This document shows positions 1 through 64,000 of a stretch of DNA of 64,000 bases, piece after piece. Each line of letters starts with the position of its first letter. Within the stretch, counting starts at the first letter, position 1. Under the pieces are notes generated by a model. The model did not search any database. It worked only from the letters and a program-made list of their open reading frames with translations, and was not told the DNA's origin. Origin of the DNA: Thermotoga sp. KOL6 (lineage in GTDB: Bacteria > Thermotogota > Thermotogae > Thermotogales > Thermotogaceae); contig NZ_LNDE01000002.1 in NCBI RefSeq assembly GCF_002866025.1, forward strand, positions 62,001 to 126,000. The letters are read 5' to 3'. The position numbers and the translations under genes are program-made.

Positions 1-1342
1 AAAGAGATACCATCGCGTGGTTGCAAAATTTCGCGATTTGGAAGCAGAAATGATTATGAAGGAGAAAAAGCTTCTTGAAGAAAAAGTGCTTGAAGAGCTC
101 AGAAATATAAAGAAATTGGTTGTGGAAGAAAAAAACATCGTAAGAAAAAAATTTACACCACCTGATCCTTTTAGAACAAGCACTCTTCAACAAGAAGCTT
201 ATTCGAAACTGGGTTTTTCGGTGGCAAAGACTATGATGATCGCCCAACAGCTTTATGAAGGAGTGGAAACAAAAGATGGTCATATTGCTTTTATTACCTA
301 TATGAGGACAGATTCTACTCGAGTTTCGGATTATGCAAGAGAAGAAGCTCATGAATTGATTGAAAAATCGTTTGGAAAAGAGTACATCGGTTCAGCAAGG
401 AAATCAAAAAATCTGAAAAATTTGAAAGTGCAAGACGCACACGAGGCTATTCGTCCTACAAATGTTTTCATGACACCGGAAAAAGCTTCAAATTACTTGA
501 GTGATGACCAGAAAAAGCTCTACGAACTGATTTGGAAAAGATTCGTGGCCTCTCAAATGAAATCTTCGGAATATGAAGAGATTCGTTTCGTTCTTAGGAC
601 TGAAGATGGTAAGTACCGTTTCAAAGGAACAGTATTGAAGAAAATTTTCGATGGTTACGAAAAGCTATGGAAGACGGAAAGGAATACTGGGGATTTCCCC
701 TTCGAAGAAGGGAAAGTTGTAGAACCGGTCGTATTAGAAATAAAAGAGCAAGAAACAAAGCCGAAATCCAGATACACCGAAGGAACTTTGGTCAAAGAAA
801 TGGAGCGTTTGGGAATAGGACGTCCCAGTACTTATGCTGCTACAATAAAACTTCTTCTCAACAGAAAGTACGTGAAAAAGATAAAGGGATACCTTTATCC
901 CACTGTAATAGGAAGCGTTGTTATGGACTATCTGGAACGGAGATATCCAAACATAGTGAATATTTCCTTCACTGCAGAAATGGAAAAAGACCTCGATGAA
1001 ATTGAACGAGGCGAAAAAACCGACAAAAAAGTTCTGCAAACGTTCTATGAGGCTTTTTCCAAAGTGTTCGACGAAAAAGATAGAATAATAGTTAATTATC
1101 CATCGAATCAAAAATGTTCCTGTGGGAGAGAGATGATACTCTCTTTTGGAAGATACGGTTTCTATTTGAAATGTGAATGTGGAAACAGCAAAAGCGTGAA
1201 AAGTGACGAAATAGCTGTTATAGACGGAGAGAAAGTATTTATCGGGAGGAGAAGTGATGAGAGTAGCACTTCTAATGGGGGGAATATCTCGAGAAAGAGA
1301 AATTTCCCTAAAAAGCGGCGAAAGAGTGAGAAAGGCACTTGA
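1..1342 (+). CDS. topA: DNA topoisomerase I, C-terminal part (5' end outside the window)
   Basis: Type IA topoisomerase that relaxes negative supercoils by single-strand breakage. The reading frame is open from the first bases (residues KRYHR precede the first GTG at 17), so the gene begins before the window. The catalytic tyrosine lies in the motif TYMRTDSTR, encoded at about 299-301. The family motif GRPSTYA follows at about 820. The C-terminus carries one four-cysteine zinc ribbon (CSCG ... CECG, about 1118-1185) and ends in a basic tail. T. maritima TopA also has a single zinc ribbon. The last 86 bases overlap the start of ddl, so the two are probably translationally coupled. Confidence 0.95.
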   Translation, partial: KRYHRVVAKFRDLEAEMIMKEKKLLEEKVLEELRNIKKLVVEEKNIVRKKFTPPDPFRTSTLQQEAYSKLGFSVAKTMMIAQQLYEGVETKDGHIAFITYMRTDSTRVSDYAREEAHELIEKSFGKEYIGSARKSKNLKNLKVQDAHEAIRPTNVFMTPEKASNYLSDDQKKLYELIWKRFVASQMKSSEYEEIRFVLRTEDGKYRFKGTVLKKIFDGYEKLWKTERNTGDFPFEEGKVVEPVVLEIKEQETKPKSRYTEGTLVKEMERLGIGRPSTYAATIKLLLNRKYVKKIKGYLYPTVIGSVVMDYLERRYPNIVNISFTAEMEKDLDEIERGEKTDKKVLQTFYEAFSKVFDEKDRIIVNYPSNQKCSCGREMILSFGRYGFYLKCECGNSKSVKSDEIAVIDGEKVFIGRRSDESSTSNGGNISRKRNFPKKRRKSEKGT

Positions 1343-2162
1343 AAAGCTAGGCTACGATTATGTTGCATTCGACGTTAAGGAAGACTTTTTGGAGAAGATA
1401 TCGATTCTGAAGGAGTTCGATGTGGTGTTTAACGTTCTTCATGGTAAATTCGGTGAAGATGGTTCACTTCAGTCTATATTGGATTTTCTTGGAGTTAGAT
1501 ACACGGGATCTGATGCTTTTTCTAGTATGGTGTGTTTTGACAAGTTGCTCACCTACAGATTTTTGAAGGATTTCGTTAAAATACCAACATTCACAGAGAT
1601 TAACAAGCCTTTGGGGTCCTCACCAGTTGGATACCCTTGTGTGGTGAAACCCCGGAGAGAAGGTTCAAGCATAGGTGTTTTCATCTGTGAAACTGAGGAA
1701 GAGTTTCAGAAAGCGGTGGAAGAAGATCTACGGCGATATGGAAGTGTGATCGTACAAGAATACGTTCCAGGTCGTGAGATAACGGTGTCGATCATAGAAA
1801 CCGAGAAAGGTTTTGAAGTGCTGCCATTGTTGGAGTTGAGGCCAAAAAAAAGAAGGTTCTACGATTTTATTGCAAAGTATACCAAAGGAGAAACTGAATT
1901 TCTCTTGCCAGCTCCATTGGAACCACAGGAAGTGGAATTGATAAAAAGAGCTTCTCTTTCTGCTTTCGTCGAAGCTGGTTGCAGGGGATTTGGAAGAGTT
2001 GATGGTATTTTTTACAACGGAGATTTTTACTTTCTTGAGATAAACACCGTTCCCGGCCTCACCGAGCTCAGCGATCTCCCTGCAAGTGCAAAGGCTGCGG
2101 GGATTGAATTTGAAGAGTTGATAGACATCGTTATAAGAAGTGCTTTTTTGAAAGGAGAGTGA
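1257..2162 (+). CDS. ddl: D-alanine--D-alanine ligase
   Basis: ATP-grasp ligase that joins two D-alanines for peptidoglycan precursors in the cytoplasm; 301 residues. Seen motifs: HGKFGEDG (residues 62-69), the ATP-binding KPRREGSSIGV (from K131), and EINTVPGL near the C-terminus with the metal-binding Glu and Asn. I chose ATG 1257, seven bases after a GGGAGGA ribosome site; a GTG sits one codon earlier at 1254. It overlaps the end of topA in another frame. The next gene starts 4 bases after its stop, so it is in a run with the phosphate genes, although no functional link is obvious. Confidence 0.95.
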   Translation: MRVALLMGGISREREISLKSGERVRKALEKLGYDYVAFDVKEDFLEKISILKEFDVVFNVLHGKFGEDGSLQSILDFLGVRYTGSDAFSSMVCFDKLLTYRFLKDFVKIPTFTEINKPLGSSPVGYPCVVKPRREGSSIGVFICETEEEFQKAVEEDLRRYGSVIVQEYVPGREITVSIIETEKGFEVLPLLELRPKKRRFYDFIAKYTKGETEFLLPAPLEPQEVELIKRASLSAFVEAGCRGFGRVDGIFYNGDFYFLEINTVPGLTELSDLPASAKAAGIEFEELIDIVIRSAFLKGE

Positions 2163-2166
2163 AGAT

Positions 2167-2835
2167 ATGAGATTCATAGAAAAGATGATACCCGAAGAAT
2201 CACCCCTTCAATTGCTTATCAACCTTTCTCGGAGAGGGGAGGCTGCGGTTGTTCTTCTGAAGAGTGCGGTTGAAGCTTACCTTCGAGGTGAATTTGGAGA
2301 AGGATACATCGGTCGTGTCATAGAGTTGGAACGTGATGCCGATCAACTCAAGTCGAAGTTGAAGAAGATCTACCACAGAATCAAGTACGCCTACTTTGAG
2401 AGGGACGATTTCCTCTACATAGTACATAAGGCAGATGAAATTTTGGATATAGTGAGAGATATCATCATCATGCTTGACATGAACAAAGTAGAGGAAATAC
2501 CGGAAGAGGTGAGAAATTCGTTCGTGAATCTTGTTGATAGTGTCTTGGACACCGTTAGAGAAACTGTTGAAGCCATTGAACAACTTCGTATTCTCGCTGA
2601 GACAGATTTTTCTCCTATCGAGAAAGAAAAAGAGAAGAGGGAAATTTTCGACGTTTCTATGGAAGAGAGGGAAGTAGATACTATCTCGAGAAGTATAGGA
2701 AAAAAGCTTTACTCTCTCAAGAATTCTATGAATCCAGTTGATTTGATATTCCTGAACAAAGTAGCGAGACTCATTTCAAAGATCGCTGATCAGGGCAAAG
2801 ATATAACGAAGAGAATAAATTCTATTCTAAGATAA
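2167..2835 (+). CDS. PhoU-like / DUF47 protein, probable partner of the phosphate permease
   Basis: All-helical protein of 222 residues of the PhoU/DUF47 type. Acidic metal-binding-like patches are visible (ELERDAD near residue 55, EREVD near 167). DUF47 genes commonly sit directly before PiT phosphate permeases and are thought to modulate them; that arrangement is seen here, with the permease starting 13 bases downstream. The start ATG 2167 follows AAGGAGAG. Function is inferred from family and context and no enzyme activity is implied. Confidence 0.85.
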   Translation: MRFIEKMIPEESPLQLLINLSRRGEAAVVLLKSAVEAYLRGEFGEGYIGRVIELERDADQLKSKLKKIYHRIKYAYFERDDFLYIVHKADEILDIVRDIIIMLDMNKVEEIPEEVRNSFVNLVDSVLDTVRETVEAIEQLRILAETDFSPIEKEKEKREIFDVSMEEREVDTISRSIGKKLYSLKNSMNPVDLIFLNKVARLISKIADQGKDITKRINSILR

Positions 2836-2848
2836 AGGAGGGAGCAAC

Positions 2849-4057
2849 GTGATCGTACTCGTTGCGGCTGGAATTCTTGGATTCATAATGGCATTCTCTA
2901 TAGGTGCCAATGATGTTGCGAATTCTATGGCAACGGCTGTTGGGGCCAGAGCGATCACGGTTAGGCAAGCTGCCTTTATAGCAATGTTTCTCGAGTTTCT
3001 AGGGGCTGTGATGTTTGGTGCTCATGTTTCGCAGACAATAGTGAAGGGAATCGTAAAAGTCGAAATGGTACAACCGGTGGAGCTGATGTATGGTGCCCTC
3101 TCTGCTTTACTTGCGGCGTCTCTGTGGATTTTGATAGCGACGAATTGGGGCTATCCTGTGTCTACCACCCATTCTATCGTTGGTGGAATGATAGGATTTG
3201 GTCTTGTAGCAACTGGTTTCACTGGCATAAACTGGAAAACATTTTTTTTCATAGTGCTCTCTTGGATCATCTCTCCCCTTTTAGGAGGGGCTTTGTCTTT
3301 TGTGATTTTTAAAATAATATCACTCACCATCTTTCACACTAAAAATCCGAAAAAATCTTCGGTTTTCACTGTTCCATTCTTCATATCTCTCGCGGTTTTC
3401 ACCATGATCTCTCTTTTCATACGGAAAACTTTGAAACAGTCCCTAAACGAGTCAATAATTTTGGCCATCGTTTCTGCAGCCATAGTTTTCTTTGTAGTAC
3501 ACGCTTTGGTAAAAAAATTGATTCAGAAGGGGAAAAATGAATACGATCTGGTGGAAGATGTCTTCAAAAGGGCCCAGATATTGACTTCGTGTTATGTTTC
3601 CTTTTCTCATGGTGCAAACGATGTGGCGAACGCTGCTGGTCCTGTAGCAGCTGTTATGATTGTTGCATCAACTGGAGTGATTCCTAAGACGGTGGAAATA
3701 CCTCTCTTGGCTCTCGTTTTGGGAGGAATAGGGATTTCCATGGGTGTTTATTTCATGGGACAAAAGGTCATGGAAACGGTGGGAGAAAAAATCACAACCT
3801 TAACTAACTCAAGGGGATTTACTGTTGATTTTTCAACAGCAACAACCGTTCTTCTTGCTTCCTCTCTCGGGCTACCGATTTCTACAACTCACGTTGTTGT
3901 TGGAGCGGTTACCGGTGTGGGGTTAGCAAGAGGGCTTGAAGTGGTGAATGTTGGTATTTTGAAAAACATCATTATATCATGGTTTCTTATAGTCCCGACT
4001 GTTGCAGCAACGTCCGCTGGAATATATTACGTTTTGAAACTCGTATTAAAATTCTAA
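2849..4057 (+). CDS. pit: PiT-family inorganic phosphate permease
   Basis: Integral membrane phosphate transporter of the PiT family (402 residues, hydrophobic helices in two halves). The duplicated PiT signature is seen: GANDVAN at residues 19-25 and again in SHGANDVANAAG near residue 254. STTH motifs (PVSTTHSIVGG and PISTTHVVVGA) lie in each half. The start is GTG 2849 after GGAGGG. The two halves are joined by a hydrophilic loop around residues 225-245. Paired with the upstream PhoU-like gene. The family imports phosphate with a cation (H+ or Na+); the sequence does not say which. Confidence 0.93.
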   Translation: MIVLVAAGILGFIMAFSIGANDVANSMATAVGARAITVRQAAFIAMFLEFLGAVMFGAHVSQTIVKGIVKVEMVQPVELMYGALSALLAASLWILIATNWGYPVSTTHSIVGGMIGFGLVATGFTGINWKTFFFIVLSWIISPLLGGALSFVIFKIISLTIFHTKNPKKSSVFTVPFFISLAVFTMISLFIRKTLKQSLNESIILAIVSAAIVFFVVHALVKKLIQKGKNEYDLVEDVFKRAQILTSCYVSFSHGANDVANAAGPVAAVMIVASTGVIPKTVEIPLLALVLGGIGISMGVYFMGQKVMETVGEKITTLTNSRGFTVDFSTATTVLLASSLGLPISTTHVVVGAVTGVGLARGLEVVNVGILKNIIISWFLIVPTVAATSAGIYYVLKLVLKF

Positions 4058-4070
4058 TGGGGGTGTGATT

Positions 4071-5171
4071 ATGAAAGTCATAACTACAACGCTCGAGCTT
4101 AAGGATAAAGTAACAATGGCCTCTAAGGCTTTGGCTAAAAAATCGGTAAAACCCATTCTTGCAGGTTTTCTTTTCGAAGTGAAAGACGGTAGTTTTTATA
4201 TCTGTGCGACAGATCTCGAAACAGGTGTTAGAGCGAATGTGAACGCTGTTGAAATCTCCGGAGAAGCACGTTTTGTGGTGCCGGGGGACATATTTCAAAA
4301 GCTTGTCAAGGTTTTGAGCGAGGATACTACAGAGCTCTCTTTGGAAGGAGATACTTTGGTCATAACTTCGGGTAGCACCGTTTTCAGGGTTACGACCATG
4401 CCTGCCGATGAATTTCCAGATATCTCACCTGCAGAATCAGGAATCTCTTTCGAAGTCGACACTTCGCTTCTCGAAGAAATGGTCGAGAAAGTAATATTTG
4501 CAGCTGCAACTGATGAATTCATGAGAAATTTGAATGGTGTTTTCTGGGAACTCCACAAGAATCTACTCAGACTCGTGGCGAGCGATGGTTTCAGACTCGC
4601 ACTGGCAGAGGAACAAATAGAAAACGAAGAAGAGACGAACTTTTTGCTTTCTCTCAAGAGCATGAAAGAGGTCCAAAATATCTTGAAAAATACAACAGAA
4701 CCATCCGTTACGATAAGGTACGATGGAAGGAGAGCTTCTTTAACAACCAACGACGTAGAAACCGTCATGAGAGTGGTGGATGCCGAATTTCCGGATTATA
4801 AAAGGGTGATACCAGAAACTTTCAAGACGAAGGTAATCGTTTCGAAAAAATCTCTTCAAGAGTCTTTGAAAAGAATCATGGTGATCGCGAGTAAGGGTTC
4901 GGAATCAGTGAAATTAGAAATAGAAGAGAGTACGATGAAACTTATGAGTAAGAATCCGGAATATGGAGAAGTCGTAGACGAGTTGGAGATACAAAAAGAA
5001 GGTGAAGATCTGGTGATCGCTTTTAACCCGAAATTTATCTCTGACGTCTTGAGACACATCGAAACAGAGGAAATAGAAATGAATTTCGTCGATTCGACCA
5101 GTCCTTGTCAAATAAATCCTCTTGACATTTCTGGGTATCTATATATAGTCATGCCCATAAGACTCGCATGA
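4071..5171 (+). CDS. dnaN: DNA polymerase III beta subunit (sliding clamp)
   Basis: Ring-shaped processivity clamp of the replicative polymerase, 366 residues, made of three similar domains. The C-terminus ends in the typical YIVMPIRLA. I start at ATG 4071 (MKVITTTLEL), since GGGGGTG just upstream is at normal distance; a GTG two codons earlier is less likely. It resembles my memory of T. maritima DnaN along its whole length. First gene of a tight run dnaN-mnmG-rluB-uvrC; mnmG starts 11 bases after the stop. No dnaA lies next to it in the window, so dnaN is not in the classic origin neighbourhood. Confidence 0.97.
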   Translation: MKVITTTLELKDKVTMASKALAKKSVKPILAGFLFEVKDGSFYICATDLETGVRANVNAVEISGEARFVVPGDIFQKLVKVLSEDTTELSLEGDTLVITSGSTVFRVTTMPADEFPDISPAESGISFEVDTSLLEEMVEKVIFAAATDEFMRNLNGVFWELHKNLLRLVASDGFRLALAEEQIENEEETNFLLSLKSMKEVQNILKNTTEPSVTIRYDGRRASLTTNDVETVMRVVDAEFPDYKRVIPETFKTKVIVSKKSLQESLKRIMVIASKGSESVKLEIEESTMKLMSKNPEYGEVVDELEIQKEGEDLVIAFNPKFISDVLRHIETEEIEMNFVDSTSPCQINPLDISGYLYIVMPIRLA

Positions 5172-5182
5172 GGTGATGGAAT

Positions 5183-7063
5183 TTGAGGCCTGATGATGAT
5201 AGGATCTACGATGTTATCGTCGTAGGAGCTGGGCATGCTGGAATAGAAGCGGCCCTCGCTGCCGCTCGAATGGGGTTTAGAGTTCTCGTACTCACAGTGA
5301 ATCCAGATACTGTGGGATGGGCTCCGTGCAATCCCGCTATAGGAGGTCCAGCGAAAGGAGTTGTGGTTCGTGAAATAGATGCTTTGGGTGGAGAAATGGC
5401 CAAAACCACAGATGAAACGATGATCAACGTTCGCATGCTGAATGTGAGTAAGGGACCTGCTGTGAGAGCTTTGAGAGCGCAGATAGACAAAATTTCCTAC
5501 AGTCGTACCATGAAAAGAAAATTAGAAACGCATCCAAACATTGTCCTAAGACACGGAATAGTTGAAAAGTTACTGGTGGAGAACGGAAAGGTGAAAGGTG
5601 TTGTTGACAATTACGGCATAGATTATTTGGGAAAAGCGGTGATAATCACAACAGGTACTTTCTTGAGAGGGAAGATATTCATCGGTAGATCTGTTTTCCC
5701 TGCAGGTAGAATGGGGGAGTTCCCTGCCACTAAACTCACTCAGAGTCTCATCGAACTTGGGTTCGATGTGGGAAGGTTCAAAACCGGTACACCGGCTCGT
5801 GTTTTGAAAAGGAGTATAAACTTTTCCATCATGGAAAGACAGGACACTTCCGATGAGCCCCTTGCCTTTTCTTTTTTCAACGAACCAAAGATCTTGCCGA
5901 AAGATTATCCATGCTGGCTCACTCGCACTAATCCTGAGACTCACAGTGTAATAAGACAATATCTTGAATTTTCTCCTCTCTACGGTTCCGTCAAGCTAAT
6001 AGAGGGAATCGGGCCAAGGTATTGTCCGTCCATAGAAGATAAAGTTATCAAATTCAGAGATAAGGAATCTCATCAAGTTTTCGTTGAACCAGAAGGAAAA
6101 GATACCGAAGAGTACTATCTGAACGGTTTAAGCACCAGCCTCCCTTACGAAGCTCAAATAAAGATGATCAGAAGCGTTAGAGGCCTTGAAAAAGCTATTA
6201 TAACCCGTCCAGCGTACGCTATAGAGTACGATTACATAGATCCAAGACAGCTCTACCCAACACTCGAATCGAAAATTGTAGAGAATCTTTTCTTCGCCGG
6301 TCAAGTCAACGGTACGAGTGGATACGAGGAAGCAGCTGGTCAGGGCTTAATAGCGGGAATAAACGCTGCCTTGAAACTACGAGGAGAACCCCCTCTCATT
6401 TTGAAACGTTCAGAGGCTTACATAGGTGTTCTAATAGACGATCTGGTGACCAAAGGTGTTGATGAACCTTACCGTCTTCTTACTTCGAGAGCGGAATACC
6501 GTCTTCTTTTAAGGCATGATAATGCACACCTTCGTCTAACAAAATATGGTTACCGCGTTGGTCTGATACCGAAATGGTTTTACGAAAAAGTTCTGAACCT
6601 TGAGATGAAAGTTAAAGGGGAAATGGAACGTCTGAAAAAAGTGATCGTGAAACCTTCCGATAGAGTCAACGAAATCCTGGTCGAAGTCGGAACGAGTTCC
6701 TTGAAAGAAGCAGTTTCCCTCTATCAGTTGTTGAAACGGCCCGAGTTGAAGTACGAAGTCCTGAAACAACTCGATCCAAATCCCATTGAAGATCCGGAAG
6801 TTGTGGAGCAAGTGGAAATCAACGTGAAGTACGAGGGATATATACAGAAAATGTTCGAAGAAGTGTCTATTTTCGAGAAGTACGAGAATTTTCAAATTCC
6901 TCCGAATATAGATTATGACACTGTTCCAAATCTTTCTACCGAAGCTCGTGATAAATTGAAGAAAGTGAAACCAAGATCAATAGGTCAAGCAATGAGAATA
7001 CCGGGTATAAACCCGTCCGATATTTCTAATCTCATAGTCTATCTGGACGGGAAGAAACGATGA
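5183..7063 (+). CDS. mnmG: tRNA uridine-34 5-carboxymethylaminomethyl modification enzyme, FAD subunit
   Basis: FAD- and NADH-dependent partner of MnmE that installs the (carboxymethyl)aminomethyl group on wobble uridine of certain tRNAs. 626 residues, normal for the long form. N-terminal dinucleotide fold VIVVGAGHAG (residues 11-20), followed by the family stretch APCNPAIGG. The start is TTG 5183 after AGGTGATGG; no in-frame ATG lies near. It overlaps rluB by 4 bases (ATGA). Its functional partner mnmE is in the same window (9899-11251) but on the other strand. Confidence 0.95.
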   Translation: MRPDDDRIYDVIVVGAGHAGIEAALAAARMGFRVLVLTVNPDTVGWAPCNPAIGGPAKGVVVREIDALGGEMAKTTDETMINVRMLNVSKGPAVRALRAQIDKISYSRTMKRKLETHPNIVLRHGIVEKLLVENGKVKGVVDNYGIDYLGKAVIITTGTFLRGKIFIGRSVFPAGRMGEFPATKLTQSLIELGFDVGRFKTGTPARVLKRSINFSIMERQDTSDEPLAFSFFNEPKILPKDYPCWLTRTNPETHSVIRQYLEFSPLYGSVKLIEGIGPRYCPSIEDKVIKFRDKESHQVFVEPEGKDTEEYYLNGLSTSLPYEAQIKMIRSVRGLEKAIITRPAYAIEYDYIDPRQLYPTLESKIVENLFFAGQVNGTSGYEEAAGQGLIAGINAALKLRGEPPLILKRSEAYIGVLIDDLVTKGVDEPYRLLTSRAEYRLLLRHDNAHLRLTKYGYRVGLIPKWFYEKVLNLEMKVKGEMERLKKVIVKPSDRVNEILVEVGTSSLKEAVSLYQLLKRPELKYEVLKQLDPNPIEDPEVVEQVEINVKYEGYIQKMFEEVSIFEKYENFQIPPNIDYDTVPNLSTEARDKLKKVKPRSIGQAMRIPGINPSDISNLIVYLDGKKR

Positions 7064-7755
7064 GGTTGGATAGGTATCTCTCTAACAGAGGAATAGGTAC
7101 AAGAAAAGAAGTTAAAAAGCTGATAAAGCAAGGCAGGGTGATTGTAAACGATAAGGTTGTTCAAAAACCTGACTACAAGCTTTCAAAAAATGATGTTGTG
7201 AAACTCGATGGGAAAGTTGTAGATTTGCCTGATAAGGTTTATATACTTTTTTACAAACCGGCAGGATATGTGACGAGTACAAAAGATCCTCATGCTGAAA
7301 CCATTATGGAATTTTTGCCGCCAATAAAAGGTATCTTCCCCGTTGGAAGATTGGACAAAGATGCGGAGGGACTACTTCTTGTTACAAACGATGGACAGCT
7401 TGCTCATCGAATCATCTCACCGAAGTGGTCTGTTGAGAAAGAATATATAGTCAGAGTGGATGGTGAAATAACTGAAAACAAGTTAGAAAAGTTGACCAAA
7501 GGTGTGATTTTGAAGGATGGTTTCTTTGCAAAGGCAAAGTTTGTGGAAAGGCTTTCGAGCGATACTCTGAGGATGGTCATAACGGAGGGGAAGTATCATC
7601 AGGTGAAGAGAATGACCGCTGCTGTCGGGTTGAGGACCATTCGTTTGAAAAGAGTGAGAATAGGGAACTTGATTTTACCGGAGGATATGAAACCCGGTGA
7701 GTACAGGTTTCTGACCGAAGAGGAGGTGAAGACGATTTTTGAAGAGAAAAATTGA
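7060..7755 (+). CDS. rRNA pseudouridine synthase, RsuA/RluB/RluE family
   Basis: Pseudouridine synthase of 231 residues acting on ribosomal RNA. It begins with an S4 RNA-binding domain (residues 1-50), followed by the catalytic domain with GRLDKDAEGLLLVTNDG, in which D99 is the expected catalytic aspartate. The ATG overlaps the mnmG stop (ATGA) and its end overlaps the uvrC start by 17 bases. The family includes RsuA (16S), RluB and RluE (23S). The target base cannot be told from sequence alone, so no symbol is given. Confidence 0.92.
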   Translation: MRLDRYLSNRGIGTRKEVKKLIKQGRVIVNDKVVQKPDYKLSKNDVVKLDGKVVDLPDKVYILFYKPAGYVTSTKDPHAETIMEFLPPIKGIFPVGRLDKDAEGLLLVTNDGQLAHRIISPKWSVEKEYIVRVDGEITENKLEKLTKGVILKDGFFAKAKFVERLSSDTLRMVITEGKYHQVKRMTAAVGLRTIRLKRVRIGNLILPEDMKPGEYRFLTEEEVKTIFEEKN

Positions 7756-9412
7756 AAGAAAGATAAGACTCGCTCCCAGTGAACCGGGTGTTTACCTTTT
7801 CAAAAAAGAGAATGTCCCCATATATATAGGGAAAGCGAAGAATCTTTCTGCAAGATTGAAAAGTTACCTTACTCCTTCCACAGAAAAGGTTAGAAATATC
7901 GTAGAAGAATCCGATGATCTTGAAATGATAGTTGTTGCAAGTGAGAAAGAAGCCTTCCTTTTGGAAGCCAATCTTATAAGAAAACACAAACCGAAGTACA
8001 ACGTTCGACTCAAAGACACTGAGTTTTACCCCTACATTCGAATATCGAACGATAGGATTCCGTACGTGGAAATTGTTAAAAGAAAGCTGAAAGATGGTTT
8101 ATACTTCGGTCCCTATACGAACACTCGTTTTGTCAAAGAATTGTTGGAAGTTCTTCAAAAAATATTCGGCTTCAGAACATGTAGATCCGATTTGAAAAGA
8201 ATCAAAAGACCTTGTTTTCTTTACCATCTTGGGCAATGTGTTGGGCCTTGTATTGGAAATCTTGGAGAGCATGATAAAGCTATACACAAGCTCAAAGAAT
8301 TTCTGTCGGGTAGAATAAGGGAAGTTTTGGATTATCTACAGAGAAAGATGGAGACTCACGCCAAGATGTTGGATTTTGAAAATGCTACAAAATACAGGGA
8401 TCTCCTTTTTAATCTTTCCAACGTGTTGGAGTCTCAGGGAGTAACCTTCAGTGAAAACATCAATTGCGACGTCGTAGTTCACGATCACGATTTGTTCGTT
8501 GTTCTCAGAATCAGGGAAGGTTATCTCATGGGAAAAGTTTCTTTTGAAATGGAAGGAGGAGGGATAGAGGATTTTATAAGGGAATACTATGTTTTCGGAA
8601 GAGGAGATATTCCGGAGAGTTTGATAGTGGAAGAAAATTTGAATGGAATGGATTACACTTCTTTGGGATTCCATTACGTGGGGAAACCACGATCTCAAAT
8701 TGAAGAAGAACTTCTGATAAAGGCAAAAAAGAATTTGGAAAACGATCTGAGTTTGAGAGGTTTGAAACGAGAAGCACTGAAAGAATTGATGAAGCTCATC
8801 AACATGGAAGATTTCCCTTATAGGATAGAGGGAATAGATATTTCTCATCTCCAAGGAAAATATACTGTTGCTTCTCTCGTGGTCTTTGAAGATGGTTTTC
8901 CAAAAAAGAATGATTACAGGCGATACAGGCTGAATTTAGATCATCCAAACGATTATGAGGCAATAAGAAAAGTGGTGAAGAGGCGTTACAGTAAGTATCC
9001 CCTTCCAAACTTGATTTTTGTTGATGGAGGAAAAGGTCAAGTTAAAGCTGTTCTAGATGCTTTGAAAGATCTGAAAAAGGATTGTCCTGTTGTTGGTCTT
9101 GCAAAAAAAGAAGAAATAGTAGTTGTTAAAGAGAAAGAATTGGCTCTTCCTTTAGACCATCCGGCTTTGAGACTTCTTGTTCAAATAAGAGACGAAACAC
9201 ATCGATTTGCTGTTGGTTATCACAGAAAGAGAAGAGAAAAAGATTCTTTGAAATCTATTTTGGACGAAATACCAGGTCTCGGGCCTGTCAGAAAAAAGAA
9301 GCTTCTGGAACATTTCGGATCCGTTGAAAACGTTCGGAACGCCTCTGTAGAAGAAATAGCAAGGGTAATAGGAAGTAATGTGATCGCAAAAAGAATTTTG
9401 GAAAAACTCTAA
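7739..9412 (+). CDS. uvrC: UvrABC excision nuclease subunit C
   Basis: Makes both incisions in nucleotide excision repair. 557 residues, the same length as I recall for T. maritima UvrC. The N-terminal GIY-YIG nuclease is seen (GVY 17-19, YIG 29-31, R39). After it come a UVR motif near 200, the RNase H-like C-terminal nuclease (IDISHLQG, FVDGGKGQV), and a helix-hairpin-helix pair at the end (IPGLGPVRKKKLLEHFG). The start is TTG 7739 within the end of the pseudouridine synthase gene, downstream of GAGGAGGTG. Last gene of the dnaN run. Confidence 0.96.
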   Translation: MKRKIERKIRLAPSEPGVYLFKKENVPIYIGKAKNLSARLKSYLTPSTEKVRNIVEESDDLEMIVVASEKEAFLLEANLIRKHKPKYNVRLKDTEFYPYIRISNDRIPYVEIVKRKLKDGLYFGPYTNTRFVKELLEVLQKIFGFRTCRSDLKRIKRPCFLYHLGQCVGPCIGNLGEHDKAIHKLKEFLSGRIREVLDYLQRKMETHAKMLDFENATKYRDLLFNLSNVLESQGVTFSENINCDVVVHDHDLFVVLRIREGYLMGKVSFEMEGGGIEDFIREYYVFGRGDIPESLIVEENLNGMDYTSLGFHYVGKPRSQIEEELLIKAKKNLENDLSLRGLKREALKELMKLINMEDFPYRIEGIDISHLQGKYTVASLVVFEDGFPKKNDYRRYRLNLDHPNDYEAIRKVVKRRYSKYPLPNLIFVDGGKGQVKAVLDALKDLKKDCPVVGLAKKEEIVVVKEKELALPLDHPALRLLVQIRDETHRFAVGYHRKRREKDSLKSILDEIPGLGPVRKKKLLEHFGSVENVRNASVEEIARVIGSNVIAKRILEKL

Positions 9413-9517
9413 TGTAAACTTTTAGTAAAAAATCTGATTTATTTCCTCAAATCACAGAAACCGCTTGTAATGGGTGGTTCTGAACTTGTCACTTCTGAAA
9501 TGCTTTTGTATAGGGAC

Positions 9518-9547
9518 TTGAAAACCCCCGCGACAAAATGGTATATT
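9518..9547 (+). promoter_or_regulatory. Predicted sigma-70-type promoter of hup
   Basis: TTGAAA (9518-9523), 18 bases, TATATT (9542-9547), about 50 bases before the hup start. The 184-base gap between uvrC and hup (9413-9596) otherwise holds nothing I recognise. The hup ribosome site AAAGGAGGGGG is very strong, as expected for an abundant protein. Confidence 0.6.
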
Positions 9548-9596
9548 TACAAGCAGTGAAAGGGACGCTTCACAACCCTAGAAAGGAGGGGGTTTC

Positions 9597-9869
9597 ATGA
9601 ACAAGAAGGAACTTATTGACAGAGTGGCAAAGAAGGCAGGTGCAAAGAAGAAAGATGTTAGGGAGATTCTCGATGCGATTCTTGAAACGATCACAGAAGC
9701 ACTTTCAAAAGGCGAGAAAGTTCAGCTCGTAGGTTTCGGAAGCTTTGAAGTCAGAAAAGCTGCTGCCAGAAAAGGTGTGAATCCTCAGACGAAGAAGCCC
9801 ATTACCATTCCTGAGAGAAAAGTTCCAAAGTTCAGACCTGGGAAAGCCCTCAAAGAGAAGGTTAAGTGA
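9597..9869 (+). CDS. hup: DNA-binding protein HU
   Basis: Small histone-like DNA-bending protein, 90 residues. The full HU fold is visible: N-terminal helices, then the signature GFGSFEVRKAAARKG and the DNA-binding arm around NPQTKKPITIPERK. Nearly identical to my memory of T. maritima HU. It has its own promoter and is followed at once by a terminator shared with the convergent mnmE, so it is a single-gene unit. Confidence 0.97.
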   Translation: MNKKELIDRVAKKAGAKKKDVREILDAILETITEALSKGEKVQLVGFGSFEVRKAAARKGVNPQTKKPITIPERKVPKFRPGKALKEKVK

Positions 9870-9871
9870 TA

Positions 9872-9896
9872 GGGGAAGGGGACTCCTTCCCCTTTT
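9872..9896. terminator. Bidirectional terminator between hup and mnmE
   Basis: GGGGAAGG, a 5-base loop, CCTTCCCC, then TTTT. It sits just after the hup stop and 3 bases before the mnmE stop on the other strand. The flanking A/T bases could serve both directions. Confidence 0.75.
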
Positions 9897-9898
9897 CT

Positions 9899-11251
9899 TC
9901 ACTTTCCAACACAGAAAGTTGAGAATATCGTGTCTAGAAGATCTTCCCTGAAACTTCTTCCCGTCACTTCATCCAATAGTTGCAAAGCTCTTTCTAGATC
10001 TATAGAGACCAAGTCGATTGGGAACCCGTTTTCTAACGATGAAAGAGCATTTTCAAGGTGTTTTTTCACGTTTTCGAGTAGTTGCTTTTGTCTGAAGTTG
10101 GTTATCAAAGAATCGCTACCTTTTTCGAAAATCTCCTGGGTTTCCTTGTAAATGGCTTCCTCCAGTTTTTCGAGACCTTCTCCTTTTAAGGCAGAAATTT
10201 TCACCACGTGTTTGTTCGTTCCAAGCTTCCTTTTTAATTCTTCCTCGTCTACCCTTTCAATAACATCTACTTTGTTTATTACCACCAAATAACGTTTGTC
10301 TTTTATCTTGTCAATGATCCTGCGATCTTCATCATCCAAAGGAGTGGAAGCATCTAGCATAAAAAGGATAATATCAGCTTTCTCTATCTCTTGAAGAGTT
10401 CTCTCAATTCCCAATTTTTCTACCAAATCACTCGTTTCGGATCTTACACCTGCAGTATCAACGATTTTGAATAAAATGCTCCCTATGACAATTTCTTCAC
10501 TTATCACATCCCTTGTGGTTCCTGGTATGTCGGTAACAATCGCCCTGTCCTCTTTCAAAAGACGGTTCAAAAGTGTAGATTTACCTACGTTCGGTTTTCC
10601 AACGATCACCATTCTGAGTCCTCTGTTCAATAGAATACCGGCAGTAGCTTTTTCTAGTTGTTCTGTCAGTTTTTTGTGTACTTCCTTTATTTTAGATCTT
10701 ACTTTCTCGGAATCTGTTTCTACCTCATCCGGATAATCTAATTCCACTCTGATTTCCGCAAGAATATTTATAAGTTCTTGCCTTAAGTTTTCAACGAAAT
10801 TCTTCAAACTCCCTTTCAGATTTCTCAAGGATAATTTCAATCCCATTTCACTTTTTGCTTCGATCAAATCTCTCACAGCTTCAGCAGAAGTGAGATCCAT
10901 CTTTCCGTTCAAAAAAGCGCGTTTGGTGAATTCACCGGGTTCTGCCATTCTAGATCCAGCATTTATGAGCAAATCAAGAAGCTTTTTCACGATGAGCGGG
11001 CCACCATGACACATGATCTCCACCATGTCTTCTCCTGTGTAACTTTTGGGGCTCTTGTAGAATATCGCTATTACTTCGTCTAGGTCTTCTCCCCTTTCGT
11101 GTATCCAACCATGGATAGCTTTCCTGGGAGTGATCTTTGACCCCGTTCGAAAATGCTTTTTTACGATCTCCCAACTGGATGGCCCACTCAGTCTAAGTAT
11201 GGCTATCGCACCTTTCCCTTGTGGAGTTGCTACAGCAACGATCGTGTCCAC
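9899..11251 (-). CDS. mnmE: tRNA modification GTPase MnmE (TrmE)
   Basis: Folate- and potassium-dependent GTPase that works with MnmG on wobble uridine. 450 residues. An N-terminal formyl-THF-binding domain and helical domain frame an inserted G domain with GKPNVGKST (218-226), DTAG (264-267) and NKVD (325-328). The C-terminal CVGK carries the conserved cysteine. Its stop lies 2 bases from the next gene upstream in the operon order: metH ends at 11256, so mnmE follows metH at a 4-base gap and may be transcribed from the methionine genes. Confidence 0.96.
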   Translation of the reverse strand: MDTIVAVATPQGKGAIAILRLSGPSSWEIVKKHFRTGSKITPRKAIHGWIHERGEDLDEVIAIFYKSPKSYTGEDMVEIMCHGGPLIVKKLLDLLINAGSRMAEPGEFTKRAFLNGKMDLTSAEAVRDLIEAKSEMGLKLSLRNLKGSLKNFVENLRQELINILAEIRVELDYPDEVETDSEKVRSKIKEVHKKLTEQLEKATAGILLNRGLRMVIVGKPNVGKSTLLNRLLKEDRAIVTDIPGTTRDVISEEIVIGSILFKIVDTAGVRSETSDLVEKLGIERTLQEIEKADIILFMLDASTPLDDEDRRIIDKIKDKRYLVVINKVDVIERVDEEELKRKLGTNKHVVKISALKGEGLEKLEEAIYKETQEIFEKGSDSLITNFRQKQLLENVKKHLENALSSLENGFPIDLVSIDLERALQLLDEVTGRSFREDLLDTIFSTFCVGK

Positions 11252-11255
11252 AATC

Positions 11256-13562
11256 TCATCTCCCTATAGATTTCAGTATCTTAACTGCTTCAGAAGCATT
11301 TTTGGCGTAATAGTCTGCTCCCAACTCTTTTGCAAGTTTTTCGTTCAAAGAGGCACCACCCACAATAACTGGTACTTTCAGACCCTTTTCTTTAAGTTTT
11401 TCTACTACCTCTTTGATCTTTCCTACGGTGGTTGTCATCATGGCGGAAAGTCCGAGGGCAACAGGTTTTTCCTTTTCCACTGTCTCCACTATTTTCTCGG
11501 TTTCAACATCTTTTCCCAAATCTATCACGCGATATCCGCTACTTCTGATAACAGAGGCAACGATGTTTTTTCCAATATCGTGCACATCACCTTTCACGGT
11601 TGCTATCACAAAAGTTGCTCCTTGATTGTCGGCTGGCAATAACGAAGTTAGTTTATCGAAAACAGGTTTCACAGTTTGGGCTGCCAATATGAGTTGTGGT
11701 AGAAAGATTTTTCCTTTGTCATAAAGTTCCCCCACTCGTTCCATGGCAGGTCTTAAAAGATCTTCTATCACTGAAAGGGGATCTTTCTCTTTCAGAGCCT
11801 CTTCTACTATTTTTTCTAACTCCTCTCTTTTCCCTGAGAGAATGGCGTCAACAATCTTGTCTTCTTTAACTTGTGTTTTCGGAAGTTCCTTTTTTCCAAG
11901 AATCACGAGTGTGCTGTTCAGTATTTTCATCATCATCTCATCTAAGGGGTTCATAATCGCAGAAGACAATCCTTTTGAAACTCCCAAAACAAGAAAAGAT
12001 GTGTTGTAAAAACTCCTGTCTGGCATTCCAAAAGACAAATTGGATAATCCTACAGTGGTTTTGAAACCTAATTCTGAAAGAAACTCTATTGTCTTTAAAA
12101 CCTCTTGAGGTCTACCATCAGCTCCCAAGGGAAGCACTCCAGGATCGAATATTACCCTCTCAACAAAGTTATTTTCTTCCAGTATTTTGAGAGCTTTCTC
12201 AAAGTTTTTTTTCCTCTCTTCGAAAGTCTTTGGTACGTCTTTTCCCATGAGAAGCACGACAAGTATTCCTCCATACTTTCTCAACAATTCTATTTTCTTT
12301 TCGATTTCTTTTTCTTCGACCTTTGAGGAATTGAAAAGAGGTCTTCCGGGATATACTTTTAGTGCTTTTTCCACGAGATGTATGTCCTGAATATCCAGCG
12401 AGAGAGGAGCGTTCGTAGTGTAGGGAATCGATTGTACGATTTTTTTAACGTATTCTGGATTTATTTGAGACTCTATTCCAAAGTTGATATCAAGAACTTC
12501 TGCGCCGTTTTCTACCTGAGATTTTGCTTCGTCTGCTACAATTTTTTCATCTCCTTCTAGCATTTTCTTCCAAAGTTTCTTACGACCGGCTGGATTTATT
12601 CTCTCACCTATCACCACGAAATGATCGAACACTACGAGTTTCGAGGGAGAAGAAATTGCAAATATTTTTTTCTTCACTCTCTGAAGAGGTTTCCTATTCC
12701 CAAGAACTTTCCTGAAGAGTTTCACGTGTTGTGGGGTGGTTCCACAGCATCCCCCAAATATGTTCACACCCGATTCGTAATAAGAATCTATGTGAAGAGC
12801 AAAATCTTCAGGTTTGAGTGGGTAGACGGTTCTTCCATTTTCTACGATAGGTTTCCCGGCGTTCGGTTCTACGACCAGGAATTTATCAGTGTATTGGGAA
12901 AGTTCTTGAAAAATAGGTAAGATCTCTTCCGGACCAAGTGAACAGTTTATTCCTAAAGCATCAACATCCATTTCATCGAAAGTAAGAGCAAAGTTAACAG
13001 GATCTGTTCCCGTAAGGCTTCTACCGTTTTCGTCGAACGTCATATGTGCCACTAGAAAAACTTCTTTTGAAATATCTCTTGTTGCGAGGACGGCTGCCTT
13101 CAATTCCAAAATATCTGAAAAGGTTTCGAAAATGATACCATCCACACCTTCTTCCACCATGATCTTCACAGTTTCTTTGTAGTTTTCATAGAATTGCTCA
13201 AACAGTGTCTCTCCCAACGGATATGGAAGTTCACCTGTGGGACCTATGTCCCCGAATACGAGCTTTTCACCGGCCGCTTTTCTCGCTATTCTCACCGCAT
13301 TTCTTACAATGGATTCCAGTTTGCTTTCAAGTCCGTGTTTCTTGAGTTTCATTCTTGTTGCACCAAAGGTGTTCGTCAGTATGACATCCGACCCACTATC
13401 TATGTACGTTTTGTGAACTCGGAAAACTGCTTCAGGAGCTTTTATATTCAACTCTTCAGGGAGTTCGTCGTATCCCATTTTCATGAACTCTGTTCCATAC
13501 GCTCCATCCAGAAGGAGCACTTTTTCCGTAAGAAGCTTTGCTACCTCATTTCTCTTTTTCAT
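11256..13562 (-). CDS. metH: Cobalamin-dependent methionine synthase, lacking the activation domain
   Basis: Transfers a methyl group from methyltetrahydrofolate via cobalamin to homocysteine. 768 residues, much shorter than E. coli MetH because the C-terminal activation domain is missing. The homocysteine domain has zinc ligands C207 (INCSLG) and the GGCCG pair near 272-273. Then follow the pterin domain (from ERINPAGR, about 320), the B12 cap, and the B12 domain with DVHDIGKN, H661 being the expected cobalt ligand. ATG at 13562 after GGAGGG. Overlaps the upstream activation-domain gene by 17 bases. The T. maritima homologue has the same short form. Confidence 0.95.
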   Translation of the reverse strand: MKKRNEVAKLLTEKVLLLDGAYGTEFMKMGYDELPEELNIKAPEAVFRVHKTYIDSGSDVILTNTFGATRMKLKKHGLESKLESIVRNAVRIARKAAGEKLVFGDIGPTGELPYPLGETLFEQFYENYKETVKIMVEEGVDGIIFETFSDILELKAAVLATRDISKEVFLVAHMTFDENGRSLTGTDPVNFALTFDEMDVDALGINCSLGPEEILPIFQELSQYTDKFLVVEPNAGKPIVENGRTVYPLKPEDFALHIDSYYESGVNIFGGCCGTTPQHVKLFRKVLGNRKPLQRVKKKIFAISSPSKLVVFDHFVVIGERINPAGRKKLWKKMLEGDEKIVADEAKSQVENGAEVLDINFGIESQINPEYVKKIVQSIPYTTNAPLSLDIQDIHLVEKALKVYPGRPLFNSSKVEEKEIEKKIELLRKYGGILVVLLMGKDVPKTFEERKKNFEKALKILEENNFVERVIFDPGVLPLGADGRPQEVLKTIEFLSELGFKTTVGLSNLSFGMPDRSFYNTSFLVLGVSKGLSSAIMNPLDEMMMKILNSTLVILGKKELPKTQVKEDKIVDAILSGKREELEKIVEEALKEKDPLSVIEDLLRPAMERVGELYDKGKIFLPQLILAAQTVKPVFDKLTSLLPADNQGATFVIATVKGDVHDIGKNIVASVIRSSGYRVIDLGKDVETEKIVETVEKEKPVALGLSAMMTTTVGKIKEVVEKLKEKGLKVPVIVGGASLNEKLAKELGADYYAKNASEAVKILKSIGR

Positions 13563-14154
13563 TCTTCTCCCTCCAGCCGATGAAGGCAGTTATGGTTTTT
13601 CTGGGGATAAGAATGTACGAATCTTCGATTATTTCAACGTCTACAACTCCTTTAAATAGCTCTGCTATTTTTTTGTTCAACGAAATGGGAAGGTCACCAT
13701 AACCTGGTGATATTCTGAAGCTTCCTTCCATGTCAGAACGTTCAATTCTCAGATTTGAATCCACCATTCTGAGAGCGTACTCTACCATTTCAGAAGCGAT
13801 GCTATCAATGAAAAAACCGAGGAGGTCGTTACCTTCCCTGAAGAACTCCTCAATCTTATTATCCACTTCCTTACCCAGTGTGGCGAGAAGGACTGTTATA
13901 ATCTTGCTACCCTTTAGATGCTTTTCGACAAGCTCTCCTGTGAGTTCTATATCATTAAAGGAGAGCGAATCTTTTACTTTGAAATCTTCCCAAACAACAA
14001 CAGGTCGTGCGACTTTCAAAAGTTCTTCGTACGCTTTTTGAACGTGTGTTCTGAACTCGTCTGGTATCTCTTTGATTTTCCCAAAACCAAGTATGGCTTT
14101 CAGCACGTTATCGGGTATTTTTACCGATCTTGGATCTATCTCAATTTTTTGCAA
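13546..14154 (-). CDS. Stand-alone methionine synthase activation-domain protein
   Basis: 202-residue protein corresponding to the AdoMet-binding reactivation domain of large MetH enzymes, here a separate polypeptide. I recall that the T. maritima equivalent has a solved structure annotated this way. The RISPGYGDLP stretch near residue 140 matches the family RxSPGYP-type motif. TTG start at 14154 after GGAAGGTGG. It overlaps metF (14 bases) and metH (17 bases), which points to coupled translation of a split synthase. Expected role: reductive remethylation of oxidised cob(II)alamin with AdoMet. Confidence 0.85.
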   Translation of the reverse strand: MQKIEIDPRSVKIPDNVLKAILGFGKIKEIPDEFRTHVQKAYEELLKVARPVVVWEDFKVKDSLSFNDIELTGELVEKHLKGSKIITVLLATLGKEVDNKIEEFFREGNDLLGFFIDSIASEMVEYALRMVDSNLRIERSDMEGSFRISPGYGDLPISLNKKIAELFKGVVDVEIIEDSYILIPRKTITAFIGWREKNEKEK

Positions 14155-14986
14155 TCTCTACCACCTTCCTTATCTTTTCAAGGTCTTTAACGATCGCTAC
14201 TATGTAAAAACCGTCTATAACGTTTTTGGTTTCTTCAACGAATTTCAAAACTGCTTCAAAGCTCTTTTCTTTGACGTATTCATCACCCTTTTCAGATGAA
14301 TCGATGATTTCCTTGGGGATCTCTATTCCTGGAACACCGGAGAAGTATCCCACTTGCTTGACACTTTCGAAGAACACGATGGAAGCGAGTATTTTTGTGT
14401 TCAATTTATCCTTCAAAGTGCGGGCTACATTGCCTTGAAAAAGGGGTTGTGTAACCAGAAAATCTATTCCCGCTTCTATTTTCTGTTTTGCTCTTTCTAT
14501 ATCTTTGTTGCTAAAAGGATTCAACGCTCCTCCCACAAAAAAGTTGGTTTTTCCGTTCATTTTGTTTCCCGCAAGATCTTTTCCTTCGTTCAGAAGTTTT
14601 GTGAGGCGAATGAGATCCAATATATCTATATCATTCACAGAAGTCGTTTTGGGATAGTCACCGTGGACCGGATTATCACCGGACAAAAGCAAAAGGTTGT
14701 TTATACCAAGAGCATGACAACCCAGAAGATCAGATTGTATTCTTATCATATTTCGAGTATTTCTCGTGAAATGCATAAGAACCTCTTTTCCACTCTCTAT
14801 AAGCAAATGTGAAACCGCCCAGGGAGCCATTCTTACTCTTCCCATGGGCATATCTGTTACAGTAAACGCGTCAATACCGGTTTGCCAAGCTTTTTCTGTG
14901 AAATCGAAGAATTTTTTGAGGTTCGTTCCTCGTGGGGTCAGCACTTCCAAGACGACACATTTTCCATTCTCAAGAGATTTTTTCAA
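14141..14986 (-). CDS. metF: 5,10-methylenetetrahydrofolate reductase
   Basis: Flavin-dependent TIM-barrel enzyme that supplies methyltetrahydrofolate for MetH. 281 residues. Recognised by the MTHFR pattern, including LLLLSGDNP and the C-terminal half VTQPLF. TTG start at 14986, after AAAGGAGGT. First gene of the run metF / activation protein / metH / mnmE on the minus strand. The space to the divergent gene at 15049 is only about 60 bases, so there is no room for a SAM riboswitch, and none was seen. Confidence 0.9.
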   Translation of the reverse strand: MKKSLENGKCVVLEVLTPRGTNLKKFFDFTEKAWQTGIDAFTVTDMPMGRVRMAPWAVSHLLIESGKEVLMHFTRNTRNMIRIQSDLLGCHALGINNLLLLSGDNPVHGDYPKTTSVNDIDILDLIRLTKLLNEGKDLAGNKMNGKTNFFVGGALNPFSNKDIERAKQKIEAGIDFLVTQPLFQGNVARTLKDKLNTKILASIVFFESVKQVGYFSGVPGIEIPKEIIDSSEKGDEYVKEKSFEAVLKFVEETKNVIDGFYIVAIVKDLEKIRKVVEIAKN

Positions 14987-15048
14987 CTTGCTACCTCCTT
15001 TCCTGTGTTATCATAAGATTTGGGAAAAAACTAAAGGAGGTCCTACTT

Positions 15049-16290
15049 ATGAGGAAATGGTTTATCTTTATGTTACTGGTGATTGCGGTCCTCTCTTTTT
15101 CACAAATATTAAACTATGTCCCTGCGAATTTCAAGGTTGTTCGATATGTGAAAAATCTCTCGGAGTTTTATTCCGAAATTAAGACCCTTCCTTCTGGGCA
15201 ATTTCTTACCGAAACCCTCGGCTTGGAAATGATGATCCAAGGGATCTTGGAATCACAGCTTCTCAATCAAGGCATAGAACCCTCCGATTTCTACGATCTT
15301 CTTTCCCATGAATTTCTTTATGTGCAGTTGGATAATAAAAACTTTTGTTTGATAGTGGGGCCGTCTAAAAGTACCAAAAGACTCAAAGAAAACATAAAAT
15401 CCATCGTATCCGAACTTTTCGGAGTGGGAGATATTATCGTTGCAGAGGATAACGATTACCTTTTCTTGGGAACAAGTGAAGCGGTGAATTCAACTTTGAA
15501 AGGTGGAGGAGATGTACCAGAGGAATTGAAGAAATTAGATTTCTTTGGGTATGCAAAGGTTCAGGTGGGTGATTATTCCTTCACAATTGTGAACAAAAAG
15601 GAGATAGCTGGAGATCATCTCACCTTGGAAACAGAGATCGTTCCCGAGGATGAATCTTCGAAATCTTTTCTGGAAAAGCTAGGAAAGTCAAAAGAGGTAC
15701 CACCAGATTATTATGTCTACGGTGAGTTAACGATTATTTTCAACACAGAGGATTACAAAGGTCTGAGAGACATTATCTCAGATGTTGGTTTCAGCTTTCC
15801 AAGTAATGGATCAGGGCTTCCTTTTCAGCCACCGGACATGGATGTAGAAAAGATTTTGGACACTCTTTCAGAAAGTTTGGACACTCCTATGTTTTTCTCC
15901 GCTAACATTTCCGGGGCTTTAATGGATCTGATAGCAGGATCTACACCTACTAACCTTGAAATCATCGCAAGAGCGAAACTGAAAGATTCAAAGTCCATTG
16001 TCGAAAAAGTCTTGAAAGAGGCAGGAATTCGGTACGAAAAAAGCGGAGATAAATTCATCCTTGAGAATAACTTCCATCTTGTGGTGAGCGATGGAGCGAT
16101 TACTTTGAAGAGTAAAACTTTCAGCCCAAAAACTTTGAAAGAGCATCCTGATGGGAAAGATGTGTTCTTCCTCTTCTTGGATATGAAGACGGTAATGGAA
16201 GCTCTTGTAGGAGAAGGGGAGGAAGCCTATATATTGGCAAAAGCTTGGTATGAAAATGGTAGAATGCTTCTCTATGTTAACGTGAAATGA
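15049..16290 (+). CDS. Exported protein of unknown function
   Basis: Not recognised. 413 residues from ATG 15049, chosen because AAAGGAGG ends 10 bases before it and the first 19 residues (MRKWFIFMLLVIAVLSFSQ) form a clear signal peptide. A longer open frame to 14932 has no such support. There is no lipobox cysteine after the signal, so it is probably periplasmic, or held by the signal anchor. The rest is soluble and acidic, with repeated short blocks around LKxSKS and VxKVLKEAG, loosely like DUF3352-type proteins. It lies between divergent metF and ppdK, in its own transcription unit. Confidence 0.75.
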   Translation: MRKWFIFMLLVIAVLSFSQILNYVPANFKVVRYVKNLSEFYSEIKTLPSGQFLTETLGLEMMIQGILESQLLNQGIEPSDFYDLLSHEFLYVQLDNKNFCLIVGPSKSTKRLKENIKSIVSELFGVGDIIVAEDNDYLFLGTSEAVNSTLKGGGDVPEELKKLDFFGYAKVQVGDYSFTIVNKKEIAGDHLTLETEIVPEDESSKSFLEKLGKSKEVPPDYYVYGELTIIFNTEDYKGLRDIISDVGFSFPSNGSGLPFQPPDMDVEKILDTLSESLDTPMFFSANISGALMDLIAGSTPTNLEIIARAKLKDSKSIVEKVLKEAGIRYEKSGDKFILENNFHLVVSDGAITLKSKTFSPKTLKEHPDGKDVFFLFLDMKTVMEALVGEGEEAYILAKAWYENGRMLLYVNVK

Positions 16291-16319
16291 TAGTGAAGTA
16301 AATCGTAAGCTTCTGAGTT

Positions 16320-16325
16320 TATAAT
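16320..16325 (+). promoter_or_regulatory. Predicted -10 box of ppdK
   Basis: A perfect TATAAT 39 bases before the ppdK start, in the 73-base gap after the exported-protein gene. No convincing -35 sequence is seen at the normal distance. Confidence 0.4.
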
Positions 16326-16363
16326 AAATCTTTGGATACGAAAGGAAAAGGAGGGAGTCAAAG

Positions 16364-19009
16364 ATGTCTAAGAAATACGTGTACTTCTTTGCAAACGGTA
16401 AAGCAGAAGGTCGGGCAGATATGAAAGACATCCTTGGTGGTAAAGGTGCCAATCTTGCTGAAATGACCAACTTGGGAATACCAGTTCCTCCTGGTTTCAC
16501 CATCTCTGCTGAAGTGTGTAAGTACTATTATGATCATGGAAGAACCTACCCTGAGGAGCTGAAGGAACAAGTCGAGGAAGCAATGAGAAGACTTGAAGAG
16601 GTTACTGGGAAGAAGTTCGGTGATCCTAGTAATCCACTCCTCGTTTCTGTCAGGTCCGGTGCAGCCATTTCCATGCCAGGAATGATGGACACCGTCCTTA
16701 ATCTCGGTTTGAACGATGAGACTGTAAAAGGACTTGCCAAATTGACCAACAACGAGAGATTCGCTTATGATGCTTACAGAAGATTCCTTCAAATGTTCGG
16801 TGATGTTGTCCTCAAGATTCCCCATGAGAAATTTGAAAAAGCTCTCGAAGAGTTGAAAAAGGAAAAAGGTGTTAAGCTCGACACAGAACTTGATGCTGAA
16901 GATCTGAAAAAGCTTGTCGAAAGGTACAAGGAGATCTACAAAGAAGAGGGAAAAGAATTTCCGCAGGATCCTTGGAAACAACTTTGGCTCGCCATCGATG
17001 CTGTATTTGGTAGCTGGATGAACGAAAGAGCTATCAAATACAGACAAATTCATGGAATCAAAGAAGGAGATCTTCTTGGAACCGCTGTCAACATCGTAGC
17101 TATGGTTTTCGGTAACATGGGTGAGGATTCCGGAACAGGTGTGGCTTTCACCAGAGATCCGAACACTGGTGAAAAGAAACCTTACGGTGAATTTTTGCCA
17201 AATGCTCAAGGTGAAGATGTTGTTGCCGGTATACGAACCCCTCTGAAACTTGAAGAATTGAAGAACAGGATGCCGGAGGTTTACAATCAGCTCCTTGAGA
17301 TAATGGAAAAACTCGAAAAGCACTACAGAGACATGCAAGACATAGAGTTTACTGTTGAAAAAGGAAAGCTCTACATCCTTCAGACGAGAAATGGAAAGAG
17401 GACATCTCAAGCAGCTATAAGAATAGCCGTTGATATGGTGCATGAAGGACTCATTACAAAAGAAGAGGCAGTACTCAGAGTCAGACCCGAAGATGTCGAA
17501 CAAGTATTGCATCCTGTTTTCGACCCGAAAGAAAAAGCACAGGCAAAGGTTATAGCCAAAGGGTTGCCCGCATCTCCTGGTGCTGCCACTGGAAAAGTTG
17601 TCTTCAACGCCAAGAAGGCTGAAGAACTTGGGAAATCAGGAGAGCAGGTTATCTTGGTGAGGCCGGAAACCAGTCCTGAAGATGTTGGAGGTATGGCGGC
17701 TGCTCAGGGAATTCTCACCTCCAGAGGAGGTATGACTTCCCACGCTGCGGTTGTTGCAAGAGGAATGGGGAAACCGGCAGTTGTTGGAGCAGAATCTATC
17801 GAAGTTCATCCAGATTCTGGTTATTTCAAGGTGGGGGACGTCACTGTTAAGGAAGGAGAATGGATCTCTATCGATGGAACGACCGGTGAAGTTCTTCTTG
17901 GAAAGGTAACAACCATAAAGCCTCAGGGTCTTGAAGGACCTGTTGCCGAACTTTTGCAGTGGGCTGATGAAATCAGAAGGCTCGGCGTAAGAACCAATGC
18001 TGATATTCCAAGAGATGCAGAAGTTGCTAGGAGATTTGGAGCAGAGGGAATTGGTTTGTGTAGAACCGAACACATGTTCTTTGAGAAGGACAGAATACCG
18101 AAGGTAAGAAGAATGATCCTTGCAAAGACCAAAGAGGAAAGAGAAAAAGCATTGAACGAGCTCTTGCCGCTCCAGAAAGAAGACTTTAAGGGACTCTTCA
18201 GAGTCATGAAAGGACTCCCTGTGACTATCAGGCTTATAGACCCACCGCTACACGAATTCTTGCCTCAAGAGGATGAACAGATAAAAGAAGTGGCGGAACA
18301 GATGGGAGTTTCTTTTGAAGAACTCAAGAACGTTGTGGAGAACCTCAGGGAACTCAACCCAATGCTTGGTCACAGAGGTTGTAGGCTCACCATTACATAC
18401 CCTGAAATCGCTGTTATGCAAACAAAAGCTATAATTGGTGCTGCTATCGAACTGAAGAAAGAAGAGGGAATAGATGTCATTCCAGAGATCATGATTCCAC
18501 TCGTTGGTCACGTCAATGAGATCAGGTATCTCAAGAAGGTAATTAAAGAGACAGCCGATGAACTCATCAAAGAAGCAGGTGTTGATCTTACTTATAAGAT
18601 CGGAACGATGATAGAAGTCCCAAGAGCTGCTATTACTGCTCATCAAATAGCAGAAGAAGCAGAATTCTTCAGTTTTGGAACGAACGATCTCACGCAAATG
18701 ACCTTTGGGTTCAGTAGAGACGACGTTGGAAAGTTCTTGCCTGAATACCTGGAAAAAGGAATTCTCGAGCATGATCCATTCAAATCCCTTGATTACGATG
18801 GTGTCGGTGAGCTTGTAAAGATAGGTACGGAGAAAGGAAGAAGCACCAGACCAGATCTCAAAGTTGGTGTTTGTGGAGAACATGGAGGAGATCCAAGATC
18901 GATTCTGTTCTTCGATAAAGTAGGGCTCGATTACGTTTCTTGTTCCCCGTACAGGGTACCTGTTGCCAGGCTTGCGGCAGCTCAGGCGGCTCTCAAAAAC
19001 AAACAATGA
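16364..19009 (+). CDS. ppdK: Pyruvate, phosphate dikinase
   Basis: Interconverts phosphoenolpyruvate + AMP + PPi and pyruvate + ATP + phosphate. 881 residues, full family length. N-terminal ATP-grasp nucleotide domain, then a swivelling domain with the phosphorylated histidine in GGMTSHAAVVARGMGKP (H460). The C-terminal PEP barrel has GLCRTEHMFF and GTNDLTQMT. Strong ribosome site AAGGAGGG. In a fermenter this enzyme can run towards ATP and pyruvate, using PPi made in biosynthesis. Followed by a terminator and then fba and ackA. Confidence 0.96.
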   Translation: MSKKYVYFFANGKAEGRADMKDILGGKGANLAEMTNLGIPVPPGFTISAEVCKYYYDHGRTYPEELKEQVEEAMRRLEEVTGKKFGDPSNPLLVSVRSGAAISMPGMMDTVLNLGLNDETVKGLAKLTNNERFAYDAYRRFLQMFGDVVLKIPHEKFEKALEELKKEKGVKLDTELDAEDLKKLVERYKEIYKEEGKEFPQDPWKQLWLAIDAVFGSWMNERAIKYRQIHGIKEGDLLGTAVNIVAMVFGNMGEDSGTGVAFTRDPNTGEKKPYGEFLPNAQGEDVVAGIRTPLKLEELKNRMPEVYNQLLEIMEKLEKHYRDMQDIEFTVEKGKLYILQTRNGKRTSQAAIRIAVDMVHEGLITKEEAVLRVRPEDVEQVLHPVFDPKEKAQAKVIAKGLPASPGAATGKVVFNAKKAEELGKSGEQVILVRPETSPEDVGGMAAAQGILTSRGGMTSHAAVVARGMGKPAVVGAESIEVHPDSGYFKVGDVTVKEGEWISIDGTTGEVLLGKVTTIKPQGLEGPVAELLQWADEIRRLGVRTNADIPRDAEVARRFGAEGIGLCRTEHMFFEKDRIPKVRRMILAKTKEEREKALNELLPLQKEDFKGLFRVMKGLPVTIRLIDPPLHEFLPQEDEQIKEVAEQMGVSFEELKNVVENLRELNPMLGHRGCRLTITYPEIAVMQTKAIIGAAIELKKEEGIDVIPEIMIPLVGHVNEIRYLKKVIKETADELIKEAGVDLTYKIGTMIEVPRAAITAHQIAEEAEFFSFGTNDLTQMTFGFSRDDVGKFLPEYLEKGILEHDPFKSLDYDGVGELVKIGTEKGRSTRPDLKVGVCGEHGGDPRSILFFDKVGLDYVSCSPYRVPVARLAAAQAALKNKQ

Positions 19010-19016
19010 AAATCTT

Positions 19017-19039
19017 AAGGCCGGGGCAAGCCCGGCCTT
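19017..19039 (+). terminator. Terminator or attenuating hairpin after ppdK
   Basis: GGCCGGG (19019-19025), 5-base loop, CCCGGCC (19031-19037), flanked by AA and TTT. The U run is short, so some read-through into fba is possible. Confidence 0.65.
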
Positions 19040-19061
19040 TACCTTGAAGGAGGTGCTGTGA

Positions 19062-20003
19062 ATGCCGTACGTGAAGAACACAAAGGAAATTTTAGACAAG
19101 GCAAGTAAAGAAGGTTACGCTGTTGGTGCTTTCAATTTCAACAACATGGAGTTCCTGCAGGCGATTTTGGAAGCAGCTGAAGAGGAAAGTGCGCCTGTTA
19201 TAGTGGCGACCTCTGAGGGAGCTATAAAATATATTGGAAAAGGTGATGTGGAGACAGGTGCGAAGCTGGCTGTTGAAATGGTAAAAACTTACGCAGAGAA
19301 GTTCTCTGTTCCGGTCGCACTTCATTTGGATCATGGAAGAGATTTTAGAATAATCATGGCTGCCATAAAAGCTGGGTATTCTTCCGTGATGATCGATGCG
19401 TCTCACCTCCCCTTCGAAGAAAATCTCAGGCAAACTAAAAAGATAGTAGAAATCGCTCATGCTGTTGGTATAAGTGTTGAAGCCGAATTAGGAAAATTGA
19501 AAGGGATTGAGGACAACGTTGTGGAAAAGGAATCCGTTCTCGTGGATCCAGAGGAAGCGAAAATTTTCGTGAAAGAAACGGAAGTGGACTTTCTCGCTCC
19601 TGCCATTGGAACCAGTCATGGGGCTTTCAAGTTCAAAGGGGAAGCACAACTCGATTTCGAACGTTTGAAAAAGGTGAAGGAATACACCCAGATTCCTCTT
19701 GTGTTACACGGGGCTTCAATGGTTCCACAAGATCTTGTCGAGCTTGCAAACGAGTACGGTGCCGAACTTGCAGGTGCAAAAGGAGTACCTGAAGACATGT
19801 TGAGAAAAGCTATAGAACTTGGCATTAACAAAATAAACACTGATACTGACTTGAGAATTACGTTCGTTGCTTATCTGAGAAAGGTGCTCTCCGAGGACAA
19901 ATCTCAAATAGATCCCAGAAAAATCTTCAAACCTGTTTTTGAAGAAGTGAAAAAAACTGTTAAGGAAAGAATTAGGATATTCGGTTCAAGTGGAAAGGTG
20001 TGA
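19062..20003 (+). CDS. fba: Class II fructose-1,6-bisphosphate aldolase
   Basis: Zinc-dependent glycolytic aldolase of 313 residues. The zinc histidines lie in the expected motifs: [16 protein letters not shown] and [14 protein letters not shown] near residue 260 closes the family pattern. ATG 19062 follows AAGGAGGTG. The next gene, ackA, begins 10 bases after its stop, so the two are co-transcribed. It could act on tagatose bisphosphate in related proteins, but the glycolytic context favours FBP. Confidence 0.94.
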
Positions 20004-20013
20004 GGTGAAAAAG

Positions 20014-21225
20014 ATGAAGGTTCTAGTAATAAACTCTGGAAGTTCTTCCATAAAGTATCAGCTCATAGAGATGGAAAAAGAGGAGGTTCTTTGTAAAGGA
20101 ATCGCTGAAAGAATAGGAATAGAAGGTAGCAGGCTTGTTCATAGGGTGAACGAGGAAAAGCACATTATAGAGGAGACACTTCCCGATCACGAACGGGCAC
20201 TGAAGTTAGTTTTGGACACACTTGTGAATGAGAAACTGGGGGTTATAAAAGATCTCAAAGAAATAGATGCTGTCGGCCATAGAGTGGTTCACGGTGGTGA
20301 AAAGTTCAAGGAATCTGTTCTCATTGATGATGAAGTATTGAAAGCAATTGAAGAGGTCGCGCCACTTGCCCCCCTTCACAATCCTGCAAATCTTATGGGA
20401 ATAAAGGCTGCTATGAAACTCCTTCCTGGTGTTCCAAATGTTGCTGTTTTTGACACAGCATTTCACCAGACAATTCCTCAAAAAGCTTATCTTTATGCTA
20501 TACCCTACGAGTATTACGAAAAATACAAAATAAGACGTTATGGTTTTCATGGGACAAGTCACCGGTATGTGTCAAAAAGAGCCGCTGAGATTTTAGGAAA
20601 AAAACCTGAAGAACTCAAAATAATAACCTGTCACATAGGAAACGGGGCTTCCATCGCTGCGGTGAAGTATGGAAAATGTGTAGATACTTCGATGGGTTTT
20701 ACTCCACTCGAGGGACTTGTCATGGGAACTAGATCCGGTGATCTAGATCCTGCCATACCCTTTTTCATCATGGAGAAAGAAGGTATTTCTCCACAGGAAA
20801 TGTACGATATACTCAACAAAAAGAGTGGTGTCTATGGGCTCTCCAAAGGCTTCAGTTCCGATATGAGAGATATCGAAGAAGCTGCTTTGAAGGGTGATGA
20901 ATGGTGTAAACTCGTTTTGGATATTTATCATTATCGAGTGGCTAAATACATAGGAGCATACGCGGCTGTCATGAATGGAGTGGATGCGATTGTCTTCACT
21001 GCGGGTGTGGGCGAGAATTCGCCGATCACAAGAGAGGATGTATGCTCCTATTTGGAATACCTTGGGGTCAAGCTCGACACCAAGAAGAATGAGGAAACGA
21101 TAAGAGGGAAGGAAGGAATTATCTCCTCTTCTGATTCCAAAGTTAAAGTGCTGGTAGTTCCAACCAACGAGGAACTCATGATAGCGAGGGACACAAAGGA
21201 AATAGTAGAAAAACTCGTTAGATGA
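20014..21225 (+). CDS. ackA: Acetate kinase
   Basis: Makes ATP from acetyl phosphate, the last step of acetate fermentation. 403 residues, starting [12 protein letters not shown], the universal N-terminus. Other seen motifs are [20 protein letters not shown] (conserved catalytic histidine) and [16 protein letters not shown]. The start is ATG 20014, just after GAGGTG; an upstream in-frame GTG would overlap fba. Last gene before a terminator. It marks the upstream border of the decayed arabinose locus. Confidence 0.96.
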
Positions 21226-21278
21226 GGTGATTCAAAATTCTGCCGAAGTACAGAATTATTAGGGTATATTAAAAAGAC

Positions 21279-21306
21279 GAGGGGTCCTGCCCCTCATTAT
21301 TTTATT
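21279..21306 (+). terminator. Terminator after ackA
   Basis: GAGGGG (21279-21284), 5-base loop, CCCCTC (21290-21295), then ATTATTTTATTT. A classical factor-independent terminator. Confidence 0.8.
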
Positions 21307-21322
21307 TAAATCAATCTACTAA

Positions 21323-21496
21323 TCAAAAACACAAACCTTACCCATTTTCCTTGGGAGGTACATAACAGGCTGGAGAGTAGCTTGGGGTCCTCTGGCTGCT
21401 GCGGGAATAGTAACCATGCTCCCCGTTGTGATTTTCGCTATCATTGCACAGAGATACTTGATCAGAGGTCTCACTTTCGGAGCGGTGAAGGGATAA
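21323..21496 (+). pseudogene. Relic of a MalG-type sugar ABC permease (C-terminal end only)
   Basis: In-frame, about 57 codons read ...LPIFLGRYITGWRV, a hydrophobic helix (AAAGIVTMLPVVIFAIIAQ), then YLIRGLTFGAVKG and a stop. This is the characteristic C-terminus of the inner-membrane permease of carbohydrate ABC transporters (family end: QRYFVKGLTAGAVKG-like). There is a stop codon at 21320 and no start or ribosome site, so it cannot be a gene. In T. maritima, as I recall, the stretch between ackA and galM holds the arabinose regulator, isomerase and ABC transporter; here only this tail remains. Confidence 0.85.
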
Positions 21497-21517
21497 ATCT
21501 TCCAATGTGTCTAAACA

Positions 21518-21546
21518 TTCCTTCTACAGTGTAATCGAGGTAGAAT
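21518..21546 (+). promoter_or_regulatory. Possible promoter of galM
   Basis: TTCCTT (21518-21523), 17 bases, TAGAAT (21541-21546), in the gap between the permease relic and galM. The -35 box is weak. With the upstream transporter genes gone, galM would need a promoter of its own. Confidence 0.3.
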
Positions 21547-21593
21547 TGAAATGGTGAAAGTCAAGATTAAAAGGATAAAAGGAGGAGAAGTGG

Positions 21594-22664
21594 GTGGAAT
21601 ACTTGATGTGCCACATTGAAAAAGAGCTGTTTGGTTCAACCTCCGAAGGGACTCCTGTGTATCAATATACATTGATAAATAAAAAAGGTTCAATAGCAAA
21701 GATCATAACTTATGGTGCAATATTGAGAGAACTTTGGGTGCCAGATAAGTCTGGCACTCTCTCTGATGTTGTCTTAGGATTCGATACCCTTCAGGAGTAT
21801 GAGAAAAAAAATTCACACTACTTTTTTGGAGCGATTGTAGGAAGGTACGCGAACAGAATCTCTCGAGGTCGTTTTTCAATCGATGGCGTAACGTACCAAC
21901 TTGCTTTGAACGATGGAGATAGACCCAACGCCCTTCACGGTGGTGTGAAGGGTTTCTACACGAGGATATTCAAGGCGATACCCATGAAAACACCTAATGG
22001 ACCTTCTCTTGTTTTGAAGTATCTCAGTCACGATGGTGAGGAGGGTTATCCAGGGAATTTGGATCTTACTATCGTTTATACTCTCACGAACAGCAACGAA
22101 TTGAAAATAGAATACACTGCAACTACCGATAAACCAACGATTGTGAACCTGACTCACCATTCTTACTTTAATCTCTCCGGAGAAGGAACTATCCTCGACC
22201 ATGAGTTATCGGTGAACGCATATCATTACACACCGGTTGATGAAAATTTAATCCCAACTGGTGAAATAGTTCCTGTTGAGAACACACCCTATGACTTGAG
22301 AGAAGCTAAGAACTTGGGAGAAGCTATAGATCCTCTGAAGACTTCTCTGACGAAAGGATTTGATACAAACTTCGTTTTAAACGGAAAGTGCGGGGAGTTG
22401 AAACTCGCAGCTGTTTTGAAAGACAGAAAATCTGGAAGAAAAATGGAGGTTTACACGACGGAACCGGGCCTTCAACTTTATACAGGTAACTTCCTTGATG
22501 TAAAAGGAAAGTGTGGTAGGTATTATAGTTCCTATTCTGGAGTGTGTTTGGAAGCACAACACTTTCCGGATTCTCCAAATCATTCCAATTTTCCGAGCAC
22601 TTTGTTGTATCCAGGAAAGGTGTATCATCAAATTACAGTGTACAAGTTCGATGTGGAAAGGTGA
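21594..22664 (+). CDS. galM: Aldose 1-epimerase (mutarotase)
   Basis: Interconverts alpha and beta anomers of aldoses. 356 residues. Active-site motifs are seen: NALHGG near residue 103, THHSYFNLSG near 184 and the C-terminal CLEAQHFPDSPNH with the catalytic glutamate. Start GTG 21594, seven bases after AAAGGAGGAG; an ATG four codons on is possible. It sits in the remains of the arabinose locus, so arabinose or galactose is the likely natural substrate. Followed by a 67-base gap with nothing recognised except a ribosome site. Confidence 0.92.
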   Translation: MEYLMCHIEKELFGSTSEGTPVYQYTLINKKGSIAKIITYGAILRELWVPDKSGTLSDVVLGFDTLQEYEKKNSHYFFGAIVGRYANRISRGRFSIDGVTYQLALNDGDRPNALHGGVKGFYTRIFKAIPMKTPNGPSLVLKYLSHDGEEGYPGNLDLTIVYTLTNSNELKIEYTATTDKPTIVNLTHHSYFNLSGEGTILDHELSVNAYHYTPVDENLIPTGEIVPVENTPYDLREAKNLGEAIDPLKTSLTKGFDTNFVLNGKCGELKLAAVLKDRKSGRKMEVYTTEPGLQLYTGNFLDVKGKCGRYYSSYSGVCLEAQHFPDSPNHSNFPSTLLYPGKVYHQITVYKFDVER

Positions 22665-22731
22665 TCTTTATACATTGGCGACAAGATGTGTTCCTGTGTG
22701 ATTGGAAATTATCCATGCGGGAGGGAAAAAT

Positions 22732-22947
22732 ATGTACGAAAATGAACGAGAGAAATTGTGCGAAGCTCATATGATATTGGAAAAATACGGTCTTGTAACC
22801 TATACGAGCGGAAATGTGAGTGTGAAAATAGGGGATCACGTTTTGATAAAGCCTTCTGGTGTTCCTTATACTGTTTTGAAGCCAGAAGATTTTGTTGTAA
22901 TAGAACGTCTCTACGTCCAGTATCACACTAAATATGGCCAGAAATGA
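22732..22947 (+). pseudogene. araD: Internally deleted L-ribulose-5-phosphate 4-epimerase (AraD)
   Basis: Residues 1-56 (MYENEREK ... SGNVSVKIGD ... KPSGVPY ... LKPEDFVV) match the N-terminus of class II aldolase/AraD proteins. The frame then jumps straight to ERLYVQYHTKYGQK, which resembles the extreme C-terminus of AraD. The product is 71 residues, whereas the family has about 210-230. The missing middle carries the zinc histidines and the catalytic residues, so the product cannot be an active epimerase. The reading frame is kept, and the ribosome site GGGAGGG and start are intact. This fits a single in-frame deletion of roughly 140-150 codons. Confidence 0.88.
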
Positions 22948-22960
22948 GAGGGGGGAGATC

Positions 22961-24481
22961 ATGTATCTCGTTGGGAGCGATATTGGAACGCAGGGGACGA
23001 AATCTGTTGTTGTGAACGAGAAGGGAGAAGTACTTGCGGAAGCTTTTAGAGAGTATGAGGTGCTCACACCAAAACCAAACTGGGCGGAGGAATGGCCAGA
23101 TGTGTGGGTAAAGGCCGTTTTCGAGACAGTAAAAAAAGCAGTGGAAAAATCTGGTGTCCCAAAAAAAGAAATAGCTGGCATCGCTATAAGTGGTCTTTAT
23201 GGAGGATCTGGAATACCTGTTGACAAAAACATGGAACCTTTGAGACCCTGTTTGATCTGGATGGATAGGAGGGCCGTGAAAGAAACCGAATGGGTAAAAC
23301 AAAACGTTCCAAAGGAGAAACTCTTTGAGATCACGGGAAATTATGTAGATTCTTATTTCGGGTTCACAAAGATCATGTGGATCAGAAACAACGAGCCAGA
23401 GATTTGGAAAAAAATCTACAAATTCATCACACCGAAAGATTATGTGATCTATCAAATGACAGGTGAAATAGTGATTGATTACTCTTCCGCAGGAAATCTG
23501 GGTGGTGTGTTCGATATCAGAAAACTCACTTGGTCTAAAGAGATGTGTGATATCTTGGGGATACCAATCGAGTACTTACCTGAAAGAATAGTAAAATCCT
23601 CCGACGTGGTGGGCAAAGTAACAAAAGAAGCTTCTGAACTTTGCGGACTTCTCGAGGGAACACCTGTCGTTGCTGGTGGAATAGATGCTCCTGTTGCCCA
23701 ACTTTCTGCCGGTGCACTCGAAGAAGGAGAACACGTTGCGATGGTGGGGACCTCCACTTGTTGGGGAACCGTTCACGACGGCTCAAAATTGGCTTTTGGC
23801 CTCGTAAATTATCCGTACGTGGTATACGATACCGAAAGAATTTATACTTTCGGTGGTTCTGCTACCACGGGTGCACTCGCAAGATGGTTCAAAGAACAAT
23901 TTGGAGAGAGTGAGACGATAGTTGGTGAGAGGACGGGTATATCACCTTATCAATTGTTCGACAAGGAGGTGGCGAGCATCCCTCCTGGAAGTGAGGGAAT
24001 AGTTGTTCTTCCGTATTTCATGGGGGAAAGATCTCCAATATGGGATCCTTCTGCAAGGGGTGTATTTTTCGGTGTAACTCTGTATCACAAAAGGGCGCAT
24101 CTTTACAGAGCTTTGATGGAAGGAGGAGCATATGCTCTGAGACACAACATGGAGGAGGGTTTGAAGGCAGGGCTGAAGCTGAACGATGAATGTTGGATAG
24201 TTGGGGGTGTTTCAAAATCTTCAGTTTGGGTTAAAATATTTGCGGATGTTACGGGTTACAAAATGAGGCAAGTTGCTAGTCTTGTAGAAGCTCCATACGG
24301 AGATGCGTTTTTGGCTGGACTTGGAACGGGTGTTATAGATAAACCCGAAAGGATAAAGGAGTGGGTGAAGTACAGAGAACCTGTAGAGCCCGATCTAGAA
24401 AATAAGAGAATTTATGACAAATACTATGAGATATACAGGGAACTCTATGAAAGAACGAAAGAGCTGATGGCTAGATTATGA
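22961..24481 (+). CDS. FGGY-family sugar kinase (L-ribulokinase/xylulokinase type)
   Basis: ATP-dependent carbohydrate kinase, 506 residues from ATG 22961 after GGGGGAG. N-terminal phosphate loop GSDIGTQGTKS, and an AGGIDAPVAQLSAGA segment near residue 240 as in FGGY kinases, with the catalytic aspartate. Between the araD relic and the AraM-like gene it would by context be the L-ribulokinase of an arabinose pathway. That pathway seems broken here, and the substrate (ribulose, xylulose or another ketose) cannot be fixed from sequence. The gene itself looks intact. Confidence 0.88.
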   Translation: MYLVGSDIGTQGTKSVVVNEKGEVLAEAFREYEVLTPKPNWAEEWPDVWVKAVFETVKKAVEKSGVPKKEIAGIAISGLYGGSGIPVDKNMEPLRPCLIWMDRRAVKETEWVKQNVPKEKLFEITGNYVDSYFGFTKIMWIRNNEPEIWKKIYKFITPKDYVIYQMTGEIVIDYSSAGNLGGVFDIRKLTWSKEMCDILGIPIEYLPERIVKSSDVVGKVTKEASELCGLLEGTPVVAGGIDAPVAQLSAGALEEGEHVAMVGTSTCWGTVHDGSKLAFGLVNYPYVVYDTERIYTFGGSATTGALARWFKEQFGESETIVGERTGISPYQLFDKEVASIPPGSEGIVVLPYFMGERSPIWDPSARGVFFGVTLYHKRAHLYRALMEGGAYALRHNMEEGLKAGLKLNDECWIVGGVSKSSVWVKIFADVTGYKMRQVASLVEAPYGDAFLAGLGTGVIDKPERIKEWVKYREPVEPDLENKRIYDKYYEIYRELYERTKELMARL

Positions 24482-25710
24482 GAGTGAGAGATATTTTTGG
24501 GGAAAACTTCAAATGTGTCTGTGGAAAAGAGCACTCTGTTCCAAGTATAGAGATCATAGAATCTTCCATAAAAGAAGTTCCAAATGTGTTTCCTGAAGCA
24601 TTTTTTGTGGCAGATAGAAACACCGCTCTTCTGGTGAATTTACCAGGAGGGCGGTATTTTGTTTTTGAAGAGGGCAGGCCTCTTGCTACGATGGAGAACG
24701 TGAAGAAGATCGCGAAAGTATCAAAGGATTTTCCAGAAATTGTTTCTGTTGGTTCGGGGAGTCTCACGGATATAACAAGGTATACTGCTTTTCTCTTTGG
24801 AAAAAGTTTTTCTTGTATTCCCACCGCTCCTTCTGTCGATGCCTACACTTCTTCCGTGGCACCTATCTTGGTTAATGGTGTGAAAAAAACGTTCAAAGCG
24901 ATTCCTCCTAGAAGGATCTTCATCGATATTGATATTCTGAAAAATGCTCCTGTTGATCTTTTGAGAGCGGGAATAGGAGATATCATTGCCAAAATACCTG
25001 CAAGAATGGATTGGACTCTATCGAACGTTTTGAATGATGAACATATCTGTGATTTCGTATGGAAGGATATAAAGGACCTTCTAAAAGAAATTCTTGCAAA
25101 GTCACGATACATCCTCGAAAGGGATGAAAGTGCTGTAAGGATGCTTATGGATGCGCAACTTGTTTCTGGAATTAATATGGTCATTGTGGGGAATTCTAGA
25201 CCAGCTTCCGGCGCGGAACATATGATTTCCCACTTGATAGAAATGTTTCATGAAGAGAGGGGAGAGATTCCTCCTCTTCATGGATTGAGTGTAATGATAG
25301 GTGTGTTTGTCTCAGCAAAGGCTTTTGAGTTGATAATGGAAGAATTCTTTCTTCCGAAGGAACATTTCTCTCTTGAGGAGAGAAGGAAAGAATTACTTGA
25401 AATGTTCAGTAAAGAAAAAGTGGAGGAATTCCTGAAAACTTATGAAGGGAAGAAAATTCCTACCATGATCAATTTGAAAATAATCAAAGAGTCATTGAAA
25501 GGGCTGTACGTTGAATACTTTCCACAACTACAGAGAGTTCTCAACATCCTAGATGTCCAGTCGATGTTAAAAAAGTATAGTAAAAACTTTCTAATGAAAA
25601 TTGTGAGACTTGCAAACACCATAAGAGCCAGGTTCACTGTTCTCGACGTTCTTGATGGTTTGAATCTTCTGAAACCCTTCTCTGAGTATGTTTTTAATGA
25701 AATAGAATGA
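24478..25710 (+). CDS. AraM-like NAD-dependent dehydrogenase (glycerol-1-phosphate dehydrogenase family)
   Basis: Iron/zinc-dependent dehydrogenase of 410 residues, related to sn-glycerol-1-phosphate dehydrogenase and to B. subtilis AraM. Seen: GSGSLTDITRY (nucleotide binding), SVDAYTSSVAP, GIGDIIAK, and the metal-ligand region EHMISHLIEMFH with PLHGLS. It overlaps the FGGY kinase by 4 bases (ATGA). In bacteria AraM-type enzymes are found inside arabinose operons; their role with sugars is uncertain, as is the true substrate here. The 84 bases after its stop hold only the opposite-strand terminator of pfp. Confidence 0.85.
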   Translation: MRVRDIFGENFKCVCGKEHSVPSIEIIESSIKEVPNVFPEAFFVADRNTALLVNLPGGRYFVFEEGRPLATMENVKKIAKVSKDFPEIVSVGSGSLTDITRYTAFLFGKSFSCIPTAPSVDAYTSSVAPILVNGVKKTFKAIPPRRIFIDIDILKNAPVDLLRAGIGDIIAKIPARMDWTLSNVLNDEHICDFVWKDIKDLLKEILAKSRYILERDESAVRMLMDAQLVSGINMVIVGNSRPASGAEHMISHLIEMFHEERGEIPPLHGLSVMIGVFVSAKAFELIMEEFFLPKEHFSLEERRKELLEMFSKEKVEEFLKTYEGKKIPTMINLKIIKESLKGLYVEYFPQLQRVLNILDVQSMLKKYSKNFLMKIVRLANTIRARFTVLDVLDGLNLLKPFSEYVFNEIE

Positions 25711-25787
25711 AAGCGTGATGTCAAAGACGAATGCTCAAAACATTTCTCAGGCAAAAGTGCTCAAATTATTGGGAATGGAAATGTTTG

Positions 25788-25812
25788 AAAAAAATGAGCC
25801 CCGGAGGGCTCA
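25788..25812 (-). terminator. Terminator of pfp
   Basis: On the minus strand TGAGCCC (25812-25806), 4-base loop, GGGCTCA (25801-25795), followed by a T run (25794-25788). It overlaps the pfp stop codon. The run of A bases on the other side gives little support for use by the plus-strand gene. Confidence 0.8.
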
Positions 25813-27069
25813 CGGAAGTTCCGTAGTGTGCCAATATTTTTTCTTGAATTCATCTGGATCCATCTTAGCTATTTTCGCAAGCTTCTTGAGGGTTTCTTCA
25901 TCTTCTAGATCTTTTTTCTCCAGTCTTATCATGTATTTTCTTGCCACTTTGTAATCTTCAGAATGTACGTCTACCAATCTGACCTTCGTTCTTTTTGTTT
26001 TTGGATCCATGAAAGCATCGAAAGGTAAGATCTTTATTCTACCACCCGCGACGCACACCATTCCTCCCGGAAGGTCCGAGTAATCTCCTAGGAGGAATCT
26101 CACTGCACCGTAACCGAGAGTTCTGGTATAAACGATGTCGAACGGAATAGGTCTCGCACTCCTGAGTTCGTATCCGATAGTTACATCAACGATGCGTACT
26201 TTTTCACCACGTTCTGCAAACCTCTTTTCTATGGCTCTTTTAAGAATCGTCGCGAGTGGTATTTCCGCGAGTCTCAGATGGCCATGTGGGTCTTTTTCGA
26301 CGATCACACCGGGAATATTGGCAAGTTCCTCCGGATCTATCTTTTCAGCTATTCCTTCACCTATGATTGCAACTCCATCGTTTCTTCCCATCAATTTTCT
26401 CTTCAGAATAGCTCCATCAAGGACGTCGCAAACTTCCTCAAGTGTTACTCCTTCTTTGAACTCCTCGGGAATGATTGTGATAGTAGCACTCGCTGCCTTT
26501 CCAACACCCAAAGCCAAATGGCCTGCTTCTCTCCCCATCATAGCCACAAAATACCACCTGTCAGTTGTCCTTGAATCTTGCATGAGGTTGTATACCAATT
26601 CCGTTGCCACATGGCGTGCGGTTTCGAAGCCGAACGTCGGCATGTTGTCGGGAAGGGGGAGATCGTTGTCGATCGTCTTAGGAACGTGTGCTACTTTTAT
26701 TTCTCCTTTGGATTTTTCACACACTCTACTTGCGGAGAATGCTGTGTCGTCACCACCTATCGTAACAAGATATTTTATTCCAAGTTTTTTGAGGGTTTGG
26801 ACGGTTTTTTCAAGGGTCTTTTCCGATTTTGCCGGGTTCACTCTGGAAGTCCTCAGAATGGATCCACCTTCGATGTGTATTCTGGACACATCCTCAATGG
26901 ACAATTTTTTCACCATATTCGTCTTTCCCTCTACAAGATGCTTGAATCCATCGTAAATACCTATGACTTCAAGACCACTGTTTATGGCTTCGATGGTAAC
27001 AGAGCTGATTACGCTGTTGATTCCTGGAGCAGGACCTCCCCCAACCAGTATCCCTATCTTTTCGGCCAC
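25810..27069 (-). CDS. pfp: Pyrophosphate-dependent 6-phosphofructokinase
   Basis: Phosphorylates fructose 6-phosphate with PPi, reversibly. 419 residues, counted from GTG 27069 after AAGGAGGG, which gives MAEKIGILVGGGPAPG; an open frame 15 codons longer has no ribosome site. The motif TIGGDDTAFSA has Asp-Asp where ATP enzymes have Asp-Gly, the accepted mark of PPi use. KTIDND and MGREAGH form the sugar site. I recall T. maritima having this PPi enzyme plus a separate ATP enzyme elsewhere. It stands alone, divergent from the citrate synthase operon. Confidence 0.95.
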   Translation of the reverse strand: MAEKIGILVGGGPAPGINSVISSVTIEAINSGLEVIGIYDGFKHLVEGKTNMVKKLSIEDVSRIHIEGGSILRTSRVNPAKSEKTLEKTVQTLKKLGIKYLVTIGGDDTAFSASRVCEKSKGEIKVAHVPKTIDNDLPLPDNMPTFGFETARHVATELVYNLMQDSRTTDRWYFVAMMGREAGHLALGVGKAASATITIIPEEFKEGVTLEEVCDVLDGAILKRKLMGRNDGVAIIGEGIAEKIDPEELANIPGVIVEKDPHGHLRLAEIPLATILKRAIEKRFAERGEKVRIVDVTIGYELRSARPIPFDIVYTRTLGYGAVRFLLGDYSDLPGGMVCVAGGRIKILPFDAFMDPKTKRTKVRLVDVHSEDYKVARKYMIRLEKKDLEDEETLKKLAKIAKMDPDEFKKKYWHTTELP

Positions 27070-27104
27070 TTTGATCCCTCCTTTGCTTAATGTCTTCGAA
27101 ATAT

Positions 27105-27134
27105 ATTCTACCAACTTTTCTGCAGAAATGTTAA
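27105..27134 (-). promoter_or_regulatory. Predicted promoter of pfp
   Basis: On the minus strand TTAACA (27134-27129), 18 bases, TAGAAT (27110-27105), about 36 bases before the GTG start. Confidence 0.55.
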
Positions 27135-27255
27135 ACTTTTCCCTCCACTGAAAGCATTAAAATGCTAAATCGATCTGAGCCCAAGAATTTAACCTTACAT
27201 TTAAGTTTATATGATAGAATTTCCAAAAGCTCTTCGTTATTTTTAATCAAACTGA

Positions 27256-27269
27256 TGTATAGTTATACA
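27256..27269. promoter_or_regulatory. Palindrome before citrate synthase, possible operator
   Basis: TGTATA-GT-TATACA is a perfect 6-base inverted repeat with a 2-base centre. It lies 15 bases upstream of the TTG start, between a possible promoter (TTTAAC 27188, TATGAT 27210) and the ribosome site. The rest of the 27070-27284 gap shows nothing else clear. Confidence 0.35.
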
Positions 27270-27284
27270 AGTGGAGGTGTTACT

Positions 27285-28400
27285 TTGATACGAAAGGGAT
27301 TAGAAGGGGTCAAAATATGTAAAAGTTCCATTTGCTTTCTAGATGGAGAGAATGGAAGGCTCTATTATCGAGGAATCCCAGTGGAAGAGTTGGCTGAGAA
27401 ATCTTCTTTTGAGGAAACGGCTTATCTTTTGTGGTTTGGGAAACTTCCCACAAAAATAGAGTTGGAAAACTTCAGAAAAAAAATGGCAGAGTGCAGGGAG
27501 CTTTCAGACGAATCGGTAAGGATGCTGCACAATCTTCCGAAAGGACTTCATTACATAGACGTTTTGAAAATATTTCTCTCCATACAGGGTTCGACCGATG
27601 AAGTGGATGAGGATCTTGAAGATAAAGCCATAAAAATAGCCAGCGTTTTTCCAACCATTCTAGCTTATTACTACAGGTACTCTCAAGGAAAAGAAATAAT
27701 AAGGCCTAGAAAAGATCTTTCACACGTGGAAAATTTTTACTACATGATGTTTGGAGATACTAATGGGAAGGTTCACCTTTTAGAATCCACGTTCATCCTG
27801 CTGATGGAACAAGATATAAACGCTTCCACTTTTGCTGCTTTGGTGATAGCATCGACACTTTCTGATATGTACTCTTCCATTGTTGGTGCGCTGGGAGCTT
27901 TAAAAGGGCCGCTCCACGGTGGAGCGAGTGAGAAGGTACCACCTATGTTGGAAGAAATAGGAAACGAGGACAGAGTGGAAGCGTTCGTCCAGAAATGCCT
28001 TTCAGAGAAGAGAAAGATCATGGGGTTTGGGCATCGAGTTTACAGAACTTTCGACCCCAGAGCAGTCTACTTAAAAAAGGTTTTACAGGAGCATTTCTCT
28101 GAAAGCAGATTGTTTAAGATTGCCCAAAGATTAGAGGAATACATTGTTTCGAACAGAATCAAAAACATATATCCCAACGTGGATCTCTATTCCAGCATTC
28201 TTTTTGAAGAATTTGGATTTCCACGAAACATGTTTACTGCTCTGTTCGCCACTGCACGTGTCGTGGGTTGGACAGCCCATGTGATAGAGTACGTAAATGA
28301 CAACAAGTTGATCAGACCAACGAGTGAATACGTAGGACCTTTGAACGTTGAATACATTTCTATTGAGCGGAGGGATGAAGATGGGCAAAACTCTTGCTGA
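27285..28400 (+). CDS. gltA: Citrate synthase
   Basis: Condenses acetyl-CoA and oxaloacetate. 371 residues, the short type. Catalytic histidines are seen in GPLHGGASEKV and GFGHRVYRTFDPRA, and the aspartate-bearing segment NVDLYSSILFEEFGFP follows. The start is TTG 27285, five bases after GGAGGTG; a longer open frame from 27162 lacks a ribosome site. A 2-methylcitrate synthase role is possible on family grounds, but the following aconitase-type and proline genes favour citrate. It overlaps the next gene by 20 bases. Confidence 0.88.
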   Translation: MIRKGLEGVKICKSSICFLDGENGRLYYRGIPVEELAEKSSFEETAYLLWFGKLPTKIELENFRKKMAECRELSDESVRMLHNLPKGLHYIDVLKIFLSIQGSTDEVDEDLEDKAIKIASVFPTILAYYYRYSQGKEIIRPRKDLSHVENFYYMMFGDTNGKVHLLESTFILLMEQDINASTFAALVIASTLSDMYSSIVGALGALKGPLHGGASEKVPPMLEEIGNEDRVEAFVQKCLSEKRKIMGFGHRVYRTFDPRAVYLKKVLQEHFSESRLFKIAQRLEEYIVSNRIKNIYPNVDLYSSILFEEFGFPRNMFTALFATARVVGWTAHVIEYVNDNKLIRPTSEYVGPLNVEYISIERRDEDGQNSC

Positions 28401-29637
28401 AAAAATTTTCTCTGAACATGTTGGAAAAGATGTGAAAGCTGGAGATATTGTTATTGCGAAGGTGGACATCGCTATGGCCCAGGATGGAACAGGCCCGCTC
28501 ATGATAAAGGAGTTTAAAGAAATGGGATTCAAGGAGGTAAAGGTACCAAAGGCATTTCTTTTCATCGATCACGCTTCTCCGAGCCCAAAAAAGGAGCTTT
28601 CGAATTCACAAAAGATGATGAGAGAGTTTGGAAAAGAGATGGATGTAAGGGTTTACGATGCTGGTGATGGGATCTCTCATCAAATCCTTGCAGAAAGTTA
28701 TGTGAAACCAGGTGATCTTGTTGCTGGAGCGGATTCACATACTTGCACTGCTGGTGGTCTCGGTGCTTTTGGTACGGGGATGGGTTCCACAGATGTTGCT
28801 ATTATTTTCGGCTTAGGACAAAACTGGTTTAAAGTGCCTGAGACGATAAAGATTGTAATAAGTGGGAAACTTCAAAAAGGAGTTTATGCAAAGGACATAA
28901 TCTTGGAGATCGCAAGGCTTCTGAAAAGTGACGGAGCAACTTACAAAGCGTTGGAGTTTCACGGAGATTGTATTGAGGGTATGGAAGTGGAGGACAGACT
29001 CACTATTTCGAACATGGCAGTGGAAGTGGGGGCGAAAGCAGGGCTGATGCCTTCGGATGAAAAAACAAAAGAATTTTTGAAAAAAATGGGAAGAGAGGAG
29101 GATTTTAGGGAGCTCAAAGCAGACCCGGATGCAAATTACGAAATGGAAGTGGAGATAGATGCTTCTTCACTCGAACCACTTATTTCGTTCCCACACTACG
29201 TAGACAATGTAAAAAAGGTAAGTGAAGTCGAGAAAGAGAAAATAAAGATAGATCAGGTTTTCATTGGAACGTGTACAAACGGCAGGTTACAAGACCTCGA
29301 AATCGCATTGAGGATTTTGGAGAAACACGGGAAACATCCAGATGTTAGGCTTATAGTTGGACCCGCTTCGAGGAAGGTTTACATGGATGCTCTTGAGAAA
29401 GGCATCATAAAGAAATTTGTTGAACTAGGAGCAGCCGTTATACCTCCTGGCTGTGGTCCGTGTGTTGGTATACACATGGGTGTGCTTGGAGATGCGGAGA
29501 GAGTTCTTTCTACACAAAATAGAAATTTCAAGGGTAGGATGGGGAATCCAAATGCGGAGATTTATCTTGCGTCTCCAGCTACAGCAGCTGCTACAGCGAT
29601 AACTGGATACGTAACGGATCCCAGGAGATTCATTTGA
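28381..29637 (+). CDS. Aconitase-family hydro-lyase, large subunit (LeuC/HacA type)
   Basis: 4Fe-4S hydro-lyase large subunit, 418 residues from ATG 28381 (GGAGG lies 6 bases before it). Cluster cysteines lie in GTCTNGR and in PPGCGPC; the stretch ADSHTCTAGGLGAFGTG is the family hallmark. Two-subunit members include isopropylmalate isomerase, homoaconitase and dimeric aconitases. Directly after citrate synthase the likely substrate is citrate or isocitrate, though annotation pipelines would call it LeuC. Its small subunit is the next gene. Confidence 0.88.
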   Translation: MGKTLAEKIFSEHVGKDVKAGDIVIAKVDIAMAQDGTGPLMIKEFKEMGFKEVKVPKAFLFIDHASPSPKKELSNSQKMMREFGKEMDVRVYDAGDGISHQILAESYVKPGDLVAGADSHTCTAGGLGAFGTGMGSTDVAIIFGLGQNWFKVPETIKIVISGKLQKGVYAKDIILEIARLLKSDGATYKALEFHGDCIEGMEVEDRLTISNMAVEVGAKAGLMPSDEKTKEFLKKMGREEDFRELKADPDANYEMEVEIDASSLEPLISFPHYVDNVKKVSEVEKEKIKIDQVFIGTCTNGRLQDLEIALRILEKHGKHPDVRLIVGPASRKVYMDALEKGIIKKFVELGAAVIPPGCGPCVGIHMGVLGDAERVLSTQNRNFKGRMGNPNAEIYLASPATAAATAITGYVTDPRRFI

Positions 29638-29650
29638 AGGAGGGCAGAGT

Positions 29651-30151
29651 ATGATAAAGGGAAAGGTTTGGAAATTCGGTGACAACATTTCCACCGATCA
29701 TATAGCGCCAGGAAGGTACTTTCATTTGAGAAACAACCTTGAGGAGCTTGCAAAACATGTTTTGGAGGATGCAATGGAAGATTTTGCGAAGAGAGTTAAG
29801 AAAGGGGACATCATAGTTGCTGGAAAAAACTTTGGACTTGGGTCTTCCAGGGAACATGCAGCGCGAATCATAAAAATTGCTGGTGTTTCCTGTGTTGTAG
29901 CTAAGTCTTTCGCCAGAATTTTCTACAGAAATGCTTTCAATGTGGGTCTTCCTCTTATAGAGTTGAAAGAAGTGGATGAAATCAACCAAGGTGATGAGCT
30001 CGAGATAGACCTAGAAAACGGGATTTTAAAGGATCTTACCACGGGCAAAGAGTACAGATTCAATCCTATACCTAGATTCCTTCTTGAAATATTGAAGGAG
30101 GATGGGATCGTTAATTACTTGAAAAAACATGGTACGTTCCCGAGGGTCTAA
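29651..30151 (+). CDS. Aconitase-family hydro-lyase, small subunit (LeuD/HacB type)
   Basis: 166-residue swivel-domain subunit partnering the large subunit 13 bases upstream. Motifs: GDNISTDHIAPGRY at the N-terminus, and GKNFGLGSSREHA, which contacts the substrate carboxylates. The specificity loop reads YFHLRNN, not a clear match to the loops I know for isopropylmalate (YLR-type) or homoaconitate enzymes, so substrate is left open. Start ATG 29651 after AAGGAGGG. Confidence 0.87.
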   Translation: MIKGKVWKFGDNISTDHIAPGRYFHLRNNLEELAKHVLEDAMEDFAKRVKKGDIIVAGKNFGLGSSREHAARIIKIAGVSCVVAKSFARIFYRNAFNVGLPLIELKEVDEINQGDELEIDLENGILKDLTTGKEYRFNPIPRFLLEILKEDGIVNYLKKHGTFPRV

Positions 30152-30164
30152 GGGGGGAAGAGCC

Positions 30165-31418
30165 GTGGATGAACTCCTTGAGAAGGCTAAGAAAGTGAAA
30201 GAAGCATGGGAAAAGTTGAGAAGCGTGGAGACGAAAAAGAAGAACGAAGCTATAAAGAAAATAGCGGAAAAACTCGATAAGAAGAGAAATGAGATCTTGG
30301 AAGCGAACAAAGAAGATGTAAAAAAAGCTCGAGCAAGAGGTGTGAAAGAATCTCTTGTGGACAGGCTCGTGTTGAACAATAAGAGAATCGATGGAATGAT
30401 AGAAGCGTGTGAAACGGTTGTTAAATTAAAAGATCCTGTTGGGGAAGTCATCGACTCTTGGGTGAGGGAAGACGGACTCAGAATCGCACGTGTGCGAGTT
30501 CCCATAGGCCCTATAGGAATTATTTATGAATCCAGACCCAATGTTACTTTGGAAACTTCAATTCTTGCTTTGAAAAGCGGGAACACAATTCTTCTCAGAG
30601 GTGGTTCAGATGCTTTGAACTCCAACAAAGCTATTGTTTCGGTTATGAAAGAAGCTCTTAGAGAATCGGAGATACCAGAAAGCTCCGTAGAATTCATAGA
30701 GAACACAGACAGATCTCTTGTTCTCGAAATGATCCGTCTCAGGGAGTATTTATCCCTTGTCATCCCCCGTGGGGGCTATGGACTTATAAGTTTCGTTCGT
30801 GATAATGCCACCGTTCCTGTTTTAGAAACGGGAGTAGGAAATTGCCATATCTTCGTTGATGAGAGTGCAAATTTAGAGAAAGCAATTTCCGTTATCGTCA
30901 ACGCCAAAACTCAGAGGCCGGGAACATGCAATGCCGCTGAAAAATTGCTCGTTCATGAAAAGATCGCAAAAGAATTCTTACCGATAATCGTTGAGGTGTT
31001 GAAAAATCATGGAGTAGAAGTGAGAGGTTGTGAGAAAACAAGGAAAATTGTCTCTGACGTAATACCGGCAACTGATGAAGATTGGTCCACCGAGTATCTC
31101 GATATGATAATAGCGATAAAGGTAGTTAAGGACGTGAACGAAGCAATAGAGCACATAAAAAAATATTCTACTGGACATTCTGAGTCAATCTTGACAGAAA
31201 ATTACTCGAATGCCAAGAAATTTGTATCAGAAATAGATGCTGCGGCTGTTTATGTGAACGCTTCCACTAGATTCACCGATGGAGGACAGTTTGGATTCGG
31301 AGCTGAAATCGGCATCAGTACACAGAGATTTCATGCGAGGGGACCAGTTGGTTTGAGAGAGCTCACTACGTACAAGTTTGTTGTGCTTGGCGATTATCAT
31401 GTGAGGGAACAGTTGTGA
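30165..31418 (+). CDS. proA: Gamma-glutamyl phosphate reductase
   Basis: Second step of proline synthesis: NADPH reduction of glutamyl 5-phosphate to the semialdehyde. 417 residues. The catalytic cysteine is C255 in RPGTCNAAEKL. The start is GTG 30165, five bases after AGGGGGGAAG; a longer open frame into the upstream gene has no support. The sequence agrees with my memory of T. maritima ProA. It overlaps proB by 4 bases (GTGA). The order proA-proB is the reverse of the commoner proBA. Confidence 0.95.
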   Translation: MDELLEKAKKVKEAWEKLRSVETKKKNEAIKKIAEKLDKKRNEILEANKEDVKKARARGVKESLVDRLVLNNKRIDGMIEACETVVKLKDPVGEVIDSWVREDGLRIARVRVPIGPIGIIYESRPNVTLETSILALKSGNTILLRGGSDALNSNKAIVSVMKEALRESEIPESSVEFIENTDRSLVLEMIRLREYLSLVIPRGGYGLISFVRDNATVPVLETGVGNCHIFVDESANLEKAISVIVNAKTQRPGTCNAAEKLLVHEKIAKEFLPIIVEVLKNHGVEVRGCEKTRKIVSDVIPATDEDWSTEYLDMIIAIKVVKDVNEAIEHIKKYSTGHSESILTENYSNAKKFVSEIDAAAVYVNASTRFTDGGQFGFGAEIGISTQRFHARGPVGLRELTTYKFVVLGDYHVREQL

Positions 31419-32470
31419 AAGTTGTGGTTAAAGTTGGAAGTAATCTTCTCGTAAGTGGTTCAGGATTGAGAAAATCTTACATTGCTGAACTCTGTAGAGA
31501 GATCGCCTACTTAAAGCAAGAGGGTCACGATGTGGCTATTATAACTTCTGGTGCTCGTGCTGCTGGATTTACTTATCTCGGTAAGAGAAAGAGAGCCCAG
31601 GATCTTCACACGAAACAAGCCTTGTGTGCAGTAGGACAAGTACAGCTCATGAAGGTCTACGAGACTGCCTTCGATCTTTATGGTGTGAAAATCGCTCAGA
31701 TTCTCCTCACAAGGGATACGTTTTCGAACAGAAAAAGGTATTTGAATCTCCGAAATACACTCATAGGTCTTTCCGAGTTCAATGTTATTCCTATAGTGAA
31801 TGAAAACGATACTGTTGCGACGGAAGAGATCACCTTGGGTGACAACGATACTCTTGCTGCCATGTTTTCAATAGCATGGAATGCAGATTTATTGGTACTT
31901 TTTACAGTGGTAGACGGTGTTGTAGGAATAGATGGAAAAGTTATAGAGAAGTACGATCAAGACGTTGAATTAAAAAATTTGGGGAAAAGTAAGTGGGGAA
32001 CTGGTGGTATAAAGTCGAAAGTAGAGAGTGCCCTCGTGGCTTCTCAGTGTGGTGTTAGAGTGAGTATATGTAACGGTAACGATGTTTCGAATCTCACAAA
32101 GCTTGTGAACGGAGAATCTGTGGGTACGATGTTCGAACCAAAACAAAAATTGAGGGCCAAGAAGGCGTGGATTGCGTTTTTATCGGAACCAAACGGCAAA
32201 ATTTATGTGAACGAAGGGGCAGAACAAGCGCTTAAGGAAGGGAACAGTTTGTTGCCAGTTGGAGTTCTTCGTGTTGAAGGAACTTTCGATGTGGGAGATG
32301 TTGTTGAAATTGTGAATGAGAAGGAAGAACTTGTAGGAAAAGGAATTGTGAACTATTCTTCGATTGATCTTGAAAAGATAGCAGGTCATAAGACCTCGGA
32401 GTTGAAGAAAATACTAGGGTATGAGGGTAGTAAGGTGGTAATTCACATAGACAACATGTGGGTAGTGTGA
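31415..32470 (+). CDS. proB: Glutamate 5-kinase
   Basis: First step of proline synthesis. 351 residues: an amino-acid kinase domain (KVGSNLL, ITSGARAAG, VNENDTVAT, KWGTGGIKSK) followed by a C-terminal PUA domain from about residue 250. GTG start overlapping the proA stop, so coupled. The kinase domain is where proline feedback acts in known enzymes. Last gene of the citrate synthase operon, closed by a strong terminator. proC is not in the window. Confidence 0.94.
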   Translation: MKVVVKVGSNLLVSGSGLRKSYIAELCREIAYLKQEGHDVAIITSGARAAGFTYLGKRKRAQDLHTKQALCAVGQVQLMKVYETAFDLYGVKIAQILLTRDTFSNRKRYLNLRNTLIGLSEFNVIPIVNENDTVATEEITLGDNDTLAAMFSIAWNADLLVLFTVVDGVVGIDGKVIEKYDQDVELKNLGKSKWGTGGIKSKVESALVASQCGVRVSICNGNDVSNLTKLVNGESVGTMFEPKQKLRAKKAWIAFLSEPNGKIYVNEGAEQALKEGNSLLPVGVLRVEGTFDVGDVVEIVNEKEELVGKGIVNYSSIDLEKIAGHKTSELKKILGYEGSKVVIHIDNMWVV

Positions 32471-32471
32471 A

Positions 32472-32495
32472 AAGGCCCGCGCAGGCGGGCTTTTT
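32472..32495. terminator. Bidirectional terminator between proB and transaldolase
   Basis: GCCCGC (32475-32480), loop GCAG, GCGGGC (32485-32490), followed by TTTTT; AAAG on the other side gives CTTTTC for the minus-strand gene. Confidence 0.8.
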
Positions 32496-33150
32496 ATTTT
32501 TTCAAGTTTTCTAAATATTTCTTCCAGTCGCTCATAAATCTTTCTATTCCCAAGTCCGTCATTGGATGTTTAAAGAGTTTTTCGAGAACGGAAAACGGCA
32601 TGGTAACAATGTCTACTCCCATAAGAGCCGCTTCCACAACATGCATGGGATGTCTAATGCTCGCTGCGATTATCTCTGTTTCAAAACCGTAGTTATTGTA
32701 GATTTCAATGATCTCTCCGAGCATTCGCATTCCATCGTTTGAAAGATCGTCCATCCTTCCAATGAAAGGACTTACGTAAGTTGCACCCGCTTTTGCAGCT
32801 AAGATAGCTTGCGCCGGGCTGAACACGAGCGTTACATTCGTTTTTATTCTCTCGACAGAGAGAGTTTTTACCGCCTTGATACCATCTGGAGTCATCGGTA
32901 TTTTGATCACCACATACTCGCTGAGTTGAGCAAGCTCTCTTGCTTCTTTGACCATGCCTTCGTAATCAAGAGAAACAACCTCCGCAGAAACAGGACCTTT
33001 CACAAGTTCGCAAATTTCTTTCACTCTCTGTTTGAATTCTGCTCCCTCTTTGGAAATCAACGTTGGATTCGTCGTGACACCATCGACTATTCCCCATTCG
33101 ACACCTTTTTGAATTTCTTCTAAGTTCGCTGTATCTAAGAAGATCTTCAT
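32494..33150 (-). CDS. tal: Transaldolase, small fructose-6-phosphate aldolase-like type
   Basis: TIM-barrel Schiff-base enzyme of 218 residues, the same size as the T. maritima protein. K83 in [11 protein letters not shown] is the expected Schiff-base lysine; TTNPTLI and [12 protein letters not shown] are family motifs. The start is ATG 33150, 3 bases after GGAGGTGAT; an upstream ATG five codons earlier is less well placed. Role: non-oxidative pentose phosphate pathway; fructose-6-phosphate aldolase activity is an alternative in this small subgroup. Confidence 0.93.
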
Positions 33151-33205
33151 TCTATCACCTCCCAAGAGTTATTATCTCTTATCCTCTTTAAAGATCCACT
33201 GAAAA

Positions 33206-33225
33206 ATTATGAAAAGTATCATAAT
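33206..33225. repeat. Short inverted repeat between the sugar kinase and transaldolase genes
   Basis: ATTATGA, 6 bases, TCATAAT, overlapping the stop of the sugar kinase gene and about 55 bases before the transaldolase start. AT-rich, so either an operator, a weak hairpin or part of a promoter; I cannot decide. Confidence 0.3.
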
Positions 33226-34166
33226 ATCTGGTTTGAGAGAAAATTTTCAACCTCTTCTTTTGTAGGCATCGCATCTACCCCTCCAATTCTTGTGATAACG
33301 ATAGCGGCGATTGCATTTGCAAATCTTGCCATCTCTGCTGCATCCTCGACTGTTGTAGGTTTCCTTTCCAAGTATTTGTGAATCAAACCTGCGGTAAAAG
33401 AGTCTCCACATCCCGTTGCATCGACTGGTTTTACCTTGAAAGCAGGCACGTGTTTTACTTCTCCTTTGAATTTTATAAGGCACCCCTTTTCACCCATGGT
33501 CACAAAAAGCAGCCCATCTTCTCTTGTTGGTATTTTTCCTATAGCTTTTTCTGGATTTTCCTGAAAAATGTATTCCAAATCTTTATCACTGAGCTTTACT
33601 ATATCTACTTTCGAAGAGATCTCGAGAAAATCTTTCACAAAAAGATCTTTGCTTTCAATGAGAGAAGCTCTCACGTTTGGATCATAGGAAACAGGTTTAC
33701 CTACTTTTAGGAAATCCTCCATCACTTTCAGGTAGGTACTTCGAGAGGGCTCTACAGCGAGCGAATAAGATCCCACATGGAGAAAAGAAAAATCTTTTGG
33801 ATCCAACTTCACTTCATCGGGTCTTAAATTAGTATCTGCGGGATTTTCCCTGAAAAACACAAAATCAGGGTTTCCCGCTTCGTCTCTTGCAACGAAAGCT
33901 AGCGTGGCTTTACAAGTTGGATCGACAACGATCTGGGATGTATCGATACCTTCTTTTTTTATCACCTGAAAAAGAAATTGGGAGAATTGGTCTCCCCCTA
34001 GCTTTCCAAGGAAGGCTACTTCTCTTCCCAACCTTTTCAACGCAACTGCGACGTTCAAAGGCGAACCTCCCGCTTTTTTTCTGAAGAGGTCACTTTGCGA
34101 GAGATTTGCACCCTTGTTTTCTGAAATGAAATCTACTACGACTTCACCTGTGCAAAGTATTTTCAT
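33219..34166 (-). CDS. PfkB-family sugar kinase (fructokinase-like)
   Basis: Ribokinase-family kinase, 315 residues from ATG 34166 after GAAGGAGG. Both PfkB signatures are visible: GGSPLNVAVAL near residue 40 and the C-terminal DATGCGDSFTAG with the catalytic aspartate. It resembles what I recall as a T. maritima fructokinase. Next to transaldolase, a zinc dehydrogenase and a LacI regulator, it may belong to a polyol or ketose route. The exact sugar is not determined. Confidence 0.88.
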   Translation of the reverse strand: MKILCTGEVVVDFISENKGANLSQSDLFRKKAGGSPLNVAVALKRLGREVAFLGKLGGDQFSQFLFQVIKKEGIDTSQIVVDPTCKATLAFVARDEAGNPDFVFFRENPADTNLRPDEVKLDPKDFSFLHVGSYSLAVEPSRSTYLKVMEDFLKVGKPVSYDPNVRASLIESKDLFVKDFLEISSKVDIVKLSDKDLEYIFQENPEKAIGKIPTREDGLLFVTMGEKGCLIKFKGEVKHVPAFKVKPVDATGCGDSFTAGLIHKYLERKPTTVEDAAEMARFANAIAAIVITRIGGVDAMPTKEEVENFLSNQIL

Positions 34167-34224
34167 GGCGACAACCTCCTTCAATATGATTTCTGTAGTA
34201 GAGTATACATATGGGGGTGAGATC

Positions 34225-35184
34225 ATGAAGTCTCTTTTTATAGAGAGACCTAAGAGTGCAAAGATCGTCGAAGCGGAAATTCCTTCTCCTCAAAAGGGAC
34301 AAGCTCTTGTGAAGGTGCTCGCCTGTGGCATTTGTGGAACAGATTATAAGATCTTCTCTGGAGAGACGGAGGCGATTTATCCTATTGTACCTGGCCATGA
34401 GATAGTGGGGATTGTAGAGTCTTCTGAAATCTTTGAAAGGGGTCAGATGGTGGTGATTGATCCGAATAGATCGTGTGGGAAATGTGATTATTGTAAAAAA
34501 GGTAAGCCAAACCTTTGTGAAAATCTTCGAGCGACTGGCGTAACAGAAACAGGAGGGTTTTCGGAGTACGTACTTGTTGAAGAGAATCAGATTTATCCCG
34601 TAGAAAAGATACCTGCTGAGAGAGCCGTATTTGCAGAGCCTCTTTCCTGTGTGCTCCATGGTGTGAAAAAGGTGAAGCACGAGTCTTTTGATCGTATTCT
34701 CATCGTTGGAGCGGGTGCAATAGGTACGATGTTTGGCCTGATTTTCAAAAAGATCTTTCCTGGGGCAGAAATCGTTCTTGTTGAAAGAAATTCCAAGCGC
34801 GCACAATTTGTTGCGCAAACGTTTGATTTGAAAGTAGAAGAACCAAGGGGTTTTTACGAACTGACGGTGGAATGCTCCGGAAGCATTGACGGATTTGAAC
34901 TGTGCTTCAATCATCTGAGAGTTGGCGGTACCCTCCTTCTTTTCAGTGTTATTTCGAAAGATAAAACTTCCAAGGTGTCACCGTTTGAAATTTACAAGAA
35001 AGAATTGAAAATTTTAGGATCATACTTGAACCCATTCATCATGAAGGACGCAGTGAGAATGATAGAGTCCAACGAGTTTCCTTTTGAAAAACTTGTCACA
35101 GACAGAGTGAATCTTGAAGGAGTCAAATCCTATCTCGAAACACACAAGAAAGCACTGATGAAAGGAGTTTTTATCCCCGGATAG
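34225..35184 (+). CDS. Zinc-dependent alcohol/polyol dehydrogenase
   Basis: Medium-chain dehydrogenase of 319 residues, start ATG 34225 after GGGGGTGAG. Catalytic zinc ligands C34 and H58-E59 (CGICGTD, GHEIVG). Structural zinc cysteines C84, C87, C90 and C98. NAD site GAGAIGTMFG. Divergent from the sugar kinase, with only 58 bases between starts, so they may share control. Sorbitol- or threonine-dehydrogenase-like enzymes have this layout; a polyol or sugar alcohol is the likely substrate. Its end overlaps the convergent LacI gene by 14 bases. Confidence 0.87.
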   Translation: MKSLFIERPKSAKIVEAEIPSPQKGQALVKVLACGICGTDYKIFSGETEAIYPIVPGHEIVGIVESSEIFERGQMVVIDPNRSCGKCDYCKKGKPNLCENLRATGVTETGGFSEYVLVEENQIYPVEKIPAERAVFAEPLSCVLHGVKKVKHESFDRILIVGAGAIGTMFGLIFKKIFPGAEIVLVERNSKRAQFVAQTFDLKVEEPRGFYELTVECSGSIDGFELCFNHLRVGGTLLLFSVISKDKTSKVSPFEIYKKELKILGSYLNPFIMKDAVRMIESNEFPFEKLVTDRVNLEGVKSYLETHKKALMKGVFIPG

Positions 35185-36190
35185 TTTTAACGGACGATCG
35201 TTCTATGAATTTCACTTTTAGAACAACTTGCATCGGTTGATTTTCTCTTTTTTTATTTTTCAACTTATTCAACAGTATCGTTGCTGCGATCAATCCTATT
35301 TGCTGGGGATCTTGTTTTACGCATGTTATTGGAGGGTCAAAAATTTCATTCCAATAGGCATCATCAAAACTGATTATTGATATTTCTTCGGGTATTTTGA
35401 GCTTCATTTCTCTTGCTGCTTTCAAGACTCCCAATGTCATGAGATTGTTACCAACAACAACAGCCGTCGGTCGATCTTCAGAGGCCATGATGTTTATGAA
35501 AGCGTCGTGAGCAAAATATTCGTTGGAATGACCATCTTTGAGCCATTCTTCTCTTGTTTCAATATAGTCCTTGTATTTCAAAAAGGCTTTTAATCGCATT
35601 TCTCCTGTAAATGTTCCTCTTAATGGATATATAAAGGCGATCTTTCTGTGCCCTTTCGATATGAGATACTCCATGATCGCCTTCATTCCTTCCTCGTTGT
35701 CTGAAATAACGTAGTCTGTATCGACTCCTTCTACTATCCTGTCAAAGAACACCAAGGGAATTTTGTAATCTTCTATAACTGCTTTGAACAAATCTTTGTT
35801 CGATTTAACATAAACAGGTGCTGCTAGTATTCCCTCCACACGTTGATTTATAAGGGTTTTTATTTGTTCTGCTTCTTTTTCGGGATCATCGTCAGTCGAA
35901 CAGAGGAGAAGTCTGTATCCAAGGTGAAATAACGATTTTTCCATACTTGCTACTACTTCTGCAAAAAAGCTGCCGCTTAGTTCTGGAATGAGTACACCTA
36001 TCGTCTTCGTTGTTCCTTTTTTCAAAGCAACTGCTAGAGGATCGGGATGATACCCCATTTCTTTTGCTGTTTCAACAATTTTTTCTCTCAAACGTTTGCT
36101 TACACCTGGTTTTCCCGATAAAGCTCGAGAAACAGCGGACACTGAGACTCCCAATTTATTTGCTATGTCTTTCATTGTAACTTTTCTCAT
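35171..36190 (-). CDS. LacI-family transcriptional regulator
   Basis: 339 residues with an N-terminal helix-turn-helix (TMKDIANKLGVSVSAVSRALSG, residues 5-26) and a hinge helix (PLAVALKKG, near 52-60). These are followed by a periplasmic-binding-protein-like sugar domain. ATG after GGAGGGAAGGG. Divergent from the cupin/ABC transporter/fucosidase operon that starts 136 bases away, and the likely repressor of it. A minus-strand TATAAT (36219-36224 region) may be its own -10 box. Confidence 0.93.
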   Translation of the reverse strand: MRKVTMKDIANKLGVSVSAVSRALSGKPGVSKRLREKIVETAKEMGYHPDPLAVALKKGTTKTIGVLIPELSGSFFAEVVASMEKSLFHLGYRLLLCSTDDDPEKEAEQIKTLINQRVEGILAAPVYVKSNKDLFKAVIEDYKIPLVFFDRIVEGVDTDYVISDNEEGMKAIMEYLISKGHRKIAFIYPLRGTFTGEMRLKAFLKYKDYIETREEWLKDGHSNEYFAHDAFINIMASEDRPTAVVVGNNLMTLGVLKAAREMKLKIPEEISIISFDDAYWNEIFDPPITCVKQDPQQIGLIAATILLNKLKNKKRENQPMQVVLKVKFIERSSVKTIRG

Positions 36191-36255
36191 TTCCCTTCCC
36201 TCCTTGATTTCAGAATAGATTATATCACAGCTTTAAAGATTATATAAATTTACTC

Positions 36256-36285
36256 TTGACTTTTCTTTAAGAGATATGATAGAAT
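36256..36285 (+). promoter_or_regulatory. Predicted promoter of the cupin/ABC/fucosidase operon
   Basis: TTGACT (36256-36261), 18 bases, TAGAAT (36280-36285). A transcript from here would begin near 36292, about 34 bases before the cupin ATG. Confidence 0.65.
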
Positions 36286-36289
36286 GCTA

Positions 36290-36305
36290 TCGAAAACGTT
36301 TGAGT
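36290..36305. promoter_or_regulatory. Candidate LacI-family operator
   Basis: An AAACGTTT core (36294-36301) with the central CG step typical of LacI-family operators. It sits exactly at the predicted transcription start, where a bound repressor would block initiation. Flanking bases are only partly symmetric. Confidence 0.5.
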
Positions 36306-36325
36306 TACAAAAAGGGGGTTAAAAG

Positions 36326-36805
36326 ATGAATACAAGATTACTAACACCATCTGCTGATATTTTCGCTCCATTTGGCTCTTTGATTCAAATGCCTTCAGAA
36401 AAAGCGACGGTAAGTACAGAGTTTTTCGACTATTGGCACAATGTGTGTGATCTTTCGTCACTGGAGATGAAAGAGCCTGTAGTAGGTTTTCTCAGGGTAG
36501 TTAAAAGGGAATTCGTATTGAACAAAATGGAAAAACACGTTTTATCCGATGAGATTTTTATCCCTCTGACGGGATATGGCGTTTTCTCTCTTTGTCCAGC
36601 CGAAAATGATCCTTCAAAAGAACCCGATAAGATAACACATTTTTTCATAGGCAGTGAATCTGCTTTTTTGTTAAGAAAGGGTACGTGGCATTGGGCACCT
36701 TATCCTTTAACGGATGAGATGCGCTTCTTAATAATTGTTGATAAAGCAACAGTTGAAAGAGATATACACATAGTGGAGTTTGAAACACCTGTGAGAATAC
36801 TATAG
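36326..36805 (+). CDS. AllA-like cupin (ureidoglycolate lyase family), function unknown
   Basis: 159-residue single-domain cupin. The pattern FAPFGSLI at the N-terminus, then HVLSDEIFIPL, LLRKGTWHWAPYPL and a C-terminal strand, resembles ureidoglycolate lyase (AllA) and its relatives. There are no purine or allantoin genes nearby, and it leads an operon of sugar ABC transporter, isomerase and alpha-fucosidase. A sugar or sugar-acid role is therefore more likely than ureidoglycolate. ATG after AAAAAGGGGG. An unusual member to find in this setting. Confidence 0.7.
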   Translation: MNTRLLTPSADIFAPFGSLIQMPSEKATVSTEFFDYWHNVCDLSSLEMKEPVVGFLRVVKREFVLNKMEKHVLSDEIFIPLTGYGVFSLCPAENDPSKEPDKITHFFIGSESAFLLRKGTWHWAPYPLTDEMRFLIIVDKATVERDIHIVEFETPVRIL

Positions 36806-36841
36806 AAACACATCACATCATCTTTTAGAGGGGGTGTTTTT

Positions 36842-37843
36842 ATGAAGAAGTTCTTGGTTTTAGCTTTGGTGCTGGTTTTTGCTATGGGAAGTCTATTGAT
36901 GGGTTACAACACACCACAGCAGGTATCCAAGATGAAGATTTTCTTCATTGTGAAAGCGAGTGAATCCGAATTCTGGCAGATAGTTCTCGATGGTGCTCGA
37001 AAGGCAGCTAAACATTATGGAGTTGAACTTATCGATCAGGCACCTACCTCAGAAGCAGATGTGGCCAAACAGGTTTCCATCCTGGAAACAGCAATTTCTA
37101 TGAAGCCTGATGCCATTGTCTTGGCTCCAACAGTTGCAGATGCTTTGGTTCCGGGAATAGAGAAGGCCACTGCTATGGGAATACCTGTTATCATAATCGA
37201 CTCGGCTGCCAACACTGATAAGTACGTGACGTTCCTTGCCTCTGATAACTACAAAATAGGACAACTAGCAGCAGATGAATTGGCAAAGGCTATGATCAAA
37301 AAATTTGGTGAAGCCAAGGGAAAGGTAGCAGCCTTTACGTTCATGTCAGGAGTTGGTTCTTTAGAAGCAAGAATGAAGGGATTCTTGGATAGAGTTAAAG
37401 AAAAGTATCCTGGAATTGAAATAGTCACTGTGAGAGACGCTATGGGTAAACAAGGAAACACTCTCAACATGGCGATAGACGTTTTAACAGCTTATCCAGA
37501 TCTTAGAGGCATATTTGCTAACAACCAGTACACGGGTGATGAAGTGGTACGTGCACTTGATATGAGAGGAGTGAAAAATCTTGCATTCGTGGCGGTAGAC
37601 GCCGGACCACAAGAACTTTGGGGACTGGAGAATGGATATGTTGACGCTCTTATCCTCCAGAAACCGTGGGTCATGGGATACTCTGGTGTTGCTTTCGCTG
37701 TTTTAGCTAGAAATCTGACAGCACTCGGTTTTGAATTCCCCAAATTCATCGACACGGGTATTGTAGCAATTACTCCCGACATGTTGGGTAAACCTGAGGC
37801 AGAAGCAATTCTGGATCCTGTGAACTTCTACAAGAATTGGTGA
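36842..37843 (+). CDS. Sugar ABC transporter, RbsB-type periplasmic binding protein
   Basis: 333 residues with a clear signal peptide (MKKFLVLALVLVFAMGSLLMG). The mature part is a type I sugar-binding fold: FFIVKASESEFWQIVLDGARKAA, QVSILETAISMKPDAIVLAP and GIPVIIIDS. Same family as ribose and other monosaccharide binding proteins. Ligand not determined; the operon suggests a deoxyhexose or a product of alpha-fucosidase action. Followed by a very strong stem-loop before the ATPase gene. Confidence 0.92.
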   Translation: MKKFLVLALVLVFAMGSLLMGYNTPQQVSKMKIFFIVKASESEFWQIVLDGARKAAKHYGVELIDQAPTSEADVAKQVSILETAISMKPDAIVLAPTVADALVPGIEKATAMGIPVIIIDSAANTDKYVTFLASDNYKIGQLAADELAKAMIKKFGEAKGKVAAFTFMSGVGSLEARMKGFLDRVKEKYPGIEIVTVRDAMGKQGNTLNMAIDVLTAYPDLRGIFANNQYTGDEVVRALDMRGVKNLAFVAVDAGPQELWGLENGYVDALILQKPWVMGYSGVAFAVLARNLTALGFEFPKFIDTGIVAITPDMLGKPEAEAILDPVNFYKNW

Positions 37844-37860
37844 TATTATGGGATATAGTC

Positions 37861-37896
37861 AATTAAACGGGAGGGCTTGCCCCCTCCCGTTTAATT
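37861..37896 (+). terminator. Intercistronic stem-loop after the RbsB-type gene
   Basis: A perfect 15-base inverted repeat: AATTAAACGGGAGGG (37861-37875), 6-base loop, then its complement (37882-37896), followed by AAAG and not a U run. It sits between binding-protein and ATPase genes of one operon, so an mRNA-stabilising or partial-termination role is likely. Confidence 0.8.
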
Positions 37897-37921
37897 AAAG
37901 TAATTCTCAGGAGGTGTTTGA

Positions 37922-39433
37922 ATGGAAGCAGTTCTTGAAATGAAAGCGATCACAAAAACTTTTCCGGGAGTTGTTGCATTGGATAAGGTGGATTTGAAGT
38001 TGGAAAAAGGAGAGGTGAAGGCTTTAGTTGGTGAAAATGGAGCAGGAAAAAGCACTTTGATAAAAATATTGACTGGTGCGTACACACCAGACAGTGGAGA
38101 GATTTTATTGTTTGGTCAAAAATACCAAAAAATGAATCCTATTTTGTCTGAGCGTTTGGGAATATCGGCTGTTTATCAGAATTTAATTCTTGCAGGGCAT
38201 TTGACAGTTTTGGAAAACATTCTAATGGGGATAGAGCCATCGTTTCTGGGGTTTTTGAAAAGGCGTGAGATGGAAAAACGAGTAGAAGAAATTTTAGAGA
38301 GAATAGGTTACAAAGGTATAATTTCTCCGCGACAGCAGGTGAGAAATTTGAGTGCGGCTCAGCAAGGAATGGTTGCAATTGCTCGAGCACTTTCAAGAGA
38401 TGCAAAGATACTCATATTTGATGAGCCAACAGCTGTTCTTGCCGAAAAAGAAGTCCGGGAGCTGTTCAGGGTAATCAGGCAGCTCAAAAGTGAAGGAAAA
38501 TCAATTATTTACATTTCTCACCGCTTGGAAGAAATATTCGAATTGTGTGACAATGTTTTGGTTTTGAAAGATGGTAAAGTCGTTGGTGAAAAGAGTGTCA
38601 AAGAAGTCACCGAAGATGAGTTGATAAGAATGATGGTAGGTAGAGAGATAAGAAAAGATCTTTATGATCCCAACAGGAAAATAGGAGATGTAATATTGAG
38701 GGTTGAAAATTTGACCAACGAAAAACTGAAAAAATGTTCTTTTGAAGTGAGAAGAGGGGAAATTGTTGGAATTTATGGTCTGGTTGGTTCTGGAAGAACG
38801 GAATTAGCAAGGGCTTTATTTGGAGCTGATCCAGTTACAGAAGGAAAGATATTTCTCAACGGTCAGGAAGTAAAGATAAAAAATCCCCGAAAAGCAATTA
38901 ATTTAGGACTGGGATTGGTTCCTGAAGATAGGAGAGGACATGGATTGGCTTTGAAGTTATCTGTAAAGGTCAATATAAACTTGCCTGTCTATAGAAAGAT
39001 AGGGCGCTTAGGATTTATCAAGCTCACTGAAGAGAAGAAGAATGCAGAGCATTATGTGAAAGTTCTGTCTATAAAAACACCCCATATAAATCAAATCGTA
39101 GCAAATTTGAGTGGTGGAAATCAGCAAAAGGTGGTCCTAGCAAAATGGTTGGCAAGTCAGTCGAACGTATTCATAATGGACGAACCAACTAATGGAATAG
39201 ACGTTGGTGCCAAACAGGAGATATATGATCTTGTAAATGAACTTGCCCGGAGAGGATCAGGAATTATTTTCATATCTTCTTATATGCCAGAGCTTATGGC
39301 AGTATGTGATCGTATATTAGTCATGCGAGACGGTAAAATCGTCGCCAATCTCAACAGAGAAGAATTTGATGAAGAGAGAATATTGAGTTTTGCCATAAGA
39401 AACAGTGTTTCACAAGGAGGTTCTAGGGTATGA
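37922..39433 (+). CDS. Sugar ABC transporter, RbsA-type ATPase (two nucleotide-binding domains)
   Basis: 503 residues with two ABC domains in tandem. First domain: Walker A GENGAGKST, signature-like LSAAQQGMVAIARAL, Walker B ILIFDEPTA. Second domain: degenerate Walker A GLVGSGRTE, signature LSGGNQQKVVLAKWL, Walker B FIMDEPTNGID. The variation between halves is normal for RbsA proteins. Its stop overlaps the permease start (ATGA). Energises import together with the RbsC-type permease. Confidence 0.95.
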   Translation: MEAVLEMKAITKTFPGVVALDKVDLKLEKGEVKALVGENGAGKSTLIKILTGAYTPDSGEILLFGQKYQKMNPILSERLGISAVYQNLILAGHLTVLENILMGIEPSFLGFLKRREMEKRVEEILERIGYKGIISPRQQVRNLSAAQQGMVAIARALSRDAKILIFDEPTAVLAEKEVRELFRVIRQLKSEGKSIIYISHRLEEIFELCDNVLVLKDGKVVGEKSVKEVTEDELIRMMVGREIRKDLYDPNRKIGDVILRVENLTNEKLKKCSFEVRRGEIVGIYGLVGSGRTELARALFGADPVTEGKIFLNGQEVKIKNPRKAINLGLGLVPEDRRGHGLALKLSVKVNINLPVYRKIGRLGFIKLTEEKKNAEHYVKVLSIKTPHINQIVANLSGGNQQKVVLAKWLASQSNVFIMDEPTNGIDVGAKQEIYDLVNELARRGSGIIFISSYMPELMAVCDRILVMRDGKIVANLNREEFDEERILSFAIRNSVSQGGSRV

Positions 39434-40383
39434 CGGAAAAAAATAAGCTCGGATCGAAAATAAAACTGAGCACACAAATGGTATTAGCTTTAGTGGTTGT
39501 AGCTCTATGGATCTTCTTAGCAATTGCTACTCCGAGATTTTTGACCTATGACAACATCAAGAATATTATGCGACAAATGACTATACAGGGAATATTAGGT
39601 ATCGCCGCTGTTGTCGTTATCGTAACAGGAGGCATTGATTTATCCGTTGGTTCGGTAGTTGCGCTTGTGAACATTGTACTATCATTGATGGTTTCAAAAG
39701 GAGCAAACATAGGATCTTCTATACTCTATTGTCTTCTGTTATCAGCTCTTATAGGTTTCACAAATGGATTGATGGTATACGATTTGAAACTTCCTCCATT
39801 CATTGCAACGCTTGGAATGATGAGTATCGCACGAGGAGTAACTCTGTTGATTTCAAATGGACGAAATGTATTTGGGTTACCAAGAAGTTTAGCGGATTTT
39901 GCGAATAGTGATTCTCTGGGCATACCTTTATTTTTCTGGCTTCTGCTACTTGTTGTGGTCGGTATTGAAGTGATTTTCAGATTCACCAAGCTTGGAAGAT
40001 ACTTGTTTGCATTGGGAAGCAATATCGAGGCCGCAAGATTATCCGGTGTAAACATAAGAATTGTTACATACGCGGCGTACATTTTGGCATCGGTGCTAGC
40101 AGGATTTGCAGGTATTTTAGAAACGGCAAGATTGTGGATGGGAGTTCCCACAACGGGAACGGGTTACGAGTTGGATGCTATAGCAGCTGCAGTTATAGGA
40201 GGAGCTAGCTTATCGGGTGCAGAAGGGAGTGCTTTAGGAGCCTTTTTTGGGGCTTTAGTTATGACTACCATCTATAATGGTTCAGTTCATTTGAACGTCA
40301 ACCCCTTCTGGCAGAGGGTACTGGTAGGTATCATCGTTGTAGCTGCAGTCGGTGTGGATCAACTTAGAAAGAGTAGGCAATAA
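39430..40383 (+). CDS. Sugar ABC transporter, RbsC-type permease
   Basis: 317-residue membrane protein with about eight to ten hydrophobic helices. Typical RbsC motifs: VIVTGGIDLSVGSVVAL near residue 60 and NIEAARLSGVNI near 200; the family GGASLSGAEGSALGAFFGAL lies near 258-277. Translationally coupled to the ATPase gene by a 4-base overlap. Confidence 0.94.
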   Translation: MTEKNKLGSKIKLSTQMVLALVVVALWIFLAIATPRFLTYDNIKNIMRQMTIQGILGIAAVVVIVTGGIDLSVGSVVALVNIVLSLMVSKGANIGSSILYCLLLSALIGFTNGLMVYDLKLPPFIATLGMMSIARGVTLLISNGRNVFGLPRSLADFANSDSLGIPLFFWLLLLVVVGIEVIFRFTKLGRYLFALGSNIEAARLSGVNIRIVTYAAYILASVLAGFAGILETARLWMGVPTTGTGYELDAIAAAVIGGASLSGAEGSALGAFFGALVMTTIYNGSVHLNVNPFWQRVLVGIIVVAAVGVDQLRKSRQ

Positions 40384-40410
40384 ACATTTTCATATCAGGG
40401 GGTGTTGTAG

Positions 40411-41826
40411 ATGAAATACAAAGTGGGTCTCATTAGTTTTTCGGACGGTAGGGAATATGTTCACAAGGAATTGGAAAAGAAGGTAAAAGAATTTGAAGAT
40501 AGGATAGCAAGAAAGTTGGAAGAAACAGGTGAAGTAGAAGTTATCAGGGCAAAAGAGATTGTGTGGAAACCATCGATTGCTAAAAGAGAAGGTAGAAGAT
40601 TGACAGAAGAGGGAGCGGAAGTGACGATATTCAATTATGCAGTTTGGGCATTTCCTCATTTTTCAGTACTTGCAAGCAAGTTTGCTCCGGGTCCATTCCT
40701 ACTTTTCTCCAATATAAATCCACAGTACCCCGGAATGGTAGCAATGCTTTCCGCGGCTGGTGCTTTGGAACAAGATGGAACGAAGCATTACAGAATGTGG
40801 GGAGATATAGAAGACGAGAAAGTCCTCAGGAGGGTCATGGCTTTTATAAGGGCTGGAAGTACGTACAAAAAACTCAGGGGACAGAGGTATGGTATGTTTG
40901 GAGGAAGATCTATGGGAATGTATACTGCTGTTCCTAACGTAGATCTTTGGAACAAGATATTCGGTGTGGATGTGGAACACATTGATCAATTCGAGATTGT
41001 AAGAAGAAGTCAAGAGATATCCGATGAGAGGGCAAGAAAGGGAAGACTCTGGATAGAAGAGAAAGCAAAAGCTGTGCATTACGATGGAAAGTATCTTACA
41101 CCCGAAAAGTTGGAGCTTCAAATCAAAAGCTACCATGCTGTGAGGAACATAATAGAGGAGATGGAATTGGATTTTGTTGGTATAAAGGGTCAGTTGGAAC
41201 TTACAGAACATTTTGTTACGATGGACGTAACAGAAGCCTTTTTGAACGATCCATACGATTGGGAGGGACCTCATGAACCAATAGTTTGTGCAACAGAAGC
41301 AGATTCCGATGGAGCACTTACAATGCAAATCTTCAAGCTAATCGCAAAAACCCCCGTTCTTTTTGCAGATGTCAGGCATTACGTAGAAGAATACGACATT
41401 TTGGATCTGTGTAATTCTGGGAATCATGCCACATATTTTGCAAACAAATCCTTTGATCCGGATGAAAACATGAAGAAAGTTGAATTCTACCCACAGACGT
41501 TCTACTTCCCGGCGGGAGGTGCTGCAGTTAAACACATAGCTGCACCTGGAAAAGTGACACTTGGGAGGCTCACAAGAGAAGATGGAAGATACAAGTTTAC
41601 AGTAGTTCCTGGGGAATTTGTGGATTTCGGTGAGGAAAAAAATTATGAGATAGCGGATAGTATACAGAACAACTGGCCTCATGCGTTTTTAAAGATGGAA
41701 ACACCAATAGAGGATTTCTTGTCACGATATTCATCCAACCACATCCACGGTGTTTACGGGGATTATGTTGAAGAAATAAAGACATTCTGTGAAATAACTG
41801 GTATTGACTTCGTACTTATGAAATAA
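40411..41826 (+). CDS. L-fucose isomerase-like protein
   Basis: 471 residues of the fucose/arabinose isomerase superfamily. Candidate metal and catalytic residues lie in TEADSDGALTMQ (Glu), VRHYVEEYDILDLCNSGNHA (Asp/Glu) and the C-terminal SNHIHGVYGDY (His). It lies directly upstream of an alpha-L-fucosidase, so isomerisation of L-fucose to L-fuculose is the first guess. The family also holds arabinose and other aldose isomerases. It is shorter than E. coli FucI (about 590 residues). No fuculokinase or fuculose-phosphate aldolase is adjacent. Confidence 0.8.
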   Translation: MKYKVGLISFSDGREYVHKELEKKVKEFEDRIARKLEETGEVEVIRAKEIVWKPSIAKREGRRLTEEGAEVTIFNYAVWAFPHFSVLASKFAPGPFLLFSNINPQYPGMVAMLSAAGALEQDGTKHYRMWGDIEDEKVLRRVMAFIRAGSTYKKLRGQRYGMFGGRSMGMYTAVPNVDLWNKIFGVDVEHIDQFEIVRRSQEISDERARKGRLWIEEKAKAVHYDGKYLTPEKLELQIKSYHAVRNIIEEMELDFVGIKGQLELTEHFVTMDVTEAFLNDPYDWEGPHEPIVCATEADSDGALTMQIFKLIAKTPVLFADVRHYVEEYDILDLCNSGNHATYFANKSFDPDENMKKVEFYPQTFYFPAGGAAVKHIAAPGKVTLGRLTREDGRYKFTVVPGEFVDFGEEKNYEIADSIQNNWPHAFLKMETPIEDFLSRYSSNHIHGVYGDYVEEIKTFCEITGIDFVLMK

Positions 41827-41855
41827 GGGCGCCAAGGCGCCCCATATTTTTTTTT
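41827..41855 (+). terminator. Terminator-like hairpin between isomerase and fucosidase genes
   Basis: GGGCGC (41827-41832), loop CAAG, GCGCCC (41837-41842), then CATA and nine T bases. A complete terminator shape inside the operon, so the fucosidase gene may be expressed at a lower level by read-through. Confidence 0.75.
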
Positions 41856-41872
41856 ATAAGGAGGAAGTATGA

Positions 41873-43210
41873 ATGGGATATAAACCTACATGGGAATCTC
41901 TAAGAGGACATTCTCTCCCTACGTGGTTCGATGAGGCAAAATTTGGAATCTTCATTCACTGGGGTATTTACTCTGTTCCAGGTTGGGCACCACCAACAGG
42001 AGAACTTGGGAAAGTACCAATGGATATCTGGTTTGTTCGAAACCCTTATGCGGAGTGGTATGAAAACTCTCTCAGAATCAAAGGAAGTCCTACTTGGGAA
42101 TATCACGTAAAAAACTATGGTGAGAACTTCAAATATGAACAGTTTGCCGACCTATTCACAGCAGAGAAATGGGATCCTCGTGAGTGGGCAGAACTCTTTA
42201 AAAAATCAGGTGCGAAATACACGGTTTTGACAACAAAGCATCATGATGGATTTTGTCTGTGGAAAACGAGGTATACTGATTTCAACGCGTTGCAAAGAGG
42301 TCCCAAGAGAGACATTGTAGAGGATTTTTCAAAGGCTGTGAGAGATGTCGGATTGAGGTTTGGTGTTTATTATTCAGGGGGATTGGATTGGCGCTTTACA
42401 ACAAAACCTATTGAACATGTAGAGGATTTTGAGTACATCAAACCAAACACTTATGAATATTCCGACTATGCTTACAAACAAATTGTGGAATTGATAGATT
42501 CTTATTCTCCCGATATTTTGTGGAACGACATAGAATGGCCAGAGAAAGGAAGAGAAGATGTGAAGTACCTGTTTGCCTATTATTACAACAACCAGCCTAA
42601 AGGAGTAGTTAACGATAGATGGAAAGTTCCTCATTGGGATTTCAGAACAGCGGAGTATCATCTAAACTATCCAGATGACATTCCGGGATACAAATGGGAA
42701 TTTACAAGAGGAATGGGTCTTTCATTTGGTTTCAACAGAAACGAAAAGGCGGAACATATGCTTACCATTGATCAGCTTGTTCGCGTGTTAGTAGATGTGG
42801 TGAGTAAAGGTGGCAATCTTCTTCTGAATGTGGGTCCAAAAGCCGATGGTACGATCCCGCAAATTCAAAGAGAAAGACTTCTAGGAATTGGAAGATGGTT
42901 GGAAAAGTATGGAAAGGTCATATATGGTACAAGACCATGGGAAAGATGTTGTGCAAAGACGGAAGATAATTTGGAAATCCGTTTTACCACGAAAAATGGG
43001 AAACTTTATGTAATCTTCCTTGGTATACCAGAAGAGGAAAGAGTGATAATAAGAAATTTCAATGTTGAGGGGAAAGTGAGACATTTCTTAACAGGTAAAT
43101 ATCTCGATTTTAAAAATATAGGTGAAAATTCTGAAATCATCATTCCGAAAAGTCTTTCGAAACACGACGATCGAACATTAATTCTTGAAGTAGAATTATC
43201 CGTCATTTAA
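41873..43210 (+). CDS. Alpha-L-fucosidase, glycoside hydrolase family 29
   Basis: Retaining exo-fucosidase, 445 residues, no signal peptide, so cytoplasmic. Strong full-length match to what I recall of the structurally studied T. maritima enzyme. Its nucleophile (Asp224 there) corresponds to D219 in DILWNDIEWPEKG, and the acid/base (Glu266) to E261 in TAEYHLNYP. TTKHHDGFCLW near 120-130 forms part of the pocket. ATG 41873 after AAGGAGGAAG. It would release L-fucose from imported fucosides. The end overlaps the convergent iclR-type gene by 8 bases. Confidence 0.95.
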   Translation: MGYKPTWESLRGHSLPTWFDEAKFGIFIHWGIYSVPGWAPPTGELGKVPMDIWFVRNPYAEWYENSLRIKGSPTWEYHVKNYGENFKYEQFADLFTAEKWDPREWAELFKKSGAKYTVLTTKHHDGFCLWKTRYTDFNALQRGPKRDIVEDFSKAVRDVGLRFGVYYSGGLDWRFTTKPIEHVEDFEYIKPNTYEYSDYAYKQIVELIDSYSPDILWNDIEWPEKGREDVKYLFAYYYNNQPKGVVNDRWKVPHWDFRTAEYHLNYPDDIPGYKWEFTRGMGLSFGFNRNEKAEHMLTIDQLVRVLVDVVSKGGNLLLNVGPKADGTIPQIQRERLLGIGRWLEKYGKVIYGTRPWERCCAKTEDNLEIRFTTKNGKLYVIFLGIPEEERVIIRNFNVEGKVRHFLTGKYLDFKNIGENSEIIIPKSLSKHDDRTLILEVELSVI

Positions 43211-43952
43211 TCAGAAAGCCCAATCTTCTGGATATTTCTTTCGCAGCTTTTGTCACCAGCTTTGCATACTCTTCTATTTTGTCCTCGGATATTCTCGAAG
43301 CTGGCCCTGAGATACTTATAGAGGCTACTGCAAAACCTTTTTCGTTTAGAATGGGAGCTCCTATACAACGAATTCCTTCTTCATCTTCCATGTTATCAAT
43401 GGAGTATCCTCTTTCGCGTATCTTTCTCAATTCTTCAATGAGTTTTAGCTTATCCGTGATGGTATTCTTCGTTCGTGGTTCTAATTTGATTTTTTCCAAT
43501 ATTTCTTCCTGCTGCTTTTCAGGAAGAAAAGCTAGCAAAGCTTTTCCAATGGCTGTGCTGTACAAAGATGCCCGCTTTCCAATATAAACCTTTGTTCTCA
43601 AGGACTGGGAACTTTCCAACGCTTCTATAGAGAGAACGTGCGTTCCTTCAAGAATTCCAAGGTGTATGGATTCTCCAGTTATGGCTTGCAGTTGTTCCAT
43701 AACGTCTATCGCTGCTTTCCTTATTTCCAGAGAGGAGAGTACTATACTCCCCAGTTCCAAAAGCTTATATCCCAAGCTGTAAGTTTTATCAGGATTTTTT
43801 GTCAAAATTCCCAATTCAACAAGAGCATTACAGATTCTATAGACCGTCGGTTTAGGCATACCTGTCTGTTCCGATATTTCTCCGAGACTGAGAACGGGTT
43901 TTCTCATACTGAAACAACTTAAAATCTCTACCGCCCTTTTTAATACTTGCAT
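43203..43952 (-). CDS. IclR-family transcriptional regulator
   Basis: 249 residues: winged helix-turn-helix at residues 1-65 (SLGEISEQTGMPKPTVYRICNALV) and a C-terminal effector domain. ATG after GGAGGAC. It is divergent from the aldolase/TRAP operon with a 139-base gap holding two overlapping palindromes, and is the likely local regulator of that operon. IclR regulators commonly sense aromatic or sugar-acid catabolites; the effector here is unknown. Confidence 0.92.
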   Translation of the reverse strand: MQVLKRAVEILSCFSMRKPVLSLGEISEQTGMPKPTVYRICNALVELGILTKNPDKTYSLGYKLLELGSIVLSSLEIRKAAIDVMEQLQAITGESIHLGILEGTHVLSIEALESSQSLRTKVYIGKRASLYSTAIGKALLAFLPEKQQEEILEKIKLEPRTKNTITDKLKLIEELRKIRERGYSIDNMEDEEGIRCIGAPILNEKGFAVASISISGPASRISEDKIEEYAKLVTKAAKEISRRLGFLIK

Positions 43953-43992
43953 CGATTTTCTGTCCTCCTTAGCAATCTCTTGTTTCTAGAGT

Positions 43993-44022
43993 TTGACTTA
44001 CAGGGTTGTACTTCGATATAAT
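43993..44022 (+). promoter_or_regulatory. Strong predicted promoter of the aldolase/TRAP operon
   Basis: TTGACT (43993-43998), 18 bases, TATAAT (44017-44022). The transcript would start near 44030 and run through the palindromes at 44039-44067 before the gene at 44092. Confidence 0.7.
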
Positions 44023-44038
44023 TATAACTGGTTTCGAT

Positions 44039-44067
44039 AAATGATAAATCATTTCATATAATGAAAT
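44039..44067. promoter_or_regulatory. Two overlapping palindromes, candidate IclR operator
   Basis: First repeat: AAATGAT-AA-ATCATTT (44039-44054). Second repeat: ATTTCAT-ATA-ATGAAAT (44051-44067). Both are perfect and share four bases. They lie just downstream of the predicted transcription start in the gap between the IclR gene and the operon it faces. Confidence 0.6.
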
Positions 44068-44091
44068 AAAATAGAAAGGAGGAGTTATTGG

Positions 44092-45030
44092 ATGAAAATA
44101 CATAATTTTAGGTACAACGTTGTAGAGAAATTTGGACGAGTGCTTCTGCCTCTCATAACGGTTTTCAAGGAAGATCAGTCGATTGATTACAAAACCACCC
44201 GAAAAGTTGCAAGATATGTGATCGAAAGGGGATTTTGTGATTCTATCATTGTGAGTGGAACGACCGGTGAATTCTATGCTATGAGTGTTGACGAAAGAAT
44301 TAGACTGCTCAGAGAGATCAAAGATGAGGTGGGGAATGAGGTTCCTCTCATAGCGGGAACAGGTGCTATCTTCGTAGAAGATGTTATTAGATTGAATCAA
44401 GAGGCAGAAAGGTTGGGGTATGATGCTGTGATGGTGGTACTTCCCTATTATTGTCACCCTGAACAAGAAGGTATTTACCAGCATTTCAAGATAATCGCTG
44501 AAAATACCTCTCTTCCTATAATGGTCTACAATATTCCTCTTTTTGTTGGAGTGAACCTTGAACCTAAGACTCTCGCAAGAATAGCGGAGTTCGACAATGT
44601 TATTGCAGTTAAAGATGAAGCCGGTCTCCATCCTGTTCAAACTACGGATTATATAAAAGCTACGAGTGGAAAACTGGCTGTCTATTCTGGAGATGACACG
44701 ATGATTCTTCAAGTTCTTGTGCAGGGAGGAGTAGGTGTTGTAAGTGGTGGAGCGCACGTTGTAGGGGATATTATAAAAGCTATGATAGATGATCATCTGA
44801 ACGGAAAAAACGAAGAAGCAATGAAGAAATATCATGTTCTTATGGATCTATTTGCTGCTTTTCACGGAGTGGATGGTAAAAGAGTTAATCCTACTCCACT
44901 CGTGAAGGCTGCATTCGAGATGATTTCAGGATTACCTACTTCTGCTGTTCGTTTGCCTCTGATTCCTGCGACTGATGAAGAAAGAGCAAAATTGAAGGAT
45001 GTGTTGAAAAGAATCGGGAAAATAGATTGA
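44092..45030 (+). CDS. DapA/NanA-family aldolase or dehydratase
   Basis: 312-residue class I aldolase-superfamily TIM barrel. Schiff-base lysine K174 (VIAVKDEAG), partner tyrosine Y146 (MVYNIP) and carboxylate-binding SGTTGE (55-60) are all present. Family members include dihydrodipicolinate synthase, sialate lyase, 2-keto-3-deoxygluconate aldolase and deoxy-keto-acid dehydratases. Paired with an IclR regulator and a TRAP transporter, which usually import acids, a role in sugar-acid breakdown is favoured over lysine synthesis. The substrate is not known. Confidence 0.87.
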   Translation: MKIHNFRYNVVEKFGRVLLPLITVFKEDQSIDYKTTRKVARYVIERGFCDSIIVSGTTGEFYAMSVDERIRLLREIKDEVGNEVPLIAGTGAIFVEDVIRLNQEAERLGYDAVMVVLPYYCHPEQEGIYQHFKIIAENTSLPIMVYNIPLFVGVNLEPKTLARIAEFDNVIAVKDEAGLHPVQTTDYIKATSGKLAVYSGDDTMILQVLVQGGVGVVSGGAHVVGDIIKAMIDDHLNGKNEEAMKKYHVLMDLFAAFHGVDGKRVNPTPLVKAAFEMISGLPTSAVRLPLIPATDEERAKLKDVLKRIGKID

Positions 45031-45060
45031 TACATTAAAATCTCAGAAGGGGGTGTTTTT

Positions 45061-46059
45061 ATGAGAGGATGGAGGATACTTCTGGTAGTTTTGTTGTCAC
45101 TAACGGTGATCGCTTGGTCGGAAGTCAAACCAGATTACGTAATTCGTTTCAGTACAGTTGCTGCTCCCACTCAGCCCCAAGTACTTGCGATGCAGAAATT
45201 TGCGGAGATAGTAGAAGAGCTTAGTGGCGGAAAAATTAAGGTAGAGGTGTACCATTCGGGACAGTTGGGAGATCAAAGAACAGAGTTACTTGCAGTAATG
45301 AGGGGAGACCTCGAGATGTGTAGTGATTCCGCTCCATCGTGGTTCGCTGATCTTGCAGCAATGCCTGAATTTGGTGTCTTCGAGGCGGCTTACGCTTTCA
45401 GAGATCTTGACCATATGTACAGAGTTATGACGAGCCAGATGGTTCAGGAACTCTTCGACAAATTGGCAAAGAAAACCAACCTCAGGGTTTTGGATGTTTG
45501 GTATCTTGGAACTCGTGAACTCAATTTCATTGAAAGAGTAGGGCCTGTGAGAAAACCGGAGGATCTTAAAGGTGTAAAGCTCAGAATGCCCAACAACAAA
45601 ACCTTCCTCCACATGGCTCGAGCTTTGGGAGCAAATCCCACACCGATGAGTTTTACAGAAGTTTATCTAGCACTGAAGACAGGAGCCGTGGATGGACAAG
45701 ATAATCCCCTTCCAACGGATTACAGTGCAAAGTTCTGTGAGGTAACTCACTACATAGTTCTCACCGATCATCAAATAGGAATGATTTGTCCGGTGATTAA
45801 CGAAAAACTGTGGCAAAGTATGCCGGAAGAGTATAGAAATTACATCAAAAGAGCCATTCAGGTCGCTCGTTACTACATGAACTATACTGTTTTGGAGCAA
45901 GAGGCAAAATTGTTGAAACTGTTCCGAGAACAATATGGAATGGAAATAATTGTCCCCGATAAAGAAGCATTCATCAAACATGCACACGAATACTATCTGA
46001 ATAATCCGGCATTTGATGAGAAATGGAAGGAGTTGTACAGAAAGATCCAAGAGATGTAA
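45061..46059 (+). CDS. TRAP transporter solute-binding protein, DctP family (first set)
   Basis: 332 residues with an N-terminal signal (RILLVVLLSLTVIAWS). The TRAP signature region GVKLRMPNNKTFLHMARALG (near 175-195) holds the conserved arginine that binds the ligand carboxylate, and AVDGQDNPL follows near 220. Captures an organic or sugar acid for the DctQ/DctM membrane pair downstream. A strong stem-loop separates it from dctQ. Confidence 0.92.
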   Translation: MRGWRILLVVLLSLTVIAWSEVKPDYVIRFSTVAAPTQPQVLAMQKFAEIVEELSGGKIKVEVYHSGQLGDQRTELLAVMRGDLEMCSDSAPSWFADLAAMPEFGVFEAAYAFRDLDHMYRVMTSQMVQELFDKLAKKTNLRVLDVWYLGTRELNFIERVGPVRKPEDLKGVKLRMPNNKTFLHMARALGANPTPMSFTEVYLALKTGAVDGQDNPLPTDYSAKFCEVTHYIVLTDHQIGMICPVINEKLWQSMPEEYRNYIKRAIQVARYYMNYTVLEQEAKLLKLFREQYGMEIIVPDKEAFIKHAHEYYLNNPAFDEKWKELYRKIQEM

Positions 46060-46068
46060 TAGTTTGTT

Positions 46069-46102
46069 AAAACCGGTAGAGCCTTTGCGCTCTACCGGTT
46101 TT
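46069..46102 (+). terminator. Intercistronic stem-loop after the first DctP gene
   Basis: Perfect 14-base arms: AAAACCGGTAGAGC (46069-46082), loop CTTTGC, complement (46089-46102) ending in TTTT. Could terminate part of the transcripts or protect the upstream mRNA. Confidence 0.8.
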
Positions 46103-46123
46103 GAAAAGAGGTGAGACTTTTCA

Positions 46124-46642
46124 ATGAAGATACTAAGGGTTATTTTAAAAACAATATTGGATGTTTTGGAAATTCACCTACCATCGATTTTGCTTTTTAC
46201 TTTCACTATCTCTTTGTTTCTTCAGGTTTTGTTGAGATATGTTTTCAAATTTCCCTCTCCTGAGCTTTATGAGATAACTTCTTACTGTTTCGTGTGGACG
46301 GTTTTGCTCGGTGCAGCATGTGCCCATCGTTATCGTGATCATTTGAGATTCAATATAATTTATGAAAAACTTCCTAGAAAGGTTCAGTTAGTAATAGACA
46401 TAACCTTTGATTCGTTCATAACAATTCTTTTCATAATCTCATTGAAACCTATCTTAAAGCAAACTTTCTGGTATCACCTGATTCGGTCGGAGGTTTTAGG
46501 GATCCCCTGGACTTATTTAGTTATAAGTCTTCCTGTTTTCATGATATTGGTTATTTATCACAATATCTCGTATGTATACTACGGAATTAGAGAATTGATA
46601 ACAGGCGTTCCTGCAAAAACGGAGGGAAAACCATGGGAATGA
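46124..46642 (+). CDS. TRAP transporter small membrane subunit, DctQ family (first set)
   Basis: 172 residues, four predicted membrane helices, with the family stretch ITSYCFVWTVLLGAACAHRYRDHLRF reduced here to key residues W-G-A at about 63-70. Start ATG 46124 after AAAGAGGTGAG. Overlaps the large subunit gene by 10 bases. Confidence 0.88.
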   Translation: MKILRVILKTILDVLEIHLPSILLFTFTISLFLQVLLRYVFKFPSPELYEITSYCFVWTVLLGAACAHRYRDHLRFNIIYEKLPRKVQLVIDITFDSFITILFIISLKPILKQTFWYHLIRSEVLGIPWTYLVISLPVFMILVIYHNISYVYYGIRELITGVPAKTEGKPWE

Positions 46643-47928
46643 TTTCTTTCTTTCTAACGTTCGGTATAATGTTCGTTTTAGGGTATCCTATAGTCTTTGC
46701 CATGATAGCTGCTGGTATAGTTTATTTTCTTTCAACAGGAATAAGTCTTCCAAATCTGTTGGACATTTTAACAATACAATTTTCTGGTCAATACGTTCTG
46801 ATATCTGTGCCGCTTTTCATATTTACAGCCAACGTCATGAACGATTGTGAAATAACAACAAAATTATTTGATTTCATAAAAAAGGCATTGGGAGGAATTA
46901 GAGGGGGGCTTGGATACGCTAACATTGCTGCTAGTATAATTTTTGCGGGTATGAGTGGTTCAGAGATAGCGGATGTCTCGGGAATAGGTAGCATCGAAAT
47001 AAAAGCCATGCTAGATGAGGGATACGACGGAGCATTCGCTTGTGCTGTTACAGCTGCTTCTGCTACGATTGGTCCTATCATTCCTCCGAGCATTCCTATG
47101 GTGATTTATTCGATGCTCACCGGGACTTCCCTGGGATATCTATTTCTAGCAGGCTTCTTGCCAGGGCTTCTTTTGGGAGCTCTTGAAATGTTAATGGTTT
47201 ATATCTTGTCGAGAGTACGCAACTATCCGTGTACCGGGAGAGTCCCATTACCTTTACTTATAAGGTCTTTTTGGGTCTCTCTACCAGCACTTTTAGCACC
47301 TGCCATTCTTCTAGCCGGTCTTTATGGAGGTATCTTCACAGCTACTGAAGCTGCCGCGATAGTAGCAGTTTATGTTATGTTGATAAGTTGGTTAATATAC
47401 AGAACTCTCGGTTGGAAGAAACTCTACAAAATTTTAATGAAGACGGCAGAAACGGTTGGTTACATTAGTTTTATAGTCGCATCGGCGAACATTTTCACTT
47501 ATGTGGTTGCCCGAGAACATGTTCCTCAGCTTTTAACAGAAGCTTTCATAAATGCAGGTTTGCTTTCGAACAGAATTTTGCTCTTGTTGAGTGCTAACCT
47601 CCTGTATTTCGTACTAGGAATGTTCATAGATGTTTCCATAATTCAATTAGTTGTGATTCCTATGATTTTCCCATTGGTGATAGCTGCAGGGATAGATCCA
47701 GTGCATTTTGGTATAATAACCACCGTCAATCTAATGATGGCGTTGGATACACCTCCCTATGGCCAAACCGGTTATATTACCAGTGCGATAAGCGGAACAC
47801 CACTGAGAGAGGTTTTCAAAGAAATGTTGAAATATTGGATACCAATAGAGGTCGCCGCGCTGATGATCATAACATTTTGGCCAGATTTCGTTCTATTCCT
47901 ACCACGTCTCTTTGGCTATTCAGGTTGA
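46633..47928 (+). CDS. TRAP transporter large permease, DctM family (first set)
   Basis: 431-residue membrane protein with about twelve helices. Typical DctM features: AGMSGSEIADVSGIGSIEIKA near residue 108 and IGPIIPPSIPMVIYSM near 155; TPPYGQTGYI lies near 376. Forms the ion-driven import channel with DctQ. No obvious terminator follows; the next gene begins 48 bases later behind its own ribosome site. Confidence 0.94.
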   Translation: MGMISFFLTFGIMFVLGYPIVFAMIAAGIVYFLSTGISLPNLLDILTIQFSGQYVLISVPLFIFTANVMNDCEITTKLFDFIKKALGGIRGGLGYANIAASIIFAGMSGSEIADVSGIGSIEIKAMLDEGYDGAFACAVTAASATIGPIIPPSIPMVIYSMLTGTSLGYLFLAGFLPGLLLGALEMLMVYILSRVRNYPCTGRVPLPLLIRSFWVSLPALLAPAILLAGLYGGIFTATEAAAIVAVYVMLISWLIYRTLGWKKLYKILMKTAETVGYISFIVASANIFTYVVAREHVPQLLTEAFINAGLLSNRILLLLSANLLYFVLGMFIDVSIIQLVVIPMIFPLVIAAGIDPVHFGIITTVNLMMALDTPPYGQTGYITSAISGTPLREVFKEMLKYWIPIEVAALMIITFWPDFVLFLPRLFGYSG

Positions 47929-47976
47929 TCTGGTATTATGATAACTTTGGCTTTTCGCCTTTGAGGAGGTATTGTC

Positions 47977-48195
47977 ATGTTTGGAAGATCTAATCGTAAT
48001 CACACTCATAGTGGGATGGGCCCTGCAGGCTTTTGTGTTTGTCCCAAATGTGGTTACAAAAAACCGCACACACCAGGTGTCCCATGTAAGGAAGAAAGAT
48101 GTCCAAACTGTGGATCTGTTCTTTTGAGAGAGGGATCTTATCACCATAGATTGTTAGAAGAGAGAAGAAAGAAAGAGGATTCAGATCAATCGTAA
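47977..48195 (+). CDS. Small six-cysteine zinc-ribbon protein, function unknown
   Basis: 72 residues. Six cysteines at 20, 22, 25, 37, 42 and 45 (CVCPKCGYK ... PGVPCKEERCPNCG), then GSYHHRLLEERRKK. The N-terminus is histidine-rich. ATG 47977 after TTTGAGGAGG. The pattern suggests a metal-binding (zinc or iron) ribbon. It resembles short proteins of anaerobes of the kind CPKCGYKxPHxPGxPC, whose function I do not know. The gap after it has a hairpin (48250-48280). Confidence 0.75.
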   Translation: MFGRSNRNHTHSGMGPAGFCVCPKCGYKKPHTPGVPCKEERCPNCGSVLLREGSYHHRLLEERRKKEDSDQS

Positions 48196-48249
48196 AGTGT
48201 TGTTAATATGAAAAGTTTCGTTCGAAATCCTACCTTCTTCAGTCCTACC

Positions 48250-48286
48250 AAGTTGCTCGTTGTGAACTTCCGGGCAACTTTTCTTT
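48250..48286 (+). terminator. Probable terminator after the zinc-ribbon gene
   Basis: AAGTTGCTCG (48250-48259) can pair over 10 bases (one G-T) with CGGGCAACTT (48271-48280), with an 11-base loop, followed by TTCTTTC. The rest of the 48196-48418 gap is AT-rich and contains nothing else I recognise. Confidence 0.5.
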
Positions 48287-48418
48287 CAGTTATCATCACA
48301 TGAAATTTTAGAAGAGGATTTGGCAAAGACTGGAAAACGGATAGATTCTTGCCGCCTTAAAATGAAAATATTTTTAAATTATAATGTGGTAAAATATCAG
48401 ATGTGGAAGGTGATATCT

Positions 48419-49399
48419 GTGAAGAAAATCAGACTCGGTATCGTAGGTTGCGGAATTGCTGCTAGAACGTTGCATTTTCCAGCTTTGAAAGAGCTTTCTC
48501 ATCTTTTTGAGATAACGGCTGTTACCAGTAGAACAAGAGCGCATGCAGAAGAATTCGCAAGAATGTCGGGAAATCCAGTGGTGTTTGATAGCTACGAAGA
48601 ACTTTTAGATTCAGGACTTGTTGATGCTGTTGATCTTGCGGTTCCTGTCGATCTGAACCTCCCGTTCATTGAAAGAGCTCTTCAGAAAGGTGTCCATGTT
48701 ATCTGTGAAAAGCCGATTTCAACGGATGTTAAAACAGGTAAAAAGATTGTTGCGCTATCCAGGAACTCTAACAAAGTGGTGTACATTGCGGAGAATTTCA
48801 GACATGCTTCTGTTTTTTGGAAAGCGAAAGAGTTAATCGAAGCTGGAAAGATTGGTGAAGTCGTATACACGAGTTGGCAAATATGGGTGGGTATGGATGA
48901 AAGCAACGAATATGTTCGTACCGATTGGAGAAAGGAACCAAAACACGTAGGTGGTTTCCTCTCCGATGGAGGAGTTCATCATGCGGCAGCACTGAGATTG
49001 ATCTTCGGAGAGGTCGAATGGGTTTCAGCCGTTGCAGAGGATTTGTCACCTCATCTTGGAGGTATGGATTTTCTCTCAACGCTTTTCGAGTTCGAAAATG
49101 GTATTGTTGGAAATTATACCGTTTCTTACTCTTTGAAGGGTGAGGACGAATTCGAAGTTGTTGGAACGAAAGGAAAAATGTTTATTTTTTGGGACAAAAT
49201 CGTTTTGAATGACGATGTTGTTGCTGTTCCGCAGGAAGATAGTTATCAAAGAGAGTTTGAAGATTTTTATCATGTAATTGTAACGGGAAAACCAAATAAT
49301 TTGGGAAATCCGGAAGAAGCCTTGAAGGATCTTGCTTTCATAGAGGCTTGTGTGAAATCGAACGGAGAAAAGACGTTCATATCTGAGTTTCTGCTTTGA
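48419..49399 (+). CDS. Gfo/Idh/MocA-family NAD(P)-dependent oxidoreductase
   Basis: 326 residues from GTG 48419 (GGAAGGTGAT just upstream). This gives MKKIRLGIVGCGIAAR, the expected Rossmann start, and not the longer open frame from 48320. The family EKPIS motif with the catalytic lysine is near residue 98, and SDGGVHHAAA near 183 forms the substrate site. Acts on a sugar, inositol or sugar derivative. Its neighbour aldo-keto reductase starts 14 bases after its stop. Confidence 0.88.
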   Translation: MKKIRLGIVGCGIAARTLHFPALKELSHLFEITAVTSRTRAHAEEFARMSGNPVVFDSYEELLDSGLVDAVDLAVPVDLNLPFIERALQKGVHVICEKPISTDVKTGKKIVALSRNSNKVVYIAENFRHASVFWKAKELIEAGKIGEVVYTSWQIWVGMDESNEYVRTDWRKEPKHVGGFLSDGGVHHAAALRLIFGEVEWVSAVAEDLSPHLGGMDFLSTLFEFENGIVGNYTVSYSLKGEDEFEVVGTKGKMFIFWDKIVLNDDVVAVPQEDSYQREFEDFYHVIVTGKPNNLGNPEEALKDLAFIEACVKSNGEKTFISEFLL

Positions 49400-49413
49400 A
49401 GGAGGTGTTTTGC

Positions 49414-50373
49414 ATGGAGTATAGAAAAGTTGGAAAATGGGGTATCAAAATTAGCGAGCTTTCTTTGGGCTCGTGGCTTACGTTCGGGAAGCAACTCGAT
49501 CTTGACACAGCCGAGGAAGTGGTGAAAAAGGCATTCAACAGTGGCATTAATTTTTTTGACACAGCTGAAGCTTACGCAGGTGGAATAGCGGAGGCTATGT
49601 TGGGGAAGATTCTCAAGAATTTCAGAAGAGAGGATCTTGTTGTTTCCACGAAAATCTTCTGGGGTGGCAAGGGACCAAATGATTTGGGCCTTTCCAAAAA
49701 ACATCTTCTTGAGGGAACCTGGAACTCGTTGAAAAGGCTTCAAATGGATTACGTGGATATTCTCTATTGTCACAGGCCAGATCCCAACGTTCCCATGGAA
49801 GAAGTCGTTTTCGCTATAGATTACATTCTGAGAGAAGGTTTAGCCCTTTACTGGGGAACTTCTGAATGGAGTGCAAAGGAAATAGAAGCAGCCCATAGAG
49901 TGTGTAAAGAACTTGGTGTTATGCCACCGATTGTGGAGCAACCTCAGTACAACATGTTTGTGAGGGAACGTGTTGAAAAAGAGTATGCACCACTCTACGA
50001 AAAATACGGAATGGGTCTTACCACTTACTCGCCTCTCGCGTCTGGCCTTCTCTCTGGCAAATACAACAATGGAATTCCCGAGGGTTCAAGACTGGCAACT
50101 TTTCCACAAGTCAGGAAGTGGTTAGAGGAAGGTGGACTCCTCAACGAAAGGACGTTCGAGAAACTTAGAGCTCTTCAGAAGATAGCGGACCAACTTGGTG
50201 CGACTTTACCACAACTTGCGATAGCCTGGATTTTGAAGAACAAAAATGTGAGTAGTGTGATTCTTGGCGTAAGCAGACCAGAACAATTGGATGAAAACAT
50301 AAAAGCGGTTGAAATTAAAGAAAAGCTCACTGAGGGTATTATGAAAGAGATAGAATCGATACTAGGAAGTTGA
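49414..50373 (+). CDS. Aldo-keto reductase
   Basis: 319-residue TIM-barrel NADPH-dependent reductase of the voltage-channel-beta-like class. The catalytic tetrad is visible: D49, Y54, K80 and H120 (FFDTAEAYAGG, VVSTKIFW, LYCHRPD). Start ATG 49414 after GGAGGTG. Likely co-transcribed with the Gfo/Idh oxidoreductase; together they could oxidise and reduce a sugar. Substrate unknown. Confidence 0.92.
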   Translation: MEYRKVGKWGIKISELSLGSWLTFGKQLDLDTAEEVVKKAFNSGINFFDTAEAYAGGIAEAMLGKILKNFRREDLVVSTKIFWGGKGPNDLGLSKKHLLEGTWNSLKRLQMDYVDILYCHRPDPNVPMEEVVFAIDYILREGLALYWGTSEWSAKEIEAAHRVCKELGVMPPIVEQPQYNMFVRERVEKEYAPLYEKYGMGLTTYSPLASGLLSGKYNNGIPEGSRLATFPQVRKWLEEGGLLNERTFEKLRALQKIADQLGATLPQLAIAWILKNKNVSSVILGVSRPEQLDENIKAVEIKEKLTEGIMKEIESILGS

Positions 50374-50398
50374 AAGGCGCCGAACGGCGCCTTTTTTT
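50373..50398. terminator. Bidirectional terminator between aldo-keto reductase and YHS genes
   Basis: AAA GGCGCC (50376-50381), loop GAAC, GGCGCC (50386-50391) TTTTTTT. Its far end touches the stop of the minus-strand YHS gene. Confidence 0.85.
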
Positions 50399-50577
50399 TA
50401 ATGACAACAACCATGACCACGTGGTTTTCCTTGGTGTGCGTATCTTTCTGGATCATCTCTGAATTTTTCAGCACATTCTTTCGAACAGAAGAAATATTCC
50501 TTTCCCATGTATTCTACCCGTTCTACAGCCTCTTCCTTTTCGATTTTCATTCCACAGACAGGATCTTTCACTTTCAT
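50398..50577 (-). CDS. YHS-domain metal-binding protein
   Basis: 59 residues from ATG 50577 after GGGGGTGAT. YHS core DPVCGMKI near residue 5 with C8 and M10, then FFCSKECAEKF with C31 and C35. The tail GHGCCH is a possible extra metal site. YHS domains often go with copper ATPases and heavy-metal handling. It is divergent from the CopA cluster, sharing a short promoter region of 57 bases. Confidence 0.88.
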   Translation of the reverse strand: MKVKDPVCGMKIEKEEAVERVEYMGKEYFFCSKECAEKFRDDPERYAHQGKPRGHGCCH

Positions 50578-50592
50578 AAAATCACCCCCTTG

Positions 50593-50601
50593 TGCTATAA
50601 T
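50593..50601 (+). promoter_or_regulatory. Predicted extended -10 promoter of the copper/redox cluster
   Basis: TGC-TATAAT (50593-50601), 34 bases before the SHOCT gene. TTTCAT 18 bases upstream may act as a poor -35. It lies within the leader of the divergent YHS gene, so a repressor could control both; no clear palindrome was found. Confidence 0.5.
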
Positions 50602-50634
50602 TAGTTTAGCATAATTCAAAAGGAGGAATCAAGC

Positions 50635-50892
50635 ATGTGTCCATTCTGTTTTTGGCATTGGGGCTTCTGGCCCTGGAACTGGACTTGGGGAGGAGGAATC
50701 ATCATGATGGTATTTTGGGCAGTGATTTTGGTGGTTTTGTTTGTCCTTTTATTCAGATGGATCGAAGGTAATCGAACGCATGAAAGAGATGCTGGAAATC
50801 AAAGAGCCATCGAACTTTTGAAAGAGAGACTTGCTCGTGGAGAAATTTCGGAGGAAGAGTACGAAAGGCTCAGAAGGAGGTTGGAGGATTAA
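50635..50892 (+). CDS. Small membrane protein with SHOCT domain
   Basis: 85 residues. Aromatic-rich N-terminus (CPFCFWHWGFWPWNW), one membrane helix at about 20-42, and a C-terminal SHOCT motif (AIELLKERLARGEISEEEYERL, key residues E63-R64 and G69-E70). Such short proteins are often found beside copper-handling genes. ATG after AAGGAGG. Its stop overlaps the next start (TAATG). Confidence 0.82.
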   Translation: MCPFCFWHWGFWPWNWTWGGGIIMMVFWAVILVVLFVLLFRWIEGNRTHERDAGNQRAIELLKERLARGEISEEEYERLRRRLED

Positions 50893-51218
50893 TGGGCGAC
50901 TTCGAGTTATGGAGAAAGACTTTTCCCGAGGTTAGTGGAGCGGTCATGCGAATGAGGAACAAATCTTTTTCCGATGGGGCTATACCTGCGAAATACAAAG
51001 TGTTGATGGCGCTCCTTGTGTCTGTTATGGAGAAATGTAAACCTTGCGCCCAGAGTTACTATCGGAAAGCTCTCGAATTGGGAGCCACAGACGAGGAAAT
51101 AAAAGAAGTTTTCGAGGTAGCTATAACCATGGGAGCCTGCATTTCAGAAACCTGGGCGAGGGAGGTTTGGAAGTATGGGCGAAACATTGAAAACCAAGGA
51201 GAATCGTGTTGCAAATGA
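50892..51218 (+). CDS. AhpD-like carboxymuconolactone decarboxylase-family protein
   Basis: 108 residues. The CXXC pair (C49, C52 in KCKPCAQSYY) followed by a helix with ELGATDEEI marks the alkylhydroperoxidase-D/CMD family. It is expected to have thiol-based peroxidase or disulfide reductase activity and not decarboxylase activity. The C-terminus ends in SCCK. Its last 44 bases overlap the start of the copper ATPase gene. Confidence 0.85.
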   Translation: MGDFELWRKTFPEVSGAVMRMRNKSFSDGAIPAKYKVLMALLVSVMEKCKPCAQSYYRKALELGATDEEIKEVFEVAITMGACISETWAREVWKYGRNIENQGESCCK

Positions 51219-53352
51219 AGTGAAAAAGACGTTCACCGTAACAGGTATGACTTGCGCAACGTGCGCGAAAACGGTGGAAAAAGCTTTGAAAAAACTCGAC
51301 GGAGTGAAATTTGCCGCGGTGAATTTGGCAACGTCCACGGGCTTTATAGTAGCAGAAAGGGAAGTCTCTTTCGATGAAATAAAAAAGACAGTTGAAGAAG
51401 TTGGATACGGTGTGAGCAAGGAATCCCCAGAAGATGTCGAGAGGAAACGTTATAAAGAGTCCAAAAGAAATTTGATTTTTGCATGGCTTATCACAGCTCC
51501 TCTTGCCGTTCTCATGCTCTATCATATGTTCATCGCTGAAATTCCTTATTTTACTTGGATTGAAGTCTTTGCCGGAGCGTTTGTTACCTTCTATGTGGGA
51601 AGGGCAACTATCAGAGGTGCATGGATCGCTTTGACACACAGGCACACGAACATGGATACATTGATCTTTTTCGGTGCTGTGACTTCCTGGGTAACTGCTC
51701 TATTGGACAGTTTGGGACTTCCTGTGATGTCTTTTGGAGCAATAGGTACGATGATCGTTGCTTTTCATATCACAGGACGTTTCATAGAATCGTACCTAAG
51801 GGACAGAGCAAGCAAAGAGATCAAAGCGCTTCTGAAACTCCAGGCAAAAGAAGCTCGAGTTCTTACGGATAAAGGAGAAGTAATGACTCCTATAGAAGCA
51901 GTTAAGGAAGGGTTTGTTGTCTTAGTGAAGCCTGGTGAGAGAATTCCAGTGGATGGTGTGATCGTGGAGGGAAAATCTTCTATAGACGAGTCAGTTGTCA
52001 CGGGGGAATCCATACCAGTTTTGAAAGAAGAAGGTGGTGAGGTAATAGGAGGTTCACTGAATCTATCCAGCCCCATCAAGATAAGGGTTACAAAGGTTGG
52101 AGAAGATACGTTCCTTTCGCAGATGATCAAATTGATTCAGGAGGCCCAAGGGTCAAAAGTTCCAATACAGGCACTCGCCGACAGGATCACCATGTGGTTT
52201 GTCCCTGCCATCATCATTCTGGCGATAGCCAGTGCCTTTGTTTGGTATTTTAATTACGAAAGTTTTTTGCCATTCGTGGAGAAGGCAAGATCTATATTTC
52301 CTTGGATCATACAGACCAGTGATCCTTTGACATTTTCCATATTCGTTTTCGTTGCCACAATTGTTATAGCATGTCCATGTGCGCTTGGGCTTGCTACTCC
52401 TATGGCCCTTGTGACGGGAACAGGCCTTGCCGCAAAGAAAGGTCTTCTCATAAGGAATGCCGAGGCGATACAGACTTCGAAAGATATAGGAGTTGTTCTC
52501 TCGGACAAAACGGGGACACTCACTGAAGGGAGACCCAAAGTTGTGGATCATAATCTCTCCGATGATTTGATCAAGATTGTTGCGAGTATAGAGAAAAACT
52601 CCAACCATCCTTTAGCAAAAGCTATTTCGGAGCTTTCTCAAGAATCTGTTCCTATAGAGAATGTCGAAGAAATCCCTGGAGAAGGTGTGAAAGCATATTA
52701 CGAAGGAAATGAATATTTTGTGGGGAAACCTCTTGACTACTCGAGATATGATTCTTTGCTCAGTGAAGGAAAAACCGTTGTTGAAGTGAGGAAAAACGAT
52801 GAAATTGTAGGATTTCTCGCGATAGAAGATCCAATTCGAGAAGACAGTCCAGCTGCTGTGAAAAGACTCAAAGAAATGGGAATTGATTTGGTCATGATAA
52901 CTGGGGACAACGAAAAGACCGCGAAAGCAGTTGCCAGGCGTCTTGGGATAGAGAAATTTCATGCGGGTGTGAAACCTTCTGAAAAATTGGATCTTGTAAG
53001 AACTTATCAAACTCATGGAAAGAAGGTGGCAATGGTTGGTGACGGAATGAACGATGCGGCTGCTTTAAAAGGTGCGGACGTAGGGATCGCTATAGGTTCG
53101 GGAACCGACCTTGCCATCGATAGCGCCGATATCATCATAACAAAGGGTGGCATATCGAAAGTCGTCGATGCCATAGAAATATCCAGGAAAACGTTCAAAA
53201 TCATAAAGCAAAACTTGTTCTGGGCCTTTTTCTACAACGTGGTGGCTATACCGATGGCGATGATGGGATTGCTTCATCCGGTGATTGCAGAACTCGCAAT
53301 GGCTTTCAGTTCCATAACTGTGACTGTGAATTCGATGAGGGTCAGAAAATGA
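51175..53352 (+). CDS. copA: Copper-type P1B ATPase
   Basis: 725 residues. N-terminal metal-binding domain GMTCATCAK (C27, C30), membrane helices, and the phosphatase TGES loop. The ion-binding motif CPC in ACPCALGLATP is the Cu+ class mark. Then come phosphorylation site DKTGTLTEG, nucleotide-domain HP motif (NHPLAKA) and GDGMNDAAAL. The ATG at 51175 has GGAGG nine bases before it; a GTG at 51220 just after the previous stop is an alternative. Exports Cu+ (or Ag+) from the cytoplasm, or supplies copper outward. Confidence 0.94.
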   Translation: MGETLKTKENRVANEVKKTFTVTGMTCATCAKTVEKALKKLDGVKFAAVNLATSTGFIVAEREVSFDEIKKTVEEVGYGVSKESPEDVERKRYKESKRNLIFAWLITAPLAVLMLYHMFIAEIPYFTWIEVFAGAFVTFYVGRATIRGAWIALTHRHTNMDTLIFFGAVTSWVTALLDSLGLPVMSFGAIGTMIVAFHITGRFIESYLRDRASKEIKALLKLQAKEARVLTDKGEVMTPIEAVKEGFVVLVKPGERIPVDGVIVEGKSSIDESVVTGESIPVLKEEGGEVIGGSLNLSSPIKIRVTKVGEDTFLSQMIKLIQEAQGSKVPIQALADRITMWFVPAIIILAIASAFVWYFNYESFLPFVEKARSIFPWIIQTSDPLTFSIFVFVATIVIACPCALGLATPMALVTGTGLAAKKGLLIRNAEAIQTSKDIGVVLSDKTGTLTEGRPKVVDHNLSDDLIKIVASIEKNSNHPLAKAISELSQESVPIENVEEIPGEGVKAYYEGNEYFVGKPLDYSRYDSLLSEGKTVVEVRKNDEIVGFLAIEDPIREDSPAAVKRLKEMGIDLVMITGDNEKTAKAVARRLGIEKFHAGVKPSEKLDLVRTYQTHGKKVAMVGDGMNDAAALKGADVGIAIGSGTDLAIDSADIIITKGGISKVVDAIEISRKTFKIIKQNLFWAFFYNVVAIPMAMMGLLHPVIAELAMAFSSITVTVNSMRVRK

Positions 53353-53960
53353 GTGTGGCAAAAAAATATGACAAGTTTTCAAGATTTTACGATAAAGTCG
53401 AAAGCTTTTTTGAGAAGAAATATCTCTCCCATTTTCGTAAAAAACTCTTCGAAAAGTTGGAGGGAGGGAAAATTCTCGAAGTTGGCATAGGTACCGGAAA
53501 GAACCTACCTTATTATCCGGACCATGTGGAAATAGTAGGGATCGATGTGAGCGAAGGCATGTTGAAAATATGCGAAGAGAAATTGAAAAGTTATCCAGAA
53601 AAGCATGTAAAACTCCTCAGAGCGGATGTTCAAAATCTACCATTTGAAGATGAAAGTTTCGATTGTGTTGTTTCTACGTTCGTTTTCTGTACGGTACCCG
53701 ATCCTTTGAAAGGTTTGAAAGAATTAAGAAGGGTTCTCAAAACATCTGGCAAGGTGTATTTCCTCGAACATATGAGAAGTGAAAAATGGTACATCAACTT
53801 GATACTTTTTTTCATGAATATATTCACAAAATCATTGCTGGGAACGAGCATGCTCAGAAAGACCGATGAGAACATAAGAATGGCGGGCTTTGCCATAGAG
53901 GAAGAGGAATTTCTTTTGAAGGATGTGGTGCGCTTGATAGTTGCTAAAAAGGAGGTGTGA
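53349..53960 (+). CDS. Class I SAM-dependent methyltransferase
   Basis: 203 residues. AdoMet-binding motif EVGIGTGKN (44-52), acidic motif GIDVSEGML, and LRADVQNLPFEDESFDCVV near 95-115. Similar to UbiE/phospholipid methyltransferase-like proteins; a hydrophobic stretch near 155-170 hints at membrane contact. No quinone genes are nearby. It overlaps copA by 4 bases (ATGA), so it is coupled to a metal exporter. The substrate is unknown. Confidence 0.85.
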   Translation: MSVAKKYDKFSRFYDKVESFFEKKYLSHFRKKLFEKLEGGKILEVGIGTGKNLPYYPDHVEIVGIDVSEGMLKICEEKLKSYPEKHVKLLRADVQNLPFEDESFDCVVSTFVFCTVPDPLKGLKELRRVLKTSGKVYFLEHMRSEKWYINLILFFMNIFTKSLLGTSMLRKTDENIRMAGFAIEEEEFLLKDVVRLIVAKKEV

Positions 53961-53962
53961 AG

Positions 53963-54205
53963 ATGCTTGAAAGGATAAGGGAAAACACAACTCTCAAAGA
54001 GATCATAGAAGCTCATGAGAGGTTGGAAAAAGTTCTCAGGAAGTATGGATTCGATACTTGTTGTGCAAAGATGAAAAATCTGAAAGACGCATGTGAGGAT
54101 AAAGGATTAAACGTTGGAGAACTTCTAAAGGAGTTAAACAGGATCGTAGATGAGATAAACGAAGAAGAGAGGATAATAAAGGAAATCGAATCTAAATTTT
54201 TGTAA
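53963..54205 (+). CDS. RIC/ScdA N-terminal-like (DUF542) small protein
   Basis: 80 residues from ATG 53963, six bases after GGAGGT. The stretch YGFDTCCAKMKNLKDACEDK with C33, C34 and C44 matches the N-terminal domain of iron-sulfur repair protein ScdA/RIC. The hemerythrin-like di-iron domain of full RIC proteins is absent. Probable metal- or thiol-binding role; real function unknown. Confidence 0.78.
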   Translation: MLERIRENTTLKEIIEAHERLEKVLRKYGFDTCCAKMKNLKDACEDKGLNVGELLKELNRIVDEINEEERIIKEIESKFL

Positions 54206-54217
54206 GGAGGTGTGTGT

Positions 54218-54421
54218 ATGAGATATGTGTTGAGCGTGCCGGATATCTCTTGTAATCATTGTAAGATGAGAATTTCTAAGGCGTTGGAGGAAATCGGTGT
54301 GGATGATTACGAGGTGAACGTTGAAGAGAAAAAGGTTATCGTTGAAACCAACGATCTCGATAAAGTTTTGAGAAAGCTCGAAGAGATTGATTATCCTGTC
54401 GAAAGTTATACGGAAGCTTGA
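54218..54421 (+). CDS. HMA-domain metallochaperone (CopZ-like)
   Basis: 67 residues, one heavy-metal-associated domain with the CXXC site C12-C15 in DISCNHCKM. ATG 54218 after GGAGGTG, with a second in-frame ATG two codons earlier. It probably delivers Cu+ to the CopA-type ATPase encoded upstream. Last gene of the cluster; its end overlaps the convergent ThuA-like gene by 16 bases. Confidence 0.88.
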   Translation: MRYVLSVPDISCNHCKMRISKALEEIGVDDYEVNVEEKKVIVETNDLDKVLRKLEEIDYPVESYTEA

Positions 54422-54990
54422 AGAAAATCTTTCAAAACCCTTTTCAAAAAAATTCGAAATTTTCCATCTTTAAGGCCCTCATTGTGAGCAGGAGTGAGGG
54501 CCAATATTTCACCTTCAAAAAATCTCCTCTTCCATCCTGCAACGGTTTTTCCATCCTCTGATTCACTCCAGAGAAATATTTCTACATCCGATCTAAGCTC
54601 GATAAAATATTGTTCATCCGCGAGTACAAATTCAACCCTTTCTCCGTAGTATCTCACTTTCTTCTGTGGGGGATGATGGATGAATCTTCCCCCCACTAAC
54701 CTGTTGTAACTCTCTGGAAAGTGGGCAAGACCCGAATGCCAGGCAAAAAGTTTTCCACCGGATCTGATGTATCCTTCCAAAAGTTTTATTTCCTTCTCTT
54801 CTAACCATGGTTTATTTTCATCGATGAGGTTCCATCTTCCTATAACAACCAAGTTCGGTAGCTTCCGTATTTCATAGAATTTGTTTGGCGAGTAATCGTA
54901 GATGATACCTTTTTCCAAAACATTTTGAAGAGTTTCCAAATAAAGGTCGTGATCGTGATATTTGTCTCCAAGAAAAGCAAAAATTTTCAT
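54406..54990 (-). CDS. ThuA-like (class I amidotransferase-fold) protein
   Basis: 194 residues of the trehalose-utilisation ThuA fold. Seen: VVIGRWNLIDE, then GGKLFAWHSGLAHFPESYNRLVGG (residues around 80-102) and the family HHPP segment; C-terminal ALTPAHNEG. The family is usually found with sugar catabolism genes, but its reaction is poorly known. Divergent from the second TRAP operon. Confidence 0.83.
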   Translation of the reverse strand: MKIFAFLGDKYHDHDLYLETLQNVLEKGIIYDYSPNKFYEIRKLPNLVVIGRWNLIDENKPWLEEKEIKLLEGYIRSGGKLFAWHSGLAHFPESYNRLVGGRFIHHPPQKKVRYYGERVEFVLADEQYFIELRSDVEIFLWSESEDGKTVAGWKRRFFEGEILALTPAHNEGLKDGKFRIFLKRVLKDFLQASV

Positions 54991-55048
54991 GACAATCCCC
55001 TCCTCGGTCTAATGCTACTACTGTCATATGTAACAGAAAAGTTAACAG

Positions 55049-55078
55049 TTGACTCTGGAACTTTTTATGTAATAAAAT
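55049..55078 (+). promoter_or_regulatory. Predicted promoter of the second TRAP operon
   Basis: TTGACT (55049-55054), 18 bases, TAAAAT (55073-55078). Just upstream TAACAG occurs twice (55031-55036 and 55043-55048), with an 11-base offset of one helical turn, a possible regulator site. Confidence 0.6.
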
Positions 55079-55143
55079 TTTTTTGCAAAAAGATCTATTT
55101 AATACAATTTAGAAAAAAATTTTATTTAGGGAGGTGTTGGTTA

Positions 55144-56154
55144 ATGAGCAAAAAGGTATTGTTAGCCATTGTTTTGGGAGTATTGATTGTTTCATTAACG
55201 TTCGGTGCAAAGTATACCTTAAGATTTGGACACGTGCTCGCTCCAGGAGAACCTTACCATCAGGCGTTCTTGAAATGGGCGAAAGCAGTTGAAGAGAGAA
55301 CGAATGGAGATGTTAGAATCGAGGTTTTCCCGAGTTCACAGCTCGGAGTCGAAGAGGATGTTATCGAACAGATCAGGATGGGAGCACCGGTTGGTTGGAA
55401 CACAGATTCTGCAAGACTTGGGATGTATGTTAAAGATATAGGAGTAATGAATCTCGCGTACTTCATCGATTTCATGGGTGCAAAGACGCCCGAAGAGGTG
55501 ATAAAGACATTGAAGAAAATCAAACAATCACCAACTATGCAAAAGTGGTTGAAAGACCTAGAGCAAAGGTTTGGTATCAAGGTATTGTCCTTTTACTGGG
55601 TACAAGGATACAGACATTTTGTGACAAACAAACCTATCAGAAAACCGGAAGATCTGAGTGGTTTGAGAATAAGAACCCCTGGAGCCCCCGCTTGGCAAGA
55701 ATCTATAAGAGCACTCGGTGCGGTTCCTGTAGCTATCAATTTCGGAGAGATCTATACGGCAGTTCAAACCAAAGCTGTTGATGGGGCAGAACTCACCTAT
55801 GCAAATGTTTACAACGGTGGTCTATACGAGGTTTTGAAGTACATGTCTGAAACTGGTCATTTCCTCCTCATAAACTTCGAAATTGTCAGTGCAGATTGGT
55901 TCAACAGTTTGCCACCGGAATATCAGAAAATAGTCGAAGAAGAGATGGATAAAGCGGGAATAGAAGTATCGCTCAAGATCATGAAAGAACTCGAAGAAGA
56001 GTACAAGCAGAAATGTATAGAAAAGGGTATGACTGTTATACCCGCTTCTGAAATCGATAGAGAAGCTTTCATGGAGAGGGCGAAACAAGCGTACAAGAAG
56101 TTAGGACTCGAAGATGCACTAAATCAGTTAATCAAGGAAGTGAAAGGAGAGTGA
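55144..56154 (+). CDS. TRAP transporter solute-binding protein, DctP family (second set)
   Basis: 336 residues from ATG 55144 after GGGAGGTG. Signal peptide MSKKVLLAIVLGVLIVSLTFG. The TRAP core LSGLRIRTPGAPAWQ with its conserved arginine lies near residue 175, followed by GEIYTAVQTKAVDGAE. I recall a T. maritima protein in this genomic position with a solved TRAP binding-protein structure. Binds an acid or sugar acid in the periplasm. Confidence 0.93.
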   Translation: MSKKVLLAIVLGVLIVSLTFGAKYTLRFGHVLAPGEPYHQAFLKWAKAVEERTNGDVRIEVFPSSQLGVEEDVIEQIRMGAPVGWNTDSARLGMYVKDIGVMNLAYFIDFMGAKTPEEVIKTLKKIKQSPTMQKWLKDLEQRFGIKVLSFYWVQGYRHFVTNKPIRKPEDLSGLRIRTPGAPAWQESIRALGAVPVAINFGEIYTAVQTKAVDGAELTYANVYNGGLYEVLKYMSETGHFLLINFEIVSADWFNSLPPEYQKIVEEEMDKAGIEVSLKIMKELEEEYKQKCIEKGMTVIPASEIDREAFMERAKQAYKKLGLEDALNQLIKEVKGE

Positions 56155-56162
56155 TCTTCAAG

Positions 56163-56186
56163 GCCCAGCCCAATGGGCTGGGCTTA
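56163..56186 (+). terminator. Intercistronic stem-loop after the second DctP gene
   Basis: GCCCAGCCC (56163-56171), loop AAT, GGGCTGGGC (56175-56183), then TTATT. Perfect 9-base GC-rich stem directly between binding-protein and permease genes. Confidence 0.8.
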
Positions 56187-56211
56187 TTCTGAATTGACAG
56201 AGGTGATAGTT

Positions 56212-56691
56212 GTGAAAAAATTCGATGAAATGCTTCTGAAATTTGAAAAACACTCCGCAAAAGTATTACTCTTAGTGATGATTGTTCTGGTTTTCTCCTC
56301 TGGAATTGCAAGGTTTTTGAAGCATCCCATAAACTGGGCGGTGGACTTCAGTACTTTTTTATTCGGTTGGGCATGTTTTTTTGCGGTGGATGTTGCTTGG
56401 CGAGAAAACAAGATGATGTCTGTGGATATTCTGGTAAAACGTTTTTCTAACAGAACGCAAAAGATTATAAGGCTCGCAAATTACATAATTATCCTGGCGT
56501 TTGTTGTTTACCTCATCATATGGGGGTTCTACCTCTCCTATAAAACTAGATACAGAACTTTCGTTGGGATGCCGAATTTTAGTTACACATGGGTTACTCT
56601 GAGTATACCGGTTGGCGGAATACTCCTCTTTAGGACCACAATTCTGAAGATAATCGCAGAATTCAGAGACAACAAGAAGGAGGCAAAGTGA
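56212..56691 (+). CDS. TRAP transporter small membrane subunit, DctQ family (second set)
   Basis: 159 residues counted from GTG 56212, which has AGAGGTGATA at the right distance; a longer frame starts inside the stem-loop. Four membrane helices, with the typical FSTFLFGWACFFAVDVAWRE core near 54-73. Pairs with the DctM protein that starts one base after its stop. Confidence 0.87.
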   Translation: MKKFDEMLLKFEKHSAKVLLLVMIVLVFSSGIARFLKHPINWAVDFSTFLFGWACFFAVDVAWRENKMMSVDILVKRFSNRTQKIIRLANYIIILAFVVYLIIWGFYLSYKTRYRTFVGMPNFSYTWVTLSIPVGGILLFRTTILKIIAEFRDNKKEAK

Positions 56692-56692
56692 T

Positions 56693-57976
56693 ATGGTAAT
56701 AGTACTGATTGCTTTTGCCGTTTTCTTGATTTTAGGAATGCCCGTTGCTTTCGCTATAGGAATATCGGGATTTCTCTGGTTTCTTCAGCATCCCGAACTT
56801 CCTATAACCATACCCATTCAAAGATTGCTGTCGCAGACAGTGAACTTCACTTTACTCGCGATTCCCATGTTCATAGTGGCTGGAAATGTGATGAATTCAG
56901 CTGGGGTGACGAGGCGCCTTCTCGATTTTGCTTCGACGCTCGTCGGTCACATGAGAGGTGGACTCGGTCAAGTTTCGGCGGTTCTTTCCACGTTGATGGG
57001 AGGGGTTTCGGGTTCCAGTATAGCGGACGCAGCGATGGAAACAAGAATGCTTGGACCTGAAATGTTGAGGAGAGGTTATCCCAGGGGATTTGCAGTGGCC
57101 GTAAATGTATGGACGTCTTTGATCACACCGATCATACCTCCTGGAATTGCGTTCATCATCTATGGAACGATTGGTCAGGTTTCGATCGGTAGACTCTTTG
57201 CAGCAGGTATTGGACCAGGGCTTCTTCTGATGATTGTTTACATGATCACCATCTGGTTTGTAGCAAAGCGGTTGAATCTTGCACCAGAAAGGGAAAAAAA
57301 GGCTTCAACTGGTGAAATAATGAGATCTTTAGGAAAAAGCATTTGGGCGCTCATTTTCCCTATTTTGTTAATTATAGGTCTCAGGGGAGGCCTCTTTACA
57401 CCTTCAGAAGTAGGATCTTTTGCTGTGTTATATGGAATATTTGTAGGATTTATTATCCATAGAGAGATGTCATTTAGGGTTCTCTATTGGGAAACTCTTG
57501 AAAATTCTCTTGGGGACATAGGTAGTGTAATGTTTATTCTGTCGATGTCTTCCATTTTCGGTTATGGAATGATTTGGGAAAGAATCCCTGAAAAGTTGGC
57601 TGAATTTTTACTTGGTATCACTAGCAATCCGAACTTGTTGATGATTATGATATCTATTTTCTTGGTATTCGCTGGATTGTTTGTAGATGCCACCGCTCTC
57701 ATCCTCATGCTCACAGCCATTTTACTTCCTGTTGCGAGACATGTGGGAATAGATCCTGTTCATTTTGGATTGGTTTTCATTCTCTCCGCTGCGATGGGGA
57801 ATCAAACTCCGCCTGTCGGAGCATCGATGTACGCAGGATGTTCTGTCCTTGGTGCCACGTTAGAAGAATACATTAGAGCGTCTTGGCCTTTCTTGGTAGT
57901 TACTGTGATCGCTATACTCATTGTTATTTTCTTCCCACAGATTGTTCTCTTCATACCGAATCTCATCTTCGGATAA
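56693..57976 (+). CDS. TRAP transporter large permease, DctM family (second set)
   Basis: 427 residues with about twelve helices. DctM hallmarks are GGVSGSSIADAAMETRMLGPEM near 100-121 in shortened view (G-S-S-I-A-D core), and PIIPPGIAFIIYG near 150. NQTPPVGASMY lies near 370. ATG 56693 after AAGGAGG. Followed within 14 bases by the SDR gene. Confidence 0.94.
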   Translation: MVIVLIAFAVFLILGMPVAFAIGISGFLWFLQHPELPITIPIQRLLSQTVNFTLLAIPMFIVAGNVMNSAGVTRRLLDFASTLVGHMRGGLGQVSAVLSTLMGGVSGSSIADAAMETRMLGPEMLRRGYPRGFAVAVNVWTSLITPIIPPGIAFIIYGTIGQVSIGRLFAAGIGPGLLLMIVYMITIWFVAKRLNLAPEREKKASTGEIMRSLGKSIWALIFPILLIIGLRGGLFTPSEVGSFAVLYGIFVGFIIHREMSFRVLYWETLENSLGDIGSVMFILSMSSIFGYGMIWERIPEKLAEFLLGITSNPNLLMIMISIFLVFAGLFVDATALILMLTAILLPVARHVGIDPVHFGLVFILSAAMGNQTPPVGASMYAGCSVLGATLEEYIRASWPFLVVTVIAILIVIFFPQIVLFIPNLIFG

Positions 57977-57990
57977 GGAGGGATTGAGAA

Positions 57991-58746
57991 ATGAACTTTC
58001 AAGGTAAGGTGGTTTTGATAACGGGAGCCGGATCTGGTATAGGAAAGAAAGCTGCTATTATGTTTGCAGAAAGAGGAGCAAAAGTAGTTGTTAACGATAT
58101 TTCTGAAGAGAAAGGAAATGATACCGTAAAGTTGATAAAGGAAAAAGGAGGAGAAGCGTTTTTTGTCTACGGGGATGTGGCAAAAGATGCGGAGAAAATC
58201 GTGAGAAAGACGGTGGATGTATTCGGCAGACTTGATATTCTTGTGAACAATGCAGGAATTGTACCGTACGGAAACATAGAGGAAACATCAGAGGAAGATT
58301 TCGATAGGACCATTTCGATCAATGTTAAGGGGCCGTTCTTGCTTTCTAAGTATGCAGTTGAACAGATGAAAAAACAGGGTGGTGGTGTGATTGTCAACGT
58401 TTCATCAGAGGCGGGCCTAGTTGGTATACCCAGAAGATGTGTGTACAGTGTATCAAAAGCTGCCTTGATTGGGCTTACCCGATCGTTGGCAGTTGATTAC
58501 GTCGGATACGGAATAAGAGTTAACGCTGTCTGCCCTGGAACGACTCAGTCTGAAGGTTTGATGGCGAGGGTGAAGGCATCCCCCAATCCTGAAGAACTTC
58601 TGAGGAAGATGACCTCTAGAATACCTATGGGAAGACTCGGAAAAGAGGAAGAAATAGCTTTTGCTATATTGTTTGCAGCGTGTGACGAAGCGGGATTTAT
58701 GACGGGTAGTATCATATCGATAGATGGGGGTTCTACAGCGGTGTGA
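57991..58746 (+). CDS. Short-chain dehydrogenase/reductase
   Basis: 251-residue NAD(P)-dependent oxidoreductase. TGAGSGIG (11-18), NNAG near 88-91, serine in VNVSSEAG and the catalytic pair Y152 and K156. ATG after AAGGAGG. In the TRAP/RpiR/hydroxyacid dehydrogenase operon it probably oxidises the imported substrate. FabG-like in length, but the context argues against fatty acid synthesis. Confidence 0.9.
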   Translation: MNFQGKVVLITGAGSGIGKKAAIMFAERGAKVVVNDISEEKGNDTVKLIKEKGGEAFFVYGDVAKDAEKIVRKTVDVFGRLDILVNNAGIVPYGNIEETSEEDFDRTISINVKGPFLLSKYAVEQMKKQGGGVIVNVSSEAGLVGIPRRCVYSVSKAALIGLTRSLAVDYVGYGIRVNAVCPGTTQSEGLMARVKASPNPEELLRKMTSRIPMGRLGKEEEIAFAILFAACDEAGFMTGSIISIDGGSTAV

Positions 58747-58758
58747 GGAGGTATCAAA

Positions 58759-59601
58759 ATGGACGTTATCCAAACAATTAGAGAAAAGTATGAGGAATTT
58801 ACCAAAGCGGAAAAACGTATAGCAGACGTTGTTCTTGAAAATCCAAGAAGTATCATAGAAAGTTCTATCAGTGATTTGAGTAAGAGGGCAGGAGTAAAAA
58901 GTGAAGCATCTATTGTGAAGTTCTATAAAAAGTTGGGTTTGAGCAGTTTCCAGCAATTTAAGGTGTTACTCGCACAGAGCATCTCTCGCGCCCCCCTAGA
59001 GATAGTTTACGAGGATGTTTCTGATGAAGATGACACGAAGGTCGTCACTGAAAAGATATTCAAAGCCACAGTGAGGGCGATTTTGGATACTTTAGATTCT
59101 TTGGATGTTGCCTCTGTAGAAAGAGCAGTAGAGTTGTTCAAAAATGCTAGAAGAATCATATTTGTGGGCTTTGCTGCTTCTGCTGCCGTTGCTTTTGATG
59201 CATTTCATAAGTTCACCCGAATAGGAAAGAATTGCTTGTTTTCTAACGATGAACACATTGTAGCCACCATACTCGCAACAGCTACTCCTGACGATCTTCT
59301 CGTCACCATCTCGCACACCGGTGAGACGATTTCTATCGTGAATTTTGCTAAAAAGGCGAAAAGTCTGAGGATACCTGTTGTTGCAATAACTGGCAATAAG
59401 AAGTCTACTCTTTCAAAGTATTCCGATGTTGTCCTCGTTACAAACACCAAAGAAACCAAGATAAGAACTGATGCTATGACGTCGAGAATAGTGCAACTCG
59501 TAATCCTCGATACGATATACACACTTCTCGCTGCAAGAGATCCACGAGCTATAGAAAATCTTAACAAGAGCAGGTTAGCGGTCTCGGAGCTCAAGTATTG
59601 A
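58759..59601 (+). CDS. RpiR-family transcriptional regulator
   Basis: 280 residues: N-terminal helix-turn-helix (residues 1-80; SISDLSKRAGVKSEASIVKF) and a C-terminal SIS sugar-phosphate domain (FVGFAASAAVAFDAFHKF, TISHTGETISIVNFAKKA). ATG after GAGGTATC. It lies inside the operon it probably controls. The ligand is expected to be a phosphorylated sugar or sugar acid. Confidence 0.92.
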   Translation: MDVIQTIREKYEEFTKAEKRIADVVLENPRSIIESSISDLSKRAGVKSEASIVKFYKKLGLSSFQQFKVLLAQSISRAPLEIVYEDVSDEDDTKVVTEKIFKATVRAILDTLDSLDVASVERAVELFKNARRIIFVGFAASAAVAFDAFHKFTRIGKNCLFSNDEHIVATILATATPDDLLVTISHTGETISIVNFAKKAKSLRIPVVAITGNKKSTLSKYSDVVLVTNTKETKIRTDAMTSRIVQLVILDTIYTLLAARDPRAIENLNKSRLAVSELKY

Positions 59602-59617
59602 ACACGGAGGGGAAATC

Positions 59618-60604
59618 ATGAAGAAAAGAATCTTGGTTGTTACACGCACTTTTGGAAAATATTCTCGTGATCCAATAGATTTTCTTGAAAGAGAAGGCTT
59701 CGAAGTGATAAAAGTTGATAGGATAGATGCCAAGGCTTTGAAGGGAGTTGATGCGCTTATAGTGGGAACTCATCCTGTAACAGCGGAAATGATAGAGAGC
59801 TCCGATCTCAAAATAATAGCGAAACACGGTGTGGGTGTGGATAACATAGATCTTGAAACGGCTACAAATAAAGGAATACCGGTTACCATTACAACTGGGG
59901 CGAACTCACTTTCCGTTGCAGAACTTACCATAGCTTTTGCATTTGCTCTGAGCAGGGGGTTGATATGGGCTCATAACATGCTGTTTTATGAGAGAAAGTG
60001 GGAAAGCATAGTGGGTCAAGAAATTGCGGGGAAGGTTCTTGGTGTAGTAGGATTCGGAGCGATTGGCCGGGAAGTTGTCAAAAAAGCTACATGTTTAGGT
60101 ATGAAAGTTTTGGTCTATGATCCGTTCGTTAGTAAAGATTCCATAAGGTTGTATGAGGCGATTCCTGTTGATGAGTTAGATCAACTGTTGAAAGAAAGCG
60201 ATATCGTATCCTTACATGTTCCCTTGAATGAAGATACAAGAAACATGATAGGAGAAAGAGAATTGAACCTCATGAAAAGATCTGCTTTTCTAATAAATAC
60301 TTCTCGAGGAGGATTAGTGGATGAAGCCGCCCTCGTAAAAGCGTTGAAAGAAGGAAGAATAGCGGGAGCGGCTCTCGATGTTTTTCAAGAAGAACCACCA
60401 GACCCTAACTCACCGCTCTTTGAATGTCCAAATCTTATCGTAACCGCACACATAGGAGCACACACAAAAGAAGCCATTTATAGAATGAACATGATGGCTG
60501 CTCAGTCCGTTGCTGAGTTTTTTAAAGGTAAGGTTCCAAAACATATTGTGAACAAAGAAGTTGTTGATATACTGAAGAGAAAGGGATATCAGGAGGCCTC
60601 TTGA
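59618..60604 (+). CDS. D-2-hydroxyacid dehydrogenase (phosphoglycerate dehydrogenase-like)
   Basis: 328 residues. NAD-binding GFGAIGREV near 145 and catalytic triad R230 (NTSRGG), E259 (DVFQEEPP) and H278 (TAHIGAHT). It lacks the C-terminal ACT regulatory domain of long SerA. Last gene of the TRAP operon, so a glycerate/hydroxypyruvate or other 2-keto acid substrate is more likely than serine synthesis. The promoter of the tRNA gene overlaps its stop codon. Confidence 0.87.
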   Translation: MKKRILVVTRTFGKYSRDPIDFLEREGFEVIKVDRIDAKALKGVDALIVGTHPVTAEMIESSDLKIIAKHGVGVDNIDLETATNKGIPVTITTGANSLSVAELTIAFAFALSRGLIWAHNMLFYERKWESIVGQEIAGKVLGVVGFGAIGREVVKKATCLGMKVLVYDPFVSKDSIRLYEAIPVDELDQLLKESDIVSLHVPLNEDTRNMIGERELNLMKRSAFLINTSRGGLVDEAALVKALKEGRIAGAALDVFQEEPPDPNSPLFECPNLIVTAHIGAHTKEAIYRMNMMAAQSVAEFFKGKVPKHIVNKEVVDILKRKGYQEAS

Positions 60605-60629
60605 ACCAGAAAGGACTATGTGTTAAAAT
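60601..60629 (+). promoter_or_regulatory. Predicted promoter of tRNA-Thr
   Basis: TTGAAC (60601-60606), 17 bases, TAAAAT (60624-60629), with a TG two bases before the -10. It begins at the last codon of the dehydrogenase gene. Confidence 0.65.
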
Positions 60630-60643
60630 AGTTCCAGCGACGA

Positions 60644-60720
60644 GCAGGCGTAGCTTCAAGCGGTGGAGCGCCGCCTTGGTAAGGCGGAGGGTGTGGGTTC
60701 GAGTCCCACCGCCTGCTCCA
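60644..60720 (+). tRNA. tRNA-Thr, anticodon GGT
   Basis: 77 bases that fold completely. Acceptor GCAGGCG pairs with CGCCTGC; D stem GCTT/GAGC; anticodon stem CCGCC/GGCGG with loop TTGGTAA (anticodon 60678-60680). T stem GTGGG/CCCAC has loop TTCGAGT. CCA is encoded (60718-60720) after discriminator T. Reads ACC and ACU. An eight-T run (60721-60728) follows at once and ends the transcript. Confidence 0.95.
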
Positions 60721-60748
60721 TTTTTTTTGTCTCTTTTTCCCTATACAC

Positions 60749-62041
60749 TTACAACACCCTCTCACCTTCAATGAACACTGCTGCTGGATCGTCTTCAAAA
60801 AGAAGAGGATTTCTTTCGTATAAACAAAAATCAGCTTTGAAACCTGTCTCTATCTTTCCCGTCTTTATTTTTACTTGTCTTGCCCCAGCTTCTGTCATCA
60901 GATAAAAAGTTTCTTCTCTAGAAAATCCCATCTTCAATGCGTGTTCTGCCACATACTTGGGATCACTTGGAGAAACTGGAGAATCAGACGAGAAGGAAAT
61001 GGAGATACCCATTTCGAATATCTTTCGAAACGGATAAAGAAGTGCGTTAACTTTTATATTTTTGAGTAGAGGTAAGTCTTCGAAGTAAAAATGTGGTTGA
61101 ACGGTGAGAGAAGCGCTCTTTAATCTTTTTAGATCTTCTTCTTTTATGAGTTGAGCATGAACGATTCTATGGCCAGGGTGTTTTTCTAAAACATCCAGAG
61201 TAACACTCACCGCTTCGTCACCAATCGCGTGTATGTTCAGGATCAAACTTTTTTCATCACAGAATTCAGCTAATTTTTCGAGTTTTTTCTTTGAAACGAG
61301 TTGAACACCGTGTGTGCCATCTTCGTATTCACCAGATATGAAAGCTGTTTTCGCACCAAGCGAACCATCCATGAAAACTTTTATTCCTCTAACATGGACT
61401 TTAGGGCTGAGATCGCGAAAGTAGTGTGGTCTCAAATTTTTGTACTTCAGTTTCTCGAAGAGTCTAACACGTGAATTTTTGAGGACATCGAGGAGTTCTT
61501 CTACCTCAACACCATTTAGATCATCGCTTTGAACGAAAGTCACTCCATGTTTCAAAAACTCTTGTTCTCCGACTTTGTAAAATTTCAAGAGTTCTTTTTT
61601 GAATACATGTTCGTATATCGGTTCGAGGTTTTCAACGATGTATCTGGTCTTTATGCCCAGCACTTTCATAGCTGATATATTTAGAAGAGCTTTGTGTCCA
61701 CATCTTCTAATAAGGAAAATAGGTTTTTCTATCTCATCTAGTTTTTTCAAAGTGGTTCCATCCGGTTCTTCGCTCCATCCTCTTCCAAATATCACGTTCT
61801 CCTGTTTCCGTTCGTTCAGCTTTTCAAAAAGTTCATCCCATGAGGAAAAAGAAATGGAATCTTTGGCAAATCCAGTTCCCACAACGTGTGCGTGTGAATC
61901 TACGAAACCGGGTACTAGAAAGTATCCCTTCACATCGATCGAAGGACCGTGTGATTTTTCAACGAAAACACCGTTTTCAACAAATAAATCTTTTTGCACA
62001 AATCTATTTCCATTCCAGACAAGAGCACCTTTCAGAATCAT
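60749..62041 (-). CDS. Amidohydrolase family 3 (YtcJ-like) protein
   Basis: 430-residue metal-dependent hydrolase. Metal motif HAH in VDSHAHVVG near residue 49, NIHAIGDEAV near 252 and VHAQLI near 275; SFSSDSPVSP near 350 holds the late conserved aspartate. Overlaps pyrE by 4 bases (ATGA), so it is the last gene of the pyr operon. It is not a dihydroorotase by pattern; an N-acyl or ring amide hydrolase is likely. Substrate unknown. Confidence 0.85.
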   Translation of the reverse strand: MILKGALVWNGNRFVQKDLFVENGVFVEKSHGPSIDVKGYFLVPGFVDSHAHVVGTGFAKDSISFSSWDELFEKLNERKQENVIFGRGWSEEPDGTTLKKLDEIEKPIFLIRRCGHKALLNISAMKVLGIKTRYIVENLEPIYEHVFKKELLKFYKVGEQEFLKHGVTFVQSDDLNGVEVEELLDVLKNSRVRLFEKLKYKNLRPHYFRDLSPKVHVRGIKVFMDGSLGAKTAFISGEYEDGTHGVQLVSKKKLEKLAEFCDEKSLILNIHAIGDEAVSVTLDVLEKHPGHRIVHAQLIKEEDLKRLKSASLTVQPHFYFEDLPLLKNIKVNALLYPFRKIFEMGISISFSSDSPVSPSDPKYVAEHALKMGFSREETFYLMTEAGARQVKIKTGKIETGFKADFCLYERNPLLFEDDPAAVFIEGERVL

Positions 62042-62601
62042 TTCAATCCCCTGCTTCCCGGTTTCATCGAGGGGATCCCTTGTTTACAAAGGGGACATTC
62101 GTCCGGTTCGTATGTGGGTAGATCAAGCGTTAGTAATTTTTTAAAAGGAACACCAAAGTCCACTTTGCTTCTCGATCTATCAATTATTGCCCCAACACAC
62201 ACCACAGTGGCACCTTCTTTCTTGAGAAGTTCTATAACTTCCTTTACAGAACCACCTGTCGTTACGACATCTTCAACTACCGCTACTCTTTCTCCTGACT
62301 TCACATGAAATCCTCTCCTGAGTTTCATTACACCGTTTTCTCTTTCCGCAAAGAGAGCTCTTGCCTTCAGATATCTCGCTACTACGTAAGAAAGTATCAC
62401 TCCACCCATTGCAGGTCCGACAACCGTCTTCACATCGTACTTTTCAAGAAGTTTCGCTAGCTCTTTACCCACGACATCACCATACTCTGGAAATTCAAAA
62501 AGTCTTGCACATTGAACATATTTGGAAGAGTGTTTCCCAGAAGAAAGGACGAAGTGGCCTTCCATAAGGGCACCGGTCTTTTCCAAGATTTCTTCTATCA
62601 T
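62038..62601 (-). CDS. pyrE: Orotate phosphoribosyltransferase
   Basis: Joins orotate and PRPP to OMP. 187 residues. PRPP-binding motif VVEDVVTTGGSV near 108-119 and N-terminal FVLSSGKHSSKYVQ, typical of the archaeal/thermophile type. The C-terminus has an extra CPLCKQGIP with two cysteines. Overlaps pyrF by 4 bases (ATGA). Confidence 0.95.
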   Translation of the reverse strand: MIEEILEKTGALMEGHFVLSSGKHSSKYVQCARLFEFPEYGDVVGKELAKLLEKYDVKTVVGPAMGGVILSYVVARYLKARALFAERENGVMKLRRGFHVKSGERVAVVEDVVTTGGSVKEVIELLKKEGATVVCVGAIIDRSRSKVDFGVPFKKLLTLDLPTYEPDECPLCKQGIPSMKPGSRGLK

Positions 62602-63203
62602 GTTATCGTCTCCTTGATTTTCCTTATTTTTTCCTTAGGATTTCCACTTAAGTAAATTTCTCGCCCCAGTACTGCAAAATCCGCTATTCCTTTCATCTCT
62701 TCCAAGGTCGCCACATCTTTCTGATCATCTGCTTTGACTTCCATTCTGATTCCGGGAACGAGAATTTTTCCTTTTATTCTCCCTCTCAAGATTTTTGCCC
62801 AGGATCCTGGCAGAACAAAATCGCATCCGATATTGTTCAACTTCTCAATCCAGTCGATATAATCCTCGAGATTTCCTTCCATAGAGGTGAGTTTTACAAC
62901 GGCAAAAATGTACTTGTCTGTCGTCTTAAGAGCTCTTTCAATACTTTCATACCCCGAACAGGAATGAACAGTGAAACCTATAATGGCGGGGTGATCCCAA
63001 CTTTTAATAGAACGTTCTACTGTTGATGGAATATCGCAAAATTTCAAATCCAAGATCACTTTTAAGTTCATTTCATATAGACTATCCAGAATCTTTTTCC
63101 CGTAGACGGCCAAGTTGTGCCCCACTTTCACCACATCGAAACTACCGTTCTTTTTTATAAAGTCAAGAGGGTCTTCCATATCCAAGCTCAAAACCGGTAT
63201 CAT
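62598..63203 (-). CDS. pyrF: Orotidine 5'-phosphate decarboxylase
   Basis: Final step to UMP. 201 residues. Catalytic lysine/aspartate motif LDLKFCDIP near 47-55 and N-terminal LSLDMED; C-terminal PGIRME and VLGREIY phosphate-binding loops. Overlaps both pyrD and pyrE by 4 bases, a fully coupled pyrD-pyrF-pyrE arrangement. Confidence 0.95.
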   Translation of the reverse strand: MIPVLSLDMEDPLDFIKKNGSFDVVKVGHNLAVYGKKILDSLYEMNLKVILDLKFCDIPSTVERSIKSWDHPAIIGFTVHSCSGYESIERALKTTDKYIFAVVKLTSMEGNLEDYIDWIEKLNNIGCDFVLPGSWAKILRGRIKGKILVPGIRMEVKADDQKDVATLEEMKGIADFAVLGREIYLSGNPKEKIRKIKETIT

Positions 63204-64000
63204 CCTTTCACCTCCAAAAGATATCTGCCGATTTCTTCTACGATTTCGGGATTTTTGAACAAAGCACTTCCTACACCTACAACATTTGCGCCAACATTTA
63301 GAAATTCCTCTGCATCTTTAACACTATAAACGCCTCCACTCGCGATGATAAAGAGATCAGGATACATTTTTCTGACTTCGTAAACTGCCCTGAGAGCTAT
63401 TGGCTTCAACAAAGGACCGGAAAGACCTCCCAAGATCATGTGACCTCTTTCGAAATGAAGTCCTCTCACTGTATTGACGAGGGTGATACCGTTCCAACCG
63501 GAATCCACTACGATTTTTGCAGCTTTTTCGACAAAGACACCTTCTATTCCCACCTTCGCGATCAAGAAAGTATTTGGAAGGATGGTTCTGATCTCGTTCA
63601 AGAGGTTTTTCCACCTGTTTGTGTCTTCGACGATCGAAAGACCACCTTCTTTTACGTTCGGACAGGAAAAATTGTATTCAACACCGCAAAATCTCTCTGA
63701 AACTTCCTTGAAAATGCGTGAAACTTCCAAGTATTCTTCGAAGGAATCTCCACCTAGGCTTGCTATTGTTGGGATAGAAAGTTGAGGGATCTGACGAATG
63801 AACGCATGAATCCCTGGGTTTTCTAAACCTATTCTGTTTATCACATAGAAATCTCCGTCTGCCATTCTCGGAGTGGGGTTTCCCTTTTTAGGATGGAGCG
63901 TGACAGTTTTCAATATAACTCCTCCAACGTATTTTGGATCAACGAGCTTCAAATATTCTCCAAAACCAGTGGGACCGGAAAGTAACACAAGTGGAGGACT
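63200..64000 (-). CDS. pyrD: Dihydroorotate dehydrogenase, catalytic subunit (5' end outside the window)
   Basis: FMN enzyme oxidising dihydroorotate to orotate. At least 266 codons are present; the frame is still open at the window edge (SPPLVLLSGPTGFG), so the GTG at 63988 is internal and the true start lies beyond. Active-site cysteine in NFSCPNVKEGG, which marks the class 1 enzymes. IIASGGVYSVKDAEEFL and GVGSALF at the C-terminus bind FMN phosphate. A PyrK electron-transfer subunit may lie upstream outside the window. Confidence 0.94.
   Translation of the reverse strand, partial: SPPLVLLSGPTGFGEYLKLVDPKYVGGVILKTVTLHPKKGNPTPRMADGDFYVINRIGLENPGIHAFIRQIPQLSIPTIASLGGDSFEEYLEVSRIFKEVSERFCGVEYNFSCPNVKEGGLSIVEDTNRWKNLLNEIRTILPNTFLIAKVGIEGVFVEKAAKIVVDSGWNGITLVNTVRGLHFERGHMILGGLSGPLLKPIALRAVYEVRKMYPDLFIIASGGVYSVKDAEEFLNVGANVVGVGSALFKNPEIVEEIGRYLLEVKG

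Follow-up and report, generated by a model that had tools for sequence, protein, structure and literature searches.

In Thermotoga maritima, the genes of the TM0275-TM0285 region form the arabinose-induced AraR regulon (PMC3750489). The locus described here shares with that regulon the neighbours on both sides, ackA upstream and galM-araD-araB-dehydrogenase downstream, but lacks araR, araA, the transporter, GH127 and GH51 genes, and its araD is gutted. In this it resembles deletion-type pseudogenes and decaying catabolic operons, in which gene ends are likewise kept, the middle is lost and neighbouring pathway genes are gone; from other deletion remnants, the araD case is distinguished only by a deletion that is a multiple of three. 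No account of this operon loss was found in the literature searched.

The window, i.e., the whole stretch of DNA analysed (64,000 nucleotides), corresponds to bases 62001-126000 of contig C2 in a Thermotoga-genus assembly (1.708 Mb in 6 contigs, 99.93% complete). The araD locus was compared with those of six other Thermotoga-genus genomes and one more distant contig (L010), and the complete relatives L091 and L095 were used for the interval from ackA to galM. All features are given in window positions and lie on the + strand. Only three genes of the arabinose locus are whole: a galM-type aldose 1-epimerase gene at the TM0282 position (21594-22664; PF01263 at full length, 82% identity to L091), an araB-type FGGY kinase gene at the TM0284 position (22961-24481; PF00370 and PF02782, 94% identity to L091) and an iron-type alcohol/glycerol-1-phosphate dehydrogenase-like gene at the TM0285 position (24478-25710; PF13685, 67% identity to L091). 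The araB gene carries its own ribosome site, AGGGGGGAG, directly before the start. The frame between galM and araB is, with a probability of about 0.92, a non-functional deletion remnant of araD within a decaying arabinose operon, produced by ordinary gene decay.

Structure of the araD remnant

The araD frame (22732-22947, 71 codons) begins with ATG at 22732, preceded by a GGGAGGG ribosome site, and ends with TGA at 22945-22947, so that the start, ribosome site and stop described as intact in the preliminary description are all present. It carries neither a nonsense nor a frameshift mutation. Alignment with the full araD genes of Thermotoga relatives confirmed an in-frame deletion with both ends kept: a single uninterrupted block of 423 bp (141 codons, a multiple of three) is missing, residues 1-57 correspond to AraD 1-57, and the last 13-15 residues correspond to AraD 198-212. 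The N-terminal part (22732-22902), representing residues 1-57 of the ancestral 212, is 83% identical to L091 AraD 1-58 and covers positions 1-53 of the 183 in PF00596, while the C-terminal part with the native stop (22903-22947) is 80% identical to L091 AraD 198-212. The best break-point scan against the relatives' full araD placed the junction at about 22899-22909, its exact point being ambiguous within this stretch, close to the region of 22890-22900 first proposed. In the comparison with complete Thermotoga AraD that had been suggested at the outset, each of the six genus relatives has an undeleted gene (639 bp, 212 aa) flanked by galM and araB as here, and so has L010 (211-212 aa). In the window as in the relatives, the araD stop stands directly before the araB ribosome site.

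With members of the AraD family (NF005123/PRK06557, TIGR00760; PF00596; E. coli structures 1JDI and 1K0W), the remnant shares residues 1-57, the last 13-14 residues and the position between galM and araB, but residues 58-198, and with them the metal ligands and the greater part of the active site, are missing. Its score against NF005123 is 75 bits, far under the family cut-off of 251, in comparison with 341 for the L091 gene, and its coverage of the Aldolase_II profile (53 of 183 positions) falls short of a full-length class II aldolase domain. In E. coli AraD, the metal ligands are Asp76, His95, His97 and His171. When L091 AraD was aligned to 1JDI, all the metal-ligand positions and Asp120 fell inside the deleted segment; this agrees with the loss of zinc and catalytic residues noticed earlier, the roles of these residues being established knowledge. 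Judged from the sequence, the remnant is very unlikely to encode an active epimerase.

A search of 103 genomes across the phylum turned up no AraD close to 70 residues long, the homologous frames being mostly 211-312 aa in length. The shorter exceptions were a frame of 64 aa at the edge of a contig, one of 135 aa containing a stop and one of 163 aa near a contig end, and none of the 103 genomes contained an AraD with its two ends joined as in this remnant. Two features expected of a deletion remnant are seen: relatives have a complete orthologue at the corresponding position, and essential residues have been lost while the genome contains no second, full-length araD. Apart from the remnant, the genome encodes a single class II aldolase, RhaD (rhamnulose-1-phosphate aldolase), whose gene lies beside those of an FGGY kinase and a DeoR-like regulator.

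Loss of the neighbouring arabinose genes

In L091 and L095, the interval from ackA to galM contains araR, a convergent araA, a binding protein, two permeases, GH127 and a GH51 arabinofuranosidase. The same interval in the window holds only stubs of the araR start, an araR/araA-like terminator, permease 2 and abfA. The ordered relics occupy 320 bp (21235-21557) and make up a compact record of deletion. The araR start relic (21235-21262) retains a few codons (ILPKYRII...) and was recognised by alignment to the ackA-araR junction of L091 and L095. It is followed by a hairpin with T-rich tails (21276-21305), detected by local alignment, a both-strand terminator scan and folding, which resembles the bidirectional araR/araA terminator in both position and sequence; none of 1000 single-base shuffles aligned equally well, and the predicted fold is of -13.9 kcal/mol (z -1.7). 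The relic of the second arabinoside ABC permease (21323-21496) consists of the last 54-57 codons and the stop, with 89% identity to residues 227-283. The abfA (GH51) relic (21509-21557), identified by blastn to the abfA end of five relatives, retains about the last 14 codons, SKHSFYSVIEVELKW followed by TGA, the native stop codon being changed. A consensus promoter scan gave nothing clearly exceeding shuffles.

A search of the whole genome gave no match to AraA, AbfA or GH127 and no close match to AraR, for which the best AraR-like match was only 32% identical. All six genus relatives encode AraA, AbfA and AraR. Of the AraA-AraB-AraD pathway, AraB is present and AraA is missing from the genome. 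Because the genes have been deleted without replacements in the genome, the arabinose pathway is broken at uptake, hydrolysis, isomerisation and epimerisation. On the simplest reading of the relics, at least three deletions besides that of araD may be counted, although two would suffice if the hairpin is coincidental.

Reading frame, age and alternative explanations

One in three random deletions preserves the reading frame. Short direct repeats at the join, anticipated in the preliminary description, were observed in the relatives and only in part: GGTGGA (6 exact bases, Val-Asp codons) stands at both deletion ends and in the same codon phase in L093-L095, but the repeat is weak in L090-L092 (3-4 exact bases). 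When position pairs are drawn at random from this gene, about 0.5% match as well as this. A slip between repeats of the same phase would give an in-frame join by construction, as far as the relatives, rather than the true ancestor, can serve as the basis. Read in the two other frames, the C-terminal piece leads either to a fusion into araB or to termination at 22929-22931, about 30 nt short of the araB start. Whichever frame is used, translation would thus continue to araB or cease no more than about 35 nt from its start, and araB is served by a ribosome site of its own; the in-frame state therefore requires no selection for phase.

The preliminary description had set the clean in-frame deletion against a frameshift and offered selection for translational coupling to the kinase gene as one cause. 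According to this proposal, translation running up to the araB ribosome site sustains kinase expression, by coupling or by protection from Rho-type polarity. The intact start, ribosome site and stop, the position of the araD stop directly before the araB ribosome site, as in relatives, and the high conservation of araB (94-95% protein identity) agree with such selection. However, a frameshifted join would not place an early stop far before araB, so that keeping the phase gives little advantage over the other frames; the ribosome site of araB itself is strong, and with araA lost it is not obvious where the kinase would obtain L-ribulose. The proposal is therefore unsupported, and we regard it as quite improbable. 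Similarly small is the chance that galM and araB, after the rest of the arabinose pathway had gone, were retained for a different substrate, with the translated araD stub as a leader keeping ribosomes running into araB.

The other role once suggested for the frame, a functional small protein of 71 residues for instance an AraD N-terminus turned regulator or interaction partner, finds some agreement in an open frame with a start and a ribosome site, and in the few changes at positions invariant among the relatives (3 of 44). This short form is, however, conserved in none of the other genomes examined, the class II aldolase domain has lost its core, the frame lies among non-coding stubs of the same operon, and araD is one of several casualties; such a function is hardly credible. 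Misassembly of an intact araD might be considered for a draft assembly in 6 contigs, but the join is interior to a contig of 581 kb, no other part of the genome holds the deleted middle of araD, and the flanking repeat of about 6 bp in relatives is too short to mislead an assembly. The three neighbouring deletions and the missing araA, abfA and GH127 also indicate real loss, and an assembly error is extremely unlikely.

The substitution patterns bear on the age of the loss. The pN/pS of the araD stub is about 0.09-0.15, similar to that of the relatives, which taken alone could reflect weak residual constraint as well as recent loss. The permease stub differs from L091 at 28 synonymous and 5 nonsynonymous positions, and it has no apparent start. 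Since the araD stub and this start-less stub agree in their pattern, recent loss is favoured over residual constraint and looks sufficient to account for both. With L010 as the outgroup, a search for excess amino-acid change on the window branch of araD, galM or araB gave no clear excess in the stubs over intact genes, the counts being too small to split neutral from constrained evolution.

Proposed course of the decay and retained genes

On the preferred reading, operon decay by deletion, the L-arabinose/arabinoside operon was dismantled in this Thermotoga lineage by about four deletions. Those in the ackA-galM interval took away araR, araA, the transporter and the two arabinofuranosidases, and a separate one took 423 bp from within araD. 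Illegitimate recombination or replication slippage across a short GGTGGA-type repeat is the probable origin of the latter, and a same-phase repeat as in the relatives would make the in-frame join its natural product. The comparisons show the deletions, the loss of the genes and the lack of replacements; we infer the order of these events, and a relaxed need for arabinose as their cause. The 71-residue peptide, if made, would be without the metal site and the fold core and is presumably degraded.

The AraB-type kinase (22961-24481) is intact and 94-95% identical to those of the relatives despite the loss of AraA and AraD, and four FGGY kinases are encoded in the genome besides it. The dehydrogenase gene at the TM0285 position evolves much faster than araB in all the relatives (67% versus 94% protein identity), with a pN/pS of about 0.24. 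The PadR-type regulator and ABC transporter genes located 3' of this gene in L091 are absent from the window (25710-25810); L092 also has a PFK-type gene closely after the TM0285-type gene, and the arrangement is thus not specific to the window. That araB, galM and the TM0285-type gene remain open and conserved may likewise be only a sign of recent loss.

With its recognisable stubs, the locus clearly documents the recent decay of an operon, and the 71-aa frame should be annotated neither as AraD nor as a novel small protein. That AraB is left over without AraA or AraD raises a modest question, that of enzyme reuse or delayed loss. From the gene content, this Thermotoga, unlike its relatives, is predicted to be unable to use L-arabinose or arabinosides for growth.

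Follow-up and report, generated by a model that had tools for sequence, protein, structure and literature searches.

The six-gene operon at positions 55144-60604 of the window, the 64,000-nucleotide stretch of Thermotoga sp. KOL6 DNA analysed here, probably imports a six-carbon sugar acid, which would undergo redox changes at C2 and C5 before entering the hexuronate/gluconate network. A six-carbon sugar acid is the probable substrate because relatives keep related genes beside sugar-acid kinases and epimerases. The leading candidates for the exact substrate are L-idonate, 2-keto-L-gulonate and L-gulonate.

The six ORFs are consecutive and co-directional, with intergenic gaps of 18, 1, 14, 12 and 16 bp, and all their Pfam families scored above the gathering thresholds (Table 1). 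DctP, DctQ and DctM are coded together, which identifies a TRAP transporter. The start of the first ORF was taken as the ATG at 55144, preceded by GGAGGTG; the longest mechanical start lies further upstream, at 54925. An earlier sequence-only reading had described this row of TRAP, SDR, RpiR and D-2-hydroxyacid dehydrogenase genes, and the ORFs and Pfam matches bore it out. The coupling it proposed, of acid uptake with two oxidoreductases (NAD-type by motif) and an RpiR/SIS regulator, agrees with the families and motifs. Its statement that no kinase or aldolase is present held within 55144-60604, where the ORF list and Pfam matches revealed neither, but is not supported as a feature of the system, since related genes in other genomes stand next to FGGY kinases and, in some cases, a KDPG aldolase. 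The sole FGGY kinase found inside the window lies at about 22934-24481. An Rfam scan of 54000-61000 at the gathering threshold returned tRNA only.

Table 1 Features of the operon and its upstream region (window coordinates). SBP, solute-binding protein; HADH, D-2-hydroxyacid dehydrogenase.
Feature	Position	Strand	Evidence
Promoter-like TTGACT-18-TAAAAT	55049..55078	+	stretch largely conserved in aligned Thermotoga relatives
ATAAAATTTTTTTGCAAAA, operator-like element over -10, candidate UctR site	55072..55090	+	inferred
AGAAAAAAATTTTATTT, second A/T-rich element, possible second operator	55111..55127	+	weak, inferred; block partly conserved in alignment
uctP, TRAP SBP DctP	55144..56154	+	Pfam DctP 311 bits
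uctQ, DctQ small permease	56173..56691	+	Pfam DctQ 84.8 bits
uctM, DctM large permease	56693..57976	+	Pfam DctM 354 bits; TIGR00786 485 bits (cut-off 268)
SDR oxidoreductase, NAD-type by motif; predicted hexonate C5 dehydrogenase	57991..58746	+	adh_short_C2 221 bits
uctR, RpiR/MurR-family regulator	58759..59601	+	HTH_6 76.9 bits, SIS 79.9 bits
HADH, NAD-type by motif; predicted C2 dehydrogenase/2-ketohexonate reductase	59618..60604	+	2-Hacid_dh_C 206 bits, 2-Hacid_dh 99 bits

By its orthologous SBP, its RpiR regulator and the shared gene order, we identify the operon with the Thermotoga uct locus. The T. maritima UctR regulon, a prediction, likewise comprises TRAP genes (UctMPQ) and a regulator (UctR, TM0326), which is listed as controlling an uncharacterised 'hypothetical sugar utilization' pathway; the portion of the source at hand gives no substrate (PMC3750489), whereas a substrate class is proposed here from the relatives' neighbours. 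The SBP occurred at 92-100% identity in all seven genomes of the genus searched, and five of the other six showed the full order through the HADH gene; for L036 and L038, both among these five, an opposite-strand ORF was picked in the DctQ place. G096, the remaining genome, has its RpiR gene truncated by the end of the contig. Across the Thermotogota, an HADH of at least 47% identity was present at 16 of 18 uct loci (L033-L050), one of the other two being cut by a contig end. The HADH-like gene lies upstream of the SBP gene, with RpiR reversed, at L043 and L044; at L048 the sole HADH was distant (33%) and RpiR gave no match.

UctP matched PDB chain 2hpg_A with 686.7 bits, and structural alignment gave a Z score of 39.4 at 91% identity. 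We take 2hpg to be T. maritima TM0322. The matches listed after 2hpg in the fold search were all TRAP SBPs, and the close solved ones include 4ovt and 4o8m, whose ligands are presumably L-fuconate and L-galactonate, respectively. The fold search itself yielded no ligand assignment for UctP, and the papers listed for a literature search by PDB code dealt with clinical glucose testing. In the UctP structure model, pLDDT was below 50 at residues 199-203 and 208-216. Dimer formation by TM0322 is described in the part of the literature available, and a search by the locus tags TM0322-TM0327 gave nothing on the substrate.

The SDR carries the motifs TGAGSGIG (residues 11-18), an Asp in VVNDIS (33-38), NNAGI (86-90), a Ser in NVSS (136-139) and YSVSK (152-156), and the HADH carries VGFGAIG (144-150), an Asp in VYDPF (166-170), NTSRGG (227-232), DVFQEEP (254-260) and AHIGAH (277-282). 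From general knowledge of both families, these motifs are of the NAD type. The SDR exceeded the cut-off of PRK07231, the 'Glucose 1-dehydrogenase' SDR subfamily (246.5 vs 215), a match uninformative about its substrate since the subfamily is broad and the genome's SDR in the UxaD place passes too (232.1). Against PRK08277 (D-mannonate oxidoreductase, SDR type) it scored 151 bits and did not reach the cut-off of 281, which the SDR2 proteins tested beside relatives' loci do reach. No link was drawn from the SDR to LguD, because the words short-chain and SDR are absent from the accessible part of PMC12632266. HexR was rejected as an identity for UctR (PRK11302, 174.9 bits vs a cut-off of 296).

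Outside the genus Thermotoga, all 12 loci counted (11 genomes, five genera) have an FGGY kinase that starts 1.4-5.6 kb away from the uct SBP, against a chance expectation of 0.04-0.07 (4-7%) per genome; this estimate assumes evenly placed kinases and independent genomes, while related genomes are not independent, and the same applies to the Fisher test. The count omits G062, where the SBP is cut by a contig end, and G096, an 8.4 kb contig; L051 shows an FGGY gene beside the cut SBP of G062. Within Thermotoga, none of the six loci, the window's included, had an FGGY kinase nearby. In G002, the neighbour kinase shows 54% identity to the gluconokinase-like protein of the window's genome, and between this kinase and the uct genes stands an SDR that resembles mannonate oxidoreductases (55.9% to the nearest of four queries). 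Other neighbour kinases with their best match in that gluconokinase-like protein had about 25-36% identity, and the four tested were all below the gluconokinase cut-off. Because of these low identities and scores, such kinases could act on another acid, e.g. mannonate. In G067, the product of the gene directly 3' of the uct SDR shares 54.7% identity over 525 aa with a mannitol-dehydrogenase-family protein that the window's genome encodes next to kdgA, a place occupied in T. maritima by uxuB (PMC3750489).

In Bacillota, related genes form putative operons with D-mannonate oxidoreductase, nickel-dependent hexonate epimerase, FGGY kinase and KDPG aldolase genes. L144 and L084 share the order GntR-SDR2-LarA-FGGY-HADH-Eda-SBP-DctQ-DctM-SDR (L084 has one more small ORF in front of the SBP), and the last SDR is 57% identical to the window's. 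Cut-offs were exceeded in L144 by SDR2 (D-mannonate oxidoreductase model, 368 vs 281), by LarA (NPN hexonate-epimerase model, 582 vs 500) and by Eda (two models, 296 vs 238 and 182 vs 156). The Bacillota HADHs share 39-47% identity with the HADH of the window and are perhaps not strict orthologues of it, because the genome's own PGDH-like paralogue is equally close (47% over a part) and the HADH tree, with long branches and deep branching that it did not resolve, gives no proof of orthology.

The best 80 of 182 relatives were sampled, and neighbour counts are lower bounds, since contig ends cut loci and the gene calls came from a simple ORF picker. In the SBP tree, built by a quick method and midpoint-rooted, all 25 rows with a clustered FGGY gene fell on the 49-row side of a branch that also holds uct (SH-aLRT 91). 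Hexonate genes were found at 28 of the 43 loci inside the SBP group holding uct vs 3 of 49 outside, counted without the redundant loci L066, L067, L070, L072 and L075 and the window itself. Five of the 15 inside loci with no hexonate gene are the other Thermotoga loci, and some others are cut by contig ends. An HADH-cluster gene was present at 29 of the 43.

Candidate downstream genes lie at a separate locus of the window's genome, where gnd, a GntR gene, uxaE, an SDR, a LarA homologue and an FGGY protein follow the order gnd-uxaRED-gntEK. This is the gene order of the T. maritima UxaR locus (PMC3750489), whose GntE2 formed D-gluconate from D-mannonate in vitro (PMC7583248); hexuronate gene names follow PMC3750489 and PMC6978723. 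The locus would supply the downstream steps, but differs from uct in its GntR-type regulator and its own adjoining TRAP genes. Its uxaE scored 617 bits (Pfam UxaE). The FGGY protein is below the gluconokinase cut-off (366 vs 648), and the LarA homologue, in the GntE place by gene order, is below the NPN_18 cut-off (195 vs 500). UxuA mannonate dehydratase (PF03786), which Haemophilus uses, gave no match in this genome, with a positive T. maritima control; this counts against the hexonate reading.

We infer the substrate, the carbon positions and the reaction directions as follows. The UctPQM transporter would import a hexonate or its keto form, on which the SDR would act at C5 and the HADH at C2, so that an L-series hexonate could become D-fructuronate or 5-keto-D-gluconate. 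UxuB-like and UxaD-like reductases, the LarA-family epimerase, the gluconokinase-like FGGY protein and Gnd, all coded elsewhere, would then take over, leading from D-mannonate or D-gluconate through 6-phosphogluconate to pentose phosphates. Action on a hydroxy or sugar acid at two carbons had been suggested in the sequence-only reading, an idea that is supported.

Its remark that no known pathway fits exactly is not supported. In the fungal D-glucuronate pathway (GluC/GluD, GluE, GluF), 2-keto-L-gulonate is converted via L-idonate and 5-keto-D-gluconate to D-gluconate: GluC, a D-isomer-specific 2-hydroxyacid dehydrogenase, forms L-idonate with NADH, GluE acts next, at C5, and an SDR makes D-gluconate (PMC4870679, PMC5814732, PMC5306355). 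The likeness lies in the reactions described; the pathway is fungal, its GluF is NADPH-dependent, and the parts of these sources consulted mention no TRAP transporter. The L-gulonate pathway of Haemophilus influenzae (GulPQM, GulD, UxuB, UxuA, KdgK, KdgA) shares with the proposed scheme TRAP uptake of a hexonate, C5 oxidation and then UxuB (PMC5788505), whereas the window operon pairs its SDR with a D-2-hydroxyacid dehydrogenase. Structure 4pbq carries bound L-gulonate (PMC5788505). The proposed chemistry is also that of the Escherichia coli L-idonate (idn) system with 2-ketoaldonate reductase (2-keto-L-gulonate, L-idonate, 5-ketogluconate, gluconate), but the transporter family and partly the dehydrogenase families probably differ from those of uct.

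The Haemophilus comparison allows a narrower case, in which L-gulonate alone is imported by UctPQM and oxidised at C5 to D-fructuronate, UxuB forms D-mannonate and GntE/GntK finish, with the HADH left to a side activity or by-product handling. The similar beginning of the Haemophilus TRAP pathway, the UxuB-like gene that follows the SDR in L048, and the SDR-type mannonate oxidoreductases at 12 of 43 loci inside the SBP group and 0 of 49 outside all speak for it. We nevertheless consider it rather unlikely, as it leaves the conservation of the HADH unexplained without a C2 step. A sugar-acid series other than that of gulonate and idonate would suit the IolO (5-keto-L-gluconate epimerase) gene near the SBP in L069 (381 vs a cut-off of 300) and the nearness of 4ovt and 4o8m to UctP. 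This is unlikely: L069 branches off to the side and its SDR is distant (39%), and mannonate oxidoreductase together with hexonate epimerase indicates the gluconate/mannonate series.

Short-chain hydroxy acids (D-glycerate, hydroxypyruvate, lactate, tartronate) would make the HADH a hydroxypyruvate/glyoxylate reductase or phosphoglycerate dehydrogenase, and its top PDB matches are indeed chains titled phosphoglycerate dehydrogenase and glyoxylate reductase. Both identities were rejected at the curated cut-offs (phosphoglycerate dehydrogenase, TIGR01327, 301.1 vs 454 bits; glyoxylate reductase, PRK13243, 254.9 vs 455 bits), the genome has its separate PGDH-like paralogue, and the relatives' neighbours are six-carbon acid genes. 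Such substrates are quite improbable, and the C3-C4 candidates of the sequence-only reading (glycerate, erythronate, lactate) appear disfavoured by the same neighbours. A system for redox balancing or osmolyte uptake that takes no part in catabolism, and in which the two NAD-type enzymes could give a net redox-neutral interconversion, is very improbable given the kinase linkage in five other Thermotogota genera and the kinases and aldolases in Bacillota.

Upstream of the operon, nine promoter-like sites compared with a shuffle mean of 10.5, and by pattern alone TTGACT-18-TAAAAT is not above chance. In L039, L045 and L047, too, TTGAC- and TATAAT-like hexamers stand upstream of the SBP gene. Among the upstream regions of the six other Thermotoga genomes, the element ATAAAATTTTTTTGCAAAA was identical or one base off in five and absent in one (G091), and an A/T-rich element likewise covers the -10 box in L039, L045, L046 and L047. 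ATAAAATTTTTTTGCAAAA is a candidate UctR operator. With up to two mismatches, the whole genome held one match to it, the operon's own site (reversed control pattern, 0), so this search gave no link to gntEK and no wider regulon. In L039 (genus g8), GAAAATATTTTTC stands in the area matching AGAAAAAAATTTTATTT. UctR is predicted to cover the -10 box until a phosphorylated intermediate, sensed through its SIS domain, displaces it.

More tentatively, the operon may belong to an undescribed bacterial route, with TRAP import of L-idonate or 2-keto-L-gulonate and a paired redox inversion at C2 and C5 to D-gluconate. This route, which we regard as a modest possibility, would occur in Thermotogota, have related versions in Atribacterota and Bacillota, and include a nickel-pincer hexonate epimerase in some lineages. 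In Thermotoga its steps would be divided between two unlinked loci; in Bacillota a single cluster would hold them. No paper describing such a system was found in the mostly open-access literature searched. If the proposed function is true, one of the three 'hypothetical sugar utilization' regulons of the T. maritima network (PMC3750489) would gain a substrate class, as would the TRAP binding protein 2hpg, solved without a ligand in its title. The NPN group-18 'putative hexonate epimerase' family, with an activity so far put forward as a hypothesis (PMC7583248), would likewise be placed in a pathway.

The six genes in a row described by the sequence-only reading were confirmed as such. All are on the plus strand, with intergenic gaps of 1-18 bp, in a genome (G000) of 1.71 Mb, in which the window is C2:62001-126000. 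The solute-binding protein (SBP) matched 2hpg, which we take to be a T. maritima protein, at 91%. This match, together with a gene order also present in T. maritima, points to the genus Thermotoga and the phylum Thermotogota. A counterpart of the upstream ThuA-like gene (68-73%) was in the same position at 6/6 other Thermotoga loci read. ThuA is associated with keto-sugar metabolism. The ATAAAATTTTTTTGCAAAA element was identical or one base off in five of the six other Thermotoga upstream regions and absent in one. In four further loci (L039, L045, L046 and L047), A/T-rich elements also overlapped the -10 region. We infer that ATAAAATTTTTTTGCAAAA is a candidate site for the operon's own regulator.

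Coordinates of the features discussed (window positions, unless preceded by the handle of an extracted locus)
Feature	Position	Strand	Remarks
Operon	55144-60604	+	Gene order: SBP (TRAP), DctQ, DctM, SDR, RpiR-family regulator, D-2-hydroxyacid dehydrogenase (HADH)
ThuA-family protein	54406-54990	-	Weak match (34.8 bits, cut-off 33.4); precedes operon, divergent
Promoter-like TTGACT-18-TAAAAT	55049-55078		Overlapped by candidate operator
ATAAAATTTTTTTGCAAAA	55072-55090		Candidate operator; overlaps promoter-like pair
tRNA-Thr	60644-60720		3' of operon
Second complete TRAP set	45061-47928		Pfam bits: DctP 249, DctQ 82, DctM 313
359-aa ORF, another Thermotoga locus	L036:11363-12442		DNA N4/N6 methylase
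gnd region, window genome	L061		Further TRAP set, gnd, GntR-like gene, UxaE, SDR in uxaD place, LarA homologue, FGGY protein
TRAP set of gnd region	L061:6033-8956		Adjoins gnd-uxaRED-gntEK-like genes
kdgA region, window genome	L151		UxaC (Pfam 521 bits), kdgA, mannitol-dehydrogenase-family gene in uxuB place
kdgA and uxuB-like gene	L151:2943-5253		Adjacent, no kdgK between

In four other Thermotoga loci (L034, L035, L036 and L038), a 359-aa ORF starts over the tRNA-Thr gene that comes after HADH. In L036, the single one tested, it encodes a DNA N4/N6 methylase. The window has the tRNA gene without this ORF, and the ORF region is possibly an island beside the tRNA gene.

In PMC3750489, the heading 'Hypothetical sugar utilization' covers UctR (TM0326) together with its transporter, UctMPQ; UctR is described there as shared by five closely related Thermotoga species, and its pathway is left uncharacterised. 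The locus was therefore already known.

An SBP match of some kind was found in 50 of the 103 genomes searched across the phylum. A close group with identities of 67-93% comprised the seven Thermotoga genomes, the genera g7, g8 and g9, one g10 genome (G067) and one g16 genome (G002, where the gene is partial and the value 72%). Wider stretches were extracted around these SBPs, and the genes were mapped on each. Scanning GTDB genomes with an SBP alignment gave 182 relatives, of which the best 80 loci were kept; these included Atribacterota, Bacillota, Spirochaetota, Thermodesulfobacteriota, Pseudomonadota and others. In the window itself, the SBP of the second TRAP set was 29% identical to UctP.

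We located the FGGY-kinase genes of 17 genomes and computed how far each lies from the uct SBP. The sequence-only reading had found no kinase. This held at six Thermotoga loci, where the nearest FGGY gene on the same contig was 18-43 kb away, but not outside Thermotoga, where one started 1.4-5.6 kb from the SBP at 12/12 loci (11 genomes, five genera). By chance, a genome with 5-10 FGGY genes would carry any of them within 8 kb with a probability of 4-7%. In the four g9 genomes, a gap of 11-18 bp separated HADH from the kinase after it; in g8 the kinase was upstream and divergent, with a permease-like gene intervening in 3/4 (Pfam CitMHS in L042, the single one tested). G057 carries two uct-like copies (L043, L044), each with an HADH-like gene upstream (48/47%), an RpiR gene on the opposite strand and the kinase after the SDR. 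Between the neighbour kinase of G002 and the gluconokinase-like protein of the window genome, identity was 54%. Four neighbour kinases were scanned, and they resembled gluconokinase and xylulokinase models with scores below the cut-offs.

Nor did the absence of an aldolase extend to the Bacillota relatives L144 and L084, where Eda adjoins related TRAP genes in the order GntR - SDR2 - LarA - FGGY - HADH - Eda - SBP - DctQ - DctM - SDR. HADHs of different phyla are candidate orthologues of one another. Models identified the L144 proteins as D-mannonate oxidoreductase (SDR2; 368 bits, cut-off 281), NPN-dependent putative hexonate epimerase (LarA; 582, cut-off 500) and KDPG/KHG aldolase (Eda). SDR2 also exceeded the D-mannonate oxidoreductase cut-off in L102, L091 and L140. 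In L140, glucuronate isomerase (539 vs 387) and Eda (224 vs 156) also passed their cut-offs and a KDG-kinase-like gene stayed below its own, and L069 encodes IolO, 5-keto-L-gluconate epimerase (381 vs 300).

In a midpoint-rooted SBP tree (98 rows, quick method), one branch (SH-aLRT 91) set off a side of 49 rows that held uct and all 25 FGGY-linked rows. Once the window and five redundant loci were excluded, 28/43 loci on the uct side carried one or more of FGGY, LarA, Eda, KdgK and SDR2, compared with 3/49 on the other (Fisher p 1e-9, relatedness of loci ignored). Without Thermotogota, the uct-side count was 16/26. Gene neighbours can be common to loci for reasons other than one pathway. On the non-uct side, IclR occurred at 17/49 loci and Ldh2-type dehydrogenases at 16/49; SBPs of the wider family therefore probably do not all take the same substrate. 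Six SBP relatives (L069, L070, L089, L095, L106 and L110) recurred with tripartite tricarboxylate transporter genes, an M24-peptidase-like protein and a Gfo/Idh oxidoreductase, and may represent another acid-uptake set; TctC and TctA were confirmed in L070, and the oxidoreductase in L069.

In the SDR, beta-2 ends in an acidic residue and the S-Y-K set is retained; HADH retains the Rossmann motif, the Asp after it and the Arg/Glu/His stretches. A C2-acting and a C5-acting enzyme pair is what the idonate/gulonate/gluconate series requires: L-gulonate and D-mannonate are C5 epimers linked via D-fructuronate, and L-idonate and D-gluconate via 5-keto-D-gluconate. GluC of Aspergillus niger, a D-isomer-specific 2-hydroxyacid dehydrogenase, is reported to perform the C2 step with NADH, GluE the C5 step (PMC5306355), and GluF is an SDR with D-gluconate as product. 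The window operon shares with this route a dehydrogenase of the D-2-hydroxyacid type, here predicted to act at C2. In Haemophilus, a TRAP transporter is reported to supply L-gulonate, whose C5 oxidation is followed by UxuB. In G067, the gene directly 3' of the uct SDR encodes a UxuB-like protein. We therefore think it more likely than not that the operon serves to edit a hexonate or ketohexonate at C2 and C5.

Downstream steps were sought in the window genome. The gene order of L061 is that of T. maritima gnd-uxaRED-gntEK, and its TRAP set agrees with the uxaPQM transporter reported for some Thermotoga species. Its gnd scored 672 bits (cut-off 413), UxaE 617 Pfam bits, and the FGGY protein 366 bits to the gluconokinase model (cut-off 648). 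The LarA homologue reached 195 bits to the NPN_18 model against a cut-off of 500 and therefore probably belongs to another LarA group; it takes the place of gntE in the T. maritima order. T. maritima GntE2 is reported to convert D-mannonate to D-gluconate in vitro. The T. maritima order is kdgA-kdgK-uxuB-uxuA, whereas in the window genome kdgA adjoins the uxuB-like gene directly, with no kdgK in between, and a search of the whole of G000 gave no match to the UxuA family (T. maritima control positive). In the window strain, D-mannonate would then have to exit via GntE-GntK-Gnd.
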